From positions 1-55,118 of the forward strand of contig JAUYRZ010000119.1 in NCBI GenBank assembly GCA_030695565.1: DNA of 55,118 nt, read 5' to 3'. Source of the DNA: Archangium sp. GTDB lineage: Bacteria > Myxococcota > Myxococcia > Myxococcales > Myxococcaceae. Within the stretch, counting starts at the first letter, position 1. The number at the start of each line of letters is the position of its first letter. Below are positions 1 to 55,118 of the stretch, one piece after another. Below the pieces are notes generated by a model that was not told the origin of the DNA, made no database searches, and was given only the letters and a program-made list of their open reading frames with translations. A program made the translations under genes and the position numbers.

Positions 1-413
1 AGCAGCGAATCGAAGCGGGGCACCGACTGAAACGGATTTGTCTCCCTCTCCCCTGCGGGGGAGAGGGTCGGGGTCAGGGGGTGTGACTGTTGAGTGGCAA
101 TTGATTGCGGAGCGGTGGGGACAGCCCTCTCCCCAACCCTCTCCCCCGCAGGGGAGAGGGAGCCAGGCTGATCGATCACCGGCGGCGCGCGGAACATCTC
201 CGTCGCCATGCGCGCCAACAACACGTTCATCGACGCTGGATCTCCATCCGGCAACGTCGGCGCACCCGGCACCTTCATCACCGCGAACGCGAGCCCCGGC
301 GTCGGCACATGCTGCGCCGGCACGTTGAGCACGTTCGTCGGAGCAGGTGCATGACCCTGCACCGCGCTCACTTCACGCGGCACCGGCACGTCGTCAGGAG
401 AACGCTCAGGCAT
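1..413 (-). CDS. Family 2A encapsulin cargo: cysteine desulfurase, N-terminal targeting region (partial)
   Basis: The reading frame is open from an ATG at 413 to the window edge, giving 137 residues. The ATG overlaps the end of the shell gene by 8 bp (ATGCCTGA), so translation is probably coupled. The residues are a low-complexity Pro/Ala/Val-rich stretch with one helix-like segment (MNVLLARMATEMF, about residues 60-72). No folded domain is visible. In known family 2A systems the gene beside the shell is a SufS-like cysteine desulfurase whose long disordered N-terminus directs loading, and this stretch fits it. The PLP domain would lie left of position 1, so enzyme identity is inferred from position and N-terminal character. 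Residues about 84-97 and 112-124 are encoded by two copies of a dispersed palindromic repeat. It could instead be another disordered-N-terminus cargo. Confidence 0.72.
   Translation of the reverse strand, partial: MPERSPDDVPVPREVSAVQGHAPAPTNVLNVPAQHVPTPGLAFAVMKVPGAPTLPDGDPASMNVLLARMATEMFRAPPVIDQPGSLSPAGERVGERAVPTAPQSIATQQSHPLTPTLSPAGERETNPFQSVPRFDSL
41..80 (+). repeat. Dispersed palindromic repeat, copy A (inside coding sequence)
   Basis: The core is CCCTCTCCC, a short loop and GGGAGAGGG, followed by a TCGGGGT-type tail. This copy lies in frame in the cargo gene, on whose strand it reads LTPTLSPAGERE. It is inverted relative to the copy at 124-163. Confidence 0.85.
124..163 (-). repeat. Dispersed palindromic repeat, copy B (inside coding sequence)
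   Basis: This is a second copy of the repeat in opposite orientation to copy A, also in frame in the cargo gene (SLSPAGERVGERA). The two copies are separated by about 43 bases and could pair with each other as a larger inverted repeat. Confidence 0.85.
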
Positions 414-1311
414 ACTCGTAGTAGTTGTCGATGGTGACGCCCTCGAGCACACCGAGCGCGTCGTGGGTGAGCACGGCCACGGAGCAGTACAACGAGAGCA
501 GATACGAAGCGGCGCCCGCTTGGTTGATGCCCATCAAGCGCACCGACAGGCTGGGGCTCACTTCACCGGGAATGCCGGGCTGGAACAGACCGACCACGCC
601 CCGCTTGCGCTCACCGGCGCGAATCAGCAGCAGGTCGCTCTTGTTGCCCTTGATGGGCAACTTGTCGCAGGGCACCAGCGGCAACCCACGCCAGGTGAGG
701 AAGGGCGCGCCGAACATCGTGATGGTCGGCGGCGGTACCCCACGGCGGGTGCACTCCCGGCCGAACGCCGCGATGGTCTTGGGGTGACCGAGGAAGAACG
801 ACGGCTCTTTCCACACGGTCGAGATGAGCTCGTCGAGATCATCCGGCGTGGGCGGGCCACGGCGCGGCTTGATGCGCATCTCGGGGTCTGCGTTGTTGAG
901 CAGGCCGTACGCGCGGTTGTTGAGGATCTCGTTCTCCTGCTTCTCCTTGAGCTTCTCGACCGTGAGGCTCAGCTGCTCCTTGACCTGATCCATCGGGCTG
1001 CGGAACAGGTCGGAGATGCGCGTGTCGACTTCGATGGTGGTGGTGACCGAGGTGAGCACGTACTCGCGCGGCTGCGGGTCGTAGTCGCTGAAGGCGATGG
1101 GCAGCGGCTCCCCGGGGGCCGGGCTGCACTTCACGGCGAAGTCATCATCGAGCGCCTGGTTGACCCGGTAGACGCCGGCTTCGACGGGCGTCCACGGAAT
1201 CATCTGCGTCAGCCAACGCGGCGTGGCGCCCCGCCACAGCGGCGGCGTCTTGGTGGTGTTCGAGAGTTGGCGCGCGGCCTTCTCGGAAAGTACGCGGGGA
1301 GAGTCAGCCAT
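406..1311 (-). CDS. Family 2A encapsulin shell protein (SrpI-like)
   Basis: This 301-residue protein is predicted to self-assemble into an HK97-fold protein nanocompartment. Its length and motifs match the SrpI / mycobacterial 35-kDa major membrane protein group: an N-arm with AARQLSNTTKT, then RWLTQMIPWTPVEAGVYRVN, a PREYVLTSVTTTIEVDTR strand region, GPPTPDDLDELI, FFLGHPKTIAAFGRECTRRG, WRGLPLVPCDKLP, GVVGLFQPG and a C-terminal YYEYA tail. There is no cyclic-nucleotide-binding insertion, which separates family 2A from 2B. Family 2A shells are known to house cysteine desulfurase and to act in sulfur storage or metabolism. The next gene, overlapping by 8 bp, has the expected cargo N-terminus. 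The ATG at 1311 is preceded by GAGGA about a dozen bases upstream. A hybrid kinase gene ends 131 bp upstream on the same strand. Confidence 0.93.
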   Translation of the reverse strand: MADSPRVLSEKAARQLSNTTKTPPLWRGATPRWLTQMIPWTPVEAGVYRVNQALDDDFAVKCSPAPGEPLPIAFSDYDPQPREYVLTSVTTTIEVDTRISDLFRSPMDQVKEQLSLTVEKLKEKQENEILNNRAYGLLNNADPEMRIKPRRGPPTPDDLDELISTVWKEPSFFLGHPKTIAAFGRECTRRGVPPPTITMFGAPFLTWRGLPLVPCDKLPIKGNKSDLLLIRAGERKRGVVGLFQPGIPGEVSPSLSVRLMGINQAGAASYLLSLYCSVAVLTHDALGVLEGVTIDNYYEYA

Positions 1312-1442
1312 GGGTGATCGATCCTCGGGGGAAAAGGAGGCCGCAAAGTAGTCGAGCCCGGCCCCGAAGGGTCAGGACAATCGAGCAACCGACCTGACTG
1401 CGAAACCCGTGGGCCTGCCGACCCCTTCAACTGGCTCCGGCC

Positions 1443-3479
1443 TCAGGCGGCGTCTCGGCTGCCTTCCACCAGAAGCAGTCTCAACATGCGGGCCAGCTTC
1501 TCGGGGCTCAGCGGCTTGGCCAACATCGCATCGGCCCCCGCGCGCAGGCTCGCTTCTTCGTGCTCGGGCAGCGTATTCGCGGTCACCATCAGAATCGGCA
1601 GATGCCGGTGGGTGCCCAGCTCATCGCGCCGGATGCGTGCCGTCGCCTCGAGCCCATCCATCTCGGGCATCTGCATGTCCATCAACACGATGTCGAAGCG
1701 CCGCACCGCCAGCTCGCGGAGCGCCTCCACGCCATTCTTCGCCACCACCGCGCGATGACCGAGCTTGCCCAGCAGCCCCACCGCCACCCGCGCGTTGATG
1801 CTGTTGTCTTCCACCACCAGCGCGTCGAGCTGCCCCGCGTGCGCGACCGGCCCCATCGAGCGCGGCATCGAGAACAGCTTGAGCCGATTGACCGCCACCT
1901 GAAGGTCCTGCACCGAGTACGGCTTCTCCACCATCATCAGCCCGTTGATCTGCTCACCCGCGTGCGCCGCGCGTTGTTCGGGCGTGAGCAACGCCACCAC
2001 TGGCACGTGCCCCGCGGCCTCCACCAGCTCGCTCCACCGGCCCTCAGGCCCGAGGTCGACCACCGCCAGACTGAAGCCGCCCTCCGGCAGCTCGCTCAAG
2101 GAACGCAGCTCGACCGTCTCTGCCCCGGCCTGCTCGAGCGTGCGCTTGACGAACTCCCTCGAGGTGCCCGCCACGAACGCGGTGCGCCGATCTTTCAACC
2201 AGCCGTCGATGGTCGGCAGGGGCGGCCGCTGCTCCACCGCGCCCGCCGGTATCGAGAACCGGAAGGCGCTGCCCACGCCCTCTTCGCTCTCCACCTGCAG
2301 CGTGCCGCCCATCAGCTCGATCAAGTGCGAGGTGATTGCGAGCCCGAGGCCCGTGCCGCCGAAGCGCCGCGAGTGCGAATCATCGACCTGCACGAACGCC
2401 TCGAACACGCTCGCCAGCCGCTCCCTGGGAATGCCGATGCCGGTGTCCACCACCTCGACGCAGACAGAGCCGGGCCCGGAAAGATGCGAGACGCGCACCA
2501 CCACCGAACCACGTTGGGTGAACTTGAGCGCGTTGCCCACCAGGTTGATCATCACCTGGCGAAACCGCAGCTCGTCGCCCATCATCGAATCGGGCACGTC
2601 GGAGGCGAAGTCGAGCTGCAGCTCGAGCCCCTTCTGATGCGCCTGTGAGCTGATGCTGCGCACCGCCTCGCGGATGGCCCCCAGCGGCGAGAACACCGAC
2701 TTCTTGAGCTCGAGCGTGCCCGACTTGCCCTTGGAGAACATCAACACGTCGTTGACGATCTCCAGCAGGCTCGTCGCGGACACGTTGATGGTGTCCATGA
2801 TGTCTTTCACCTCGGGCGACACGTTCGACGGCAGCAACTCCCCCATGCCGATGATGCCGCTCAGCGGCGTGCGCAGCTCGTGCGTCATGTTCGCGAGGAA
2901 CCGTTCGCGCGTCTTCACCGCTTCGTTGGCCAGCCCCAGCGCGGTCTGCGCTTCGCGGGTGGCCTTCGTCGCGGCGTCAAGCGCTGCGCGGTGTTGCTCT
3001 GCTTTGAAGAACACCATCAGGCTGATGGTGAGGTGCATCACGCTGGCGATGCCCGCGGCGCCGAGGCCCCACCCGGTCGGGTCCTGGGCGTGCGAGAGCA
3101 CGAGGAAGCCGAACGCGCAGCACACCCACGAGATGATCACCGAGCTGCGATTGTCATGCAGGCCGTTCATGCCCGCGGCACCCATCAACAACACCATGAA
3201 CAAAGCAGGCGTACCGGAGACCTCCGCACCCGCAAGGCACGTGAGAAGCGGCGCGACCCCGAGCGGGTAGATCCACACCCAGGCCCCTTCGCGGCGCACC
3301 ACGAGCAAAAACGCGACAGCAGACGCAGGAACCAACGAACCGAGCACAGAGGCCGCGCTGAACCCCCCGAGAATCCACAGCCAGGCGATGAACGGCACCC
3401 CGACCACGGTGTAGATGAGGGCCATCATGCGCTTTCGCCCGTCGTGGCTTTCGACCTGGAATGACGCGGCGCGCTTCAA
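1443..3479 (-). CDS. Membrane-bound hybrid sensor histidine kinase (HisKA-HATPase-REC-REC)
   Basis: This is a 678-residue two-component hybrid kinase. Residues about 18-158 hold around six hydrophobic segments forming an integral-membrane input region with no recognised ligand domain. A short linker leads to HisKA with the phospho-acceptor in FLANMTHELRTPL (His200). The ATPase domain has an N box (INLVGNALKF), G1 (DTGIGIP) and G2 (GGTGLGLAI). Two receiver-like domains follow. The first (about 430-545) lacks the usual acidic pair and looks degenerate; the second (about 553-670) is complete, with VVEDN and the acceptor aspartate in LMDMQMP. The longest start is TTG at 3479; an ATG at 3428 is an alternative and keeps all membrane segments. 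The gene reads towards the encapsulin operon, but a 131-bp gap leaves cotranscription uncertain. Output and signal are unknown. Confidence 0.9.
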   Translation of the reverse strand: MKRAASFQVESHDGRKRMMALIYTVVGVPFIAWLWILGGFSAASVLGSLVPASAVAFLLVVRREGAWVWIYPLGVAPLLTCLAGAEVSGTPALFMVLLMGAAGMNGLHDNRSSVIISWVCCAFGFLVLSHAQDPTGWGLGAAGIASVMHLTISLMVFFKAEQHRAALDAATKATREAQTALGLANEAVKTRERFLANMTHELRTPLSGIIGMGELLPSNVSPEVKDIMDTINVSATSLLEIVNDVLMFSKGKSGTLELKKSVFSPLGAIREAVRSISSQAHQKGLELQLDFASDVPDSMMGDELRFRQVMINLVGNALKFTQRGSVVVRVSHLSGPGSVCVEVVDTGIGIPRERLASVFEAFVQVDDSHSRRFGGTGLGLAITSHLIELMGGTLQVESEEGVGSAFRFSIPAGAVEQRPPLPTIDGWLKDRRTAFVAGTSREFVKRTLEQAGAETVELRSLSELPEGGFSLAVVDLGPEGRWSELVEAAGHVPVVALLTPEQRAAHAGEQINGLMMVEKPYSVQDLQVAVNRLKLFSMPRSMGPVAHAGQLDALVVEDNSINARVAVGLLGKLGHRAVVAKNGVEALRELAVRRFDIVLMDMQMPEMDGLEATARIRRDELGTHRHLPILMVTANTLPEHEEASLRAGADAMLAKPLSPEKLARMLRLLLVEGSRDAA

Positions 3480-3774
3480 GCTTGATGGATCAACGCAATC
3501 GCTGCGCCATCGTCTTTGTGGCTCGCCGACGTTGCGCGCTGCTCAGCCGAAATGATCCGCGAGGCCGGTCGCGCGAGGGGGCCATGGCGCTCGCAGTCAA
3601 CGGATCGGTGATCACCGCGAAGCCTGAGTGCGCGCGAACCCAGAGTCAAACGCGGTCGCTGGGGCGCGGTGGACCCCGGGTGTCGATCGGGTCGGGGCGC
3701 GCCAAGACCTCTCGAGCGCTGCGTCCGACTGCCCCGGGCGTTCCTCCGCAGTGAGAGCTCCATCGTCTCGAGGG

Positions 3775-3849
3775 TCACGTCTCGAGGATCACATGGCCGG
3801 GCATGCCGTCCCACTCGAAGGTCTGCACCGCGCGCGTGATGGGCGTCAT
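3775..3849 (-). pseudogene. Possible remnant of an SRPBCC/AHSA1-type gene
   Basis: A 24-codon frame reads MTPITRAVQTFEWDGMPG then HVILET and stops. The stretch EWDGMPGHVILET resembles the segment of SRPBCC/AHSA1-type proteins that precedes the TFE(x)nT strand. Neighbouring sequence in other frames does not continue the domain. I read it as a decayed fragment; it could be chance. Confidence 0.25.
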
Positions 3850-3894
3850 TCGCCAGAGCGGCCCTCGAAGGTGCGATCGAGGTCTTCCTGACGT

Positions 3895-3911
3895 TGAACC
3901 CATTGGGTTCA
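3895..3911. promoter_or_regulatory. Perfect 17-bp dyad upstream of helicase gene
   Basis: TGAACCCA and TGGGTTCA flank a single T, a perfect 8+1+8 inverted repeat whose right end is 47 bases before the GTG start. The position suits an operator for a dimeric regulator. It does not match the published Myxococcus LexA-type box that I remember, so no regulator is named. Confidence 0.35.
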
Positions 3912-3958
3912 GTGATGGCGGCGTGGCGTTTCACCGTCAACTCGATAGAGGGAGAGCG

Positions 3959-5995
3959 GTGAGCAGCCGTTCGGATGACCAGGAAGAGGGACCGCGCCGC
4001 CGACGCAAGTGGTCCACTCTCGAGGGGCTCACGGTCGACGGCGTGTTGGGGCCCCACGGCGCGCTCTCGGCGGCGATGCCGGGGTACGAACACCGCCCCA
4101 CGCAGCTCGAGATGGCGCGCTCGGTGGCCCTGGCGCTCGATAGGAAACGGTTCCTGCTCGCCGAGGCGGGCACGGGCACCGGCAAGACGTTGGCGTACCT
4201 GGTGCCCGCGGTGTTGTCGGGCAAACGGGTCATCGTCTCCACCGCGACGCGCACCCTGCAGGAGCAGATCTTCCTCAAAGACATTCCCCTGCTGCGGGAT
4301 CAAGTCGGCTTGCCGGTGACCGCGGCGTTGCTCAAGGGGCGCAACAACTACCTCTGCGCGCAGCGCTTCGAGCGCTTCGAGAAGCAGCCGCTCTTCCCCA
4401 CGCCGGAAGACGCGGTGCACTGGGATGAGTTTCGCGAGTGGGCGTACAGCACCGAGACGGGCGATCGCGGTGAGACGCAGCTGCCGGATCTCTGGTCGAC
4501 GTGGTTCCAGGTCTCCACCACCTCTGAAAACTGCACCGGCGCGCGCTGCCCGCTCTACGAGTCGTGTTTCGTCACCCGCGCGCGAAGGGAAGCGGCGGAG
4601 TGTCAGATCATCGTGGTCAACCACGCGCTGTTCTTCGCCGACCTCTCGCTCAAGCTGCGCGGCGCGGGCGACCTCGAGCTGGGCGTGTTGCCTGCCTACG
4701 ACGCGGTCATCTTCGACGAAGCACACGCGCTGGAAGACGTGGCCACCGAGTTCTTCGGCATCACCTCGAGCTCGGGCCGCCTGGCCACCCTGGCCACCGA
4801 CGTGCTCACCAACCTGCCGCGCACCTCCGAGCACCACGCGACGCTGACCGCGATGGCCCTCGAGCTGCGCACCCGCTCGGAGCGTTTCTTCACCCGCGTC
4901 TCCGACGTGCTCTTCACCGGGCCGGCGGTGGTGAATGACGCGTTCGGTGAAGGGCGCGCGCAGGTCGACCTGCGGCTGCTGCCGGAGTCGCTCGTCGATG
5001 CGCGGCCCCAGGCGGCGCTGGTGCAGGAGACGCTCAACGGCATCTCGGCCCTGTGTCCTGAAGATGATCCTGACTTGGGCGCCTTCCACCGGCGCGCGGT
5101 GGAGTCGGCCTACGCGCTCGAGAGCACCATGAAGGCGGATGATCCGACCCAGGTGTATTGGGCAAGCACGCGCGGGCGCACGCTCTCACTCCGGGCCGCG
5201 CCCATCGACGTGGGCCAGTCGCTCTCGACGTTCCTCTACGATTCGGTGGACAGCGTGGTGTTCACCTCGGCCACGCTGCAGACCGCGTCGTCGAAGGGCG
5301 GCGACTTCGAGTACGTGGTCGCGCGGCTGGGCCTGACCGAACGCAATTGGGATGCGATGAAGGTGGAGTCGCCGTTCGACTATCCGACCCAGGCGCTGCT
5401 CTACGTGCCCGGGTACCTGCCGGAGCCGTCGAGCCCTGAGTGGACGATTCAGTTCGCGCGCGAGGTGTACCGGTTGTTGGAGCTGTCGGGCGGGCGGGCG
5501 TTCGTGTTGTTCACCTCGCTCAAGCACATGGACGCGGTGCATGAGCTGGTGGCGAAGCACCTGCAGGTGCCGGTGCTCAAGCAGGGCGACCTGCCGCGGC
5601 GCGCGTTGCTCGACAAGTTCCTCGAGAAGCCCAGCGTGTTGTTCGCCTCGCAGAGCTTCTGGGAGGGCGTGGACGTGCCGGGTGACGCGCTGTCGATGGT
5701 GATCATCGATCGGTTGCCATTCCATCCGCCCAACGAGCCGCTGCAGGCCGCGCGCATGGACGCGGTGAAGGAGGCGGGTGGCAAACCCTTCGACGACTAC
5801 CAGGTGCCGCAGGCGGCGCTGGCGTTGCGGCAGGGGTTTGGCCGGCTCATCCGCACGGCGAAAGATCGCGGCGTGGTCGCGCTGGGTGATGTGCGGGTGC
5901 TCAAGAAACGGTACGGAGCGCGCTTCCTGGCGAGCTTGCCCGACGTGCCCAAGGTGCAGCGGTTCGAAGACGTGAAGGCCTGGTGGAACCAATGA
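3959..5995 (+). CDS. DinG/YoaA-family ATP-dependent DNA helicase (XPD-like, Fe-S)
   Basis: This is a 678-residue superfamily 2 helicase, predicted to unwind DNA 5'-3' in repair or in resolving R-loops and unusual structures. Motif I (Walker A) is AEAGTGTGKT (about residues 68-77). Four cysteines, C133, C192, C197 and C203, have the spacing of the XPD/DinG 4Fe-4S domain. The DEAH box is FDEAHALED (about 252-260), and motif VI is QGFGRLIRTAKDRG near the C-terminus. A longer upstream frame exists, but I prefer the GTG at 3959. It has GAGGGAGA directly upstream and the residues before it look non-coding. A 17-bp dyad precedes the start. The gene is followed by a pair of inverted palindromic repeats before a convergent gene. 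Confidence 0.9.
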   Translation: MSSRSDDQEEGPRRRRKWSTLEGLTVDGVLGPHGALSAAMPGYEHRPTQLEMARSVALALDRKRFLLAEAGTGTGKTLAYLVPAVLSGKRVIVSTATRTLQEQIFLKDIPLLRDQVGLPVTAALLKGRNNYLCAQRFERFEKQPLFPTPEDAVHWDEFREWAYSTETGDRGETQLPDLWSTWFQVSTTSENCTGARCPLYESCFVTRARREAAECQIIVVNHALFFADLSLKLRGAGDLELGVLPAYDAVIFDEAHALEDVATEFFGITSSSGRLATLATDVLTNLPRTSEHHATLTAMALELRTRSERFFTRVSDVLFTGPAVVNDAFGEGRAQVDLRLLPESLVDARPQAALVQETLNGISALCPEDDPDLGAFHRRAVESAYALESTMKADDPTQVYWASTRGRTLSLRAAPIDVGQSLSTFLYDSVDSVVFTSATLQTASSKGGDFEYVVARLGLTERNWDAMKVESPFDYPTQALLYVPGYLPEPSSPEWTIQFAREVYRLLELSGGRAFVLFTSLKHMDAVHELVAKHLQVPVLKQGDLPRRALLDKFLEKPSVLFASQSFWEGVDVPGDALSMVIIDRLPFHPPNEPLQAARMDAVKEAGGKPFDDYQVPQAALALRQGFGRLIRTAKDRGVVALGDVRVLKKRYGARFLASLPDVPKVQRFEDVKAWWNQ

Positions 5996-5997
5996 CA

Positions 5998-6037
5998 CCC
6001 TCTCCCTGCGAAGCGGGGAGAGGGTGGGGGTGAGGGG
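5998..6037 (+). repeat. Dispersed palindromic repeat, copy C
   Basis: CCCTCTCCCTGCGAAGCGGGGAGAGGG type copy immediately after the helicase stop, followed by the GGGGTGAGGGG tail. It forms an inverted pair with copy D, so the segment between the convergent genes can fold into two hairpins or one large one. Confidence 0.85.
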
Positions 6038-6057
6038 CGTTCAGGGCACGCAAGTGG

Positions 6058-6108
6058 GCCCCTCACCCGGCCGCTGGCCGACCTCTCCCCGCTTCGCAGG
6101 GAGAGGTA
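6058..6108 (-). repeat. Dispersed palindromic repeat, copy D
   Basis: Inverted partner of copy C with the same TGCGAAGCGG loop, directly abutting the stop of the convergent membrane-protein gene. The pair could act as a bidirectional transcription end, though no T-tract is present. Confidence 0.8.
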
Positions 6109-6576
6109 TCACTTCAGCTGAGCCAGATACGTCGCACCCCGCCGCTCAGCGACGACATCGAACGCGAGCAACACCCCCGCATTGATCACGAACGCGAGCG
6201 CGATCCCCGAAGCGGTGACGTTCTCCTTCATCCGCCACCCGATCAACGCACCGCCGATGATCATCACCACCCACACCACCTCGATGATCACGAAGTTCCG
6301 CTGCACCTTCTCCATGCGGGGCACCTCGGTCGCCACCATCACAGAACGTTCGGCCGCCAGAAGCGCCGCCACTTGCGAGTCGGTCTTCATGAACAGACCG
6401 ATCCCGATGCCCAGCTGAAGCAGGCTCCACACGCCCGCGGTGATCGCGAACGCGCGCAGCTCGAACTTCGCGGGGAACAAGACGATCGCGGTGATCAACA
6501 TCACCGCGCCGGCGATCGCCAGCACCAGCGCGCCACTCTTCTCACCACCAAAGTACGCCGCGATCGCCTCGTTCAT
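6109..6576 (-). CDS. Small four-helix membrane protein, function unknown
   Basis: The 155-residue protein has four hydrophobic segments: about residues 17-35, 42-62, 94-113 and 120-139. A charged loop lies between helices 2 and 3 (MKTDSQVAALLAAERS). I recognise no family motif. The last segment is followed by a basic/polar tail (VVAERRGATYLAQLK). The ATG at 6576 is the first in frame, and the upstream lipoprotein gene ends 18 bp away on the same strand, so the two may be cotranscribed. The stop abuts the inverted repeat pair shared with the convergent helicase gene. Confidence 0.75.
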   Translation of the reverse strand: MNEAIAAYFGGEKSGALVLAIAGAVMLITAIVLFPAKFELRAFAITAGVWSLLQLGIGIGLFMKTDSQVAALLAAERSVMVATEVPRMEKVQRNFVIIEVVWVVMIIGGALIGWRMKENVTASGIALAFVINAGVLLAFDVVAERRGATYLAQLK

Positions 6577-6594
6577 GCTCCCAGCGTAGTGGCA

Positions 6595-7044
6595 TCAGCA
6601 CCCCGACGGGCGATACGCGCACACCCAGCCGCCATCGACACAGCTCGGGGCTCCGCAGCAGTCGCCCGGCTCGCCCCAGCAGGTGTCGGCACTGCACCTC
6701 GAGGTCGGTCGAGTGGGCCGCGCGCAGCTCCACTCGCCGTTGACGCACTCAGGTGAACCGAACGCATCGGAGCCGCAGAACTCCGCGCATTGAAAGTCTT
6801 GCCGCTTGCCAGCGCAGGTGCAGAAGTCGCCGGTGCAGACCCAGCTGTCGGCCACGCAGGAGGCCGAGCTGACCCGAAGGCCGCCTTCACAGCAGTCGGG
6901 ACCGAAAGGCAGCGTGCCGCAGCCTGAGCCCGCGTCGGGCCCGGAGCGCGCGTTCAAAGTCACGCCCGTGGGCTCGAGGAGCAGGGGGAGATCCCGGCCG
7001 CAGCCGAGCAGAAGAAGTGGAATTGCGAGGGTCAACGGACGCAT
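6595..7044 (-). CDS. Cys-rich secreted lipoprotein
   Basis: The 149-residue protein starts with a signal peptide and lipobox (PLLLLGCG, lipidated Cys about residue 15), so it is predicted to be anchored in the cell envelope. The mature part carries about 20 cysteines in small modules (CGTLPFGPDCCEGG, CVADSWVCTGDFCTC, CWGEPGDCCG, CVDGGWVC), which suggests a disulfide-stabilised repeat fold. A 5' extension to 7098 is possible, but the ATG at 7044 places the hydrophobic core correctly after a short basic N-terminus. I assign no function. It resembles the Cys-rich lipoproteins elsewhere in this window in style only. Confidence 0.72.
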   Translation of the reverse strand: MRPLTLAIPLLLLGCGRDLPLLLEPTGVTLNARSGPDAGSGCGTLPFGPDCCEGGLRVSSASCVADSWVCTGDFCTCAGKRQDFQCAEFCGSDAFGSPECVNGEWSCARPTRPTSRCSADTCWGEPGDCCGAPSCVDGGWVCAYRPSGC

Positions 7045-7170
7045 GGCGCGCAGCAGAAGCACGCGCCGCGCCAGAGTCATCGCAGCGGAATCACGCACAT
7101 CGGCGCTCAGATTTCTGAGGGCTCAACTTCTGGTTCCTCGCCTCAAAGTGAAGTGCTTTAGGGCGTGCCG

Positions 7171-7611
7171 ATGAGCGAGCTCGTGGTGGAGATCTTCACG
7201 GACGGCGCCTGCAGCGGCAACCCCGGGCCGGGCGGCTGGGGTGCGCTCCTTCGGTACGGCAGCAAGGAGCGCGAGCTCTTCGGCGGCGAGAAAGAAAGCA
7301 CCAACAACCGCATGGAGCTGACCGCGGTCATCAAGGCCCTCGACACGCTCACTCGGCCGATGAAGGTGCACGTGCACACCGACTCCACCTACGTGATGCA
7401 GGGCATCACCAAGTGGATCCACGGCTGGAAGAAGAACGGCTGGCGCACCTCTTCGAAAGAGCCGGTGAAGAACGCCGACCTCTGGCAGCTGCTCGAGACT
7501 GCGACCCTGCGCCACGAGATCAAGTGGCATTGGGTGAAGGGCCACGCCGGTCACGAAGGCAACGAACGCGCTGACGAGCTGGCCAACAAGGGCGTCGAGT
7601 CGGTCCGCTGA
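7171..7611 (+). CDS. rnhA: Ribonuclease HI
   Basis: This 146-residue enzyme cleaves the RNA strand of RNA-DNA hybrids, clearing R-loops and replication primers. The four acidic catalytic residues of the fold are visible: Asp in [15 protein letters not shown], Glu in NNRMELTAV, Asp in HTDSTYV and Asp in NERADELAN. The basic-protrusion region ([12 protein letters not shown]) and the [13 protein letters not shown] loop are both present. I take ATG 7171 as the start because AGGG lies about seven bases upstream, whereas the GTG at 7165 sits too close to it. The gene stands alone, divergent from the lipoprotein gene at 7044. Confidence 0.96.
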
Positions 7612-7780
7612 AGCGACAGGGCTCTGCGGTCTGAGCTGGGGCGAGCTCTCCTTCTGAGCCGGGCAACGTGCGCCGGTGTCGAGCGGCACCTTGCGCGCGT
7701 CGAGGCCGGCCGCGCTCGGCGTCGCCTTCACCTCAGAGCACCGCCAGGCAGTCGCCGACCTTCTGCGAGGGGCGCTGACC

Positions 7781-9415
7781 CTATTCCTGGAAGAGCTCGC
7801 AAGCCAAGACCGGCATGGTGGCACCGTCACGCCCTCCGACGAGCAGCACACGTCCGTCGGCGAGCAGCGTCGCGGAGTGGATGCCTCGCGCAGTGCCCAT
7901 CTGCGCGATGACCGCGACGGAGGACATCGCGGGGTCCAGGAGGCCCGCGCTGGAGGTTGCGATGCTTCCCGCGTAGCCGCCCGCGAACAGCACCTTCCCG
8001 CTGCGCAGACGGGTCTGCGTCGGCCAACTGCGCAGCAGCGTCGAAGTCACGGGACTGAACTGACCCGTCGCAGGATCGTAGAGCTCTGGCGCAACTTCGC
8101 CTCCACCGATGAGCACGGTGCCGCTCGCGAGCAGCGTCGCTTCCTGCTGCGTCAGGCGCAGGGTCGAGGGCATGCCCGTCGCAGTGAAGCGCCCAGTCGC
8201 CGGGTCGAAGAGCTCGGCGTTCACCAGCGTCGAGGTGCCGCCGGCGATCAGCACCTTGCCGTTGGGGAGCAGCGTCGCCGAGTGCCATTGGCGCGGCGAA
8301 CTCATGGCCATCACCCCAGACGTCGCCCCCGTGGTGGCGTTGTAGAGCTCGGCGGTGGCACCCGGGCCCAGCGTGCCGTCGCCACCGGTGAAGAGCACGA
8401 GGCCGGAAGGAAGGAGCGTCGCGGTGAACAGTTGCCGGGCGACCGTCATGGGCGGCATCGGCACGAAGCGGCCGGTGGCGGGCTCGTACTTCTCGACGGT
8501 GTTGGTGGGCACTGCAGTGCCGTCACGGCCGCCAGCCAGAAGGACCGTTCCGTCAGGCAGCAGGGTAGCGGTGTGGCTGTCGCGTGCGCTCGGGGTGAAC
8601 GCGAGCGGCGTGAAGACGCCCGTCGAAGGGTCGTACAGCTCGGCGCTCGCGACGGGGAGCGGGCCGTTCGCCCCGCCCACCACGAGCACGCGCCCGTCAT
8701 TGAGCAGCGTCGCCGTGTGCCACCACCGGGCAGTGGAGAGTGCGCCGGTCGGGCTGAACCCGCTCGGGCCCGCTGGGCAGCACCCCGTGATGCAGGCGAC
8801 GAACCCGGGCGTGCACCCCCGATCGACCCCGGCGTCCACAACGCCTGCGTCCACAACGCCTGCGTCCACAACGCCTGCGTCCACAACGCCTGCGTCCACA
8901 ACGCCTGCGTCCACAATGCCTGCGTCCACAATGCCTGCGTCCACAATGCCTGCGTCCACAATGCCTGCGTCCACAACGCCTGCGTCCACAACGCCTGCGT
9001 CCACAATGCCCGCGTCCTGCGAGGCCACGAGCTCCGACTCGGCGCGAAGGGCGACGAGCACGGTCCCGAAGTCAGAGGTCACCGTCAGGGCCGTGGCGGT
9101 GACCCCGGCCGTCGACTGCCCTTCGAAGGTCAGCTCGACCGACGCCAGTTCCCCGGGCTGGATTGTCTGCGGCTTCGCCCCCACCGAGAAGCCCAGCGCG
9201 CCCTGACCGAGCTCCATCGACTCGAGCTTGAGCGCCGAGCGACCGGCGTTCTCGAGCTCGATCGCGCGGGTGCGCCTCATGCCTGGCCCGACGACCCCGA
9301 AGTCGACATAGCTGGGCCGAACTCGGAGCTCACCGCTGGTGCGCTCGACGACGACGCCGCACTGACAGCCAGACAGAGAGGCCAGGAGGAGCACGAGAGT
9401 GGCGCGAGGCATCAT
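7781..9415 (-). CDS. Kelch-type beta-propeller lipoprotein with VDAG linker
   Basis: This is a 544-residue exported lipoprotein. The lipobox is LASLSGC (Cys17). Residues about 30-128 resemble an ASH/HYDIN-type immunoglobulin domain (VDFGVVGPG...IELENAGRSALKL). Residues 134-196 are a linker of twelve [IV]VDAG pentapeptides, encoded by 15-bp tandem repeats. After a short Cys pair the rest is a kelch propeller of about seven blades, each with HTATLLxDGxVLxxGG and AELYDPxTGxF. Such propellers usually mediate extracellular protein or glycan contacts; the partner is unknown. The linker repeat is a multiple of three, so copy-number changes would alter length but not frame. The gene stands alone, separated by 169 bp from the convergent rnhA. 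Confidence 0.88.
   Translation of the reverse strand: MMPRATLVLLLASLSGCQCGVVVERTSGELRVRPSYVDFGVVGPGMRRTRAIELENAGRSALKLESMELGQGALGFSVGAKPQTIQPGELASVELTFEGQSTAGVTATALTVTSDFGTVLVALRAESELVASQDAGIVDAGVVDAGVVDAGIVDAGIVDAGIVDAGIVDAGVVDAGVVDAGVVDAGVVDAGVVDAGVDRGCTPGFVACITGCCPAGPSGFSPTGALSTARWWHTATLLNDGRVLVVGGANGPLPVASAELYDPSTGVFTPLAFTPSARDSHTATLLPDGTVLLAGGRDGTAVPTNTVEKYEPATGRFVPMPPMTVARQLFTATLLPSGLVLFTGGDGTLGPGATAELYNATTGATSGVMAMSSPRQWHSATLLPNGKVLIAGGTSTLVNAELFDPATGRFTATGMPSTLRLTQQEATLLASGTVLIGGGEVAPELYDPATGQFSPVTSTLLRSWPTQTRLRSGKVLFAGGYAGSIATSSAGLLDPAMSSVAVIAQMGTARGIHSATLLADGRVLLVGGRDGATMPVLACELFQE
8828..9016. repeat. 15-bp in-frame tandem repeat encoding the VDAG linker
   Basis: About twelve near-identical 15-bp units (CCTGCGTCCACAACG and a variant with AATG) encode the linker of the kelch lipoprotein on the minus strand. 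The two variants occur in blocks, suggesting duplication by slippage or recombination. Confidence 0.9.
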
Positions 9416-9565
9416 GGGCGCACGACCCCTGGGCTGCCCCTGAAGTGCAAAGGCCAGAAGCCACTGCCGGAAGAGCTGTCACCAACCCTCTGTTCGCGCG
9501 GGTGCAGCCAAGTTCGCGTTGGCTTTTGAGGCCCAGTCGCACATCTCTCCCAAGAGGGGCTTTCG

Positions 9566-9688
9566 ATGAGGGTCGTCATCTCGTTCGTTGTGCTCGCAAG
9601 GAGCGGCGTCGCCCAGAAACCGCGGGAGATTCTGACCGTGATGAGCGGCTTCGCCTCGCCCACTGCTCTTTCGAGTGAGCGCCGATGA
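9566..9688 (+). CDS. Small ORF translationally coupled to sensor kinase
   Basis: A 40-codon frame starts with ATG seven bases after AGAGGGG and ends in TGA overlapping the kinase ATG (ATGA). The peptide begins with a hydrophobic, signal-like stretch (MRVVISFVVLA) followed by a polar tail. It could be a leader peptide, the remnant of a secreted sensor partner, or a device that sets kinase translation. The strong ribosome-binding site and the coupling are the only support. The remaining 9416-9565 region shows no gene. Confidence 0.35.
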   Translation: MRVVISFVVLARSGVAQKPREILTVMSGFASPTALSSERR

Positions 9689-11082
9689 GCCTGCGACGCG
9701 CGTTTCTGGTCTTCGCGGCGGGGCTCGGCTTCCTCGGCCTCATTGGCGCCGGGGGCCTGATCTTGTTCACGACGGCGCTTCATCGCATCGCCGCGAGCGT
9801 GGAGGACACCGTCGAGAGCGTGCGGATCACCGAGGAGTTCGAGATCGAGCTCCTCAGCCACTGGGGAACCCAGGACAACCTCGCGCTGGTCGCGACCGAG
9901 GGCCGATTGCGCCAGCACCTGGCTGACGCAGCTCGCTTCGTTGGCAGCGACCAGGAGCAAGCCCTTCTCACCCGCATGAGCTCAGAGCTGGATGCGTACA
10001 TCGAGTCATCTGACCGGGTCCCTGTCACCGAGAGCTCCCTGGCGCTGCGTCGCGACAGCACCGGGTCGCAGTTCGAGGCCCTGTTCGCTTCGGCAGGCGA
10101 GCTCGTGCGGACGAACGTAGAGCAGAGTCGAGAGTTGAGGCGCCTGGCGGCGGCGTGGGATCGCAAGGCGAACCTGCTGGGCACCGCGCTCATCGTGATT
10201 CTCATTGGAGGTCTGGTCGCGCTCGCCCTCTTTGTCCGGCGCGCAGTGTTTGGACCGGCGGTCTCGATTGCCGACGCAGTCGAACGGTATTCGAAAGGAG
10301 AACGGAGCTCACGTGCGCCAGAGCGAGGTGCAGCTGAGTTTCGAAACATCGCGTACCGTTTCAACGACATGGCCTCGGCGCTCGAGCAGCAGCGCGAGCA
10401 GCAGATGACGTTCCTCGCAGGAGTCGCCCACGACCTCCGCAACCCCTTGTCCGTCTTGAAGCTGGCGGGCGGGCTGATCTCACCTCAAAGGCCGCTCCCT
10501 CCCGAGGCTCAAATCAGAGAGTCCTGGGCGCGCATTCGACGGCAGATCGAGCGACTCGAGCGCATGGTCTCCGACTTTCTGGACACCGCGAGTATCGAGG
10601 CGGGAACCCTGGAGCTCCAAGTCGAGTCAGCTGACCTCAAAGAGCTCGCACGAGCCACGATCCACCTCTTCGAACCCACCGCGCCCGCTCACCGGCTGCG
10701 CCTCAGCGCGCCTCGTGATGCAGTGCTCGTGGCGTGCGATCCGATGCGGATCGAGCAGGTCTTGAACAACCTGGTCAGCAACGCCATCAAGTACTCGCCG
10801 CGTGGTGGCGAGGTGAGCGTGGTCATCGAACATGAAGACGAGGCCATCGTTCTCACGGTCACGGACGAGGGGGTCGGCATCTCGCCCGAGGATCTCGGGC
10901 ACCTCTTCGAGGCATTTGGCCGCACCAGCACCGCGAGGGCCTCGGCCAAGGGCGTCGGTCTCGGGCTCTTCGTCGCGCGCCGAATCGTGGAGTCACACGG
11001 GGGCCGCCTCACCGTCGAGAGCACCCCCGGCAAGGGCTCCAGCTTTCGCGTCGAGTTCCCTGCGCGGCCGAGCCTTGCTTGA
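9685..11082 (+). CDS. Membrane sensor histidine kinase (periplasmic loop-HAMP-HisKA-HATPase)
   Basis: The 465-residue kinase has transmembrane segments at about 7-31 and 166-186. These enclose a helical periplasmic sensor region (about 32-160) like the four-helix-bundle class. A HAMP linker (about 187-240) leads to HisKA with His249 in FLAGVAHDLRNPL. The ATPase domain has LNNLVSNAIKYSP (N box), TDEGVGISPED (G1) and GVGLGLFVARRIVESHGG (G2). There is no receiver domain and no adjacent response regulator; the next gene is a convergent hybrid kinase. The start ATG overlaps the stop of a 40-codon upstream frame. Confidence 0.92.
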   Translation: MSLRRAFLVFAAGLGFLGLIGAGGLILFTTALHRIAASVEDTVESVRITEEFEIELLSHWGTQDNLALVATEGRLRQHLADAARFVGSDQEQALLTRMSSELDAYIESSDRVPVTESSLALRRDSTGSQFEALFASAGELVRTNVEQSRELRRLAAAWDRKANLLGTALIVILIGGLVALALFVRRAVFGPAVSIADAVERYSKGERSSRAPERGAAEFRNIAYRFNDMASALEQQREQQMTFLAGVAHDLRNPLSVLKLAGGLISPQRPLPPEAQIRESWARIRRQIERLERMVSDFLDTASIEAGTLELQVESADLKELARATIHLFEPTAPAHRLRLSAPRDAVLVACDPMRIEQVLNNLVSNAIKYSPRGGEVSVVIEHEDEAIVLTVTDEGVGISPEDLGHLFEAFGRTSTARASAKGVGLGLFVARRIVESHGGRLTVESTPGKGSSFRVEFPARPSLA

Positions 11083-11132
11083 CGCTCCACGGTTGCTCGA
11101 CGGCTCTGCGTGTCACGCACGACTCGAAGGCC

Positions 11133-13163
11133 TCAGCTCGGGGACGAGCCCAGCACCTTGGCGATCACCCGGGACAGCAGCTCGGGATCGCACGGCTTCT
11201 CCAGCGTGTGGTGCGGCCAGCGGGCAAGGAACTCCCTCGCCCCGGGGGTGAACGCCCCGCCGGTCATGATCACGATCCGCGGCATCAACGCGGGGGCGAT
11301 CCGCTCGACCTCCGCGACGAACTCCATGCCGTTGAGCTCGGGCATCATCAGGTCGCAGAGCACCACGTCCCACCGCTCGCCGCGCCGCGTGGCCTCCAGC
11401 GCCTGGCGGGACCGGGTGGTGTACTCGGCGTCATGCTCCTCGGTGAGCAGCCGCTGCAGCGAGAGGCCCACGTTCTCGACGTCGTCGATGATCAACACCC
11501 GCCCGCGGCGCGCGGCCCGGGCGGTGCCCGTCGATTGGCGAGGGGCGGCTGCGGGCGCCTGGGTGACGGAGGCCGCCTCGAGCTCGATCCGCGCGGTGGC
11601 CCCCCGGCCGGGGTTGTTCTCCAGGGCCACCGTCCCGCCCATCGAGGTGACGATGGAGTGGCAGATCGCCAGCCCAAGGCCAGTGCCTTCCCCCACCGGC
11701 TTGGTGGTGAAGAAGGGGTCGAAGATCCGGGAGAACAGCTCAGGGGGAACTCCGGTCCCGCTGTCGCTCACCTCGACGGCCACGCGCCCGTTGGCGAGGC
11801 GGGTGGTGCGAATGAGCACCTCGTTCTCCTCAGCGCGCCCGTCGGGCATCGCCTGGGCGGCGTTGATCAGCATGTTGACCAGCACTTGCCCCAGCCTGGC
11901 GGCGTTGCCCCGCACCAGCGGGACGTCCCCGTGCTCGACGCGGATGTGGGCGCGGTGGCGCAGCTCGTTCTTCGCCATGCTCAGCGCGGACTCGATCACC
12001 GGCTTGACGTCGATCGCCCCGGTGGGCGCTGCCTCCGGGCGAGAGAAGGTCTTGAGGTCGCGGACGATCGACTGCACCCGCTCCACCCCATGGAGCGCGT
12101 CGTCGAGGGCGCAGAGCACCTCCGGCGAGGCCACCCCGCTGAGCAGGCGCCGGGCATGGTGGACGTTGCTGGACACGTAGGTGAGCGGGTTGTTGACCTC
12201 GTGCGCCACGCCGGCGGCGAGGGTACCCACCGAGGCCATCCGGTCGGTGAGGGCCAGCCGCGCCTCCAGCATCCGCTGCTCGGTGACGTCCACCATCGCC
12301 CCCACCATCCGTCGCGCAGCGCCGTCGATGCCCCGCTCCAGCACGCCCCGGTCCACGATGATCGCCCAGGTCCCGTCGCCACGGCGGAAGCGGTATTCGT
12401 CGCGCCACACCCCGCTCCCGCTGGCAGCGTGCTGGGAGAGCCCGTCCATGACCCGAGGGAGATCGTCGGGGTGAACGTGAGCCATCCACCACTGCAGGTT
12501 GGGGCGGACCTTGCCGGGGGCGAAGCCCAACCGCTCGATCGCGTCGTTCCAGGTGATGTGGTCGGTCGAGAGGTTCCAATCCCAGACCAGGTCCTGGAGC
12601 GCGCTGGAGAGCAGCTCGTAGCGCGCCTCTGCCTGTCGCCGGGCGTGGGCCTCGAGCGCGCCGGCGATCATCCCGCCTACGGAGAGCGCGAAGTCGACCT
12701 CGTGCTCGGTCCATCGGCGGGGCCGAGGGCCCACGTGCTCGTGACAAATCACCCCCACCAGCGCCCCGCCCTTCCAGACCGGCACGTCGAGGAGCGCGCG
12801 GATCTGGTGGAGGCGGAAGTACGGCTCGTTGAACTCGGACGTCCGGGAGTCGGCGAGGGCGTCGGCGGCGTCGATCACCCGGTTCGCGAGCAGGGCTGCG
12901 AAGTAGGCGGGGAAGTCGACCGCGAGCAGCTCACCGCCCACGCTCAGCGCCCCGGTGCTCAGCTGGAAGAGCTGATCACAGTGAATGCGCGACCGATCCT
13001 CGGAGAGTCGCCAGAAGCTGACCCGCTCCACCTCCAGTGCGCGCGCGTCCGCTTCGAGGATCCCCGGCAGCGCGCTCTCCAGCCGGGACTTGTCCAACTG
13101 CACCAGCTCGAGGAGCGCTCGCCGCTGCCGCGCGAAGGAGTCTGGGAGAGGGGTCGACATCAT
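11133..13163 (-). CDS. Cytosolic hybrid sensor kinase (GAF-PAS-HisKA-HATPase-REC)
   Basis: This is a soluble hybrid kinase of 676 residues from the ATG at 13163, with a second ATG directly after it. An upstream extension to 13223 is less likely. A GAF-like domain spans about 15-175 (SFWRLSEDRSRIHC to VGVICHEHVG). A PAS domain with the HPDD and EYRFRRGDGTW signatures spans about 185-295. HisKA of the NtrB type follows (TLAAGVAHEVNNPLTYV, His about 321). The ATPase domain has LVNMLINAAQAMP, DSGTGVP and FFTTKPVGEGTGLGLAI. A C-terminal receiver (about 545-670) has LIIDDVENVG and the acceptor Asp in LCDLMMPELNG. No membrane segments were seen. It converges on the kinase at 9685-11082 with a 50-bp gap; no separate response regulator is nearby. 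Confidence 0.92.
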   Translation of the reverse strand: MMSTPLPDSFARQRRALLELVQLDKSRLESALPGILEADARALEVERVSFWRLSEDRSRIHCDQLFQLSTGALSVGGELLAVDFPAYFAALLANRVIDAADALADSRTSEFNEPYFRLHQIRALLDVPVWKGGALVGVICHEHVGPRPRRWTEHEVDFALSVGGMIAGALEAHARRQAEARYELLSSALQDLVWDWNLSTDHITWNDAIERLGFAPGKVRPNLQWWMAHVHPDDLPRVMDGLSQHAASGSGVWRDEYRFRRGDGTWAIIVDRGVLERGIDGAARRMVGAMVDVTEQRMLEARLALTDRMASVGTLAAGVAHEVNNPLTYVSSNVHHARRLLSGVASPEVLCALDDALHGVERVQSIVRDLKTFSRPEAAPTGAIDVKPVIESALSMAKNELRHRAHIRVEHGDVPLVRGNAARLGQVLVNMLINAAQAMPDGRAEENEVLIRTTRLANGRVAVEVSDSGTGVPPELFSRIFDPFFTTKPVGEGTGLGLAICHSIVTSMGGTVALENNPGRGATARIELEAASVTQAPAAAPRQSTGTARAARRGRVLIIDDVENVGLSLQRLLTEEHDAEYTTRSRQALEATRRGERWDVVLCDLMMPELNGMEFVAEVERIAPALMPRIVIMTGGAFTPGAREFLARWPHHTLEKPCDPELLSRVIAKVLGSSPS

Positions 13164-13489
13164 TGAGCTCTTGCGGGTGTGAACGTCTTCCGGGTGAAGG
13201 GTAGCCGAGCCGGCTGGCGGCACCCAAAGGCGAATGAGAGGGCGCTCTTCGGCCCAGGCGCTCGGTTCGCCGGGTTGAACTTCTTGTTTCCCACTGGGAG
13301 CGCTGGCGCGAGGTCAACGTGGCCGGCTGGCGGCGCTCTCGGAAGACTTCAGATGATCAAGCGCTCGTAAGTTCGTTCGCGGCCCCTCACCCCGCTGCGC
13401 AGGGAGAGGGAGCCGAGCTGCACGAACTTCTGATTCGCCTCACCAGTTCCAGCGCCCGCACACCGCCGCGAATCGGCCAAGATGCGCGC
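13164..13489. other. Intergenic region with one palindromic repeat
   Basis: This divergent gap of about 326 bp lies between the hybrid kinase and the LRR-like gene. It holds one copy of the dispersed repeat (13383-13412). No convincing gene or terminator was seen. A start further upstream for the LRR-like gene would have to read through the repeat. Confidence 0.5.
13383..13412 (-). repeat. Dispersed palindromic repeat, copy E
   Basis: CCCCTCACCCCGCTGCGCAG followed by GGAGAGGGAG. This is a single copy in the leader region about 78 bases upstream of the LRR-like gene. Confidence 0.75.
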
Positions 13490-14524
13490 ATGCTCCCGGT
13501 GCCTGAAGCACTGCTCGATGGCATCGCCGCTCAGCCCGACGAGGTGGGCGTGTGGGAGGTGCTCACCGACTATCTGCTTGAGCACGACGCACCCGGCGCC
13601 ACGCTCGCGCGCTGCGACCTGGAGCTGTTTCGCGGCATCTCCAACCCCGAGCTGCTCGGTGCCCTGGCCGACGCGCGCGCCCAGCGGCCCAAACTTCCCT
13701 ACGAGCCATACGGCGGCTTCGAGGCGACGTGGCGCTGCGGCTTCGTGGTGACTTTCTCGGCGTCGACGCGACTCGCGGGAGCGCAGTTGGCGAAGGTGCT
13801 CGCTGCTCCGGCGCTCGCGGGCCTGCATCGGCTGCGTTTCGAAGACACCACGCCGTGGGAGGGCCGCTACGCCGGCCTGGACGAAGTGGGCGGCGGGGCC
13901 TTGTTGCCTCCGATTTCGCAGCGGCTGGCTGAGTTGTGTACGGCGGTGACTTCGCACCTGCGGCGCTTCTCGTTGCATCTGGAGCTGCGCACGGTGCCGC
14001 TGGTCGCTCCGGAGTTGACGCGTGCACTGGAGGCGCTCGCCGCGGGTTTGCCGAAGAAGGTGGAGCGGGTGGATCTCTCGTTGTCCGAACTGGGAGAAGC
14101 TTCGGTCGACGCGTTGGCTGCGCTGTCGAGGCGGGTGAAGCAGGTCAACCTCGACGGCACCACGTTGAGCGTCTTGCAGGAGAGCTCGTTGCACCGGCTG
14201 CTCGACAGCGCGCCGCAGACCACCTTCTTCCTCGGCGGCACGGGTTTGTCATCGCGTCAGCTCTCGCATCCCCGGGTGGAGTGGCTGGCGCCCGACGTGG
14301 TGGCCTGCCTCGAGGATCAACACGGCGCGCTCACGCCGCTCTCGGCTGATCGACCGCACGACGGCTTTCGGTCACCGTCGTGGCCGGGGTTGAGTCAGTA
14401 CTTGAAGCGCGAGCTGCTCGGTTGGTCGCGCGTCGATGGTTCGGCGATCGAAGACCGGGCCCTGCTGCTCATCGACGGCCAGGTCTGGAAGTTCACTTCC
14501 CGAGAACGTCGAACGCGGCGTTGA
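13490..14524 (+). CDS. TIGR02996-like / leucine-rich-repeat-like protein
   Basis: This is a 344-residue protein starting at ATG 13490. Its N-terminus (EALLDGIAAQPDEVGVWEVL then TDYLLEHDAPGA) fits the TIGR02996 repeat-companion domain, which is expanded in myxobacteria and planctomycetes. The middle (about 190-290) has irregular leucine-rich strands such as VERVDLSLSELG and VKQVNLDGTTLSVL, as often follows that domain. The end (LLLIDGQVWKFTSRERRTRR) is basic. There is no signal peptide, so it is probably cytoplasmic, with a protein-interaction role only inferred. The last 32 bp overlap the convergent hydrolase gene tail-to-tail. An in-frame extension to 13319 would include the repeat copy and looks spurious. 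Confidence 0.75.
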   Translation: MLPVPEALLDGIAAQPDEVGVWEVLTDYLLEHDAPGATLARCDLELFRGISNPELLGALADARAQRPKLPYEPYGGFEATWRCGFVVTFSASTRLAGAQLAKVLAAPALAGLHRLRFEDTTPWEGRYAGLDEVGGGALLPPISQRLAELCTAVTSHLRRFSLHLELRTVPLVAPELTRALEALAAGLPKKVERVDLSLSELGEASVDALAALSRRVKQVNLDGTTLSVLQESSLHRLLDSAPQTTFFLGGTGLSSRQLSHPRVEWLAPDVVACLEDQHGALTPLSADRPHDGFRSPSWPGLSQYLKRELLGWSRVDGSAIEDRALLLIDGQVWKFTSRERRTRR

Positions 14525-15554
14525 CCACGCCGGAGTACTGCACCTGCCAGAGGTGGGCGAGCGGGGTGTTGTGCGGGCCCTCCATGCGGACCGTCTTCGC
14601 GCCGGGCAGGTCGAGCTGGGCCGAGGGCATGTAGCCATCGCCGTCTTCGAAGACGCCCTTCTTCGGGCCGAGCGTGGGTGTGCCGGTGGTGCCGATGATG
14701 GTGACGCCGCCGGCGACCTGGCCGCGCTGGCGCTCCCAGTTGGTGTTGAGGTCGTTGATCATCTTCGAGCCGACCGCGAGCTCGCGTGAGGCGTCGTCGA
14801 CGTTCTTCACCGGGTTGCCCACCACGCTGCCGATGTTGCCGAGGTAGGTGCCGTGCGAGGCGGGGCCGATCATCACGGCGTGTTCGACCTTCGGGCCCTT
14901 CGAGGGGTCGCGGCCGTCGAGGTAGAGGCGGAAGTCGGTGGCGCCGGCGCTGTGGGTGACCACGTCGACTCCACCCTGGCCGGTGGCGGCGGCGATGCGC
15001 TCCATCGCGCGGGCGATCTGCGGGGCCTTCATGGTGGGGGAGGCCCACGGGTCGCGGTACTCGACCTCGAAGAGCTTGGCGCCCTTGAGCTCGGCGGCGG
15101 TGGCTTCGCGGCCCTGCTGATCACCGATGCGGAACTTGTCCTGGCTGGCGACGTAGACGACGACCGGGCCGTTGGCCTTGTTGGTGGCGAGCTGATCACC
15201 CATGCGGTCGAAGCTCTTGGCCGGCATGGTGAGCCCGGGGATCATCACCACCGGGCGCTTCAAGGTGGGAGGCGCCTGCAGCGGGCCGTACGCCACGCGC
15301 TGGGGGCCCTGCAGCTTCTCGATGGGGCCGTTGGGCTGGAGCTTGTTGAACACGCGATCGGACATCCAATCTTTGCTCGCGTTGAACAGGTCGATCTTCG
15401 GGCCGGGGCCCTGGCGGAAGGTCTCCACGACGCGACCGACCGCTTTCGGAGCCCATCCAGTGGCCTTCGCAGCGGGAGCGGCGGCTTTCGGCGCAACGAC
15501 GGGAGCCTTGACGGGAGCGGCGACAGCGGGACGGGTGATTCGAGCGAGTGCCAT
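14493..15554 (-). CDS. Alpha/beta hydrolase (lipase-like)
   Basis: The 353-residue protein starts at ATG 15554 (MALARITRPAVAAP). A 90-residue Ala/Pro-rich N-terminus without a clear signal peptide precedes the catalytic domain. The oxyanion region is VVMIPGLTMPAKSFDRM, the nucleophile elbow is VDVVTHSAGATDFR (Ser within T-H-S-A-G), and a late HNTPLAHLW segment can supply the histidine. GxSxG is replaced by HSAG, as in some PGAP1- or triacylglycerol-lipase-like enzymes. Substrate is unknown. Its 3' end overlaps the convergent LRR-like gene by 32 bp. Similar proteins in myxobacteria are annotated as lipases, but specificity cannot be read from sequence. Confidence 0.78.
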   Translation of the reverse strand: MALARITRPAVAAPVKAPVVAPKAAAPAAKATGWAPKAVGRVVETFRQGPGPKIDLFNASKDWMSDRVFNKLQPNGPIEKLQGPQRVAYGPLQAPPTLKRPVVMIPGLTMPAKSFDRMGDQLATNKANGPVVVYVASQDKFRIGDQQGREATAAELKGAKLFEVEYRDPWASPTMKAPQIARAMERIAAATGQGGVDVVTHSAGATDFRLYLDGRDPSKGPKVEHAVMIGPASHGTYLGNIGSVVGNPVKNVDDASRELAVGSKMINDLNTNWERQRGQVAGGVTIIGTTGTPTLGPKKGVFEDGDGYMPSAQLDLPGAKTVRMEGPHNTPLAHLWQVQYSGVVNAAFDVLGK

Positions 15555-15626
15555 GAAGTGATTGTCGGCGGAGGTGCGTTTCAGTTCATCGGCAGCAGGC
15601 GACAAAAGACGTGCAGATCGCGCCAT

Positions 15627-15652
15627 CTTTGAGAAAGGGTCAGGGTGAGGGC
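15627..15652 (+). repeat. Degraded half-copy of the dispersed repeat, copy F
   Basis: GAGAAAGGGTCAGGGTGAGGGC keeps the right arm and tail of the repeat but not the left arm. It lies just upstream of the ATG at 15662. Confidence 0.55.
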
Positions 15653-15661
15653 CGCACGAAG

Positions 15662-16063
15662 ATGAAACAAGACGAGTTGCCAGAAGCAGTGAAGAGCACG
15701 GTCCTCCACGGCACCGGAGTCGATCAAGACATCGAAGTCGGCGTGACGTTCGGCTGGCAGCTGCGCGCCAACGCACCTCTCATTCGCGTGTTCGTGAACG
15801 ACGTCGAGGCGACCGAGCCGGGTGGCCCCGAGAAGGGATTGATCGCAGCCTTCGAGCTGATGGTCGGCCAGAAGCGAGCCTCGATGAAGAAGAAGGCGCT
15901 CGCAGGATTGGTCGCGGTCGTTCACGTGCGAATTCCGTATCCCCGATTCGACGGCGCCCGACTCGAAGACGACGCCGCGCGACTCGCGGTGCGTAACGTG
16001 GTCACGCGAACGATCAACGCAGCACCCAACTGGTGGAGTTCACTGCACGCAGCAATGCGCTGA
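15662..16063 (+). CDS. Conserved hypothetical protein upstream of macro-domain gene
   Basis: This is a 133-residue soluble protein beginning MKQDELPEAVKSTVLHG. It alternates beta-strand-like segments (EVGVTFGWQLRANAPLIRVF) with a Lys-rich helix (KRASMKKKALAGLVAVVHV) and a C-terminal helix ending WWSSLHAAMR. I recognise no domain. ATG 15662 is chosen because the sequence before it is a repeat fragment. The macro-domain gene begins 49 bp downstream on the same strand, so the two are likely cotranscribed. Confidence 0.65.
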   Translation: MKQDELPEAVKSTVLHGTGVDQDIEVGVTFGWQLRANAPLIRVFVNDVEATEPGGPEKGLIAAFELMVGQKRASMKKKALAGLVAVVHVRIPYPRFDGARLEDDAARLAVRNVVTRTINAAPNWWSSLHAAMR

Positions 16064-16112
16064 ACAAGGAGGGCGGGATGGCGTGGTTCGATCGGCTAAT
16101 CTGCCGTGCACC

Positions 16113-16739
16113 ATGAAGGTCATCCTCAAGCAGGGCAGCCTCACGGACGGCGATGAGTCGGTGCTGGTCAACGCGTCGAACACCAACGCGCAGCTCGGCA
16201 CCGGCGTCTCGGCCGCCATCAGGCAAGCGTGTGGCAAGGGCTACCAGGAGAAGGTGCTCGCCGCGCTCGAGCATCACTTCAAGGGTCCGATGAAGCCGGC
16301 TGAGGTGCTGCTCACGCACGCCGGTACGCATCCGCGCGCGGTGTGGGTCGCGCACGTCGCGGTGATGGATTACCGCGAGGGGTTCTCTGCGAAAAGTCAC
16401 CCGACGGTCGACACCATTCGCACCGCGTGTGAGCGACTCTGGGATGTGGTCGAGACGATTCCAGGGGCTGGTGCGCAGTCGGTGGCGATGGTCGCGCTGG
16501 GTGCGGGCACGGGGAATCTCGGTGTGGCTGAGCCCACTCGTATTGCGGCGCAGACGCTCAAGGCGCATGTCGCGATTCACAAGAACACTCGCATCGAGCG
16601 CGTCGCGTTCTATGGGTTTCAGCCGCCCGACTACATCGCGATGGCGCACGTGCTCGCGGCGGAGTTTCCCGAGGTGAAGGCGCAGTTGCCCCCCGAGGTG
16701 CTCAAGTTCGTCGAGGAGGAGTTGAAGCAGAAGGAATAG
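16113..16739 (+). CDS. Macro-domain protein (ADP-ribose-binding or ADP-ribosyl hydrolase type)
   Basis: The 208-residue single-domain protein is predicted to bind or process ADP-ribose derivatives. The N-terminal strand plus VLVNASNTNAQLGTGVSAAI (about residues 18-37) carries the ligand-binding Asn and the glycine-rich loop between strand and helix. The phosphate-binding loop is VALGAGTGNLG (about 127-137). Catalytic residues of MacroD-type hydrolases are not complete in an obvious way, so it may bind rather than cleave. The start is ATG 16113 (MKVILKQGS). A Glu/Lys-rich tail (VEEELKQKE) ends the protein. The next gene downstream is on the opposite strand after 345 bp of unusual repeat DNA. 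Confidence 0.82.
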   Translation: MKVILKQGSLTDGDESVLVNASNTNAQLGTGVSAAIRQACGKGYQEKVLAALEHHFKGPMKPAEVLLTHAGTHPRAVWVAHVAVMDYREGFSAKSHPTVDTIRTACERLWDVVETIPGAGAQSVAMVALGAGTGNLGVAEPTRIAAQTLKAHVAIHKNTRIERVAFYGFQPPDYIAMAHVLAAEFPEVKAQLPPEVLKFVEEELKQKE

Positions 16740-16817
16740 GCCTTGGGGAAGGCCGGGTTCAGGATCTCCCTCGGGGTCGCATCGGGCAGGCCTCTCTGCT
16801 TCGAGCGAAGACCCTCA

Positions 16818-16909
16818 CTTGTTACGAAATTGGCAATCGACTCCGAAAATCGAGAGTCGCCGTACGGCACGCGGCCGAACAGGATGTTGATTGCGAGTTC
16901 CGTAACAAG
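16818..16909. repeat. Palindromic unit 1
   Basis: This 92-bp unit has perfect 9-bp terminal inverted repeats (CTTGTTACG...CGTAACAAG). Inner matching blocks (CAATCgA and TTGATTG) extend the ends to about 23 bp with mismatches. It resembles unit 2 in direct orientation. Confidence 0.7.
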
Positions 16910-16940
16910 GTCTTGTAAGCGTCTCTCCCAAAACTCGAGC

Positions 16941-17032
16941 CTTGTTGCGGAATGTACAATCGACGATCGAAATCGTGACGGACCGTGCGGCATGTCGTCG
17001 GAAGCGGTGTCGATTGAATGATGCGCAACAGA
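16941..17032. repeat. Palindromic unit 2
   Basis: Diverged copy of unit 1 of about the same length, starting CTTGTTGCG and ending near CGCAACAG. Inner CAATCGAC and GTCGATTG form a perfect inverted pair. The spacing to unit 1 is 31 bp. It could be a miniature element or an array of structured-RNA or protein-binding sites. Confidence 0.65.
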
Positions 17033-17080
17033 ACGGGCGAGCACATTCGACACCACGCTCTTCGACGCCAGGTACGCAGG

Positions 17081-17100
17081 CCCCTCACCCCGCTTCGCGG
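17081..17100 (-). repeat. Half-copy of the dispersed repeat at the AraC gene end, copy G
   Basis: CCCCTCACCCCGCTTCGCGG covers the stop codon (17085-17087) and the last codons (REAG) of the AraC-type gene, so the repeat defines that protein's C-terminus. Confidence 0.6.
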
Positions 17101-18083
17101 TACTTGCCGGGTGTCGTGCCCGTCCACGTGCGGAAGGCTCTGACGAACGCTCCGGTGTCTGCGTAGCCGACCTGCTCTGCGACCTCGGCGAGCGAAGCAT
17201 CCGAGCGCGCAAGCAGACGTTCTGCCTGCGTGCGGCGCACCTCGGTCAGCAGCCCGCCGAACGACACGCCTTCTTCGGTGAGCCGGCGTTGCAGCGTTCG
17301 TGCGGTCACGTGCAGCCGCTTGGCTGTCTTCGCGAGCGTGGCGTCGCCCTTCGGCAAGAGGGAGAGCACTGCTCCACGTGCCTGTTCGTAGAGCGCATCG
17401 CGGTCACCACACGCGGCGAGCACGGCGGCTCCGTGCAGCTCGAGTGCGCGGTTGAGATCAGCGTCTGCTCCGAGCGGTTTGCGGGCGAGATCCTTCGCGC
17501 TGAAGGTCAGTCCGTTCGAGGTGCGACCGAACGCGATGTCCTTCGTGCCGAGATGCGCGGCGAGCTCGGGCGGGCAGACCTTCTCGTCGTGGGCGAACCA
17601 GGCGCGAACGGGCTTGAGGTCGTCACCCATCATCTCGCGCGCGATCTGGAGAATGCGCGCCACGGTGAACATGTTGCCCTGCCGGCCTACGCCGCCTTTC
17701 TGCGGTGCGCGGTGATGCAGGGAGAGTTCGTCTCCATCGGGCTCGGTGCTCCAGCGCACCAGCGGATTGATCAGCGCGCCGTAGGTGCCGAGCTGCTCCA
17801 TCGCGATGCGAAGGGTGGGGGCGCTGCGCAGGCCGAACTCGAGCAAGCCGTACGAGCCGCGCGTCATGGCCTGGGCGCAGTGCAGACCGAAGAGCGGATC
17901 TGCGAGCTCCTTCGACACGTCGGTGAGCAGCGAGCCCAGCTCGGGCAGGCTCACTTCGGGCACCTGCGTGGGCAGGTACTTCTTCTCGAGCTTGCTCGGG
18001 TCTTTGCCGGCGCGGCGTACGAGGGCCAACACGAAAGGAACGAGGGCGGAGTTGAAGCGCCTGGTCTTGGGGGTCCTGGCCAT
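17085..18083 (-). CDS. AraC-family transcriptional regulator
   Basis: The 332-residue regulator has an N-terminal arabinose-binding-type (PF12625-like) effector domain, about residues 15-200, including LPELGSLLTDVSKELADPLF and GLLEFGLRSAPTLRIAM. The C-terminal double helix-turn-helix has LAKTAKRLHVTARTLQRRL (first) and LAEVAEQVGYADTGAFVRAF then RTWTGTTPGKYRE (second). This layout is that of OruR/ArgR-like activators; effector and targets are unknown. ATG 18083 (MARTPKTRRF) is preferred. An extension to 18281 would be encoded by a palindrome and lacks domain content. The stop lies inside a repeat half-copy. Its promoter region holds a striking 24-bp-arm palindrome (18228-18291). Confidence 0.9.
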   Translation of the reverse strand: MARTPKTRRFNSALVPFVLALVRRAGKDPSKLEKKYLPTQVPEVSLPELGSLLTDVSKELADPLFGLHCAQAMTRGSYGLLEFGLRSAPTLRIAMEQLGTYGALINPLVRWSTEPDGDELSLHHRAPQKGGVGRQGNMFTVARILQIAREMMGDDLKPVRAWFAHDEKVCPPELAAHLGTKDIAFGRTSNGLTFSAKDLARKPLGADADLNRALELHGAAVLAACGDRDALYEQARGAVLSLLPKGDATLAKTAKRLHVTARTLQRRLTEEGVSFGGLLTEVRRTQAERLLARSDASLAEVAEQVGYADTGAFVRAFRTWTGTTPGKYREAG

Positions 18084-18403
18084 GGGCCGGCAGCCTGCCA
18101 TGAGTGAGTCGAGGGCTCTTGCCCAAGCGAGAGGTGGTTCGGAATGGGTCTGGGTCGGCGCTCGAACGAACAGGCCTCTCGCGTCGAGCACGGATCCGCA
18201 CGGGACCCGCTGAGTCGCTCTCGTCGCCTCGCTGCCGTTGAGACGCAATAAAGCCAGAAAACTAGTCTTATTGCGTATCAACGGCAGCGAGACGAAGAAG
18301 CGACACCCGCGCCGTAGCCAGCTTCAGCGCGTCACACGAAGGGTCGTGCCGAGGGCCAGTTCGTGTTGCTCGCGGGAGCGTGAGAACAAACCCACCACGC
18401 TCT
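18084..18403. other. Region upstream of AraC gene, with large palindrome
   Basis: This roughly 320-bp gap has no convincing gene. It contains the 18228-18291 palindrome about 145 bp upstream of the AraC start. Open frames on both strands through the palindrome mirror each other because of its symmetry. Confidence 0.6.
18228..18291. repeat. 64-bp palindrome with 24-bp arms
   Basis: Left arm 18228-18251 and right arm 18268-18291 are inverted repeats with 23 of 24 positions matching (CTCGCTGCCGTTGA...), around a 16-bp loop that includes ACTAGT. There is no T-tract, so it is not a standard terminator. It may be a cruciform or RNA hairpin, a miniature inverted-repeat element, or a binding site for the divergent region. 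Confidence 0.85.
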
Positions 18404-18950
18404 TCAAGAGCCGACTTCGCTCACCACCAGACAATCTCCAGACACCAGAGGAACCCTTCCCAGGTTCAGCGTCGGCGGCAACTGGCGCATGTACATCGAC
18501 TCCATCCGCAACGTGAGCAGCTGCCCCGCGTGCTCGAACGTCAGCGCGTGCAACCCACCGAGTGAGAAGCTGCTCCCCACCACGCGGAGCTCGACCAACT
18601 CCGGTCCGTGACCGGCGAACACGCGATCGCCGGCGATGACGAACAGCCCGCGCGTCGGCGAACGGAGGGCGTCAGCCCGCTCCTTGCGACAGGCCAGTCA
18701 GCGAACTCCTCCGGAGGCAGCGAACGAACGATCGACGGAGGGGAGCGCATCGGCTGAAGCTCCCGCGCAAAAGAGTCGGCGCGCAGAGCTCGCTGGACAC
18801 CTGACGCCAGCTGCTCCACCACCAGCACCGTTCCGTCAGCGGTGAGCCCAACCCGGACATCTTCCGCGGAGGCGGCTCGAACCCCGCGGGCGGAGTGAAC
18901 GGTGCACACGGCACCGCGCTCACCCACAAACTCAAGATCAGCGCACTCAC
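18404..18950 (-). pseudogene. Decayed secreted/lipoprotein gene with two frameshifts
   Basis: A GTG at 18950 overlaps the stop of the upstream gene (GTGA) and opens a signal-like segment (VSALILSLWVSAVPCAP). After about 25 codons sense continues in a second frame (AEDVRVGLTADGTVLVVEQL) until about 18680, then in the third frame (GLFVIAGDRVFAGHGPELV, then SFSLGGLHALTFEHAG). The third frame ends in a stop at 18404. The protein-like character moves through all three frames in order, suggesting two indels in a gene once translationally coupled to its neighbour. Family is unknown. Sequencing errors would look the same. Confidence 0.5.
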
Positions 18951-19903
18951 TGCTGCGTGAGCGTCGCGGTGCCCGGCTCGTGCGTCGCCGTGCCGGCATC
19001 GGTCTCGCGCGTGGAGAACGTCGACCCGTTCAGGCACGTCTCGAACGTCTGCCCGCTGCTGGTGATGGTCAGCGAAGTCGCTCCCACCGAGTACGCCACG
19101 CCGCTGTTGTCGATGTTGATCGTCCGGTTCACCAGGCAATCACACGCGCCTGCATCCACGTAGCAGCTGCCCGTGTACCCGCCCTGCGAGATGCCGCTGC
19201 TCACCAGGCCACACAACGTGGAACTCGCGCAGGTGCCGGTGATGGTGGCCGAGACCGTCACGCCACCCCGCACCACGCGGCAGAGGTTCGTGCCCGAGAA
19301 CGTCGCGTAGCCCGAGAGGCCGCCGTCGTAGCCGTTCACACGCACCGACCCCTGTCCGCACACGCCTTCGATGCGGGTGATCGCCGAGTCGAACTCATCC
19401 TGGGAGATGCATGCGGCTGAATAGAAGAACGTCCCCGTCGGACTGCCCCCACACCCCGTCGATGAAGGGCAGGTCTGCGGGAACGTGATGGGGATCGTCG
19501 GAGGCGACATCGACTGACAGTTCACGTTCGCTCCACCACCACCACCTGATCCGCCGCCCATCGCGCCGCCGCCGCTGCCGCCACCGGTCACGCCGCCACC
19601 TGATCCGCCGCCCGTCGCGCCGCCGCCGGATCCGCCACCACCACCGCCGACTGATCCGCCTCCGCCGCCTCCTGCAGCTGAGCGCACGCAGACTTTCGCC
19701 TGGCAGTTGAAGCCCAGGTCGCAGGCGGAACACAGGGAGCCGGCTGCGCCACAGGCTGCGGCGGTCTCACCGGTTTGACAGGCACCCGTCGCGTCGCAAC
19801 AGCCGGCACAGTTCGCGGCAGAACACGCGGCGGGCGGAGGGCTGCAGGCCAGCGCGAAGACCGCGGATACCGAGAGACCACCTGCCATGAGAAGTGCTCG
19901 CAT
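18947..19903 (-). CDS. Lipoprotein with Cys module and Gly-rich linker
   Basis: The 318-residue exported lipoprotein starts at ATG 19903 (MRALLMAGGLSVSAVFALAC). The lipobox is FALAC with Cys20. Residues about 27-75 are a Cys-rich module (CSAANCAGCCDATGACQTG, CSACDLGFNCQAKVCV). Residues about 78-130 are a Gly/Ser linker. The C-terminal domain (about 131-318) has scattered cysteines and beta-strand character and is not recognised. Upstream frame extension would translate repeat copy H and is rejected. It is likely cotranscribed with the 19951-20856 gene; the repeat lies between them. The downstream decayed gene overlaps its stop. Confidence 0.78.
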   Translation of the reverse strand: MRALLMAGGLSVSAVFALACSPPPAACSAANCAGCCDATGACQTGETAAACGAAGSLCSACDLGFNCQAKVCVRSAAGGGGGGSVGGGGGGSGGGATGGGSGGGVTGGGSGGGAMGGGSGGGGGANVNCQSMSPPTIPITFPQTCPSSTGCGGSPTGTFFYSAACISQDEFDSAITRIEGVCGQGSVRVNGYDGGLSGYATFSGTNLCRVVRGGVTVSATITGTCASSTLCGLVSSGISQGGYTGSCYVDAGACDCLVNRTINIDNSGVAYSVGATSLTITSSGQTFETCLNGSTFSTRETDAGTATHEPGTATLTQQ

Positions 19904-19908
19904 GAAGG

Positions 19909-19942
19909 CCCTCACCCTAACCCTCTCCCAGAGGGAGAGGGG
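19909..19942 (-). repeat. Dispersed palindromic repeat, copy H
   Basis: CCCTCACCCTAACCCTCTCC followed by CAGAGGGAGAGGGG, lying in the 47-bp gap between two minus-strand exported-protein genes, just before the ATG of the downstream one. Confidence 0.8.
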
Positions 19943-19950
19943 ACTCCGAC

Positions 19951-20856
19951 TCACGGGAGCGGATCTCTTGCGAACAGCAGCGGCACCAGCGACGGCAATC
20001 GGAAGCGAAGGTCGAGCCGGCCTTCCAGCCGCGGCGCGTCGACGAACCCCGCGTTCACCGTCGCGCCCAACTCGAACACGTCGGTGATCAACACGCCTGC
20101 CCGCAGCCCCACCACCACCGGCTTGTCGTTGCGTTGCCACCCGATGTACCCGCGCGCCTCCACCCCCAGCGAGAGCCGCTCGACCGGCTGCACCTGCACC
20201 GACACCGCCCAGTGCATCGCATCGTTCTGGCCGGTCTCCTGCTGCTGCCAGATCCAGTACGCCACCGAGGAGAACACATCGATCGTCACCCCGTGCTTCG
20301 CGTGAATGCGTTGGCCCAGCAGCACCTCCAGCAGGTACGCCGGCCCATCCACGAAGCGGCGCGACTCGAGATCCTTGCCCGTCGTCGATTTGGTGATGGC
20401 CCGAAACGCGAGCTTGGGCAGATCCTCACCCGCATCGGCCAGCAGCACCTTGAACCCGAAGCGGATGTCGGCCTTCGCTACGCCCTGCGTGCGGGTCAGG
20501 CCCCACTCCCGGCGCGTCTGCTCCGAGGACCACCACGCTTCCACGAACGCACCTTCGAAGATCGCCTCGGCCCACTTGCCGAACGGGGTGATCAACCGGA
20601 AGGTCGGCAACATCGAGACGTCGCCCAGCTTCCCGTACTGCGCCGCGCCCCCCAGCTGCACCAGGGTGTACGGCTCCATCCACGGCGGCTCGAGCGGGAA
20701 CGACGGCAGGGCGTTGGCCCCCATGGTGCCCGGGTTCATCCAATGTTCCTTGCCCCAGGCTGCGGGCGCGCAGAGGAGCAGGAGCAGGACGAGGGGCAGG
20801 GGGACAGGCCGCACGGCGGCTGCGGATATCAGTAAAAGGAATTTCTGATCGGACAC
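19951..20856 (-). CDS. Exported hypothetical protein, possibly outer-membrane beta-barrel
   Basis: The 301-residue protein starts at GTG 20856 with a long signal peptide (hydrophobic core about residues 19-33, PLPLVLLLLLCAPAAWG). The mature part alternates aromatic and hydrophobic strands (YTLVQLGGAAQYGKLG, FEGAFVEAWWSS, VFSSVAYWIWQQQ, LSLGVEARGYIGWQ, FELGATVNAGFVDA), which suggests a small outer-membrane barrel. No family is recognised. It is divergent from the repetitive protein gene at 20913, with only 56 bp between the starts. Confidence 0.75.
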   Translation of the reverse strand: MSDQKFLLLISAAAVRPVPLPLVLLLLLCAPAAWGKEHWMNPGTMGANALPSFPLEPPWMEPYTLVQLGGAAQYGKLGDVSMLPTFRLITPFGKWAEAIFEGAFVEAWWSSEQTRREWGLTRTQGVAKADIRFGFKVLLADAGEDLPKLAFRAITKSTTGKDLESRRFVDGPAYLLEVLLGQRIHAKHGVTIDVFSSVAYWIWQQQETGQNDAMHWAVSVQVQPVERLSLGVEARGYIGWQRNDKPVVVGLRAGVLITDVFELGATVNAGFVDAPRLEGRLDLRFRLPSLVPLLFARDPLP

Positions 20857-20912
20857 ACAACGTCACACCCTTCCGGGCCGACAATGACTTCAGGAGTTTA
20901 CGGAGCCCCCAA

Positions 20913-22484
20913 ATGACCAAGATTCAACGAGTTGCGAAGCCCCTGGTGAAGTCAGTCTCTGCGAAGGCCCTCCCCAAGGAGGTGCAGAACCTCGCCAAGG
21001 CGAAGAACGCGCAAGTCACCAAGAACGCTGACGGCTCGGTCACCCGCCGCCGCACGACCGCGAAGACCTCCAAGGAGCTCACCACCTCCACGGGCAAGCT
21101 CGCCGAGTCGACCCTCGAGTTCAAGAAGACCGCCACCACCAAGCGCGGCACCCAGAGCGAGAGCACCTTCACCGCCAAGACCGACATGCTCGGCCGCGCC
21201 TCCACCAAGGCCAACCGCGAGACGGTCAACGCCCGGGGCGACACCAGCACCTTCGGCCGCAGCGCCGACGTGTTCGGCGTTCAGAAGCAGACCACCGAGA
21301 AGAACACCACCCGCGAGCGCGGCAACACCATCGTCACCTCGACGCGGAACACCTCGAAGGACTCCGCCGGCAACGCCGCGCGCTCCTCCGACGTGACCCA
21401 GGTCACCGAGACGGGCAAGACGGTCGTCACCACCAACGACAAGCGCGCCACGGGCACCAACCTCGAGACCCGCTCCAGCACCACCTACGAGAACGGCAAG
21501 TTCACGCTCTCCGATGGCGCCGACTGGCAGAAGACCAACAGCTTCGACAAGAGCTACCTCAAGGAGACCGAAGTCGACGCCTCGGGCGTGCTCAAGAAGG
21601 CCGACAAGTTCTCCTCCGTGTTCGGCAAGGTCTTCAAGGCGCTCGGCCTCGAGGGCGAGTGGGAGAAGTCGCTCTCTTCCGACCTGATGAAGACCACCAC
21701 CCTGGTGCAGGGCGACCACGGCTCGGTCACCACCCAGGTGGGCGTCAGCGGCAACCAGCGTTTCGCCATCAACGGTGACGGGGTGCAGGCCAGCTTCGAT
21801 CGCACGGCCCGCGCCGGCGTCTCCGCGAAGTCGCACGGCGAGGTCGAAGGCCGCTACGGCACCGCCTCCTACGACGCGAGCGCGCAGGCCGAAGCCATCG
21901 CCACCGTCGACGCGCAGGGCAAGATCGACAGCAACGGGCTCGACGCGGTGGTCAACGCGCGGGTGGCCGTCTCCGTGGAAGCCGAGATCACCGCGCGCGC
22001 GCAGAGCCAGAGCGTCACCTTCATGGGCACGCAGCTCAACGCGGCCGTCGAAGGTCACGTCAAGGTCGCCGCCGAAGCCTCTGCCGAAGTGACCGGCCGG
22101 GTCTCGGTGACCCGCAACCCGCCCCGCGCGATCGCCCAGGGCACCGCCGGCGCCTCGGCCGTGGCCAAGGCCGAAGCCGACCTCAAGCTCTCCGCCGGTC
22201 CCTTCTCGGTGGTGGGCAACGCCTACGCCAGCGCCGGCGCCGAAGCGCGCGCCTCGGGCGTCATCGGGTACGAAGACGGCAAGTTCAAGATTGGTGGCAG
22301 CGTCGGTGCCGCCCTCGGTCTGGGCGCAGGCGCGGGCGTCACCGTGGAAGTCGACGTGGCGCAGATCGGCCAGATGGCCAAGAACGCCGCTGACGTCAAC
22401 GGCGACGGCAAGCTGGGCCTGGATGACGCGGGCGCAGCGGTCACCAAGTCGGCCCGCCGCGTGGCCAGCTGGTTCGGTTTCTGA
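20913..22484 (+). CDS. Repetitive Thr/Lys- then Ala-rich protein with C-terminal calcium-type motif
   Basis: This is a 523-residue protein with no signal peptide or membrane segment. Residues 1-60 are basic. Residues about 60-220 are Thr/Lys/Ser-rich with degenerate repeats (TTTKRG..., TSTRNTSK, TVVTTNDK). Residues about 270-470 are Ala/Val-rich strands (YDASAQAEAIATVDAQGK, NARVAVSVEAEITARAQ). Near the end DVNGDGKLGLDDAG matches the DxNxDGxxxxxD calcium-binding loop seen in EF-hand and dockerin repeats. It ends in an aromatic SWFGF. I recognise no family. Composition suggests a fibrous or surface-associated protein, which would need a non-Sec route. A good ribosome-binding site (GGAG) precedes ATG 20913. 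A hairpin (22493-22518) follows the gene. Confidence 0.8.
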   Translation: MTKIQRVAKPLVKSVSAKALPKEVQNLAKAKNAQVTKNADGSVTRRRTTAKTSKELTTSTGKLAESTLEFKKTATTKRGTQSESTFTAKTDMLGRASTKANRETVNARGDTSTFGRSADVFGVQKQTTEKNTTRERGNTIVTSTRNTSKDSAGNAARSSDVTQVTETGKTVVTTNDKRATGTNLETRSSTTYENGKFTLSDGADWQKTNSFDKSYLKETEVDASGVLKKADKFSSVFGKVFKALGLEGEWEKSLSSDLMKTTTLVQGDHGSVTTQVGVSGNQRFAINGDGVQASFDRTARAGVSAKSHGEVEGRYGTASYDASAQAEAIATVDAQGKIDSNGLDAVVNARVAVSVEAEITARAQSQSVTFMGTQLNAAVEGHVKVAAEASAEVTGRVSVTRNPPRAIAQGTAGASAVAKAEADLKLSAGPFSVVGNAYASAGAEARASGVIGYEDGKFKIGGSVGAALGLGAGAGVTVEVDVAQIGQMAKNAADVNGDGKLGLDDAGAAVTKSARRVASWFGF

Positions 22485-22492
22485 GTTGCTGA

Positions 22493-22518
22493 TGAGGGCG
22501 TTTGCTCATCCGCCCTCA
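22493..22518 (+). terminator. Hairpin after repetitive protein gene
   Basis: TGAGGGCG and CGCCCTCA form a perfect 8-bp stem around a 10-base loop starting nine bases past the stop codon. No T-tract follows, so terminator function is uncertain. Confidence 0.35.
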
Positions 22519-22599
22519 CGTTCCACCGGGAACGGCTGAAAATCGGGTCTGTTCCCCCGGGGGCGTCGGCTGCATGATGCCGACCCCGGGGGAGCACTC

Positions 22600-24408
22600 G
22601 TGCAAACGACTGCGCAGGTTCTCAAAGCGCTTTTCGCTCAAGGCAGTCACGTCACGGACGCCAGCGGTGTGTTCGGCCATGGGCTGAGCGCGTTGGTGGC
22701 CTTGCCCGGCGTCACCCGCGCCGCCGTCTTCCTTCATCAGGTCGCCACGCCGCAGCAGGTGCGCCTGCGCGCGGGGCACGGGTTCTCCACCGAAGCGCTC
22801 GACGCGCTCAACGGCACCACCACCCTCGCTCCCGGTCTGTGCGCGAGCTCCGTGCCGCTCTCCGCCAGGGCCGAGCAGGTGACCGTGGTGTGCGACGGCC
22901 AGACCGAGCCCGAGACGTTGTTGATGGTGGCCACCTTCCTCGCCCTGGTGCTGGAGCGAGATCAGGCGCTCTCCGAGACGCTGCGGCTCGGTGAGCTGTT
23001 CAGCGCGGGGCCGGTGGTGGTCTTTCGCTGGCGCAACACCGCGGGCTGGCCGGTGGAGTACGTGTCGAGCAACGTGACCCGCGAGCTGGGGTACCCGCTC
23101 GAGCAGCTGCTGGAGCAACCCTTCGCGCCGCTGCTGCACCCGGAAGACCTTCAGCGCGTGGCCACCGAGGTGGAGGAGGCCCTCTCGCGGGGGGTCGAGT
23201 ACTTCGCCCAGCAGTACCGGATGTTCGATGGCCGGGCCGAGCTGCGCGAGGTCTTCGACTTCACCCACGTCATTCGCGACGCGGCGGGCGTGGTCACTCA
23301 TTTCCACGGCTACGTGTTCGACGACGGCGAGCAGGCCCGCACCCTGCGCGCGAAGAACGACCTGATGGGCCGGCAGCAGCAGTCGCACAAGCTGCAGGCG
23401 ATGGGCACCCTGGCCAGCGGCATCGCGCACGACTTCAACAACGTGCTGGCGGCGATCCTCGCGCACCTCGAGCTCGCGCGCCTCGACCCCTCGATGGCCG
23501 AAAATGCCGACCTGGTGGCCGCCATGCAGTCGGCCATGCGCGGGCGCGACATCGTGCGGCAGCTGCTGGTGTTCGGCCGCGGCCGGCCCGAAGAGCGAGT
23601 GCCGCATCGGCTGCAGCGGATCATCGAAGACTCGATGGGCATGATGCGTTCGACCATGCCGGGGAGCATCGGGCTGCGTTTCTCGCTCGACCCGCGCACG
23701 CCGTCGGTGCTCGCTGATCCGACGCAGCTGCAGCAGGTGCTGGTCAACCTGGTCACGCTCGTCGCGCAGGCGATGCCCCGCAGCGGCACGGTCGACATCA
23801 CGCTCTCCGTGCGGCCGGGAACGCCGCCGGGGGCCGAGCTGGCCGTGAAGAGTGAAGGCGAGACGCGCGAGCGGGAAGAGCGGGGTCTGGGCCTCTCGGT
23901 GGTGCGCACCATCATCAAGACCCACGGCGGCACCCTGGAGCTCACCCGCGCGGGGGCGGTGGTGCTGCTGCCCGGCGTGGTCGAGACCAATGGCCTGGGC
24001 GGGCCGCTGGAGAACGCCTCGGGCAAGGCGCCGCGCATCGCCCTGGTCGACGACGAGCCGTTGGTGGCGCGTGCGACCGAGCGGCTGGTGGCGCAGTTCG
24101 GGTATCAGGTGACCACGTTCACCAGCGCCGACGAGGTGCTGCGGGCCTTCGACGCGAAGGCCGATGCGTTCGAGCTGGTGCTGACGGATCAAGCGATGCC
24201 CGAGCTGACCGGGCTCGAGCTGACCCACGCCCTTCGCGCGAAGGGAATTCGGGTGCCGGTGTTGCTGGTGACCGGGTTGCCCAAGGAGATCGACGTGCCG
24301 TCCGTCGTGCCGCCGTTCTCGGTGCTGGGTAAGCCGTACCGCTCTGAAGAGCTGGCGAACGCGCTGGCCGAGTTGCTGCGTCACTCATCCGTCTTCCCTC
24401 TCCCCTGA
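22600..24408 (+). CDS. Hybrid sensor kinase with degenerate ATP-binding domain (GAF-like-PAS-HisKA-HATPase-REC)
   Basis: The 602-residue soluble protein starts at GTG with GGGGGAG upstream. Residues about 10-120 look GAF-like. A PAS domain spans about 130-245 (VEYVSSNVTRELGYPLEQLL). HisKA is clear (LASGIAHDFNNVLAAILAHL). In the ATPase domain the N box reads LVNLVTLVAQAMP, without the second Asn. The G1 box (DxGxG) is missing, replaced by a charged KSEGETREREERG stretch, while the G2-like GLGLSVVRTIIKTHGG remains. The receiver (about 475-595) has VDDEPLVARAT and the acceptor Asp in LTDQAMPELTG. It may be a pseudokinase or rely on a partner kinase. Its TGA abuts the convergent gene's stop (TGATCA). 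Confidence 0.88.
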   Translation: MQTTAQVLKALFAQGSHVTDASGVFGHGLSALVALPGVTRAAVFLHQVATPQQVRLRAGHGFSTEALDALNGTTTLAPGLCASSVPLSARAEQVTVVCDGQTEPETLLMVATFLALVLERDQALSETLRLGELFSAGPVVVFRWRNTAGWPVEYVSSNVTRELGYPLEQLLEQPFAPLLHPEDLQRVATEVEEALSRGVEYFAQQYRMFDGRAELREVFDFTHVIRDAAGVVTHFHGYVFDDGEQARTLRAKNDLMGRQQQSHKLQAMGTLASGIAHDFNNVLAAILAHLELARLDPSMAENADLVAAMQSAMRGRDIVRQLLVFGRGRPEERVPHRLQRIIEDSMGMMRSTMPGSIGLRFSLDPRTPSVLADPTQLQQVLVNLVTLVAQAMPRSGTVDITLSVRPGTPPGAELAVKSEGETREREERGLGLSVVRTIIKTHGGTLELTRAGAVVLLPGVVETNGLGGPLENASGKAPRIALVDDEPLVARATERLVAQFGYQVTTFTSADEVLRAFDAKADAFELVLTDQAMPELTGLELTHALRAKGIRVPVLLVTGLPKEIDVPSVVPPFSVLGKPYRSEELANALAELLRHSSVFPLP

Positions 24409-25461
24409 TCAAGGCAGCGGAACGCGACGGCCCACGTAGCTCGAGTCGTTCAGGAACTTGCTCGCGTCGTTCACGCGCACGGTGCCGTTGCCCAGCCCGT
24501 CACCGTCGGGATCACCCAACGAGGTCGACTCGAGCACCTTGCCGCCGCCCAGGTAGATCACCACGTGGCCGTTCTTCACCAGCAGGTCGCCCGGCCGCAG
24601 CGCGTTCTTGGGCACCGAGGGCAACCCGTTCTTCATGGTGGCGCTGCTGGCGATGTTCTGCGCCGCGAGATCCACGCCAGCCTTGCGGAACATCGCCACC
24701 ACGAAACCCGAGCAGTCGAACCCGATGACGCCCGCGGGCGAGCGGTACGGCTTCTGACCCTGCATCTGGTACACGCGCCCGTCGCCGGGCCGGGTGCCGA
24801 AACGGAAGGGGCTGCCACCGCCCACGTACGGCGCGCCGAGGTTGCTCATGCCGAAGTCGATCGCCGCCTGAACCCGCGCGTCATGGGACGCCGGCGTCGA
24901 AGGGGTGACCGGCGCCGCGGGATTGGTCGGAGTCGGCGCCGAGGTACCGCGCAGTTTGGCCATCGTCTGCGGGCCCGCCCAGCCGTCCACGGTCATCCGG
25001 TTCGCGCGCTGGAAGGCCTTCACCGCGGCTTCGGTGCCGGGGCCGAAGTTGCCGCCCACGTTGCCGTCGTAGAACCCCTGGGCCTTGAGGCGCAGCTGCA
25101 GCTCCTTCACCTCGGGGCCGGTGGCGCCCAGGGCGAGTTTGCCGCCAGAGGAGGCGACGGGGGGCGCGGCCGGGGCCGGAGCGCGCCGGGGCGCTGCCAC
25201 CTGGCGGAGCTTGGCCATCGTCTGCGGTCCCGCCCAGCCGTCAGCCGTCAGGCCGTACTTGCGCTGGAAGGCCTTCACCGCGGCCGTGGTGACCGGGCCG
25301 AACTCCCCGTCGGCGTTCTTGCCGTACAGGCCGATCGACTTGAGAAGCTGCTGAAGTTCTTTGACCGCCGCCCCGGAAGCGCCCTCCTGCAGGCGGCCAG
25401 AAGCCGAGGACCTCGACGACGTACGGCGGGCTGCGGAGGTGCTGGAGACGTTGGAGGGCAT
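24409..25461 (-). CDS. NlpC/P60 peptidoglycan hydrolase with two peptidoglycan-binding domains
   Basis: The 350-residue protein starts at ATG 25461. Two PG_binding_1 modules come first (about 25-86 and 110-170), each with the AVKAFQR...DGWAGPQTMAKLR pattern. A Pro/Thr linker follows. The C-terminal NlpC/P60 domain has the catalytic Cys in GFDCSGFV (about Cys250) and the His in NGHVVIYLGGGKV (about His299). Such enzymes cut the gamma-D-Glu-diaminoacyl bond of cell-wall peptides. No signal peptide is visible with this start or the longer one, so export is unexplained. It is divergent from ptsI by about 150 bp, and its stop directly abuts that of the hybrid kinase. Confidence 0.87.
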   Translation of the reverse strand: MPSNVSSTSAARRTSSRSSASGRLQEGASGAAVKELQQLLKSIGLYGKNADGEFGPVTTAAVKAFQRKYGLTADGWAGPQTMAKLRQVAAPRRAPAPAAPPVASSGGKLALGATGPEVKELQLRLKAQGFYDGNVGGNFGPGTEAAVKAFQRANRMTVDGWAGPQTMAKLRGTSAPTPTNPAAPVTPSTPASHDARVQAAIDFGMSNLGAPYVGGGSPFRFGTRPGDGRVYQMQGQKPYRSPAGVIGFDCSGFVVAMFRKAGVDLAAQNIASSATMKNGLPSVPKNALRPGDLLVKNGHVVIYLGGGKVLESTSLGDPDGDGLGNGTVRVNDASKFLNDSSYVGRRVPLP

Positions 25462-25610
25462 GCCGGGTTGTCGCGACTGCCCCGTCACTGTTGAGCCGAC
25501 GTTTTGTAAAGCGCCTTCGTAGGGGGGGCTCCCGGCCGACAAACCAGCTGCCCCTGCACGACGAAGCCGGTGCGCTTCGGCGCCGCTGGCCTGTACGCTG
25601 CAGACCTTCC

Positions 25611-27392
25611 GTGAGTGCCACCGTCTCCTTCCAGGGTATTGGCGCCAGCCCCGGCGTCGCCGTCGGCCATGCCTTCGTGCTGGACGCGCGCCGGGTGCGG
25701 ACGCCCAAGGTCAAGTTGATGAAGTCGGAGCTGGAAGGCGAAGTGCTCCGCTTCAAGACGGCCATCGAGTTGTCCGACCGGCAGCTGGAGGAGCTCAAGA
25801 CCCGGCTCGACAGCGACGGCCAGGAACACGGGATGATCCTCGAGGCGCACCGGATGATGCTCCACGACCCCATGTTCCTGGTCGAGGTCACCCGGCTGAT
25901 CAAAGAAGACCTGATCAACGCCGAGTGGGCCGTGCGGCGCGTGGGCAAGCGGCTGCGCCACCAGTTCGACAACCTCGAAGACGAGTACTTCCGCGAGCGG
26001 AAGAGCGACATCGAGTTCGTGGCCGACCGGCTGGTGCGCAACCTCATGGGCGAGGTGGTCGATCAGGAGCTCGAGGTGCCCCCCCACGCCATCGTCTGCG
26101 CGCACGACATCTCGCCGGCCGACGCGGCCATGTTGGTGCGTTCGGGCAGCATCGGCGCCTTCGTCACCGACCTCGGTGGTCACACCAGCCACACCGCCAT
26201 CGTGGCGCGCGCGCGTGAAGTACCTGCCGTGGTGGGCCTGGGAAAAGCGTGCGAGTCGATCCGCAACGGCGACATGGTGGCCGTCGATGGCCGCCGCGGG
26301 TTGGTGCTGCTCAACCCCACCGAAGAACAGCTGGCGCTCTTCCGCGAGACGATGCGCCGGCAGCTGCAGACCGAGCAGCTCGCGCTCAAGACTGCCGAGC
26401 TGCCGGCCGTCACCTCCGATGGAATTCGCGTTCGCCTCAACGGCAACATGGAGTTCCCCGAGGAGATCCCCTCGCTGCTCGCGCACGGCGCCGAAGGCAT
26501 CGGGCTCTACCGCACCGAATTTCTCTTCCTCAACCGCGCGTTGCCGCCCACTGAAGAAGAACACTTCGAGTCGTACAAGCAGGTGCTCCAGGCCATGGGC
26601 GACCGGCCCGTCACCATTCGCACGCTCGATCTCGGCGGCGACAAGGTGCCCGGCAAGAAGCCCGACAAGGAGACCAACCCGGCGATGGGGCTGCGCGCCA
26701 TTCGCTACTGCCTGGCGCACCGCGAGCTGTTCCGCGTGCAGTTGAGAGCGCTGCTGCGCGCGTCGGCGTACGGCAACCTGCGGGTGATGTTCCCGCTCGT
26801 CTCCTCCATCTCGGAGCTGCGGGAAGCGCGCAGTGAGCTCGAGGCGTGCCGCAGTGAGCTCTCGCGCCAGGGCGTGCCGGTCGGTAAACGCTTCCCCATC
26901 GGCATCATGGTGGAGACCCCGTCGGCCGCGTTGATCGCCGATCGCCTCGCGCAAGAAGCCGACTTCTTCAGCATCGGCACCAACGACCTCATTCAGTACT
27001 CGTTGGCGATCGACCGGCAGAACCGCGACGTGGCGTACCTGTACCGGCCGCTGCACCTCGCGATTCTCCGCAGCCTCGAGATGATCATCAGAGCCGCCAG
27101 GGGGGCCAACATCCCCGTGGCGATGTGCGGCGAGATGGCCGGTGATGCGGGCCTCACCATGGTGCTGCTCGCGCTGGGCCTGGAGGAGTTCTCCATGACG
27201 GCCGGCCAGATTCCCATGGTGAAGAACGTGATTCGCCAGATGAGCCGCGTCGACGCGATGGTCGTGCTGGAGCAGGCGATGAAGTTCTCCTCGGCCGAAG
27301 AGATCGAACGCTTCATCAAGGCCGACGTGGAGCGTCGCTTCAATCAAGGCGAGCTGATGGGCACCACCGTGCCGCGCGAAGGCGAAACCTGA
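25611..27392 (+). CDS. ptsI: Phosphoenolpyruvate-protein phosphotransferase (PTS enzyme I)
   Basis: The 593-residue cytoplasmic enzyme transfers phosphate from PEP to HPr. The N-terminal GIGASPGVAVGHAF segment, the phosphohistidine motif LGGHTSHTAIVARA (His194), the PEP-binding barrel motifs (GIGLYRTEFLF, RTLDLGGDK, FSIGTNDLIQYSLAIDR) and the catalytic Cys region PVAMCGEMAGD are all present. Length fits the family. The start is GTG 25611, giving VSATVSFQGIGASPG. No HPr or EII gene lies in the window, which suggests a regulatory or nitrogen-type phosphorelay. It is followed two bases later by a zinc-ribbon protein gene, so they form an operon. Confidence 0.95.
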   Translation: MSATVSFQGIGASPGVAVGHAFVLDARRVRTPKVKLMKSELEGEVLRFKTAIELSDRQLEELKTRLDSDGQEHGMILEAHRMMLHDPMFLVEVTRLIKEDLINAEWAVRRVGKRLRHQFDNLEDEYFRERKSDIEFVADRLVRNLMGEVVDQELEVPPHAIVCAHDISPADAAMLVRSGSIGAFVTDLGGHTSHTAIVARAREVPAVVGLGKACESIRNGDMVAVDGRRGLVLLNPTEEQLALFRETMRRQLQTEQLALKTAELPAVTSDGIRVRLNGNMEFPEEIPSLLAHGAEGIGLYRTEFLFLNRALPPTEEEHFESYKQVLQAMGDRPVTIRTLDLGGDKVPGKKPDKETNPAMGLRAIRYCLAHRELFRVQLRALLRASAYGNLRVMFPLVSSISELREARSELEACRSELSRQGVPVGKRFPIGIMVETPSAALIADRLAQEADFFSIGTNDLIQYSLAIDRQNRDVAYLYRPLHLAILRSLEMIIRAARGANIPVAMCGEMAGDAGLTMVLLALGLEEFSMTAGQIPMVKNVIRQMSRVDAMVVLEQAMKFSSAEEIERFIKADVERRFNQGELMGTTVPREGET

Positions 27393-27394
27393 AG

Positions 27395-27799
27395 ATGCAG
27401 GGCGAGGTCGCTTTCGAACGCGCCGTCAGAGCAGACCCCACCCGGGTGCTGCAGCGCGTGGAGAAGTGGCTCATCGGCAACGGCTACGAAGTCGCGGTGC
27501 GTTCGAACCAGGAGCTCAACCTGGTGGGTATGACCACCAGCGGGCGGCATCGGTTGAGCGTGCGCGCTGATGGCCAGTCGGTGCGTTTCGTGTTCGCGCC
27601 GGGAGCTCCGGGCGTGACGTTGCCATCGACCTCAGAGCTGGAGCGCCGCGTCGAGTCATCGCTGCAGGCGCTCACCGTTACTGGCAGCGCCCCCGTTTCA
27701 CCCGCGGCGGAGCAGGGCACCCAACGCTGCGGAATTTGCGCGACGGTGCTCGAAGCCGGGGCACGTGTTTGCCCCACGTGCGGGATGGCTACTGGGTGA
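27395..27799 (+). CDS. Small protein with C-terminal zinc ribbon
   Basis: The 134-residue protein is encoded two bases after ptsI and presumably cotranscribed. The first 90 residues form an alpha/beta unit (PTRVLQRVEKWLIGNGYEV, LNLVGMTTSGRHRLSV) with no recognised family. The C-terminus carries CGIC and CPTCG pairs separated by about 12 residues, a typical zinc-ribbon knuckle. There is no signal peptide. Its role is unknown; the tight linkage to ptsI is the only hint. Confidence 0.75.
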   Translation: MQGEVAFERAVRADPTRVLQRVEKWLIGNGYEVAVRSNQELNLVGMTTSGRHRLSVRADGQSVRFVFAPGAPGVTLPSTSELERRVESSLQALTVTGSAPVSPAAEQGTQRCGICATVLEAGARVCPTCGMATG

Positions 27800-27891
27800 C
27801 TGCCCGGATTACTCCGGTGGTTCGGCCCAGAGCGCGTTGACGGCCTTTTGCACCGGGGCTACCCCTTCGGCTTCCGCGAAAGGGACATTCC

Positions 27892-28284
27892 ATGAGCCTC
27901 GAACTCGAAGCCGCCCGGCAGCAGCTTCCGCAGCGACTGTCGTACTGGCAGGGGCAGGTCGATGAGGTGGTGGGGAAGGGCGTCGAGTTGGAGGTCGACC
28001 CTGTGGGGTTGCCGCACGACGCGGGAAAACTCGAGCAGTTCACCTTCACCGCGCTGGGCGCCTTGCGTGACGTGCTCAGCGATGCCGCGCTGCGAGACCC
28101 TCACTTTCCCGAGTTCTTCCGCTCGCGGGTGGCGAAGGTGTTGGTGCGCAACGACTCGACCGCGTCGACTTCACGCTTCGACTTCGAGACGAATCGAAGG
28201 TTGTTGGTGGTGATCACCACGCCCGAGCTGCGGCACTGGCTCGACTTCCTGGCGCTGCAGGAGTTCCTTCAACGAGAGCTGTAG
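27892..28284 (+). CDS. Conserved hypothetical protein
   Basis: The 130-residue soluble protein begins MSLELEAARQQLPQRLSYWQ, with a helical N-terminal half. It has an alpha/beta C-terminal half (SRFDFETNRRLLVVITTPEL) ending WLDFLALQEFLQREL. No domain is recognised. Its TAG stop is immediately followed by the ATG of the amidohydrolase gene, so the two are likely translated from one message. Confidence 0.65.
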   Translation: MSLELEAARQQLPQRLSYWQGQVDEVVGKGVELEVDPVGLPHDAGKLEQFTFTALGALRDVLSDAALRDPHFPEFFRSRVAKVLVRNDSTASTSRFDFETNRRLLVVITTPELRHWLDFLALQEFLQREL

Positions 28285-29094
28285 ATGATCATCGACGCGT
28301 GGATTCAGCACCCGACGCGGCGGCTGCTCGAACAGGAGATGTTCACCTCGTTGCTCAGGTGGATGGGCATCACCGAGGTGCCCAATGAGCTGCCGCTCGA
28401 GTTCACCCTGGGCGCGATGGACGCCGCGGGTGTCGATCGAGCGGTGATCACCGCGTGGCACGGGCCGCAGGGCGTGTTGATCAGCAACGACGAGGTCGCC
28501 GCGTTGGTGCGGGGTGCACCGGGGCGGTTGATCGGCGCGGCCTCGGTGGATCTGAACCGGCCGATGATCGCGGTGAAAGAGCTGCGGCGGGCGGTCACCG
28601 AGCTGGGCCTGCGCGCGCTGCGCATGCTGCCGTGGTTGTGGAACGCGCCGCCGGATGATCGAAGGTACTACCCGCTCTACGCGCAGTGCGTGGAGCTGGG
28701 CGTTCCGTTCTGCACCCAGGTGGGCCACACCGGGCCGTTGGGCCCTTCCGAGCCGGGGCGGCCGATTCCGTACCTCGACCGGGTCGCGCTCGATTTTCCC
28801 GAGCTGACCATCGTCGCGGGGCACATCGGCTACCCGTGGACGGATGAGATGGTGGCGTTGGCCACCAAGTACGAGAACGTGTTCATCGATACGTCGGCGT
28901 ACAAACCCCGGCGCTATCCGGTGTCATTGCGCGAGTACCTGCGGGGCCCGGGGCGCACCAAGGTGTTGTTCGGGAGCAACTTCCCCATGGTGATGCCGGC
29001 CGACTGCATGACCGAGATGGGTGAGCTGGGCCTCGACGATGAAGGCATGGCCCTCTTCCTCGGAGGAAACGCCGCCAGAGTGTTCAAGCTGTAA
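28285..29094 (+). CDS. Amidohydrolase-family (PF04909) protein lacking usual metal ligands
   Basis: The 269-residue TIM-barrel protein resembles amidohydrolase-2 enzymes in overall pattern: ALRMLPWLWNAPPDDRRYYP, VELGVPFCTQVGHTGP, IVAGHIGYPWTDEMVALA, NVFIDTSAY and VLFGSNFPMV. The N-terminal DxHxH motif is replaced by IIDAWIQHP, and the late catalytic Asp (GSDYP in relatives) is Asn in GSNFP. Two of the usual metal-ligand sites are therefore altered. It may be metal-free, use other residues, or have a non-hydrolytic role. Substrate is unknown. It is cotranscribed with the hypothetical gene before it, and a palindromic repeat follows the stop. Confidence 0.82.
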   Translation: MIIDAWIQHPTRRLLEQEMFTSLLRWMGITEVPNELPLEFTLGAMDAAGVDRAVITAWHGPQGVLISNDEVAALVRGAPGRLIGAASVDLNRPMIAVKELRRAVTELGLRALRMLPWLWNAPPDDRRYYPLYAQCVELGVPFCTQVGHTGPLGPSEPGRPIPYLDRVALDFPELTIVAGHIGYPWTDEMVALATKYENVFIDTSAYKPRRYPVSLREYLRGPGRTKVLFGSNFPMVMPADCMTEMGELGLDDEGMALFLGGNAARVFKL

Positions 29095-29095
29095 T

Positions 29096-29139
29096 CCCCT
29101 CTCCCTTCGGGCCCTTCGGGAGAGGGTCAGGGTGAGGGC
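29096..29139 (+). repeat. Dispersed palindromic repeat, copy I
   Basis: CCCCTCTCCCTTCGGGCCCT, then TCGGGAGAGGG and the TCAGGGTGAGGGC tail. It lies between convergent genes, and the last codons (PSP) and stop of the minus-strand gene are inside it. Confidence 0.85.
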
Positions 29140-29672
29140 ATCAACTGTCTGAGCTCATCAAGCGTGTACCGAGGCGTAATCCCCTGGGGACAATTCCAGT
29201 CGACACCCTCGATCCGCACCTTGAAGAACCGCTCGACCACACGCTCATCGAGCACGGGCATCTGATCAGCCGGAAGCTTTTCCACAATCTCCGCCCGGCC
29301 CAGCACCTTGAGCCGGGTCTGATGCGGGTAGTCCATGAAGATGAACGACACGCGATCATCACCCATCACGTTGCCCACCGAGATGAACTGCTTGTTCCCG
29401 CGCACGTCGGCGAACACCATCGTCTTCTCATCGAGCACGCGAACGAAGCCTTTCGGGCCGCCGCGGTGCTGCACGTACGGCCAGCCGGTCTCCGACACCG
29501 TCGCCATGTAGAAGCTGTCGCGCGCCGAGATGAACTCAGCCTCGTCAGGCCCGAGTCGATCGTTGCCGTCGGGCCCGTGCTCGCGTTTCGCATACGCGCG
29601 CCGGCTGCCTTGCGCCTCCTGCAGGGCCTTGACGCGATCGGTGAAGGTGAGCGCTCCGAAACGATGGCCCAT
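29127..29672 (-). CDS. Pyridoxamine 5'-phosphate oxidase-like flavin-binding protein
   Basis: The 181-residue protein has the split-barrel FMN-binding fold of the PNPOx-like superfamily: FYMATVSETGWPYVQHRGGP, KTMVFADVRGNKQFISVGN, DRVSFIFMDYPHQTRLKVLG and RFFKVRIEGVDWNCPQG. Many relatives are flavin- or F420-dependent reductases or stress proteins; substrate is not deducible. It starts just after the ECF sigma gene (stop at 29675, ATG at 29672), so the two are coupled. Its C-terminal residues and stop are encoded by repeat copy I. Confidence 0.83.
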   Translation of the reverse strand: MGHRFGALTFTDRVKALQEAQGSRRAYAKREHGPDGNDRLGPDEAEFISARDSFYMATVSETGWPYVQHRGGPKGFVRVLDEKTMVFADVRGNKQFISVGNVMGDDRVSFIFMDYPHQTRLKVLGRAEIVEKLPADQMPVLDERVVERFFKVRIEGVDWNCPQGITPRYTLDELRQLMPSP

Positions 29673-29674
29673 GG

Positions 29675-30259
29675 CTACTGCCCTTTCACGCGGAACTTCT
29701 CTCGCGAGGTCTCCAGGCAGCCGCGCAGGTTGCCTTGTGCGCGATGGAGGATGACCGCGACGTTGCCGGGCTGCAGGCCCAGCTCACGCGCAACTTCTTG
29801 ACCGGAAACACCTTCGAACAACCGCGCGGTGACCACGGTCTGCTGCACCTGCTTGAGCGTGGCGATGCAGCCGGTCAGGCGCAGGTGCTCTTCGGCCTGC
29901 TCGAGCAGCTCGTCGAGCTGCTTCTGTTCGTGGTCGATCGCCGCGGTGAGCGCGTCCATGCCGGCGTCCTTGCGCGAGGCGCGGCGCCTCAGGTTGCGCG
30001 CCTGGTTCTTCACCAACGTGGCCAACAGCCGGCTCGCATCCGGCGTGTCACGCGGCAGGTCACGCCACTCGGGTTTCTCCACGAACGCAGCGAAGCCGTC
30101 CTGCACCGCGTCGAGCGCTTCGTCGGCCTGGAGCCCCTCGTTCACCGCCACCCTCACCAACATTCCGCGGTGCTCGCGCACCAGCGCACCGACCCACTGG
30201 GCAAACTCGAGGTGTGGGGGAACCTGATCGAGCGGAATGGGTTCGGGCGCGGCGTTCAC
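29675..30259 (-). CDS. ECF-type RNA polymerase sigma factor
   Basis: The 194-residue protein has region 2 at about residues 22-98 (REHRGMLVRVAVNEGLQADE, LDAVQDGFAAFVEKPEW, LLATLVKNQARNLRRRAS). Region 4 lies at about 130-185, with the helix-turn-helix VSGQEVARELGLQPGNVAVI then LHRAQGNLRGCLE. No membrane anti-sigma gene is adjacent. The operon instead has an AhpD-like gene upstream and an FMN-oxidoreductase-like gene directly downstream, which suggests control by redox or peroxide stress. That control is inferred only from neighbours. Confidence 0.85.
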   Translation of the reverse strand: MNAAPEPIPLDQVPPHLEFAQWVGALVREHRGMLVRVAVNEGLQADEALDAVQDGFAAFVEKPEWRDLPRDTPDASRLLATLVKNQARNLRRRASRKDAGMDALTAAIDHEQKQLDELLEQAEEHLRLTGCIATLKQVQQTVVTARLFEGVSGQEVARELGLQPGNVAVILHRAQGNLRGCLETSREKFRVKGQ

Positions 30260-30319
30260 GAGGGCTCCAGCTCGAGGAGGTAACGGCCACCCCGGGCATT
30301 ACACCTTTCTTCGAAAACC

Positions 30320-30853
30320 TCACGGTCTCGGGAGGTTGGGCTGCTGCGGGAAGTCGATGGTGGTCTGCGCGACCTGCGCGACGGCGTTGGTGAAGAGTTT
30401 GGAGGCCACGTGCGCGAGCACCTCGATCACCGCCGCGTCGCTCAGGCCCGCCTTCTTCGCGCGCTCGAGCTCAGCGCCCGTGTTGCCGCCGCCGGTGCGA
30501 GTCACGCGCTGCACCAGGGCGAGCATCGCGTCTTCACGTTCATCACGTCCTCGGCCATGACGTGCGGCAGTGAGCTCGGCTTCGCTCAGCTCGAAGCGCT
30601 TCGCGAGCGTGCCGTGGGCAGAGACGCAGTAGCCGCAGCCGTTGAGCTCTGAGGTGTACAGGTTGATGAGCTCGATCTCGCGGCCGGTGAGCGTGCCTTT
30701 ACCGAGCGCGTCGGTGAAGGCGAAGTAGCCGCCGTACGCAGCGGGGGAGTGGGCGATGGTGGCGAAGAGGTTGGGCACCATGCCGAGGGCCTTCTTGAGT
30801 GCTGACAAGGCGGGGGCTTGCTCGACGGTGAGGGGCGCGATGCGATTCGACAT
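30320..30853 (-). CDS. AhpD-like / carboxymuconolactone decarboxylase family peroxidase-related protein
   Basis: The 177-residue protein belongs to the AhpD-like fold. The redox motif is ELNGCGYCVSAH (CxxC followed by His, about residues 69-80). The helical context (ALGMVPNLFATIAHSPAAYG; REIELINLYTSE) fits peroxidase-related CMD proteins. It probably reduces peroxides or acts as a thiol-disulfide partner. It lies 60 bp upstream of the ECF sigma gene on the same strand, forming a likely three-gene operon with the PNPOx-like gene. Confidence 0.87.
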   Translation of the reverse strand: MSNRIAPLTVEQAPALSALKKALGMVPNLFATIAHSPAAYGGYFAFTDALGKGTLTGREIELINLYTSELNGCGYCVSAHGTLAKRFELSEAELTAARHGRGRDEREDAMLALVQRVTRTGGGNTGAELERAKKAGLSDAAVIEVLAHVASKLFTNAVAQVAQTTIDFPQQPNLPRP

Positions 30854-31220
30854 GCGGTGTCTCCGGGTGCTGCGGGTTCAGCACTGGAGGTGTCGAGTGG
30901 TGGGCGCATTACAAAGAACAGCACTGAGGGGCGTGGGGTTGGAGGATCAAGGCGTTGCTCACCTCGCGCAGGCCTCTCGACTGCGGGCGAGGACGCTCAT
31001 GGTCGCTGTTCGTTGCGTTCCGCCGACGCTCGCGACCCGCGTACAGCGGGCTGTACGCCTGTGCCTCGCGTCGATCACTTGCTCATCGCGGGGTGCAATT
31101 CGCGACCAAAAGCCCGCGCCGAGGGCCTGTCGCGAGGACGAGCACGGCTTGCCACCCCGATACACCGCCTCCCCTGCAGGCCGCTTGCACACCACCTGAA
31201 GCACCCGTACTCACGCACCC
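30854..31220. other. Divergent intergenic region
   Basis: This roughly 367-bp gap lies between the AhpD-like operon and the SDR gene. Overlapping open frames have composition unlike the neighbours and no motif. A perfect dyad GTACAGC-GG-GCTGTAC (31041-31056) could be an operator but is 165 bp from the SDR start. No terminator was seen. Confidence 0.45.
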
Positions 31221-32066
31221 ATGAGCGACCTCCAGGGCAAGACGGTGTTGGTGACAGGCGCAACCGCGGGCATCGGCCGCGAAACCGCGCTCGGCGTCGC
31301 AAAGCTCGGCGCTCACGTCGTGCTCGTCGGCCGCAACCCCGAGAAGACGCAGCGCGTGGTCGACGAGCTCAAGGCCGCCACCCACAATCAGAACATCGAC
31401 TTCCTGCTCGCTGACTTGTCCCTGCTCTCCGAGGTCCGCAAACTCGCCGCCGAGTTCCTCGCGCGGTTCGGCAAGCTGCACGTGCTGATCAACAACGTGG
31501 GCGCGATCAACCTGAAGCGTGAAGTCACCCACGAAGGTTTCGAGCTCACCTTCGTGATGAACCACCTCGGCCTCTTCCTGCTCACCGAGTTGCTGTTGCC
31601 CGCGCTGCAGAAGGCCGCGCCCGCGCGCATCATCAACCTCTCCTCCGACGCGCACCGGAGCACCGGTCTCGACTTCGACGATCTCCAAGCAGAACGCAGC
31701 TACTCCAGCTTCAAGGTCTACTCGCGCTCGAAGCTGATGAACGTGCTCTTCACCCGCGAGCTGGCCCACCGCGTCGCGCCCCTGCGCATCACCGCGAACG
31801 CGGTGCACCCCGGCATGGTGGCCTCGGACTTCATCAACAAGCCCGGCGTGCTCGGCCGCATCGCCAACGCTTTCGTCGGCACCTTCGGGCTCAGCCCCGA
31901 AGCGGGCGCGCGCACCAGCGTGTTCCTCGCCTCGTCGCCTGAAGTGGAAGGCCTGACTGGCCGCTACTTCGTCAAGTCGAAGTCGGTCACCCCGTCTCGC
32001 AAGGCGCAAGACGACGCGGTCGGCAAGCGCCTCTGGGAAGTCAGCGAGCGCCTCACCCGCGGCTGA
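31221..32066 (+). CDS. Short-chain dehydrogenase/reductase
   Basis: The 281-residue NAD(P)-dependent oxidoreductase has the nucleotide motif VTGATAGIGRE (TGxxxGIG). Other motifs are LADLSLLSEV, the NNVGA motif, the catalytic Ser in IINLSSDAH, and Tyr and Lys in YSRSKLMNVL. The pattern is that of retinol-dehydrogenase/WW-oxidoreductase-like SDRs; substrate is unknown. ATG 31221 fits the start of the Rossmann strand. Its TGA directly abuts the stop of the convergent TPR gene (TGATCA). Confidence 0.92.
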   Translation: MSDLQGKTVLVTGATAGIGRETALGVAKLGAHVVLVGRNPEKTQRVVDELKAATHNQNIDFLLADLSLLSEVRKLAAEFLARFGKLHVLINNVGAINLKREVTHEGFELTFVMNHLGLFLLTELLLPALQKAAPARIINLSSDAHRSTGLDFDDLQAERSYSSFKVYSRSKLMNVLFTRELAHRVAPLRITANAVHPGMVASDFINKPGVLGRIANAFVGTFGLSPEAGARTSVFLASSPEVEGLTGRYFVKSKSVTPSRKAQDDAVGKRLWEVSERLTRG

Positions 32067-33575
32067 TCAGAACGACGAACGATCCTCCGGGCGCGGCCGA
32101 GCCTCGGCGTCAGGCCGCTGCTCCAGCGCCCGCACGTGCACCCACCAGTACTCCGGGTCGCGGTGATTGTTCACCCGCACCAGCGCCCGGGTACGCCGCG
32201 CTTCGGCCGCTTCGCCCGCGGCATCCTGCGCTTCGGCCAGGTGCAGCTTGCACGCATCGAACGTGCGGGAGCACTTCGAGAACGCGTCGATGGCCGCGGC
32301 TGCGTCCTTCTTCTGCAGCGAGATCAGCCCCTGCGCGTGGGCCACCAGGTCGAGCCCCTGCGGGTCTTCGGGCCGTTGAGCGAAGAGTGACCGCAGGTGG
32401 CCCAGGGTCTTCTCGGCGTCTTTGACGTTGCCCACGCGGGCCCGTGCTTCGACCAGCCCGTGCAGCCGCCGCGCCTCGATGGAGCGACGCTGCACCTCGT
32501 TCAACGTGGGGAACTTCTGCGCACCCAGCACGATCAACCCCGTCATCGCGTCGCGGAAGCGGCCCTGCGTGGTGAACAACCGCGCTCGCAACAGCCGCGC
32601 CTCTGCCAGGTGGAGCTCCAGACCCAGCCGGCCGGCGTCCTGCTCGAGCTCGTCGACCGCGCGGTAGGCCTCACCGGGTTGTTCGTCGGCGACGTAGCTC
32701 CACGCGGTCCACTCCATCAGCTTCAGGCGATCCTCGACCCGGGGGGCCGTGCGGCGCGCCTTCTCGATGGCCGCGCGCGCGCAGAACCAATCACCCTGGA
32801 TCGCGCAGACGGTGGCGACGCCGTGATTCGAGGCCCACAGGGTTCCGCCCGAGCCGTCGAGCGCGTGTTGATAGGCGACCCGCGCCGCCTCGAGCTGGTT
32901 GTTCGCCAGCAGCGCATCGCCCAGGGCGTCGTTCGCGTTCGACTCGAGGGGAGCCACCTCGGCGTACCGGCGCAACGCGGCGATGGCGAGGTCCTTGCGC
33001 CCGATGCGCAGGTACGCGCTGCCCAGCTGGCTCCACGCTTCGCCGCGGTCGGGCCCCAGCTCGGTGGCGCGCTGCGCAGCGGGGACCATTTCAGACCAGC
33101 GCTGCAAGGTGCCGGCGCGCTGGGCGAGGGCGAAGTTGAGCCAGTACGAGCCGGGATCGTAGATGAGCGCAGAGCGGGTCAAGGTGAGCGCCTGCTCGTG
33201 GTCGCCCCGCTGCTGCGCGGCCAACGCTCTGACCTGCAGCTTCTCCTGCTCCTTGATGGCAGCGCTCCCGACGATGGCGTCTTCCAGCATGCGGCGGCCG
33301 TTCTGACCGGGCGTGAGCGCACCGAGGTGTGCCCAGGCCAACGTGCACGCGGGGTCGAACGTGACGGACTGCGTGTAGAGCTTTCGTGCTTCGTCGAGGT
33401 GGCCGTTCGCCTCCGCGTTCCACGCTTTGTGGAAGAACGGCTTCGCGGCCGGAAGGCAGGAGAGCTTCTCTTCGTACTGGGGTGCATCGTTCGGCTCAGC
33501 ACGCGGTGCCGCCGCGAGCGAAACGGCCGAGCTGCACACGGCACACAGCGCCACGGCGCGAGCCAGGGTCTTCAT
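32067..33575 (-). CDS. Exported TPR-repeat protein
   Basis: The 502-residue protein starts at ATG 33575 with a signal peptide (MKTLARAVALCAVCSSAVSL, cleavage probably after AAA). The mature protein is built almost entirely of helical TPR units, for example FFHKAWNAEANGHLDEARKL, GEAWSQLGSAYLRIGRKDLA and NANDALGDALLANNQLEAA. The C-terminus is Pro/Arg/Asp-rich (RPDAEARPRPEDRSSF). TPR arrays mediate protein contacts; no partner is evident. A longer start at 33590 adds only five residues. It abuts the convergent SDR gene end-to-end. Confidence 0.85.
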   Translation of the reverse strand: MKTLARAVALCAVCSSAVSLAAAPRAEPNDAPQYEEKLSCLPAAKPFFHKAWNAEANGHLDEARKLYTQSVTFDPACTLAWAHLGALTPGQNGRRMLEDAIVGSAAIKEQEKLQVRALAAQQRGDHEQALTLTRSALIYDPGSYWLNFALAQRAGTLQRWSEMVPAAQRATELGPDRGEAWSQLGSAYLRIGRKDLAIAALRRYAEVAPLESNANDALGDALLANNQLEAARVAYQHALDGSGGTLWASNHGVATVCAIQGDWFCARAAIEKARRTAPRVEDRLKLMEWTAWSYVADEQPGEAYRAVDELEQDAGRLGLELHLAEARLLRARLFTTQGRFRDAMTGLIVLGAQKFPTLNEVQRRSIEARRLHGLVEARARVGNVKDAEKTLGHLRSLFAQRPEDPQGLDLVAHAQGLISLQKKDAAAAIDAFSKCSRTFDACKLHLAEAQDAAGEAAEARRTRALVRVNNHRDPEYWWVHVRALEQRPDAEARPRPEDRSSF

Positions 33576-33692
33576 GAAACTCCTCCACATCCGATATTCC
33601 GGCAGGTCGTACCGGAGCGGTGCCGGCGGAGGCGTCGGCGCATCCCAGATGTAGTGCCGGGACCTGGGCCGCGAAACCCTGTGTGCGGGGAG

Positions 33693-33990
33693 TTACGGCG
33701 TTCCGGCGTCGACGGCGACGGGTGGCGGCGTCTGCAGCACCCGGCAACGTTCGCGCACCGGCGCAGGAACTCCTTCGAGGAGCGCGAGCGCCTCACACGC
33801 CAACACGTCGCGCAAGAGCGTCACAGTGTCGCGCGAGGTTGGCTAAGCGAAGATTGAGCGACTCGAGGTGCACGTCGTCGCGAACCAGGCGAGCCTGCCA
33901 CTGCGTCGCGAAGCTCTGACCGCGCAACGTGTGCAGGAAGAGCGCGGCCGTCTCGGCATCCCCACGCGTGTACATCGACCACGTGCCCAC
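33693..33990 (-). pseudogene. Short hypothetical gene with a single frameshift
   Basis: A GTG at 33990 opens a coherent sequence (GDAETAALFLHTLRGQ, RDDVHLESLNLRLANLAR). This runs into a stop in its own frame, but shifting by one base near 33831 continues sense (TLLRDVLACEALALLEGVP, VRERCRVLQTPPP) to a natural-looking end VAVDAGTP and TAA. Total length is 298 bp, one over a multiple of three. It lies 40 bp after the DUF2378 gene as the last gene of that operon. The frameshift may be a real lesion, a sequencing error or programmed. Confidence 0.55.
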
Positions 33991-34030
33991 GGCCCCCGTG
34001 GGTCTGGAGCACGACTCTGTCGGATTGCCG

Positions 34031-34582
34031 CTACTCGTCCCACTCGATTTCGAAGGTGGCCGCGCGGCCGTCGGTGCTCAGCGTGCGCACCCGCACCGAA
34101 CGTGCGCCGCCGATGGTCATCACCGTCGCGATGGCGCCGCAGATGTAGCTGGGGGCGCCGAGGGTTTCGTTGATCCAGAACTCGGCTCGGCGCGGGCCGG
34201 TGAAGGTGGCCCGGGTGTCGCTGTAGTTGTTGCCTGACCGCAGGCTCTTGGTCATTCGCTCGAGGGTGCGTCGGGGGCCGATGATCTTGAGCACGGCTGC
34301 CACGGCGCGGCCCAGGAACGTCTGGGCGTAGGCGGTCATCAGGTCACTGCCGAGCTGCTCGAGGCGTGACTCCATGGTGCCTTCGAAGAGCTCCTCGGCG
34401 GAGGTGAGGATGAAGTGTCGCCACTGTTCTTTGGTGTACGCGGTGGCCAACGGCTTCTCGAGGTCGAGCCCGTGCGTGCGCATCTTCTCGATCCACCTCG
34501 GCGTCGCGCGCGGCTTGGCGCAACGCACCAGCCCTTCGACCGTGTGACCCCAGACGAGTGGCTCTTCGGTGGTGTTCGCCAT
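34031..34582 (-). CDS. DUF2378 / TIGR02265 family protein (Myxococcales-restricted)
   Basis: The 183-residue protein matches the TIGR02265/DUF2378 family, known from Myxococcales in multiple paralogues: EPLVWGHTVEGLVRC, LDLEKPLATAYTKEQWRHFI, EELFEGTMESRLEQLGSDLM and a C-terminal beta region (ATFTGPRRAEFWINETLG). No function is established for the family. It is encoded 15 bp downstream of the 34598-34987 gene on the same strand and is followed after 40 bp by a frameshifted short gene. Confidence 0.85.
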   Translation of the reverse strand: MANTTEEPLVWGHTVEGLVRCAKPRATPRWIEKMRTHGLDLEKPLATAYTKEQWRHFILTSAEELFEGTMESRLEQLGSDLMTAYAQTFLGRAVAAVLKIIGPRRTLERMTKSLRSGNNYSDTRATFTGPRRAEFWINETLGAPSYICGAIATVMTIGGARSVRVRTLSTDGRAATFEIEWDE

Positions 34583-34597
34583 GAATCGTTCGCAAGC

Positions 34598-34987
34598 CTA
34601 GTTCAGCTCGGTGCAGGCGAGGGGGAAGCCGTCGAACACGCAGCGCAACGTCTGTGTGACGCCGCTGGCAGAGACGGTGTCGAGGCCGACTGCACCGTCG
34701 AGCACGAAGAGCCGGGTGATTTCGCGAGAGGTGAACCCCGAGCCGAGGAAGCGGGGAACCAGGCGGCCGTCGATGAGGCGATAGATGAAGACGCGGCTGC
34801 GGATGCGTTGATCAAACCGGTGCGGTGCTTCGACGCGCAGCGCGATGAAGGGCTCGTCGTCGAGTCGAACGCGCACCACCTCGCGGATGCAGAACTCGGT
34901 GGGCCCGCCGATGAGGGGCTTGCCGTCGAGGGTGACGGTGTTCACGCAGTCGTTCGTGGCGAGCAGCAAGACGAGGAGCCCGTGCAC
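34598..34987 (-). CDS. Small exported hypothetical protein
   Basis: The 129-residue protein starts at GTG 34987 with a short hydrophobic N-terminus (MHGLLVLLLATNDCVN). The remainder is beta-rich (EFCIREVVRVRLDDEPFIAL, RVFIYRLIDGRLVPRFLGSG, LRCVFDGFPLACTELN), with three further cysteines. No family is recognised. It appears to head an operon with the DUF2378 gene. Divergent from the glycosyltransferase gene by about 130 bp. Confidence 0.65.
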   Translation of the reverse strand: MHGLLVLLLATNDCVNTVTLDGKPLIGGPTEFCIREVVRVRLDDEPFIALRVEAPHRFDQRIRSRVFIYRLIDGRLVPRFLGSGFTSREITRLFVLDGAVGLDTVSASGVTQTLRCVFDGFPLACTELN

Positions 34988-35116
34988 GAGTCAGAGTGTA
35001 TTGAACGAGGGAATACGTGGCATCTCGACTGCGCTCGATGCGAACGGGTACCCGGTCTTCCCGAGCGGAGTCGAGGGAGCACTTGGCGGTTGTCCCCTGT
35101 GACAAAGTGCGCCCCG

Positions 35117-36124
35117 ATGTCTCGCGTCAGCATTCTCCTCCCCGCACGAAACGCTTCCGGCACCATCGATCTCGCCGTGCGGAGCCTGCTCACCCAGACC
35201 TTCACCGACTTCGAGCTCATCGCGATCGACGACGGTTCCTCTGACGACACCGGCGCCCGTCTGCGCGCCCACGCGAAGACCGACGCGCGCATGCAGGTGC
35301 TCGCCGGCCCCGGAAAAGGCCTCATCGCCGCGCTCGATCTCGGGCTGCCGCTGTGCAGGGGCGAGCTGTTCGCGCGCATGGACGCCGACGACGAGAGCCT
35401 CCCGCAGCGCCTGGAGAAGAGCGTCGCCGCGCTCGATGCCGATGCCAGCCTGGCCGGCGTGGGAACCGGCGTGGAGATCTTCCGCGAAGACCAACCGCCC
35501 AGCCCCAACCTCATCGGCTACGGCCAGTGGCTCTCTTCACTCACCACGCCCGAGCGGCTCTTCAACGAGGCGCTGGTCGAGTCACCGCTGTGCAACCCCT
35601 CCACCCTCGTCCGTCGAAGCGCGCTCGATGACGTCGGCCGCTGGCACGAAGGCGACTTCCCCGAAGACTGGCAGATGTGGCTGCGCTTCCTCGAGAAGGG
35701 GCACCGCCTCACCTGCCTGCCCGAGGTGCTGCACCGCTGGCGCGACAGCGACACCCGGCTCACCCGCACCGACGCGCGCTATCGCCGCGAAGCGCACCTC
35801 TCCATCAAGTCTGAGTTCCTCTCGCGCCGCCTCGGCGTGGAGCAGGGCCTCATTCTCTGGGGCGCCGGTGAAGTGGGCCTCAAGGTCTCGCGCCTGCTGC
35901 GCGCGAAGGGGCATCGCATCGAGCAGTTCGTCGAGCTCCACCCGCGGAAGATCGGCAAGAAGCTCGAGGGCATCCCCGCCATCTCACCTGATCGACTGCA
36001 GGGCCCCACCCCGGGCACGCACCTGCTGGCCACCGTCGGCGCGAAGGGGGCGCGCGCGGAGATCCGCGCATGGTTGCTCACGCGCGGCTGGGTCGAGGGC
36101 CGCGACTTCACCTGCCTGGCGTGA
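35117..36124 (+). CDS. Family 2 glycosyltransferase with C-terminal Rossmann-like extension
   Basis: The 335-residue protein starts at ATG 35117. The GT-A fold N-terminus (SRVSILLPARNASGTIDLAV) carries a nucleotide-binding Asp pair (AIDDGSSDDTG). The DxD motif is in FARMDADDESLP, and the acceptor region includes EDWQMWLRFLEKGH. Residues about 240-335 form a separate unit beginning LILWGAGEVGLKVSRLLRAK, like the N-terminal nucleotide-binding half of PglD-type proteins. This suggests a fusion. It probably modifies a surface polysaccharide or lipid-linked sugar. A long upstream open frame is rejected because it runs antisense through two other genes. Its TGA abuts the next convergent stop (TGATCA). 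Confidence 0.88.
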   Translation: MSRVSILLPARNASGTIDLAVRSLLTQTFTDFELIAIDDGSSDDTGARLRAHAKTDARMQVLAGPGKGLIAALDLGLPLCRGELFARMDADDESLPQRLEKSVAALDADASLAGVGTGVEIFREDQPPSPNLIGYGQWLSSLTTPERLFNEALVESPLCNPSTLVRRSALDDVGRWHEGDFPEDWQMWLRFLEKGHRLTCLPEVLHRWRDSDTRLTRTDARYRREAHLSIKSEFLSRRLGVEQGLILWGAGEVGLKVSRLLRAKGHRIEQFVELHPRKIGKKLEGIPAISPDRLQGPTPGTHLLATVGAKGARAEIRAWLLTRGWVEGRDFTCLA

Positions 36125-37045
36125 TCACTTGATCGACCCGGTGAAGGGCATCGCTTCGGAGGGCTGCTTGGCCGAGCAGTTCATGCCCGAGCCCTTGAGC
36201 TTCTTGCCTTCGATGGTGCCCTGCAGCTGAACACAGCCCACCCTGGGGGCCGCTGCGCTCTGCGCCGTCTCCACCGCGGCCTGCTGCATGCCCATCAGCT
36301 CCTGCAGCTCGCCGGAGTACTTCTGAATGCACGCCGCCATCTGCGACGCGCCCATCTGCGCGCAGCCCTGCATCTTCTCGGTGAGCTCGTGCTGGCGGTT
36401 GGCCAACGCGGCGCCGGTGAGCGGCTCCTGCGCCTTCTTCACGCGTTCGCGATCCTCCGAGCTCTCCTGCTGCGAGACCGTGAAGGTCTTCGCGTCGGCG
36501 ATGACCTGAAAGGTGCGCGCCTCGAGCGACTTGTTCGCGCGGAACCACTCGCCCGGCGCGCGGCTCTCGCCGTCGATCACCTTGAGCACCAGCTTGTCGC
36601 CGTTCTTCAAGTCGATGACCCAGTCGCGCGGACAGCCGATGGGCAGCTCGATGCTGCTGGTGATGCCGCTGACGGGCGCGATCAACTGCAGGGTGATGGG
36701 CCCTTTGGTGCCGGGCTTCACCTTGAGGGTGGCCTGCCAGCCTTTAGGGGTGACCTCCTCCTTCACGATCTCCACGGCGTCGCTGCTGGTGCCGACCAGC
36801 GTGCCGGGCGAAAGTTTTCCCTCGAGCAGCAGCGTGGTCGCTTCACCGGGGCAGGCCCAGCTGGTGGCGTTGCCGAAGCGCACCTCGGGCGTGGGGTACG
36901 CCTTTTTCGCCTTGGCGCTGTCCAGACCCAGGCGCTTCCGCTCTTCGGCCTGCTTCTGGTGGAACGCCGAGACGCGGGGAGTCCAGCCTTCTGCGAGGCC
37001 AGTGGAGGCAACGACGAGGGAGGTGAGGACGAGGACCTTTTTCAT
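36125..37045 (-). CDS. Exported hypothetical protein
   Basis: The 306-residue protein starts at ATG 37045 with a signal peptide (MKKVLVLTSLVVASTGLAEG). The middle part has immunoglobulin-like strands (WACPGEATTLLLEGKLSPG; GPITLQLIAPVSGITSSIEL). A helical, Gln/Met-rich section follows (LTEKMQGCAQMGASQMAAC), and then a short beta tail with paired cysteines (GCVQLQGTIEGKKLKGSGMN). Five cysteines in the mature part suggest disulfides. No family is recognised. It is divergent from the DUF1456 gene with a 39-bp gap and abuts the glycosyltransferase stop. Confidence 0.75.
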   Translation of the reverse strand: MKKVLVLTSLVVASTGLAEGWTPRVSAFHQKQAEERKRLGLDSAKAKKAYPTPEVRFGNATSWACPGEATTLLLEGKLSPGTLVGTSSDAVEIVKEEVTPKGWQATLKVKPGTKGPITLQLIAPVSGITSSIELPIGCPRDWVIDLKNGDKLVLKVIDGESRAPGEWFRANKSLEARTFQVIADAKTFTVSQQESSEDRERVKKAQEPLTGAALANRQHELTEKMQGCAQMGASQMAACIQKYSGELQELMGMQQAAVETAQSAAAPRVGCVQLQGTIEGKKLKGSGMNCSAKQPSEAMPFTGSIK

Positions 37046-37084
37046 GCGCGCGAACCTACAGGAGTACAGTCGCCCACTCGAACG

Positions 37085-37552
37085 ATGATCAACAACGACG
37101 TCATGCGCAGTGTGCGGTTCATGTTGAAGCTCGATGACGCGCGGATCGCGGCCCTCATCAAGCTCGGCGGCCTGGAGATCTCCCGGCCGCAGGTGACCGA
37201 CTTCCTCAAACGCGACGACGAGCCCGGCTACGTGCTCTGCGACAACACCGTGATGGCCCACTTCCTCGACGGGTTGATTCTTCACCTGCGAGGGCGCGAC
37301 GAGTCGGCGCCGCCCCGGCCCGTGGAGAAGTCGATCACCAACAACACCGTGCTGAAGAAGTTGCGCGTCGCGTTCGAGCTGAAAGAACAAGACGTGCTCG
37401 CGCTGATGGCGGCTACCGGCTTTCAGGTGTCGAAGCCCGAGCTCAGCGCGCTCTTTCGCAACGCCGATCACCACAATTTCCGCCCGTGCGGCGATCAGTT
37501 CCTCCGCAATTTCCTCAAAGGGCTGACGGAACGGGTGCGCGGTCCAGGGTGA
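37085..37552 (+). CDS. DUF1456 family protein (YehS-like)
   Basis: This is a 155-residue protein made of two homologous halves of about 68 residues, as in YehS. Each has an NND/NNT...LRxAF(L)xL pattern (MINNDVMRSVRFMLKLDDA and ITNNTVLKKLRVAFELKEQD). Each is followed by a short helix pair with V(S)xxELxxxFR(K)...D or ...C(R)xCGDxxLxxFLxGL (CDNTVMAHFLDGLILHLRG; CGDQFLRNFLKGLTERVRG). Function of the family is unknown; it is cytoplasmic. It starts at ATG 37085, 39 bp from the divergent exported-protein gene. Confidence 0.9.
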   Translation: MINNDVMRSVRFMLKLDDARIAALIKLGGLEISRPQVTDFLKRDDEPGYVLCDNTVMAHFLDGLILHLRGRDESAPPRPVEKSITNNTVLKKLRVAFELKEQDVLALMAATGFQVSKPELSALFRNADHHNFRPCGDQFLRNFLKGLTERVRGPG

Positions 37553-37640
37553 TCAACACGTTGCAGCGACCACTACTTCTTCGGCGCACCGCAGCGCGCT
37601 GGACGCTGAATCAGGCATGAGGCATGGGCGTTGCTGACTC

Positions 37641-38354
37641 GTGCGGCCCTTTCTCCTTCTCCTCTGCTGCTCCCTGGTGGGATGTGCGACGACGGCTTCG
37701 GTGCTCGTGGCGACCGAGGAGCCGGAGTGGCTGATGAGCTGGCCCGTCGAGGCGCCACTCTCCGAGCCACCGCTCGAGTCGTTGCCGATGGCCGAGCGGC
37801 CGCGGCCTCCCAAGCGGCTGGTGAGCAAAGCGCGCAAGCTGGTGGGCCTGAACACGTTGCGGGTGACCGTGCCGCACCTGCCCGACGACTGCACGGGCCT
37901 GGCGCGCGCCGTCTATGAAGACTCAGGCATCGAGCTGATGGGCTCGGGCGTGCGCGGCGACAACGGGGTGACGGCGATGTACCGCCTGGCCTTCGAACGC
38001 AGCGCGCTGCACACCAACACCCCTGAGCCGGGCGACCTGGTGTTCTTTCGCGAGACGTACGACCGCAACCGCGATGGCAAACTCAACGACGGGCTGACGC
38101 ACGTGGGCGTGGTCGAGGCGGTCGAAGAAGACGGCACCGTGCAGTTCGTGCATCGCATTCACGGTGGGGTGAAGCGCAGCAAGTTGAACGTGGCGGCGCC
38201 GCTCGACAAGACCCGCAATGACTACCTGCGCCCGGCAAAGAAGAAGACCGCGGCCGCGCTCACCGGTGAACTCTTCGTCACCTTCGCTTCCGCTTCGCGC
38301 CTGGCCAACGCCCTGCGCGCCGAGTTCGAGTCCCCTCTCGGCGTCGTTCGTTAG
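37641..38354 (+). CDS. NlpC/P60-like lipoprotein
   Basis: The 237-residue protein starts at GTG 37641. Signal peptide and lipobox are LLCCSLVGCATT. After a Pro-rich linker, the domain has the putative catalytic Cys in LPDDCTGLARAVYEDSGIEL and the His in LNDGLTHVGVVEAVEEDGTV. The PGDLVFF segment is typical of NlpC/P60 and CHAP-like cysteine peptidases. It probably trims cell-wall peptides at the envelope. A DRNRDGKLNDG stretch near the active site looks like a calcium-type loop. Confidence 0.82.
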   Translation: MRPFLLLLCCSLVGCATTASVLVATEEPEWLMSWPVEAPLSEPPLESLPMAERPRPPKRLVSKARKLVGLNTLRVTVPHLPDDCTGLARAVYEDSGIELMGSGVRGDNGVTAMYRLAFERSALHTNTPEPGDLVFFRETYDRNRDGKLNDGLTHVGVVEAVEEDGTVQFVHRIHGGVKRSKLNVAAPLDKTRNDYLRPAKKKTAAALTGELFVTFASASRLANALRAEFESPLGVVR

Positions 38355-38474
38355 TTCAGCATTCGCTTCGTGCACTGTACGTCGTGGCGCGGCGCCCCGA
38401 GGTGCAGCCCTTGCACGGCCATCGGGTAGGTCGAAGGGGTGAAGGGTGGCACCTCCCTTGCTGCGAAGGTGGCC

Positions 38475-38888
38475 ATGGCTCAGACGCTGCTGGTTCAAGA
38501 TCTCATGACGCGATCGCCGCTCACCATCGATGCTTCGAGCTCGGTGGCCGACGCCCGACGGCTGATGGAGACCAACGACGTGCGGCATCTCCCCGTGACC
38601 GATGAAGGGCAGCTGGTGGGGTTGATCAGTGATCGCGACGTGAAGTTGATCGAAGTGCACTCCAGGACCGATGCCGCCGAGATCTCCCTGGCCCAGGCGA
38701 TGAGCCGCGCCCCGTGGACCGTGGCGCCTTCGACCCCGCTCGAGGTGGCAGTGCGCCACATGGCCAGGCACAAGCTGGGCAGCTCGGTGGTGGTGGAGAA
38801 TGAAGAGGTGGTGGGCATCTTCACCTCGCAAGACGGGCTGAGGGCGCTGGCCGAGGTGCTGGCCGATTCACGCACCAGTTCGCGCTGA
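38475..38888 (+). CDS. CBS-domain protein
   Basis: The 137-residue protein has two tandem CBS motifs (about 5-65 and 75-130): LVQDLMTRSPLTIDASSSVA with HLPVTDEGQLVGLISDRDVK, and LAQAMSRAPWTVAPSTPLEV with SSVVVENEEVVGIFTSQDGL. Such pairs bind adenosine nucleotides and regulate partners. ATG 38475 has GAAGGTGG just upstream; a start at 38439 is possible. It has no fused catalytic domain. The terminator at 38905-38937 separates it from the convergent cytochrome gene. Confidence 0.9.
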   Translation: MAQTLLVQDLMTRSPLTIDASSSVADARRLMETNDVRHLPVTDEGQLVGLISDRDVKLIEVHSRTDAAEISLAQAMSRAPWTVAPSTPLEVAVRHMARHKLGSSVVVENEEVVGIFTSQDGLRALAEVLADSRTSSR

Positions 38889-38904
38889 CCAGGAGCTGCG
38901 CACC

Positions 38905-38937
38905 AAAAAGCGGGAGCGGCATTTTCGCCACTCCCGC
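38905..38937 (-). terminator. Rho-independent terminator for the cytochrome lipoprotein gene
   Basis: An 11-bp stem with one mismatch (GCGGGAGTGGC on the minus strand), a 6-base loop and a run of five T on the minus strand directly after. It lies 29 bp past the stop of the 38966-41551 gene and may also serve the converging CBS gene. Confidence 0.8.
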
Positions 38938-38965
38938 CTCAAGTTTGCGTCAGCTGATCAGCCTG

Positions 38966-41551
38966 CTACGGCGCGCAGCCGGTATCGAAGCCGTTGGGCA
39001 CCGCGATCTCCGCAGTGGTGGCGTCGATCGACCAGATGAACTGCACCAGATCGTTGCGCCCGGTCGGCAGCGCGTCGAGCTCGATGCTGAAGTTCGCGTT
39101 GCCCGAGTTGAGGTGGCTGTTGAACTTCGGGTCGGTGAGCAGCTCGGTGAGGCTGGCCGCCTGGCCGTGGTGCAGCAGCGGTGCGCCGACCTGCATGCCG
39201 TAGAGCGAAGGCACGTTGTAACCGCCTCGCCCCTGCGCGCGGCCACCCGCGCCCGGCTTGAGCTCCAGCGCGTCGGTCGCCGCCAGGTCGTTGGGCACGC
39301 CGAAGGTGCCGATGTTGCGAATCGCACAGGCCGCCTGCGGAGGCGCGATCGCCGCCATGTTGTTCGGCGCGATCTCCGCGCCGACAGGTTGAGCGGCGAT
39401 CTGCGTGGTGTTGTGGAACGTCCACGAGGTGGGCCACATGGAGGGCTTGGCGAAGGCGGTGCCGCTGACCGTGGTCACCGTGGCGTTGGTGGGCGTGTAG
39501 AAGCGGCGCGAGACCGTCCACCCCGGGCCGCCGTGGCACTGCGCGCAAGCACCCTGGCTGAACAAGGTCCGGCCGCGCCCGACCGCCGTCGTGTCGAGCG
39601 AAGGACCGCGGCCCTTGGGGGGGCGAATGGTCTTGGCGTAGTTGTCGACGTCGTCCCACTGGTTGGCCGCGCACTTGATGGCGATGCCGTCGGCGATGTC
39701 CTTCACCGGCGCACCCAGACCCGCGGGCAACGGAGCACCGACCACGCCCCCCGCACCGACCTGCTGCTCGAGCGCGAGGTCACCGCAGTTGCCCTGCGTG
39801 GGAGCGGTGGTGACGGCGCCCTTGCCGCCCTGCACCCCGCGCGTGTTGCCTTCGAAGTCGTGCATCTCGTCGATGATGCCGGTCCAGTTGAAGATGCGCT
39901 GCTTCTGCGCACCCGGGCCGTGGGAGAAGCTGCCGTCCATCGAGGTGGCCTGGCGCGGGCCGGCCGCGAAGATCCACGTCATGTTGTCGCTGAGCCCGTC
40001 GGGGTGGCACGAGGCGCACGAAGACCAGGCGTTGTTGCTCCAGCGGCCGCGGCCGGTGAAGAAGAAGTGCCGCCCGCGGTTGACGCTCAGCTCAGGTGCC
40101 CCAGCCGGCGCAGGCACCGAGACCACCGTCTCAGCGAGCGTCTGGCTGCCCAACGCGACGATGCCCAGGCGCTGGCTGCCCCAGCAGTTCACGAAGGCCG
40201 TGGTGCGCGCGGCCGAGACCACCACGCCGGTGGGGTTGAAGCAGTTGCCCACCGTGCCCCCGGGGGTGAGGTCGATCTGGTTGTTCTGCGTCGAGCCCAA
40301 CGCGAGCGCGCCCGCCGTCATGTCGTAGTTCATGCGCTGCATCACCTCGCCACCCCGCGCGATGGCGTAGGCGACGTTGCTGTTGCCGAGGAACGAGATG
40401 TCGACCAGGTCAGCGAGGAAGAACTTCGGCGCGGGGAAAGCAGAGACCAGCGGGGCCAGCGACTGCGAGCCGAGCGTGTTGGTCACTTCGGTCTTGGTGC
40501 TCAACGCACCGACCAGCACCACCGGGTTGACGTTCTTGTCGAACGCCGGCGGGCCCGCGGGCGAGGCCGCGATGCTGGGCACGTAGACGCGGTCGTTCTG
40601 CACGGCCACGGCGAAGAGCTGGTTGGGGCTGTAGCCGACCCCGAAGCCGCCATCGGCGCCGGGGGAGAAGGTGATTTCACCATCGGCGCCCAGGGCACCC
40701 GTCGCGCTCAAGGTGAACACGCGCACCGCACCCGTGCGGCTGTTGTCGGTGCCTTCGCGGTTGCCGTTGGTGCGGCCGTAGAACTCGGTCACCACCACCT
40801 TCTCATCGCTGTCATCCGTGTCGAGGTCGTTGGTGATGGCGACGGCGCGCGGGTTGCGCACGATGATCGAGTTCACGATGGTGTTGGTGGTGGTGTCGAT
40901 GGAGCTGACCCGCCCTTCGGCCCACTCCGCGACCACCAGGAAGCGCCCCGTGGGGGAGAGCGCGAGGCCGGTCGGCTCGCTGCCCACGTTGATGGTGGGG
41001 CCCGCGACGGGGCTCGCCGTGTCGAGGTTGTCGATGCGGCGCACGGTGGAGTCACCGCGGTTCGAGACCCAGGCCGACTTGCGGTTGGTATCGAAGACCA
41101 CCGCGCCCGGCTCGTTCAGGCCGCTGAAGCGCGAGAGCAGGGTGCGCGTCGCCGTGGAGAAGGTCGACAGCGTGTTGTTCTCGGGGTTGACCATCGCCAC
41201 GAGCGCGTCGTCATCAGACAGCGCGATGGTGCTGCTCTTCGAAGCCGCGCGCAGGGGCGTGCCAGCGTCGACGGGGGTGCCGCCACCGCCACCGCCCATG
41301 CCGCCACCGGTGTCGCCGCCACCACCGCCGGTCGCACCACCACCACCGCCCATGGTGCCGCCGCCTCCGCCCATGTTGCCGCCGCCTCCGCCCGTGTCGC
41401 CGCCGCCACCGCCGACGTTGCCACCACCACCGCCGGTGACGGCGCCTCCGCCGCCGGAGCCTCCACCCGTCACGCCTCCATCAGGTTGTGGCGTCTCGGG
41501 ACAGCCCATCAACAGCGCGGTGAAGAAGCCGACGATCACGTAGCGAATCAT
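38966..41551 (-). CDS. Beta-propeller dihaem cytochrome c lipoprotein
   Basis: The 861-residue envelope lipoprotein starts with FFTALLMGC (lipobox). Residues about 24-92 are a Gly-rich linker of GGGGG plus one or two variable residues. Residues about 105-480 form a YVTN/lactonase-like propeller (VSNRGDSTVRRIDNL; GLALSPTGRFLVVAEW). The C-terminal 370 residues carry two c-type haem sites, SSCASCHPDG and GACAQCHGG, within a MauG/CCP-like arrangement (PPKGRGPSLDTTAVGRGRTL; NVPSLYGMQVGAPLLHHGQA). Propeller-plus-dihaem proteins are probably periplasmic oxidases or electron carriers; substrate is unknown. The gene stands alone and ends in a good terminator. Confidence 0.88.
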   Translation of the reverse strand: MIRYVIVGFFTALLMGCPETPQPDGGVTGGGSGGGGAVTGGGGGNVGGGGGDTGGGGGNMGGGGGTMGGGGGATGGGGGDTGGGMGGGGGGTPVDAGTPLRAASKSSTIALSDDDALVAMVNPENNTLSTFSTATRTLLSRFSGLNEPGAVVFDTNRKSAWVSNRGDSTVRRIDNLDTASPVAGPTINVGSEPTGLALSPTGRFLVVAEWAEGRVSSIDTTTNTIVNSIIVRNPRAVAITNDLDTDDSDEKVVVTEFYGRTNGNREGTDNSRTGAVRVFTLSATGALGADGEITFSPGADGGFGVGYSPNQLFAVAVQNDRVYVPSIAASPAGPPAFDKNVNPVVLVGALSTKTEVTNTLGSQSLAPLVSAFPAPKFFLADLVDISFLGNSNVAYAIARGGEVMQRMNYDMTAGALALGSTQNNQIDLTPGGTVGNCFNPTGVVVSAARTTAFVNCWGSQRLGIVALGSQTLAETVVSVPAPAGAPELSVNRGRHFFFTGRGRWSNNAWSSCASCHPDGLSDNMTWIFAAGPRQATSMDGSFSHGPGAQKQRIFNWTGIIDEMHDFEGNTRGVQGGKGAVTTAPTQGNCGDLALEQQVGAGGVVGAPLPAGLGAPVKDIADGIAIKCAANQWDDVDNYAKTIRPPKGRGPSLDTTAVGRGRTLFSQGACAQCHGGPGWTVSRRFYTPTNATVTTVSGTAFAKPSMWPTSWTFHNTTQIAAQPVGAEIAPNNMAAIAPPQAACAIRNIGTFGVPNDLAATDALELKPGAGGRAQGRGGYNVPSLYGMQVGAPLLHHGQAASLTELLTDPKFNSHLNSGNANFSIELDALPTGRNDLVQFIWSIDATTAEIAVPNGFDTGCAP

Positions 41552-41718
41552 TCAGAGACCCCGTTGGAATTGGTTGGGTGGAACCGTGGGACCTAGCAAG
41601 GCGAGTACCGAGCCCTGGTTTGGATCATCCGCTCGGAGCGCCGCGGCCTCTGCCTCGGCTGACCTGTTGGCTCCACCCGACAGCTGTTGGCTCGAGCCAG
41701 CAACGCCTGCGCTGATGC

Positions 41719-42195
41719 TTGACGGCCATCGAGGGGCGTGGCGTCTTCCGCTGCGTGCAAGGCATCGCGAACATTCTTCATCGCGAGACGCTCGCGATGA
41801 TCGTCGGAGGGCCGGCCTTCAAGCGCGGGCAGGACTGTTTTTCGGAAGGGCGTGTGCTGGGCGTCGAGTCGGCGCCGGGTGAGCTGTGCGGCATGGTCAA
41901 GCCGCAGGAGCACGGCCGCGCGCCGTACGAGATCCGCATCTGGGTGCGCGAAGAAGGCCTCGCCTTTCAGTGCACCTGCCCCATCGGCGCCCGGCAGCAG
42001 TTCTGCAAACACGCGGTGGCGGTCACCCTGGCCCACCTGCAGAAGGAGCGGGTCGCTGCCGAGCAGGAGATCGATCAACTCCGGGAACGGCTGATGGAAG
42101 TGAGCCTCAAGGGCCTGCTCGATGGGCTGATCCGCCAGGCCAGGCTGGAGCCCTCCGTGCACGCCGCCCTCAAACAGATCGCCGCCCATGAGTGA
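41719..42195 (+). CDS. SWIM zinc-finger protein
   Basis: The 158-residue protein carries a SWIM motif (CTCPIGARQQFCKHAVAVTL, pattern CxCx(n)CxH) at about residues 87-106. A preceding domain reads AFKRGQDCFSEGRVLGVE, as in many SWIM proteins, and a helical tail follows. SWIM domains bind DNA or proteins. The start is uncertain: TTG 41719 is the longest, and an internal start near 41797 (MIVGGPAF) is possible. Its stop overlaps the start of the FHA activator gene by 8 bp, so they are translated together. Confidence 0.78.
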   Translation: MTAIEGRGVFRCVQGIANILHRETLAMIVGGPAFKRGQDCFSEGRVLGVESAPGELCGMVKPQEHGRAPYEIRIWVREEGLAFQCTCPIGARQQFCKHAVAVTLAHLQKERVAAEQEIDQLRERLMEVSLKGLLDGLIRQARLEPSVHAALKQIAAHE

Positions 42196-43492
42196 AGGAA
42201 CGCTGCCGGTCGCGGTGGTGGGTTTGCCGGTGCGGACGCTCTCGGTGAAGGTGATCTCCGGGGTCGATGCGGGGCTGAGCGTCTGCGACGCCACCGAAGC
42301 GGTGACCGTGGGCATCGCGGAAGGCAACGCGCTGCGCCTGACGGATCCCTCCGTGTCGCGTTTCCACGTCGAGCTGTCCCGGCGCGGCGACAAGGTGTTG
42401 GTGCGCGATCTCGGCTCCACCAACGGCACGCTCTCTCACGGCCTCACCCTGGTCGACGGCGCGGTGCCCCCGGGTACGGTGTTGCAGCTGGGCCACACGC
42501 AGCTCGAGGTCGGCAGCGGAAAGACGAAGAGCGTCGAGCTCTCGGAGGCCGACGCGTTGGGTCCGCTCAAGGGCCAGTCGCCGGTGATGCGCACGTTGCT
42601 GGCGCGCATCGACAAGGCGGCGCGCACGTTGAGCGCGGCCCTGCTCACCGGTGAATCCGGCACGGGCAAGGAGCTGATCGCCCGCGCGCTCCATGAACGC
42701 GGCCCGCGCGCGAAGAAGCCGTTCGTCACGGTCGATTGTGGGTCGCTCTCGCCGGGGTTGGTGGCCAGTGAGCTGTTCGGTCACGAACGCGGTGCGTTCA
42801 CCGGGGCCGATCGCAAACACGTGGGCGCGTTCGAGCAGGCCGATGGTGGCACGGTGTTCCTCGATGAGATTGGTGAGCTCTCGCCCACGCTGCAGGCATC
42901 ACTGCTCGGCGTGTTGGAGCGGCAACGGTTTCGCCGGGTGGGTGGCTCGGAGGAGATCTCCGTCGACGTGCGGGTGGTTTCGGCCACGCATCGGGATCTG
43001 CGCGCGGCGGTGAACGCGGGGAGCTTCCGGCTCGACCTGTTCTTCCGCCTCGCGGTGGTGAAGCTCGACGTGCCTGCGCTGCGGGCGCGGGTGGAAGATC
43101 TCGAGCTGCTCATCACGCACTTCCTGAAAGAAGCGGGCAGTGAAGCGAGCGTGGGTGACGTGTTCCCCAAAGACGTGTTGAGCGCGCTGCGGGCGCATCA
43201 CTGGCCGGGCAACGTGCGTGAGCTGCGCAACCTGGTGGAGAGCACGCTGGCGATGGGCGAGCCGCCGGCCCTCGAGTCACCGGTTCCGAGCGAGACCTCG
43301 TTGCCGGGCCCGGAGCGCACGTACAAAGACGCCCGCGCGGAGTTGCTGCATCGGTTCGAGGGGCAGTACCTCTCGAAGTTGATGACGGTGACGAAGGGCA
43401 ACGTGTCGGCGGCCGCGCGGCACGCGAAGATGGATCGCTCGCATTTGATCGAACTGCTGCAGCGTCACGGGCTGCGCAACGAACGAGAATGA
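42188..43492 (+). CDS. FHA-domain sigma-54-dependent transcriptional activator
   Basis: The 434-residue enhancer-binding protein has an N-terminal FHA domain (about 15-110; [30 protein letters not shown]), which binds phosphothreonine. This suits control by a Ser/Thr kinase. The AAA+ domain (about 128-355) has Walker A GESGTGKE, the sigma-54-contacting loop GAFTGAD, Walker [12 protein letters not shown] and the arginine region [11 protein letters not shown]. The C-terminal Fis-type HTH is [20 protein letters not shown]. Layout is common in myxobacterial development and signalling. It overlaps the SWIM gene by 8 bp. Confidence 0.95.
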
Positions 43493-43500
43493 ACTGCGCT

Positions 43501-43534
43501 TCCTCTCCCTTCGGGAGAGGGTCGGGGTGAGGGC
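43501..43534 (+). repeat. Dispersed palindromic repeat, copy J
   Basis: CCTCTCCCTTCGGGAGAGG with the GTCGGGGTGAGGGC tail, between the FHA activator stop and the DUF3160 gene. Confidence 0.85.
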
Positions 43535-43556
43535 CAAGTCGGCTACAAGCGCCCTC

Positions 43557-45323
43557 ATGATCACGATCTGCTCGTTGCTCATGCTCGCCGCAGGAGGCCT
43601 CGAAGGTGTGCAAGGCGCCGACAAAGCCGCCGCACTTCCCCAGGCCGCGAAGTCGGCGCTCGCCAAAGACAACTTCACGGTGGTCGAAGGCCGCGAGCGT
43701 CACTTCTTCTCGCTCTACGACCGCAACGCCTACGAGAAGGTGCCCAGCTTCATCACCGCCGACGTGGTGCTCCACGTCATGCACACCCGCTTCGACGACG
43801 AGCTCGCGAACCACGAAGTGCGCCGCCTGCTCCCCGCACTCAAAGACTTCGCCTCCAGCCAGTTGGCACGCGCGCTCTCGCTCTTCCCCGCGTCAGGCGC
43901 CCCGTACCCCCCCATCGAATCACTCGCGCTCTTTCACGCGATCCCGTTGCTCCTCCTCGACGAAAACGTCTCGCTCGATCCGCGCATCGCCGCCGCCGCA
44001 AGGGCCGATGTCCGCACGCTGAAGGCCGCCACCGGTGAGCTGCGTTCGAAAGCCTGCGGCCTGCCCCTCGACGCGTCGTTGTTGCTCCCGCGCGGTCACT
44101 ACGACCGCCTCGATCTGCGCGGCTATTTCCAGGCCTCCACCTGGTACGCCCAGTGCGTCTTTCGCCTCGATCGAGATGGGCTGGCCCGAGCGGTGAACCT
44201 GGTGCGGTTGATCGACCCCAAATCGGCGGCAGCGCTTCGCCAGCTCGAAGCCTCGCGTGCCTGCATCGCCGGCGCTGCGGATGATCCAGGCGTGGGCGAT
44301 CTCGAACCGCTGCTCGCCGGTTTTCCGCCGCTGCCTCAGCCGGTGCTCGTGACCACCATCGAGGGCATGCTCGCGAAGTTGAGCAAGACGCCGCGGGTGG
44401 CTTCACGACGTGGCCCGGTGTTCGCGGTGTTGGGTGGTGCGCGCACCTTCGACGCAGAGGTGCTCGGCCTGAGCGCCGCGAAGACGCGCACGCCCTCGGT
44501 GCTCGAGGTGTTGGCGGCGCTGGGTTCTCCCAGTGCGTTGCGATTCCTCGGTCGGCCTGCGGCGCCGCCTTCCTTGCCGCGGGGTGGTGGCCTCTCGCAG
44601 CGTTGGCTCGACGTGTTGACCGTGTTCGTCGGTGCGCCCCCCGAAGGTCAGCCGCCGTATGCGCGCACCTCTGCGTGGGAAGGCCGGGTGCTCACCGCCG
44701 CGGCGGGCTCGTGGGCTGAGCTCAAGCACGACACGTTGTTGTACGTGAAGCAGCCGGTGGTGATGCGCGAGGGTGGCCATGAGGCCGAGCTGCCGGCGGC
44801 GAAGGTGGGTGGCTACGTCGACCCGCGGCCCGATGTGTATCGGGCGGTGTTGGCGATGAACGATGCGCTTCGTGCGCTCGATCCCGACGCGGGCAAACGT
44901 GACGACGCGCCCGGCGACTTCCTTCGTTTCGTCATCGCGGTGTCCGAGCTGGAGCTGAGCGGCAAGCCGTTCCCACGCGAGATGGACGAGCGGCTGCGCA
45001 CCATCGGCAGTGAGCTGGAGGAGCTCGCACGCACGCGAGGCGACGCCACACCCCGGCAGGCGTTGGTGGCGGATGTGCTCACCATCGAGTTTCCGGATCG
45101 GCCGCGGTCGGTGCTGCACGTGGGCGTGGGGGATGTCGATGAGCTGTGGGTGGTGGTGCCGCGCGCGGGTAAGCGCGTGCTGATGCGGGGCGGGGTGTTC
45201 TCGTTCTACGAGTTCATGAAAACGAGCCGGATGACGGATCAGGACTTCATCGAGTCACTGCCTGGTGCGGCGCGCCCGGTGTGGGCGCAGCCCCTGAAGA
45301 AGTCATCACCACGAAAGAACTGA
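43557..45323 (+). CDS. DUF3160 family exported protein
   Basis: The 588-residue protein starts at ATG 43557 with a hydrophobic signal (MITICSLLMLAAGG). It carries the features of DUF3160: FFSLYDRNAYEKVPSFITAD and VVLHVMHTRFDDELANHE early, then a second half with WAELKHDTLLYVKQ, the GGYVDPRPDVYRAVLAMNDA segment and a C-terminal PRSVLHVGVGDVDELWVVVP block. The family is periplasmic or extracellular, with unknown function. An upstream start at 43527 would begin inside the repeat and is rejected. It converges on the 45334-45966 lipoprotein gene. Confidence 0.85.
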   Translation: MITICSLLMLAAGGLEGVQGADKAAALPQAAKSALAKDNFTVVEGRERHFFSLYDRNAYEKVPSFITADVVLHVMHTRFDDELANHEVRRLLPALKDFASSQLARALSLFPASGAPYPPIESLALFHAIPLLLLDENVSLDPRIAAAARADVRTLKAATGELRSKACGLPLDASLLLPRGHYDRLDLRGYFQASTWYAQCVFRLDRDGLARAVNLVRLIDPKSAAALRQLEASRACIAGAADDPGVGDLEPLLAGFPPLPQPVLVTTIEGMLAKLSKTPRVASRRGPVFAVLGGARTFDAEVLGLSAAKTRTPSVLEVLAALGSPSALRFLGRPAAPPSLPRGGGLSQRWLDVLTVFVGAPPEGQPPYARTSAWEGRVLTAAAGSWAELKHDTLLYVKQPVVMREGGHEAELPAAKVGGYVDPRPDVYRAVLAMNDALRALDPDAGKRDDAPGDFLRFVIAVSELELSGKPFPREMDERLRTIGSELEELARTRGDATPRQALVADVLTIEFPDRPRSVLHVGVGDVDELWVVVPRAGKRVLMRGGVFSFYEFMKTSRMTDQDFIESLPGAARPVWAQPLKKSSPRKN

Positions 45324-45333
45324 GCTCGGTGAT

Positions 45334-45966
45334 TCAAGGTTGCCAGTGCAGCTCACCATCACTGCACGTGCCCACGCCCTTCTCGCAGAACGCGTCGAAG
45401 GTATCGAAGCCCAGGTACACATCCTGCTCGACCTTCTCGAGCAGCACGGGGCAGCTGTACGCGCACCCGACCAGCTTCGACTTGTCGAACAACGGCAACG
45501 CATCGCCGCCCGCCGGCAGCACGCTGTCGCAAGCCTGCGTGGTGCCCACCACCCGCACCAGCACGAACTCATCCGGCGCGTCTGCGAGCGCCTGGTACGG
45601 CCCAGCGGCCCGAAGAGCATCGAGCAACTTCTTCCGAAACTCTTCGCGATCACCACCCGGCTGCGGCAGCGTCACCTCGAGACAGCTGCGCGTCGACTGA
45701 ATCGCTTCACACGTGTGCGAGGCGCACCACTTCACCAGCTGCCCGCTGCGGCAGCCCGGCACGCCGCCGAGCCGAATGAAGTCGACCACCAGGCTCGCCC
45801 TCCCATCCGCCGGCAAGCGCGCCAGCAGCGGCACGCCCGCATCGGTCGAGCGGTCCTTGCACATGAACCCATCGAGGCCCTCACCGTCGTCGCCGAAGGT
45901 GACCGCGACGGACCGCGTCTCCACACACCCCGTGAGCAGCACCAACACGATGATCGCGTTTCTCAT
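45334..45966 (-). CDS. Lipoprotein, function unknown
   Basis: The 210-residue protein has the lipobox LVLLTGCVE (Cys14). The mature part carries about ten cysteines (GFMCKDRSTDAG, GCRSGQLVKWCASHTCEAI, SCLEVTLPQPGG, QACDSVL, GCAYSCPVLLEK, FCEKGVGTCSDG), suggesting a disulfide-stabilised globular domain. No family is recognised. The ATG overlaps the stop of the PEGA gene upstream (ATGA), so the pair are coupled and probably work together at the envelope. Confidence 0.78.
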   Translation of the reverse strand: MRNAIIVLVLLTGCVETRSVAVTFGDDGEGLDGFMCKDRSTDAGVPLLARLPADGRASLVVDFIRLGGVPGCRSGQLVKWCASHTCEAIQSTRSCLEVTLPQPGGDREEFRKKLLDALRAAGPYQALADAPDEFVLVRVVGTTQACDSVLPAGGDALPLFDKSKLVGCAYSCPVLLEKVEQDVYLGFDTFDAFCEKGVGTCSDGELHWQP

Positions 45967-47033
45967 GGGTCCACGTTCACGACGACGATGGTTTGTTTGG
46001 TGCTCACCAGGATGGCCGTGGTGGTGCCCGCGGCCACGGCGGCCACACCGACCGCCAGCCAGAAGGGCCAGCGTTTGTAGAGTGGCGGCGCTTCTTCGAT
46101 GACCTGACCACGCACCAGCAGGTCTCTCACCAGCCCTTCGGGATCACCTTCCCGCTCCGCCCGCGCCTTGAGCACGCCATCCACCGTGAGCGCACCCCGC
46201 AGCGTCTTCGGCGCCGCGGGCTCGGCCGCCACCACCAACAACCGCGGCGCGCGCAGCGACGTCGAGAGCAACCGCATCGAGCCTTCTGAATCGAGCGCTT
46301 CACCCTGCGAGGTGCGCCTGCGCCACTGCATCGCCGCCAGCTCAGGGGCCGCGGCCTCCAGCGAGAACGCCGCCGCGCCTTCTTCACTGCTGATCACCCG
46401 CCACGAAGGACTGAAGCCGTCAGCCGACAGTCGAACCACGTGTCTGCCTGCGAGGAGCTCCATGCCGCACGGCGTGTTGCAGCCGCCGGGCCGACCATCG
46501 AGCTCCACCGCCGCACCCTCGGGAACGCTGGAGAACGTCATGCGCTTCACCTCGCGTTCGCCCACCTGGCTGAAGGCCCGAGCCAACAGGGCTTCGACGT
46601 CAGGGGTGGTCGAGCCGACGTCTTCGGGCTGGGTGAGCTGGAACGAGGCCATCGCTTCGGCGGCGACGCGCGCGGGCTCGGGCTGTTGCGAGGCGAGGTG
46701 GCACGCGGTGCGCCAGGTGAGCAGCCGCGAGGCGAGCAGTCGTTCACCGGTGGCCAGCAGCTCGGCGGGCGCGGTGTCACCCTCGAGCTGGCGCAGGCAC
46801 TCGGTGAAGTTCGCGCTCACATAGGCCTTTCGCGCGGCGGAGAGCCGGGCGGGCCAGTGAGAAGGGGTGTTCACCACCGCGGGGGCGCTGGGCGCGTCGG
46901 TGAGGCGCAGCTCCACCGGCAAGGTGGCCGCGGAGAGGACGCTCTTCGCTTCTGCCGCCCCGGGGCCCTGCACCACCACCGTCACTGCGGGAGCACCCAC
47001 CGCGGCGAGCATCGTCATCAACCACGCAGTCAT
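45963..47033 (-). CDS. PEGA-domain protein with C-terminal membrane anchor
   Basis: The 356-residue protein starts at ATG 47033 with a hydrophobic N-terminus (MTAWLMTMLAAVGAP). Residues about 60-160 are helical and TPR-like. A PEGA module follows (MTFSSVPEGAAVELDGRPGG, TPCGMELLAGRHVVRLSADG), typical of surface-anchoring or carbohydrate-associated proteins. Near the C-terminus, LYKRWPFWLAVGVAAVAAGT is a transmembrane segment with a short tail. It is coupled (ATGA) to the downstream lipoprotein gene. A nearby Ser/Thr kinase also ends in a PEGA module. Confidence 0.82.
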   Translation of the reverse strand: MTAWLMTMLAAVGAPAVTVVVQGPGAAEAKSVLSAATLPVELRLTDAPSAPAVVNTPSHWPARLSAARKAYVSANFTECLRQLEGDTAPAELLATGERLLASRLLTWRTACHLASQQPEPARVAAEAMASFQLTQPEDVGSTTPDVEALLARAFSQVGEREVKRMTFSSVPEGAAVELDGRPGGCNTPCGMELLAGRHVVRLSADGFSPSWRVISSEEGAAAFSLEAAAPELAAMQWRRRTSQGEALDSEGSMRLLSTSLRAPRLLVVAAEPAAPKTLRGALTVDGVLKARAEREGDPEGLVRDLLVRGQVIEEAPPLYKRWPFWLAVGVAAVAAGTTTAILVSTKQTIVVVNVDP

Positions 47034-47072
47034 GGGAGCGCTTGCTAGCACCCCTCGGGCCAGCGGCAGAGT

Positions 47073-48023
47073 TCAGCCCGTGTGCGTGTCGAGCCACCCG
47101 AGGATCACCTCGATGACCTGCTCGCGCTCGGGCTCGTGCAGCAGGTCGTGCGCCAGACCGGGGAAGGCGCGGTGCGTCTTGTCTTTGCTGCCGGCCTGCT
47201 CCACCAGCCACGCGCTGCCGGTGGGCGGCGTCACCTTGTCGATGGAGCCGTGCAGCGTGAGCAAAGGCACGGTGAGGGTGGGCGCCTTTTCGCGCAAGGA
47301 GGCGATGGCCCCGAGCAACTCCGACGCCGTGCGAGCCGGCCCCTTGCCGTCGTAGATCAACGGATCCGTCTTCATCGACTCGACCACCTTCGGGTCGCGC
47401 GAGAAGTTCGAGTCGTCGAGCTCGAAGATGGCCAGGCGCGGGGTGAGCACCGAGACGACCTTCACCACGCCCGCGGGCGCGTCGGTCTCCAGCGCGGCCG
47501 CAGAGGTGATCAACCCGGCGAGCTTCGGCTTCTCGTTGAGGGTGTAGAGCGTGGCGATGGCTCCGCCCATCGAGTGACCGAGCAGGAAGAGCGGCTTGTT
47601 CGGTTCCGCCGCCTGCACGCGCGCCACGAACTGGCCGAGGTCTGCGAGGTAGTCCTCGAAACGCTCCACCCAGACGCGGTCGCCTTGCGAGTCACCGTGA
47701 CCACGCAGATCGAGCGCGTGCACCGCGTAGCCCCGGCGCGCGGCGGCGAGCGCGAAGTCGAGGTAGCGATCGGCGTAGTCCTTCAGACCGTGCACGATGA
47801 TCAACGTGCCCTTCGTCTCGCCCTGAGGCCGCCACGACTGCACCAACAACTCGAGCCCGTCGGTGGTCTTCATGCGCGCTTCGGCGTGCATCACGTCGGC
47901 AGGCGAGGGCGGGGCTACGCGTTTGCCGGCAATGTACGCCGGGCCGGCACAGCCGACGCCGAGTGCGAGGAACGCCACCAACAAGACCGTCACCACTGCG
48001 AGGGACTTCAGGGCCGTCTTCAT
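47073..48023 (-). CDS. Monoacylglycerol lipase-like alpha/beta hydrolase (lipoprotein)
   Basis: The 316-residue enzyme has an N-terminal hydrophobic segment ending LGVGCAG, a plausible lipobox. The catalytic domain follows the monoglyceride-lipase pattern: LLVQSWRPQGETKGTLIIVH and GLKDYADRYLDF, then LDLRGHGDSQG. The nucleophile Ser is in LLGHSMGGAIATLY, the acid in LLTLHGSIDKVTPP and the His in FPGLAHDLLHEPE. It likely hydrolyses monoacylglycerols or lysophospholipids at the membrane. It is divergent from the Ser/Thr kinase gene, with repeat copy K between them. Confidence 0.88.
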   Translation of the reverse strand: MKTALKSLAVVTVLLVAFLALGVGCAGPAYIAGKRVAPPSPADVMHAEARMKTTDGLELLVQSWRPQGETKGTLIIVHGLKDYADRYLDFALAAARRGYAVHALDLRGHGDSQGDRVWVERFEDYLADLGQFVARVQAAEPNKPLFLLGHSMGGAIATLYTLNEKPKLAGLITSAAALETDAPAGVVKVVSVLTPRLAIFELDDSNFSRDPKVVESMKTDPLIYDGKGPARTASELLGAIASLREKAPTLTVPLLTLHGSIDKVTPPTGSAWLVEQAGSKDKTHRAFPGLAHDLLHEPEREQVIEVILGWLDTHTG

Positions 48024-48045
48024 TTCCAGCTCTCTAGCCTCGATG

Positions 48046-48083
48046 GCCCCTCACCCCAACCCTCTCCCGACGGGAGAGGGGGC
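48046..48083 (-). repeat. Dispersed palindromic repeat, copy K
   Basis: GCCCCTCACCCCAACCCTCT then CCCGACGGGAGAGGGGG, in the gap between the divergent lipase and Ser/Thr kinase genes, 13 bases before the kinase GTG. Confidence 0.85.
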
Positions 48084-48096
48084 TAAGCTGAGCGCC

Positions 48097-49497
48097 GTGA
48101 CTCGCCTCGCCGGCCGCTATGAGCTCAAAGAGCGCCTCGCTGAAGGCGGCATGGCTGAGGTGTGGCTTGCCACCGCGCACGGCGACTCGGGCTTCACCCG
48201 TCGCGTGGCCATCAAGCAGCTGTTCCCGGTCGACGTCGACGGCGGCGCCTTCGCGCGCATGTTCCTCGACGAAGCTCGCATCACCAGCCGGCTGCACCAC
48301 GCGGCGATCGTCTCCATTCTCGACTTCGGGGTGGAAGAAGGCCGGCCTTTCCAGGTGCTGGAGCTGGTCGACGGCTTCGACATCTGGCGGCTGGTGAAGT
48401 GGGGCCGCGCGCAGGGCAAGCCGCTCTCCTCGGGGTTGGCGTTGCACGTCTGTGCGGTGGTCGGTCACGCGCTGCACTTCGCGCACGTGGCGGTGGATGA
48501 CTCCGGGCAGCCGCTGCGCATCGTGCATCGTGATGTGAGCCCGCAGAACGTGCTCATCTCGCGCAGCGGCGACGTGAAGTTGTCCGACTTCGGCATCGCG
48601 TTCTCCGAAGGCCGCGCAGAGCAGACGGTGGGCGGCATCGCGCGCGGAAAGCCCGCCTACATGGCCCCGGAGCAGGCGGTGCGCGGCGCGATGGATGGCC
48701 GCACCGATGTGTTCGGCCTGGGCTGCGTGCTGCACGCGTTGATCGCCGGTGAGAGCGCGCTGCGGGACGAGAACTCGTTGGTCGACTTGCTGGCGGGCGT
48801 GGAGCTGCCGCTCGATGCCTCCTTGCCTGAGCCGATTCGGGAGATCATCGCGCGCGCCACCCGCCGCAACAAGGCGGAGCGGTTCGAGAGCGCTGAAGAG
48901 ATGGCGCTCGCCTGCACGCAGCTGTTGCCCGCGTTCCTGACGGTCGACGCGCGAACCGCCTTGAGCACGTGGGTCAAAGACGTCGCGCCGCTGATCACCC
49001 CGAGCGTCGCCCCACTGCCGCCCACGCCGCTGCTCAAACCGAAACGGCGCCGCTGGCCCTGGCTCGTCGCCTTCGCGATGCTGGCCCCACTGGTCCCCCT
49101 CTCCCTGAAGGGAGAGGGTCGGGGTGAGGGCCTGGTTGCACGACTCCCAAGCCAACCCGAAGCGCCCAAACCAATCGAAGTCACCCCACCGCCCGAGCCG
49201 GTCGTGGAGACCCCGAAGCCAGAACCCAAACCCGAACCAAAGAAGAAGCTCCCCCGCGCCCCACCCGCGGCCCTCGAAACCGGCACCGGCATCTTCACCG
49301 TGGGCGGCGAGCTGCTCCTGCGAGGTGAACTCTTCGTCGACGGCGTCTCACGCGGCTTCGTGCCCGCCCGCCTGGAGCTCCCCGTGGGCCCGCACCGCAT
49401 CGAAGTGCGAGGCCGCGACGGGGTGAAACACGGCCCCCGCGAGATCCTGATCAACCGCCAACACACCCAGTCCTCCCCGCTCTCGTGGGAAGAGTGA
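48097..49497 (+). CDS. Membrane-anchored Ser/Thr protein kinase with C-terminal PEGA domain
   Basis: The 466-residue Hanks-type kinase starts at GTG 48097 (VTRLAGRYELKERLAEGG). The kinase domain covers about 1-275: glycine loop LAEGGMAEVW, Lys40 in VAIKQLF, catalytic Asp146 in VHRDVSPQNVL, DFG Asp164 and KPAYMAPEQAV. A basic KRRRWPWLVAFAMLAPLV membrane segment (about 317-333) is followed at once by LSLKGEGRGEG, encoded by an in-frame repeat (copy L). A Pro/Glu/Lys linker and a PEGA module (about 385-460; GELFVDGVSRGFVPARLELP) follow. It is probably an envelope sensor kinase. No cognate phosphatase is nearby. Confidence 0.92.
   Translation: MTRLAGRYELKERLAEGGMAEVWLATAHGDSGFTRRVAIKQLFPVDVDGGAFARMFLDEARITSRLHHAAIVSILDFGVEEGRPFQVLELVDGFDIWRLVKWGRAQGKPLSSGLALHVCAVVGHALHFAHVAVDDSGQPLRIVHRDVSPQNVLISRSGDVKLSDFGIAFSEGRAEQTVGGIARGKPAYMAPEQAVRGAMDGRTDVFGLGCVLHALIAGESALRDENSLVDLLAGVELPLDASLPEPIREIIARATRRNKAERFESAEEMALACTQLLPAFLTVDARTALSTWVKDVAPLITPSVAPLPPTPLLKPKRRRWPWLVAFAMLAPLVPLSLKGEGRGEGLVARLPSQPEAPKPIEVTPPPEPVVETPKPEPKPEPKKKLPRAPPAALETGTGIFTVGGELLLRGELFVDGVSRGFVPARLELPVGPHRIEVRGRDGVKHGPREILINRQHTQSSPLSWEE
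49095..49131 (+). repeat. Dispersed palindromic repeat, copy L (inside Ser/Thr kinase gene)
   Basis: CCCCCTCTCCCTGAAGGGAG then AGGGTCGGGGTGAGGGC in frame within the kinase gene, encoding residues 334-345 directly after the membrane segment. Confidence 0.88.
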
Positions 49498-49530
49498 GCT
49501 ACCGCGGTCTTTGTGTGTCATCACTCATCG

Positions 49531-49896
49531 ATGAGCGCCAAAGTCGTCGAGCCGGTCAAAGAGAAACTGTTCGTCAAAGAATTGCTGGAGAAGGACTACG
49601 ACGCGGAGGTGCTCAAGGCGCCCGAGCCCGTGGCGCTCGATTTCTACTCGGCTGACAGCGCCCCCTGCGCCACGCTGGCGCCCCGCTTCGGAGCGGTGGC
49701 CGAGAAGTTCGACGGGAAAATCCGCTTCTTCAAGATCCTCCGCGGCTCGAACGAGGCGCTCGCCAAGCAGCTCAACGTGACCGCCAGCCCCACGCTGCTC
49801 TTCTTCAAGGGCGGAAAAGAGCTCGGCGAGCGGCTGACCGGCGACGACATCAAACGCACCTCGCTCAAGGCGTCGGTCGAAGCCCTCCTCAAATAG
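49531..49896 (+). CDS. Thioredoxin-like protein with SAPC in place of CxxC
   Basis: The 121-residue protein starts at ATG 49531 (MSAKVVEPVKEKLFVKELLE). The thioredoxin fold is clear: VALDFYSADSAPCATLAPRF, then KIRFFKILRG, the cis-Pro segment TASPTLLFFKGGKEL and GERLTGDD. In the active site WCGPC becomes DSAPC, so the N-terminal (nucleophilic) Cys is replaced by Ser and only the second Cys remains. It cannot do normal dithiol exchange; it may be a chaperone-like or mixed-disulfide partner. There is no signal peptide. Its promoter and partners are not evident. Confidence 0.85.
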   Translation: MSAKVVEPVKEKLFVKELLEKDYDAEVLKAPEPVALDFYSADSAPCATLAPRFGAVAEKFDGKIRFFKILRGSNEALAKQLNVTASPTLLFFKGGKELGERLTGDDIKRTSLKASVEALLK

Positions 49897-49983
49897 GCGG
49901 GTACCAGCGGGTGATTCACACGGGCGTGTCAGCAGGGCTCACGGAGCCGGGCTGACGCGCCCGAGTTGCGTGTTGATGGGGCC

Positions 49984-51093
49984 ATGAAAGCCCGGCCGAC
50001 CTTCAACACCAACGACACCGCCTTCAAGGTCGATCTCCGCAACCGGGTCGACGCGTACTTCTCCAGCACCGGCAAGAGCCGCCACGCCGACGGGCGGATG
50101 ATCGCCAAGACCGTCGCGTACCTGTCCGTGGGCGCCGGGCTGCTCGCGCTGCTCTTGAGCGGCGTGTTGCCCGCGCTCGCTGCGTTGCCGGTGACGCTGG
50201 TGCTGGGCCTCGTCATCGCAGGCATCGGCTTCAACGTCGGGCACGACGCAGTGCACGGCTCGTACTCGGGTCATCGCAAGGTCGACGCGGTGCTGGGGTT
50301 CGTCTTCGACCTGCTGGGCGCGAGTTCCTACAACTGGTCGCGCGCGCACAACGTGGTGCACCACACCTTCACCAACGTGCCGGGCACTGATCACGATCTC
50401 GAACCGGGCCCGTTCCTGGTGTTGCACCCGCAGCCGAAGCCCGCGCTCATCTACCGGGTGCAGCACCTGTTCGCGTTTCCGCTCTACGCGTTCACGATGA
50501 TCGTCTGGGTCTTCAAGAAGGACTTCGTGCAGATCTTCGATCGCACCATGACCGGGAGAGGCCCGAGCAAACGTGGTGTGGCCTCGATGATCTTCGGCAA
50601 GCTGGTGCACTTCGGGCTCTTCCTCGCGCTGCCCATGGTGATCAGCCCGTACGCGTGGTGGCAGGTGCTGGTGGGCTACCTGGCCATGCTCGCTTCGGTG
50701 GGCTTCACCCTGGCCGTGGTGTTTCAGCTCGCGCACGTGGTCGAGGGCACGCAGTTCCCGGAAGCCGATTCGTCGCGGCGGCTGGCTGACGGCTGGGCGA
50801 GTCATCAGCTGCGCACCACGGCGAACTTCTCGCAGGGCAGCTCGCTGGCGACCTTCTTCTTCGGCGGCTTGAACAACCAGGTCGAGCATCACCTGCTGCC
50901 CGGCGTCTGCCACATCCATTACACCGCGCTCGCGCCGGTGGTTCGGGCCTGCGCGGCGGATCACGGGTTGCCGTACCTCACCTCGGGCACGTTCTTTCAG
51001 GCGATCGCCGCGCACGTGCGCACGCTCTACCGCCTCGGCCGGCCCATGCAGAGTCAGCCCGAGGCGCCCACGTTCGCAGCCCTGGCCGCTTAG
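49984..51093 (+). CDS. Membrane fatty acid desaturase
   Basis: The 369-residue integral membrane enzyme introduces a cis double bond into acyl chains using a di-iron site. The three histidine boxes are HDAVHGS (His87, His91), HNVVHH (His122, 126, 127) and NNQVEHHLLP (His302-303). The third box begins with Gln (QxxHH), the pattern of front-end (delta-5/6/8-type) desaturases; no cytochrome b5 domain is fused. Four hydrophobic segments flank the boxes. ATG 49984 (MKARPTFNTND) is chosen. It probably adjusts membrane lipid unsaturation. Its TAG stop overlaps the convergent lipoprotein gene's stop by 3 bp. Confidence 0.92.
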   Translation: MKARPTFNTNDTAFKVDLRNRVDAYFSSTGKSRHADGRMIAKTVAYLSVGAGLLALLLSGVLPALAALPVTLVLGLVIAGIGFNVGHDAVHGSYSGHRKVDAVLGFVFDLLGASSYNWSRAHNVVHHTFTNVPGTDHDLEPGPFLVLHPQPKPALIYRVQHLFAFPLYAFTMIVWVFKKDFVQIFDRTMTGRGPSKRGVASMIFGKLVHFGLFLALPMVISPYAWWQVLVGYLAMLASVGFTLAVVFQLAHVVEGTQFPEADSSRRLADGWASHQLRTTANFSQGSSLATFFFGGLNNQVEHHLLPGVCHIHYTALAPVVRACAADHGLPYLTSGTFFQAIAAHVRTLYRLGRPMQSQPEAPTFAALAA

Positions 51094-52358
51094 AGCGGCA
51101 ACTCGACGAAGCCGACGAACGCAGGTGACGTGACGGTCGCCACTTCACCGACCGAGGTCAGCGCACCCGTCACCGTGTTCACCCGGAACAACCAGAGGGT
51201 GCCCGAGCCCTGGTTCCCCACGATGAGCCAGTTGCCCGACAAGTCGAGCGAGAAGTGCCGCGGCGTCTGGCCACCGGTTGGGGTGTGCCCAATCAACGTC
51301 ACGAACCCGGTGACCGGATCCACCCGCCACGTGGCGATCGAGTCGTGCCCGCGATTGCTGCCGAAGACGAACTGACCGTTGGGATGAACGGCCACCTCAG
51401 CGGTGGTGTTGCTCGAGTTGAAGCCACTGGGGAGCGTCGAGACCTGCTGCACCGGCGTCAACGCACCCGCCGCCGAGACGTTGAGCGTCTGCAACGTATT
51501 GCCCAGCTCGTTGATCACATACGCGCGCGGCTGGGTGGGGTGCAGCGCCAGGTGGCGAGGGCCCGCACCTGCATCGGTGCTCATCGCCGCGGGATTGAGG
51601 GGCGTCAGCGTGCCCGCGTTGAACGAGAACTGCGCGACCTCGTCGTCCGCCTTGCACGGCACGTAGACGAAGCGGTTGGTGGGGTCGGTGAAGATCTGAT
51701 GCGCCTGCCCGAGCATGGTGATCGTCTGCGTGGGCGCTGCGAGTCCACCGTCGGGCACCACGGGGATCACCGCCACCGTGCCTCCGTTGTAGTTCGCGGC
51801 GAACACGAACTGCCCAGTGCGATCGAACGAGACGTGCGCGGGGCCGTTGCCGCCGCTGCTCACCCGGTTGATGAGCTGCACCCCCGCGTCTTGCGTGTTG
51901 AGCGCGAAGGCGGCGATCTGATTGGTGCCTTCATTGGTGGCGTAGAGCCGCCCGTGCGCCACGTCGATGGCGAGGAAGCTCGAGCCGTTGCCCGCGCTGA
52001 TGGCGCCGAGCGAGGTGAGGCCTCCATCGACCGGGTTGAAGGCGAACGTGCGGATCTGCCCGTTGCTCGAGCCGGTGAACACCACCAATCGCCCCGAGCC
52101 CGCATCGGGAAGACCGGCATCGGGCGTCCCTGCATCCGGAAGACCCGCGTCGAGGAGACCCGCGTCCAGCTCACCGGCATCCGGAACACCGGAGTCGGTG
52201 CCGCCCGCGTCGGGCAGGCCCGCGTCGATGAAGACGCCTGCATCCCTGCCGCCTGCATCGACCTCTCCAGATCTCCCCGAATCCACCCCGGAGTCGGACA
52301 CACTCGGAGCACCACACGCCGAAACGAAGAGCACGCAGATCAGGCCGCGAAGTCGCAT
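51090..52358 (-). CDS. Lactonase-like beta-propeller lipoprotein with DAG linker
   Basis: The 422-residue exported lipoprotein has lipobox VLFVSACGA (Cys15). Residues about 20-87 are a linker of LPDAG/VPDAG/LLDAG repeats rich in Asp, Ala and Gly. Residues about 88-422 form a seven-bladed lactonase-type propeller (PF10282-like) with blades such as FLAIDVAHGRLYATNEGTNQ, HVSFDRTGQFVFAANYNGGT and VAVHPNGQFVFGSNRGHDSI. Some family members are 6-phosphogluconolactonases; the secreted lipoprotein context argues for another role. It converges on the desaturase gene. Confidence 0.87.
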   Translation of the reverse strand: MRLRGLICVLFVSACGAPSVSDSGVDSGRSGEVDAGGRDAGVFIDAGLPDAGGTDSGVPDAGELDAGLLDAGLPDAGTPDAGLPDAGSGRLVVFTGSSNGQIRTFAFNPVDGGLTSLGAISAGNGSSFLAIDVAHGRLYATNEGTNQIAAFALNTQDAGVQLINRVSSGGNGPAHVSFDRTGQFVFAANYNGGTVAVIPVVPDGGLAAPTQTITMLGQAHQIFTDPTNRFVYVPCKADDEVAQFSFNAGTLTPLNPAAMSTDAGAGPRHLALHPTQPRAYVINELGNTLQTLNVSAAGALTPVQQVSTLPSGFNSSNTTAEVAVHPNGQFVFGSNRGHDSIATWRVDPVTGFVTLIGHTPTGGQTPRHFSLDLSGNWLIVGNQGSGTLWLFRVNTVTGALTSVGEVATVTSPAFVGFVELPL

Positions 52359-52729
52359 GCCTCACTGCTTGGCACGGTCGCGCGTGTTGCGCCTGCTCCG
52401 AAACGGGGATCCTTCTTCATCGCGTGCAGGGGAGGGCCGACAGAGAGGCGGGTCTCTCGAGTGGGTTGCCTGCGCCCTGCTGGACTTGCCCGCGAGCCGG
52501 ACTCCGGCGAGTCCACAAGGCCGAGCTAACCTTCGCTTTGTCATCAAAATCACCAAGCCCGCCCCTCCCCGGGACGGTGTGACCCTCAGGATCAATGTTT
52601 ACAAAGCGCGAGTTGGCTCGCTCACCCGCTCAACGCTTCGTTCAGCGTGTGGACGGTCCCGCGAGCCGCGAGGCCTGCCCGTGAGCGAAGCCGAACCCAC
52701 GCAGCAGAACCGGCCACCTTCCCCAGTGC
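52359..52729. other. Intergenic region
   Basis: This roughly 371-bp gap lies between two minus-strand lipoprotein genes. A less GC-rich stretch around 52535-52610 (GTCATCAAAATCACC, AATGTTTACAAAGC) could hold a promoter for the 51090-52358 gene. No gene, terminator or repeat copy was recognised. Confidence 0.45.
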
Positions 52730-54940
52730 CTAAGGGCACACCGCCGAGCGCGAGACGACGCCCGACAAGACGACCCCTGCATCGATGGTGCAGCTCGAGA
52801 TGCCGTTCAACCGGATCACCCCGAGCCCAGCGCCACCACCACCGCTCCCCACGATGCCCACGCCCGCGATGCCCGCAGCGGAAACCGACGTGCCCGCCGC
52901 GCCCGCGCCGCCATCGCCCGCGGCCGGCGTACCCCCTTGACCACCAAGCGCCGGAGTCGCCGTGTTGAGCGCACCACCCTGACCAGGGACGCCGACCGCC
53001 AGACCATCTTCCCGGCCGCCACCACCTGCGCCGCCGTTGCAGGTCAACCGCGTGCTGGCGCCGAGGGAGAGCTGAGCCGCCTCGAGCAGGATCGCGCCGC
53101 CGCTCCCGCCACCGCCGCCTCCGTTGTGATCCATCAAGCCCATGTTGCCGCCTTCACCACCCGCGCCGCTGGTGGAGATGGTGCCCGTGATGATCAGCGC
53201 ACCCGACGAGCTGATCTGCACCGCTCCGCCGCCCGGCCCGCCCGGCGCTTCATACCGGTTGGTGTTGTCATGCCCGCGGCCACCCAGGCACCCGCCGGTC
53301 AACGGCTGAAGCAGCGTGTTGCTCCCCGCGATACCCGCATCACCACCACCCGTTCCTCCACCGCGTGAACCGGCCGTGCCGAACGCAGCGCCGCCGCCAC
53401 CACCAGAGATCGTGGCGTTGCCACCATTCATCGAGCCGCAGCCACTCGCGTTGCCACCGGGCCCGATGCGCGTGGTGCTCACCGAGCGCGCGTCGATGAC
53501 CCCGTGAATCGTGGCGGGCCCGTACACCGCGAGGATGATCGGCCGGCTGCCGGTGAGCACCAGCGTCGAGCTGGCGGAGAGCTCGAAGCCCGCCATCGGC
53601 AACACCGTGGTGCTGATGCCGCCGTCTTGCACGAAGACGAACGGCGTCGGCTTGACCTGGTTGCACCAGCCGCCGTCGACGAAGGTGTTGGTGGTGGTGT
53701 CGAACTCCACCGTGCAGCCGGTGATCACCGTGGCAGGCGCGATGCTCGCGTCGGGAATGTCGTTGGGGAAGAAGTTGCTCGTGACGTAGCCGAAGTCGCG
53801 GGCGCGCACGCAGCCCGCATCCGCCGCGCAGGTTCCGCCAGGGCAGCTGGTGCCCACGCCGTTGAAGGAGAACGCGCAGCCACCATCTCCCACGCACGCG
53901 GTGCCGCTGAAACACGCGGGCGGCGTGCACGCGTAGCCGATGCCCACGCAGATGCCCGCATCGATGCAGCGATCGGTGTGCGTGCACGAGGTGGTGTCGT
54001 CGCACGGAGTGGTGTTGGCACCGTAGGTGAAGGTGCACCCGCCCAGGCCGTTGCACTGCGCGTTCGAAGCGCAGGTGGTCGACATGCAGGCGTAGGTGGT
54101 GCCCGTGCAATTGCCCACCGCATCACAGACGTCGTTGTGGGTGCAGAGGGCGCCGTCGTCACAAGCCACGCCGGCGTCGAACGGCTCGTAGCGGCACAGA
54201 CCCGTGCTGGGTACGCACTGCCCCGTGGTGCTCTTGCAGGCCGAGGCAATGGGCGGGCAGGTGACCACGCTGCTCCCGGCGACGCAGAAGCCCTGGACGC
54301 AGGTGTCGATCAGGGTGCACGCGTTCTGATCACTGCAGACCAGCCCGCTGCAGTCGGGGTCGGAGCAGTCGGCCTTGCCGTCGTCGTCGTTGTCCATCTG
54401 ATCGCCGCAGAGCAACTCGGGCCCCGGCTGCAGGCACGCCCGTCCCCCATCCCGGGTCTGTCCGCAGGTGCCGCCTGCGCAGGGCCGCGCGTCACACCTC
54501 GCGTCAGCGCAGTCGATCACCGCACAACCTGCGTCGGTGCCGCCGTCGGGGCGCGCCATGCCCCGGAGCGTGAGCGTGGCCTTCTTCACGCCGGGCGCAT
54601 CGAGGTCGACCAGCTCTCCGGTGACCGCTTCGTCGAAGCGCTCCAGGTCGACGGTCGCGCAGTCGGCCGCTGCGTAGCCGCGCGCGAACGGAGTGACCTT
54701 CCCGTTGATCACCTCGGTGCGCGCCACGCCGAAGACGAGCGACGATCTCTCTGCGCGGGGGGCGGCGCGCGGCGCGCCGTGGAACACCATCGTTCCATCC
54801 ACCTTCACACCTGCGAGTACGCAGCGCGCGGTCGACGCGTCGTCGAAACCCACCGTGATGCTCAAACCCGAAGCGGTGGGGGCGCACTCACAACCGCTCA
54901 CTGCCAGAGCGACGACGGACAACGCTGCCAGGACGCGCAT
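52730..54940 (-). CDS. Large Cys-rich and Gly-rich secreted lipoprotein
   Basis: The 736-residue lipoprotein starts at ATG 54940 with lipobox VVALAVSGCEC. An Ig-like N-terminal domain is followed at about 120-380 by a Cys-rich region of short repeated modules (CDDGALCTHNDVC, CTGTTYACMSTTCA, CDDTTSCTHTDRC) like those of myxobacterial MYXO-CTERM-style or slime-associated proteins. A DNDDDGKADCSDPDC stretch resembles a calcium-type loop. The C-terminal half (about 400-736) is beta-helical and Gly-rich (GGGGGAAFGTAGSRGGGTGG, ALIITGTISTSGAGGEGGNM). Function is unknown; surface or matrix structure is likely. Confidence 0.82.
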   Translation of the reverse strand: MRVLAALSVVALAVSGCECAPTASGLSITVGFDDASTARCVLAGVKVDGTMVFHGAPRAAPRAERSSLVFGVARTEVINGKVTPFARGYAAADCATVDLERFDEAVTGELVDLDAPGVKKATLTLRGMARPDGGTDAGCAVIDCADARCDARPCAGGTCGQTRDGGRACLQPGPELLCGDQMDNDDDGKADCSDPDCSGLVCSDQNACTLIDTCVQGFCVAGSSVVTCPPIASACKSTTGQCVPSTGLCRYEPFDAGVACDDGALCTHNDVCDAVGNCTGTTYACMSTTCASNAQCNGLGGCTFTYGANTTPCDDTTSCTHTDRCIDAGICVGIGYACTPPACFSGTACVGDGGCAFSFNGVGTSCPGGTCAADAGCVRARDFGYVTSNFFPNDIPDASIAPATVITGCTVEFDTTTNTFVDGGWCNQVKPTPFVFVQDGGISTTVLPMAGFELSASSTLVLTGSRPIILAVYGPATIHGVIDARSVSTTRIGPGGNASGCGSMNGGNATISGGGGGAAFGTAGSRGGGTGGGDAGIAGSNTLLQPLTGGCLGGRGHDNTNRYEAPGGPGGGAVQISSSGALIITGTISTSGAGGEGGNMGLMDHNGGGGGGSGGAILLEAAQLSLGASTRLTCNGGAGGGGREDGLAVGVPGQGGALNTATPALGGQGGTPAAGDGGAGAAGTSVSAAGIAGVGIVGSGGGGAGLGVIRLNGISSCTIDAGVVLSGVVSRSAVCP

Positions 54941-54981
54941 TCGCCCGGGATTGTGCCGCATTTCAGGGATAAGTCCGCGTC

Positions 54982-55118
54982 GTGAAGCTGCCCTCACGCA
55001 AGGCCCTCAAAGAAGAGCTGCTCGGTTTGCTCGAGCAGACGTTGAGCACCCTCGAGGCGGCGCACGCTGATGCGCGTGAAGGTGCGACCCACGAGCAGGC
55101 CAAGCCCGAGAACGACAA
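54982..55118 (+). CDS. GreA/GreB-like protein, partial (C-terminus beyond window)
   Basis: The reading frame from GTG 54982 is open to the window edge: VKLPSRKALKEELLGLLEQ then TLSTLEAAHADAREGATHEQ and AKPEND. This helical, Glu/Lys-rich start with ATHEQAKPEND resembles the N-terminal coiled coil of small GreA/GreB-like proteins. The start is divergent from the lipoprotein gene (54940). Confidence is limited because only 45 residues are present. Confidence 0.55.
   Translation, partial: MKLPSRKALKEELLGLLEQTLSTLEAAHADAREGATHEQAKPEND

Follow-up and report, generated by a model that had tools for sequence, protein, structure and literature searches.

The DNA analysed here (the window) is a 55,118-base stretch that makes up the entire contig C83 of the source genome (G000; 8.5 Mb in 134 contigs). 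The left end of the window carries the following features.

406..1311, minus strand: family 2A encapsulin shell (SrpI-like), 301 aa, with NF041162, PF19307 and PDB matches
1..413, minus strand: first 137 codons of the cargo gene (cysteine desulfurase), truncated by the contig edge, alignable with the N-termini of relatives
192..221, minus strand: conserved loading motif LLARMATEMF at residues 65-74, corresponding to the LARLANEFFS motif of the literature (PMC8049743)
119..165, minus strand: REP copy 1, with palindrome at 137-160 (CCCTCTCCCCCGCAGGGGAGAGGG on the plus strand) and tail at 119-136, encoding GSLSPAGERVGERA
83..118, minus strand: middle of the dimer spacer, encoding about VPTAPQSIATQQ
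39..82, minus strand: second REP copy, in the opposite orientation to copy 1, with palindrome at 44-67 and tail at 68-82, encoding PLTPTLSPAGERE
9..35, minus strand: second conserved patch PFQSVPRFD (residues 127-135), in frame downstream of both repeats

The shell protein scored 463.8 bits against the family 2A model NF041162, exceeding the cut-off of 380, and 396.6 bits against the family 2B model NF041163, under the cut-off of 400 for that model. PF19307 was its sole Pfam domain (E 1.4e-95), with no cNMP domain in the Pfam search, and among PDB structures it matched SrpI 6x8m with an E of 2e-117 (6x8m and 8t6r both below 1e-116). The SrpI-type shell lacking a cyclic-nucleotide insertion that had been described in the initial annotation was thus confirmed. 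By shell protein, the nearest named relatives were Archangiaceae/Myxococcales assemblies.

The cargo reading frame starts at an ATG (413-411, minus strand) that overlaps the shell stop codon and stays open to the contig edge, and its N-terminus could be aligned with those of the related cargos L044 and L020. When G000 was searched with the model for family 2A cargo, one strong match was returned, C29:1-1122(+), the next best site scoring 283. The cargo part on C29 covered positions 250-623 of the 623 positions of NF041166 with about 789.5-789.7 bits relative to a cut-off of 800, the gene being split by the assembly. C29:1-1134(+) also matched PF00266 (E 3e-147) and TIGR01979 (sufS, above cut-off), identifying an aminotransferase class V/SufS-like domain. 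This PLP domain is open from the first base of C29, where the translation begins with DNAATTQKPQ and the N-terminal part of the frame is cut off, to a stop codon, and its translation contains the SGHK and SGHHC motifs. These results bear out the initial annotation, in which the gene overlapping the shell, with its Pro/Ala-rich N-terminus, was taken for a cysteine desulfurase cargo whose SufS-like PLP domain should be sought beyond position 1; the contrary outcome that it had allowed for, a cargo gene without a cysteine desulfurase domain, did not occur.

The stop of the desulfurase on C29 is overlapped by a rhodanese-HTH-cupin gene. Judging from the single copy, the matching ends and the gene order, C83 and C29 would meet within one cargo gene. 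In the cargo of G002, which besides G000 is the sole genome of the genus found with the operon, 94 residues separate the PF patch from DNAATT, and by this comparison the assembly would lack about 85 residues at the C83/C29 junction, so that an intact cargo gene is something we infer. The operon is a normal family 2A operon, in the order encapsulin shell, cysteine desulfurase, rhodanese-HTH-cupin protein. The order of shell, cargo and then rhodanese gene was also found in G002, G030 and G119; synteny beyond the operon, sought as a means of dating the repeats, was not found in these three genomes, which matched in the operon only.

Within the cargo frame, two inverted arms of 41 nt (39-79 and 125-165) are 90% complementary and encode GSLSPAGERVGERAV at residues 84-98 and PLTPTLSPAGERE at residues 112-124. 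Two inverted repeat copies had been placed at residues ~84-97 and 112-124 in the initial annotation; they are indeed read in frame, and its coordinates agree to within one or two residues. The repeat is built from a palindrome, CCCTCTCCC-loop-GGGAGAGGG, and a tail, present on one side only, that approximates TTGGGG(T/A)GAGGG. The exact core CCCTCTCCC-N2-9-GGGAGAGGG occurred 346 times in the genome and the reversed-pattern control 0 times, and therefore the repeat is not a chance pattern; as had been noticed, it is scattered well beyond the cargo gene. The copies that were read carried this tail or one close to it and no GTAG or CGTC tag, and no RAYT (Y1 transposase) was detected in G000 by a PF01797 search at E 1e-3. 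For these two reasons we call the repeat REP-type and leave it outside the GTAG/CGTC superfamilies.

The placement of the repeats was analysed in a 2.07 Mb sample of the genome, using a home-made gene caller and allowing two mismatches. Gene interiors, defined as positions >60 bp inside a gene (with the contig edge taken as the gene end for the cargo pair), made up 79% of bases but held only 19 of 178 REP copies, cargo pair included, which indicates that REPs are mainly extragenic and rare in genes. Pairs are a minority of the copies in the genome. All ten pairs that lay <800 nt apart in this sample and had both orientations readable were convergent, with tails inward, an outcome with a probability of about 1e-6 under random orientation. 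Seven pairs, including that of the cargo, were compact (42-69 nt between palindromes). In the cargo dimer the palindromes are 69 nt apart, tails counted; an intergenic dimer on C60 has the same spacing, and 130 bp of it align with the cargo dimer at 75%. Given this uniform tail-inward layout and the shared 69-nt spacing, the cargo most likely received one REP-type dimer of ~127 bp (42 codons) rather than two separate insertions.

REPs in other genes lie in proline/alanine/serine-rich stretches (flanks 0.28 vs 0.23 with the cargo left out; 8 of 2000 random sets were equally high) and encode near-identical peptides, e.g. SLSPAGERVGERA and TLSPAGERET, which separate domains of a multifunctional enzyme encoded on C85. 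We rejected the idea that the REP sequence is preadapted to coding by unusually open frames, the mean being 4.91 vs 4.83 for random 42-mers of the genome. The C85 gene (L217:10481-13435, i.e. C85:70481-73435 of G000) encodes an SDR/MaoC/SCP2 enzyme in which SCP2 stretches occur three times. Two SCP2-like units in it are nearly identical, and the first of these has one of the two REP-encoded peptides in the linker before it and the other in the linker after it, as though a duplicated domain had a REP pair around it. Besides compact dimers, G000 has convergent pairs of REPs with 284-604 nt between them at C41:9609-9940, C85:72315-72728, C27:26894-27330, C97:52538-53114, C107:94564-95163 and C27:20073-20730; the three of these that were inspected have unrelated DNA between the copies, namely a predicted small gene, a protein domain and short repeats. 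No pair with any other orientation was seen, and the wide pairs could be composite units. Elsewhere in the window, a predicted protein kinase gene (48097-49497) contains an in-frame REP at 49095-49118, just past the hydrophobic stretch that follows its kinase-like part, and at 8829-9023, within a predicted gene (7781-9280, minus strand), a 15-nt unit (CCTGCGTCCACAACG) is repeated in tandem about a dozen times.

In Synechococcus elongatus, the N-terminal domain of the desulfurase is needed for loading, and its first 100 residues also load, with lower efficiency (PMC8049743). From its composition and this published homologue, the N-terminal domain of the window cargo is taken as disordered. The PF..P..FD patch, or a close form of it, is present in most related myxobacterial cargos. 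Both LLARMATEMF and PFQSVPRFD, which flank the dimer, are intact and in frame, and the loading motif was found in the window and in L044, L045 and L022, as expected from the conserved segment pointed out in the initial annotation. The linker between the two patches is 52 aa long in the window and 42-198 aa in twelve relatives, 11 of which have a longer one, and the dimer supplies about 42 of the 52 residues. Because most of the linker is repeat-derived and its length is at the low end among relatives, the dimer replaces linker sequence rather than extending it.

The same cargo was then compared among relatives. Exact REP cores numbered 267 in G002, two in G010 and none in G030, G119 and G014, and the repeat was absent from the cargos of the REP-free or REP-poor relatives, L044 (G030), L045 (G119), L022 (G010) and L024 (G014). 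Among the other cargos whose N-termini were tested, the REP family was found in G002 only; palindromes in the cargo N-termini of the Acidobacteria loci L065, L066 and L068 were discarded as repeats, being single copy in their genomes. The G002 linker contains an inverted REP pair, again with tails inward, with a spacer of about 188 nt and peptides partly in other frames (VPSPSGRGVGVRE, SLTPNPLPEGEG). The expectation that close relatives would lack the repeat thus held for the four cargos named above but failed for the same-genus G002, and the alternative that the segments are conserved as protein and not as repeat DNA was contradicted, G002 having the repeat DNA with a different translation.

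In a tree of shell and desulfurase, G002 grouped with L044 and L045 and the window fell outside (UFBoot 92 for the concatenated proteins and 91 for the shell; the desulfurase alone gave no resolution). Since this tree places G002 with REP-free operons, separate insertions in G000 and G002 are favoured over one. If instead the pair were ancestral to both operons, its frames having drifted through small compensated indels, the identical order and tail-inward orientation in two genomes of one genus would follow directly, as would the position of copy 2, which precedes the shared PF motif by 8 and 13 nt in G000 and G002. However, copy 1 lies ~30 codons farther from the loading motif in G002 than in the window, the spacers (69 and ~188 nt) are dissimilar in sequence, the loop sequences differ, and a single gain would require a later clean loss; we regard common ancestry of the pair as unlikely. 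The G002 operon is nearer to that of another genus (G030, G119) than to that of the window, and its surroundings are not syntenic, which suggests that the operon may move between genomes.

At the average gene-interior rate, the chance of a copy in the G002 linker is about 0.3%, a figure that would be higher for a tolerant linker. The operon was found in two REP-rich genomes, and in both of them this linker holds a REP pair, more than would be predicted from simple tolerance. An RNA-level role was also considered. Folding energies were -93.7 kcal/mol (z -6.7) for the cargo mRNA segment with the dimer and -142.8 kcal/mol (z -6.4) for the G002 pair, which likewise folds as a single long hairpin; an Rfam search of the hairpin gave sub-threshold miRNA matches alone, which we took as chance. 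A hairpin of ~32 bp in the cargo coding sequence might slow or attenuate translation, lowering the cargo:shell ratio or making the ribosome pause once the loading motif has emerged, and the stability of both hairpins, together with the recurrence of the pair arrangement in G002 despite the small number of compact dimers, would suit such a role. Nevertheless, a hairpin of this kind comes with any REP dimer whatever its role, the operon is present without a dimer in relatives, and ribosomes are able to unwind hairpins, all of which makes this role improbable. Slightly more doubtful still is the broader idea that family 2A cargo linkers repeatedly capture REP dimers in REP-rich genomes as a hairpin or repeat-made spacer that is useful there, e.g. 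by pausing translation with the shell-binding motif exposed so that cargo meets shell co-translationally. The hairpin may also explain the assembly break near the dimer.

We consider it probable that a normal family 2A operon took up a single REP-type dimer, tails inward and in frame, between the two patches of the cargo loading domain, that the dimer serves there as tolerated linker filler with loading retained, and that C83 and C29 carry one gene. The insertion would have been neutral or nearly so, in a linker that would accept almost any proline/alanine/serine-rich sequence of variable length, and loading would continue via the upstream LLARMATEMF motif. It is because both conserved patches are intact that the repeats look like tolerated spacer filler. 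The initial annotation had instead proposed that they lengthen or alter the encapsulation signal, and they do sit within the domain needed for loading (PMC8049743); this proposal did not hold up against a linker at the short end of the family with known motif and second patch preserved, and the differing repeat peptides of G000 and G002 argue against any common repeat-encoded signal, making it very unlikely. The early end of the contig after the dimer, with the junction outside the assembly, would also fit an insertion that broke the cargo gene in a decaying operon, but the PF patch follows the dimer in the right frame and the PLP domain on C29 is uninterrupted with its motifs visible, and we therefore regard such decay as highly improbable.

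Read as tolerated filler, the dimer is a natural case of repeat DNA turned into spacer protein within a cargo-loading domain, apparently twice. Two short patches have been kept by evolution while the rest of the loading domain drifts, which could aid the design of cargo tags for family 2 encapsulins; the picture of compartment function is unchanged by the dimer.

The combination of desulfurase and rhodanese in family 2A operons is already well known (PMC8346489); more recent structural studies of how family 2A cargo is loaded were looked for and gave no match in the literature searched. With the SrpI-CyD operon of Synechococcus elongatus (PMC8049743; PMC8346489), the window operon shares the shell family, a SufS-like desulfurase cargo, an N-terminal extension with a LARLANEFFS-type motif and a rhodanese neighbour. 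In contrast to that system, related myxobacterial cargos have the PF..P..FD patch and mostly no AASPYYFLDG-like motif (pattern search), and the linker of the window cargo is filled by a REP dimer. REP singletons and dimers inside genes have been published for other bacteria, most dimers or groups encoding 20-30 residues, and the neutrality of such insertions in modular proteins has already been proposed (PMC3733652). The intragenic GTAG/CGTC REPs of that study resemble the repeat described here in the one-sided tail on a palindrome, the inverted pairs mostly 20-100 bp apart, the mostly intergenic location and the extra residues added in genes, but the window tail ends in TTGGGG(T/A)GAGGG, without either tag, and no RAYT was found in the genome. 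Rickettsia palindromic elements (RPE; discussed in PMC3733652) are likewise in-frame palindromic repeats inside protein genes, whereas the window repeat is unrelated to them in sequence and forms a GC-rich pair of REPs within a linker of low complexity.
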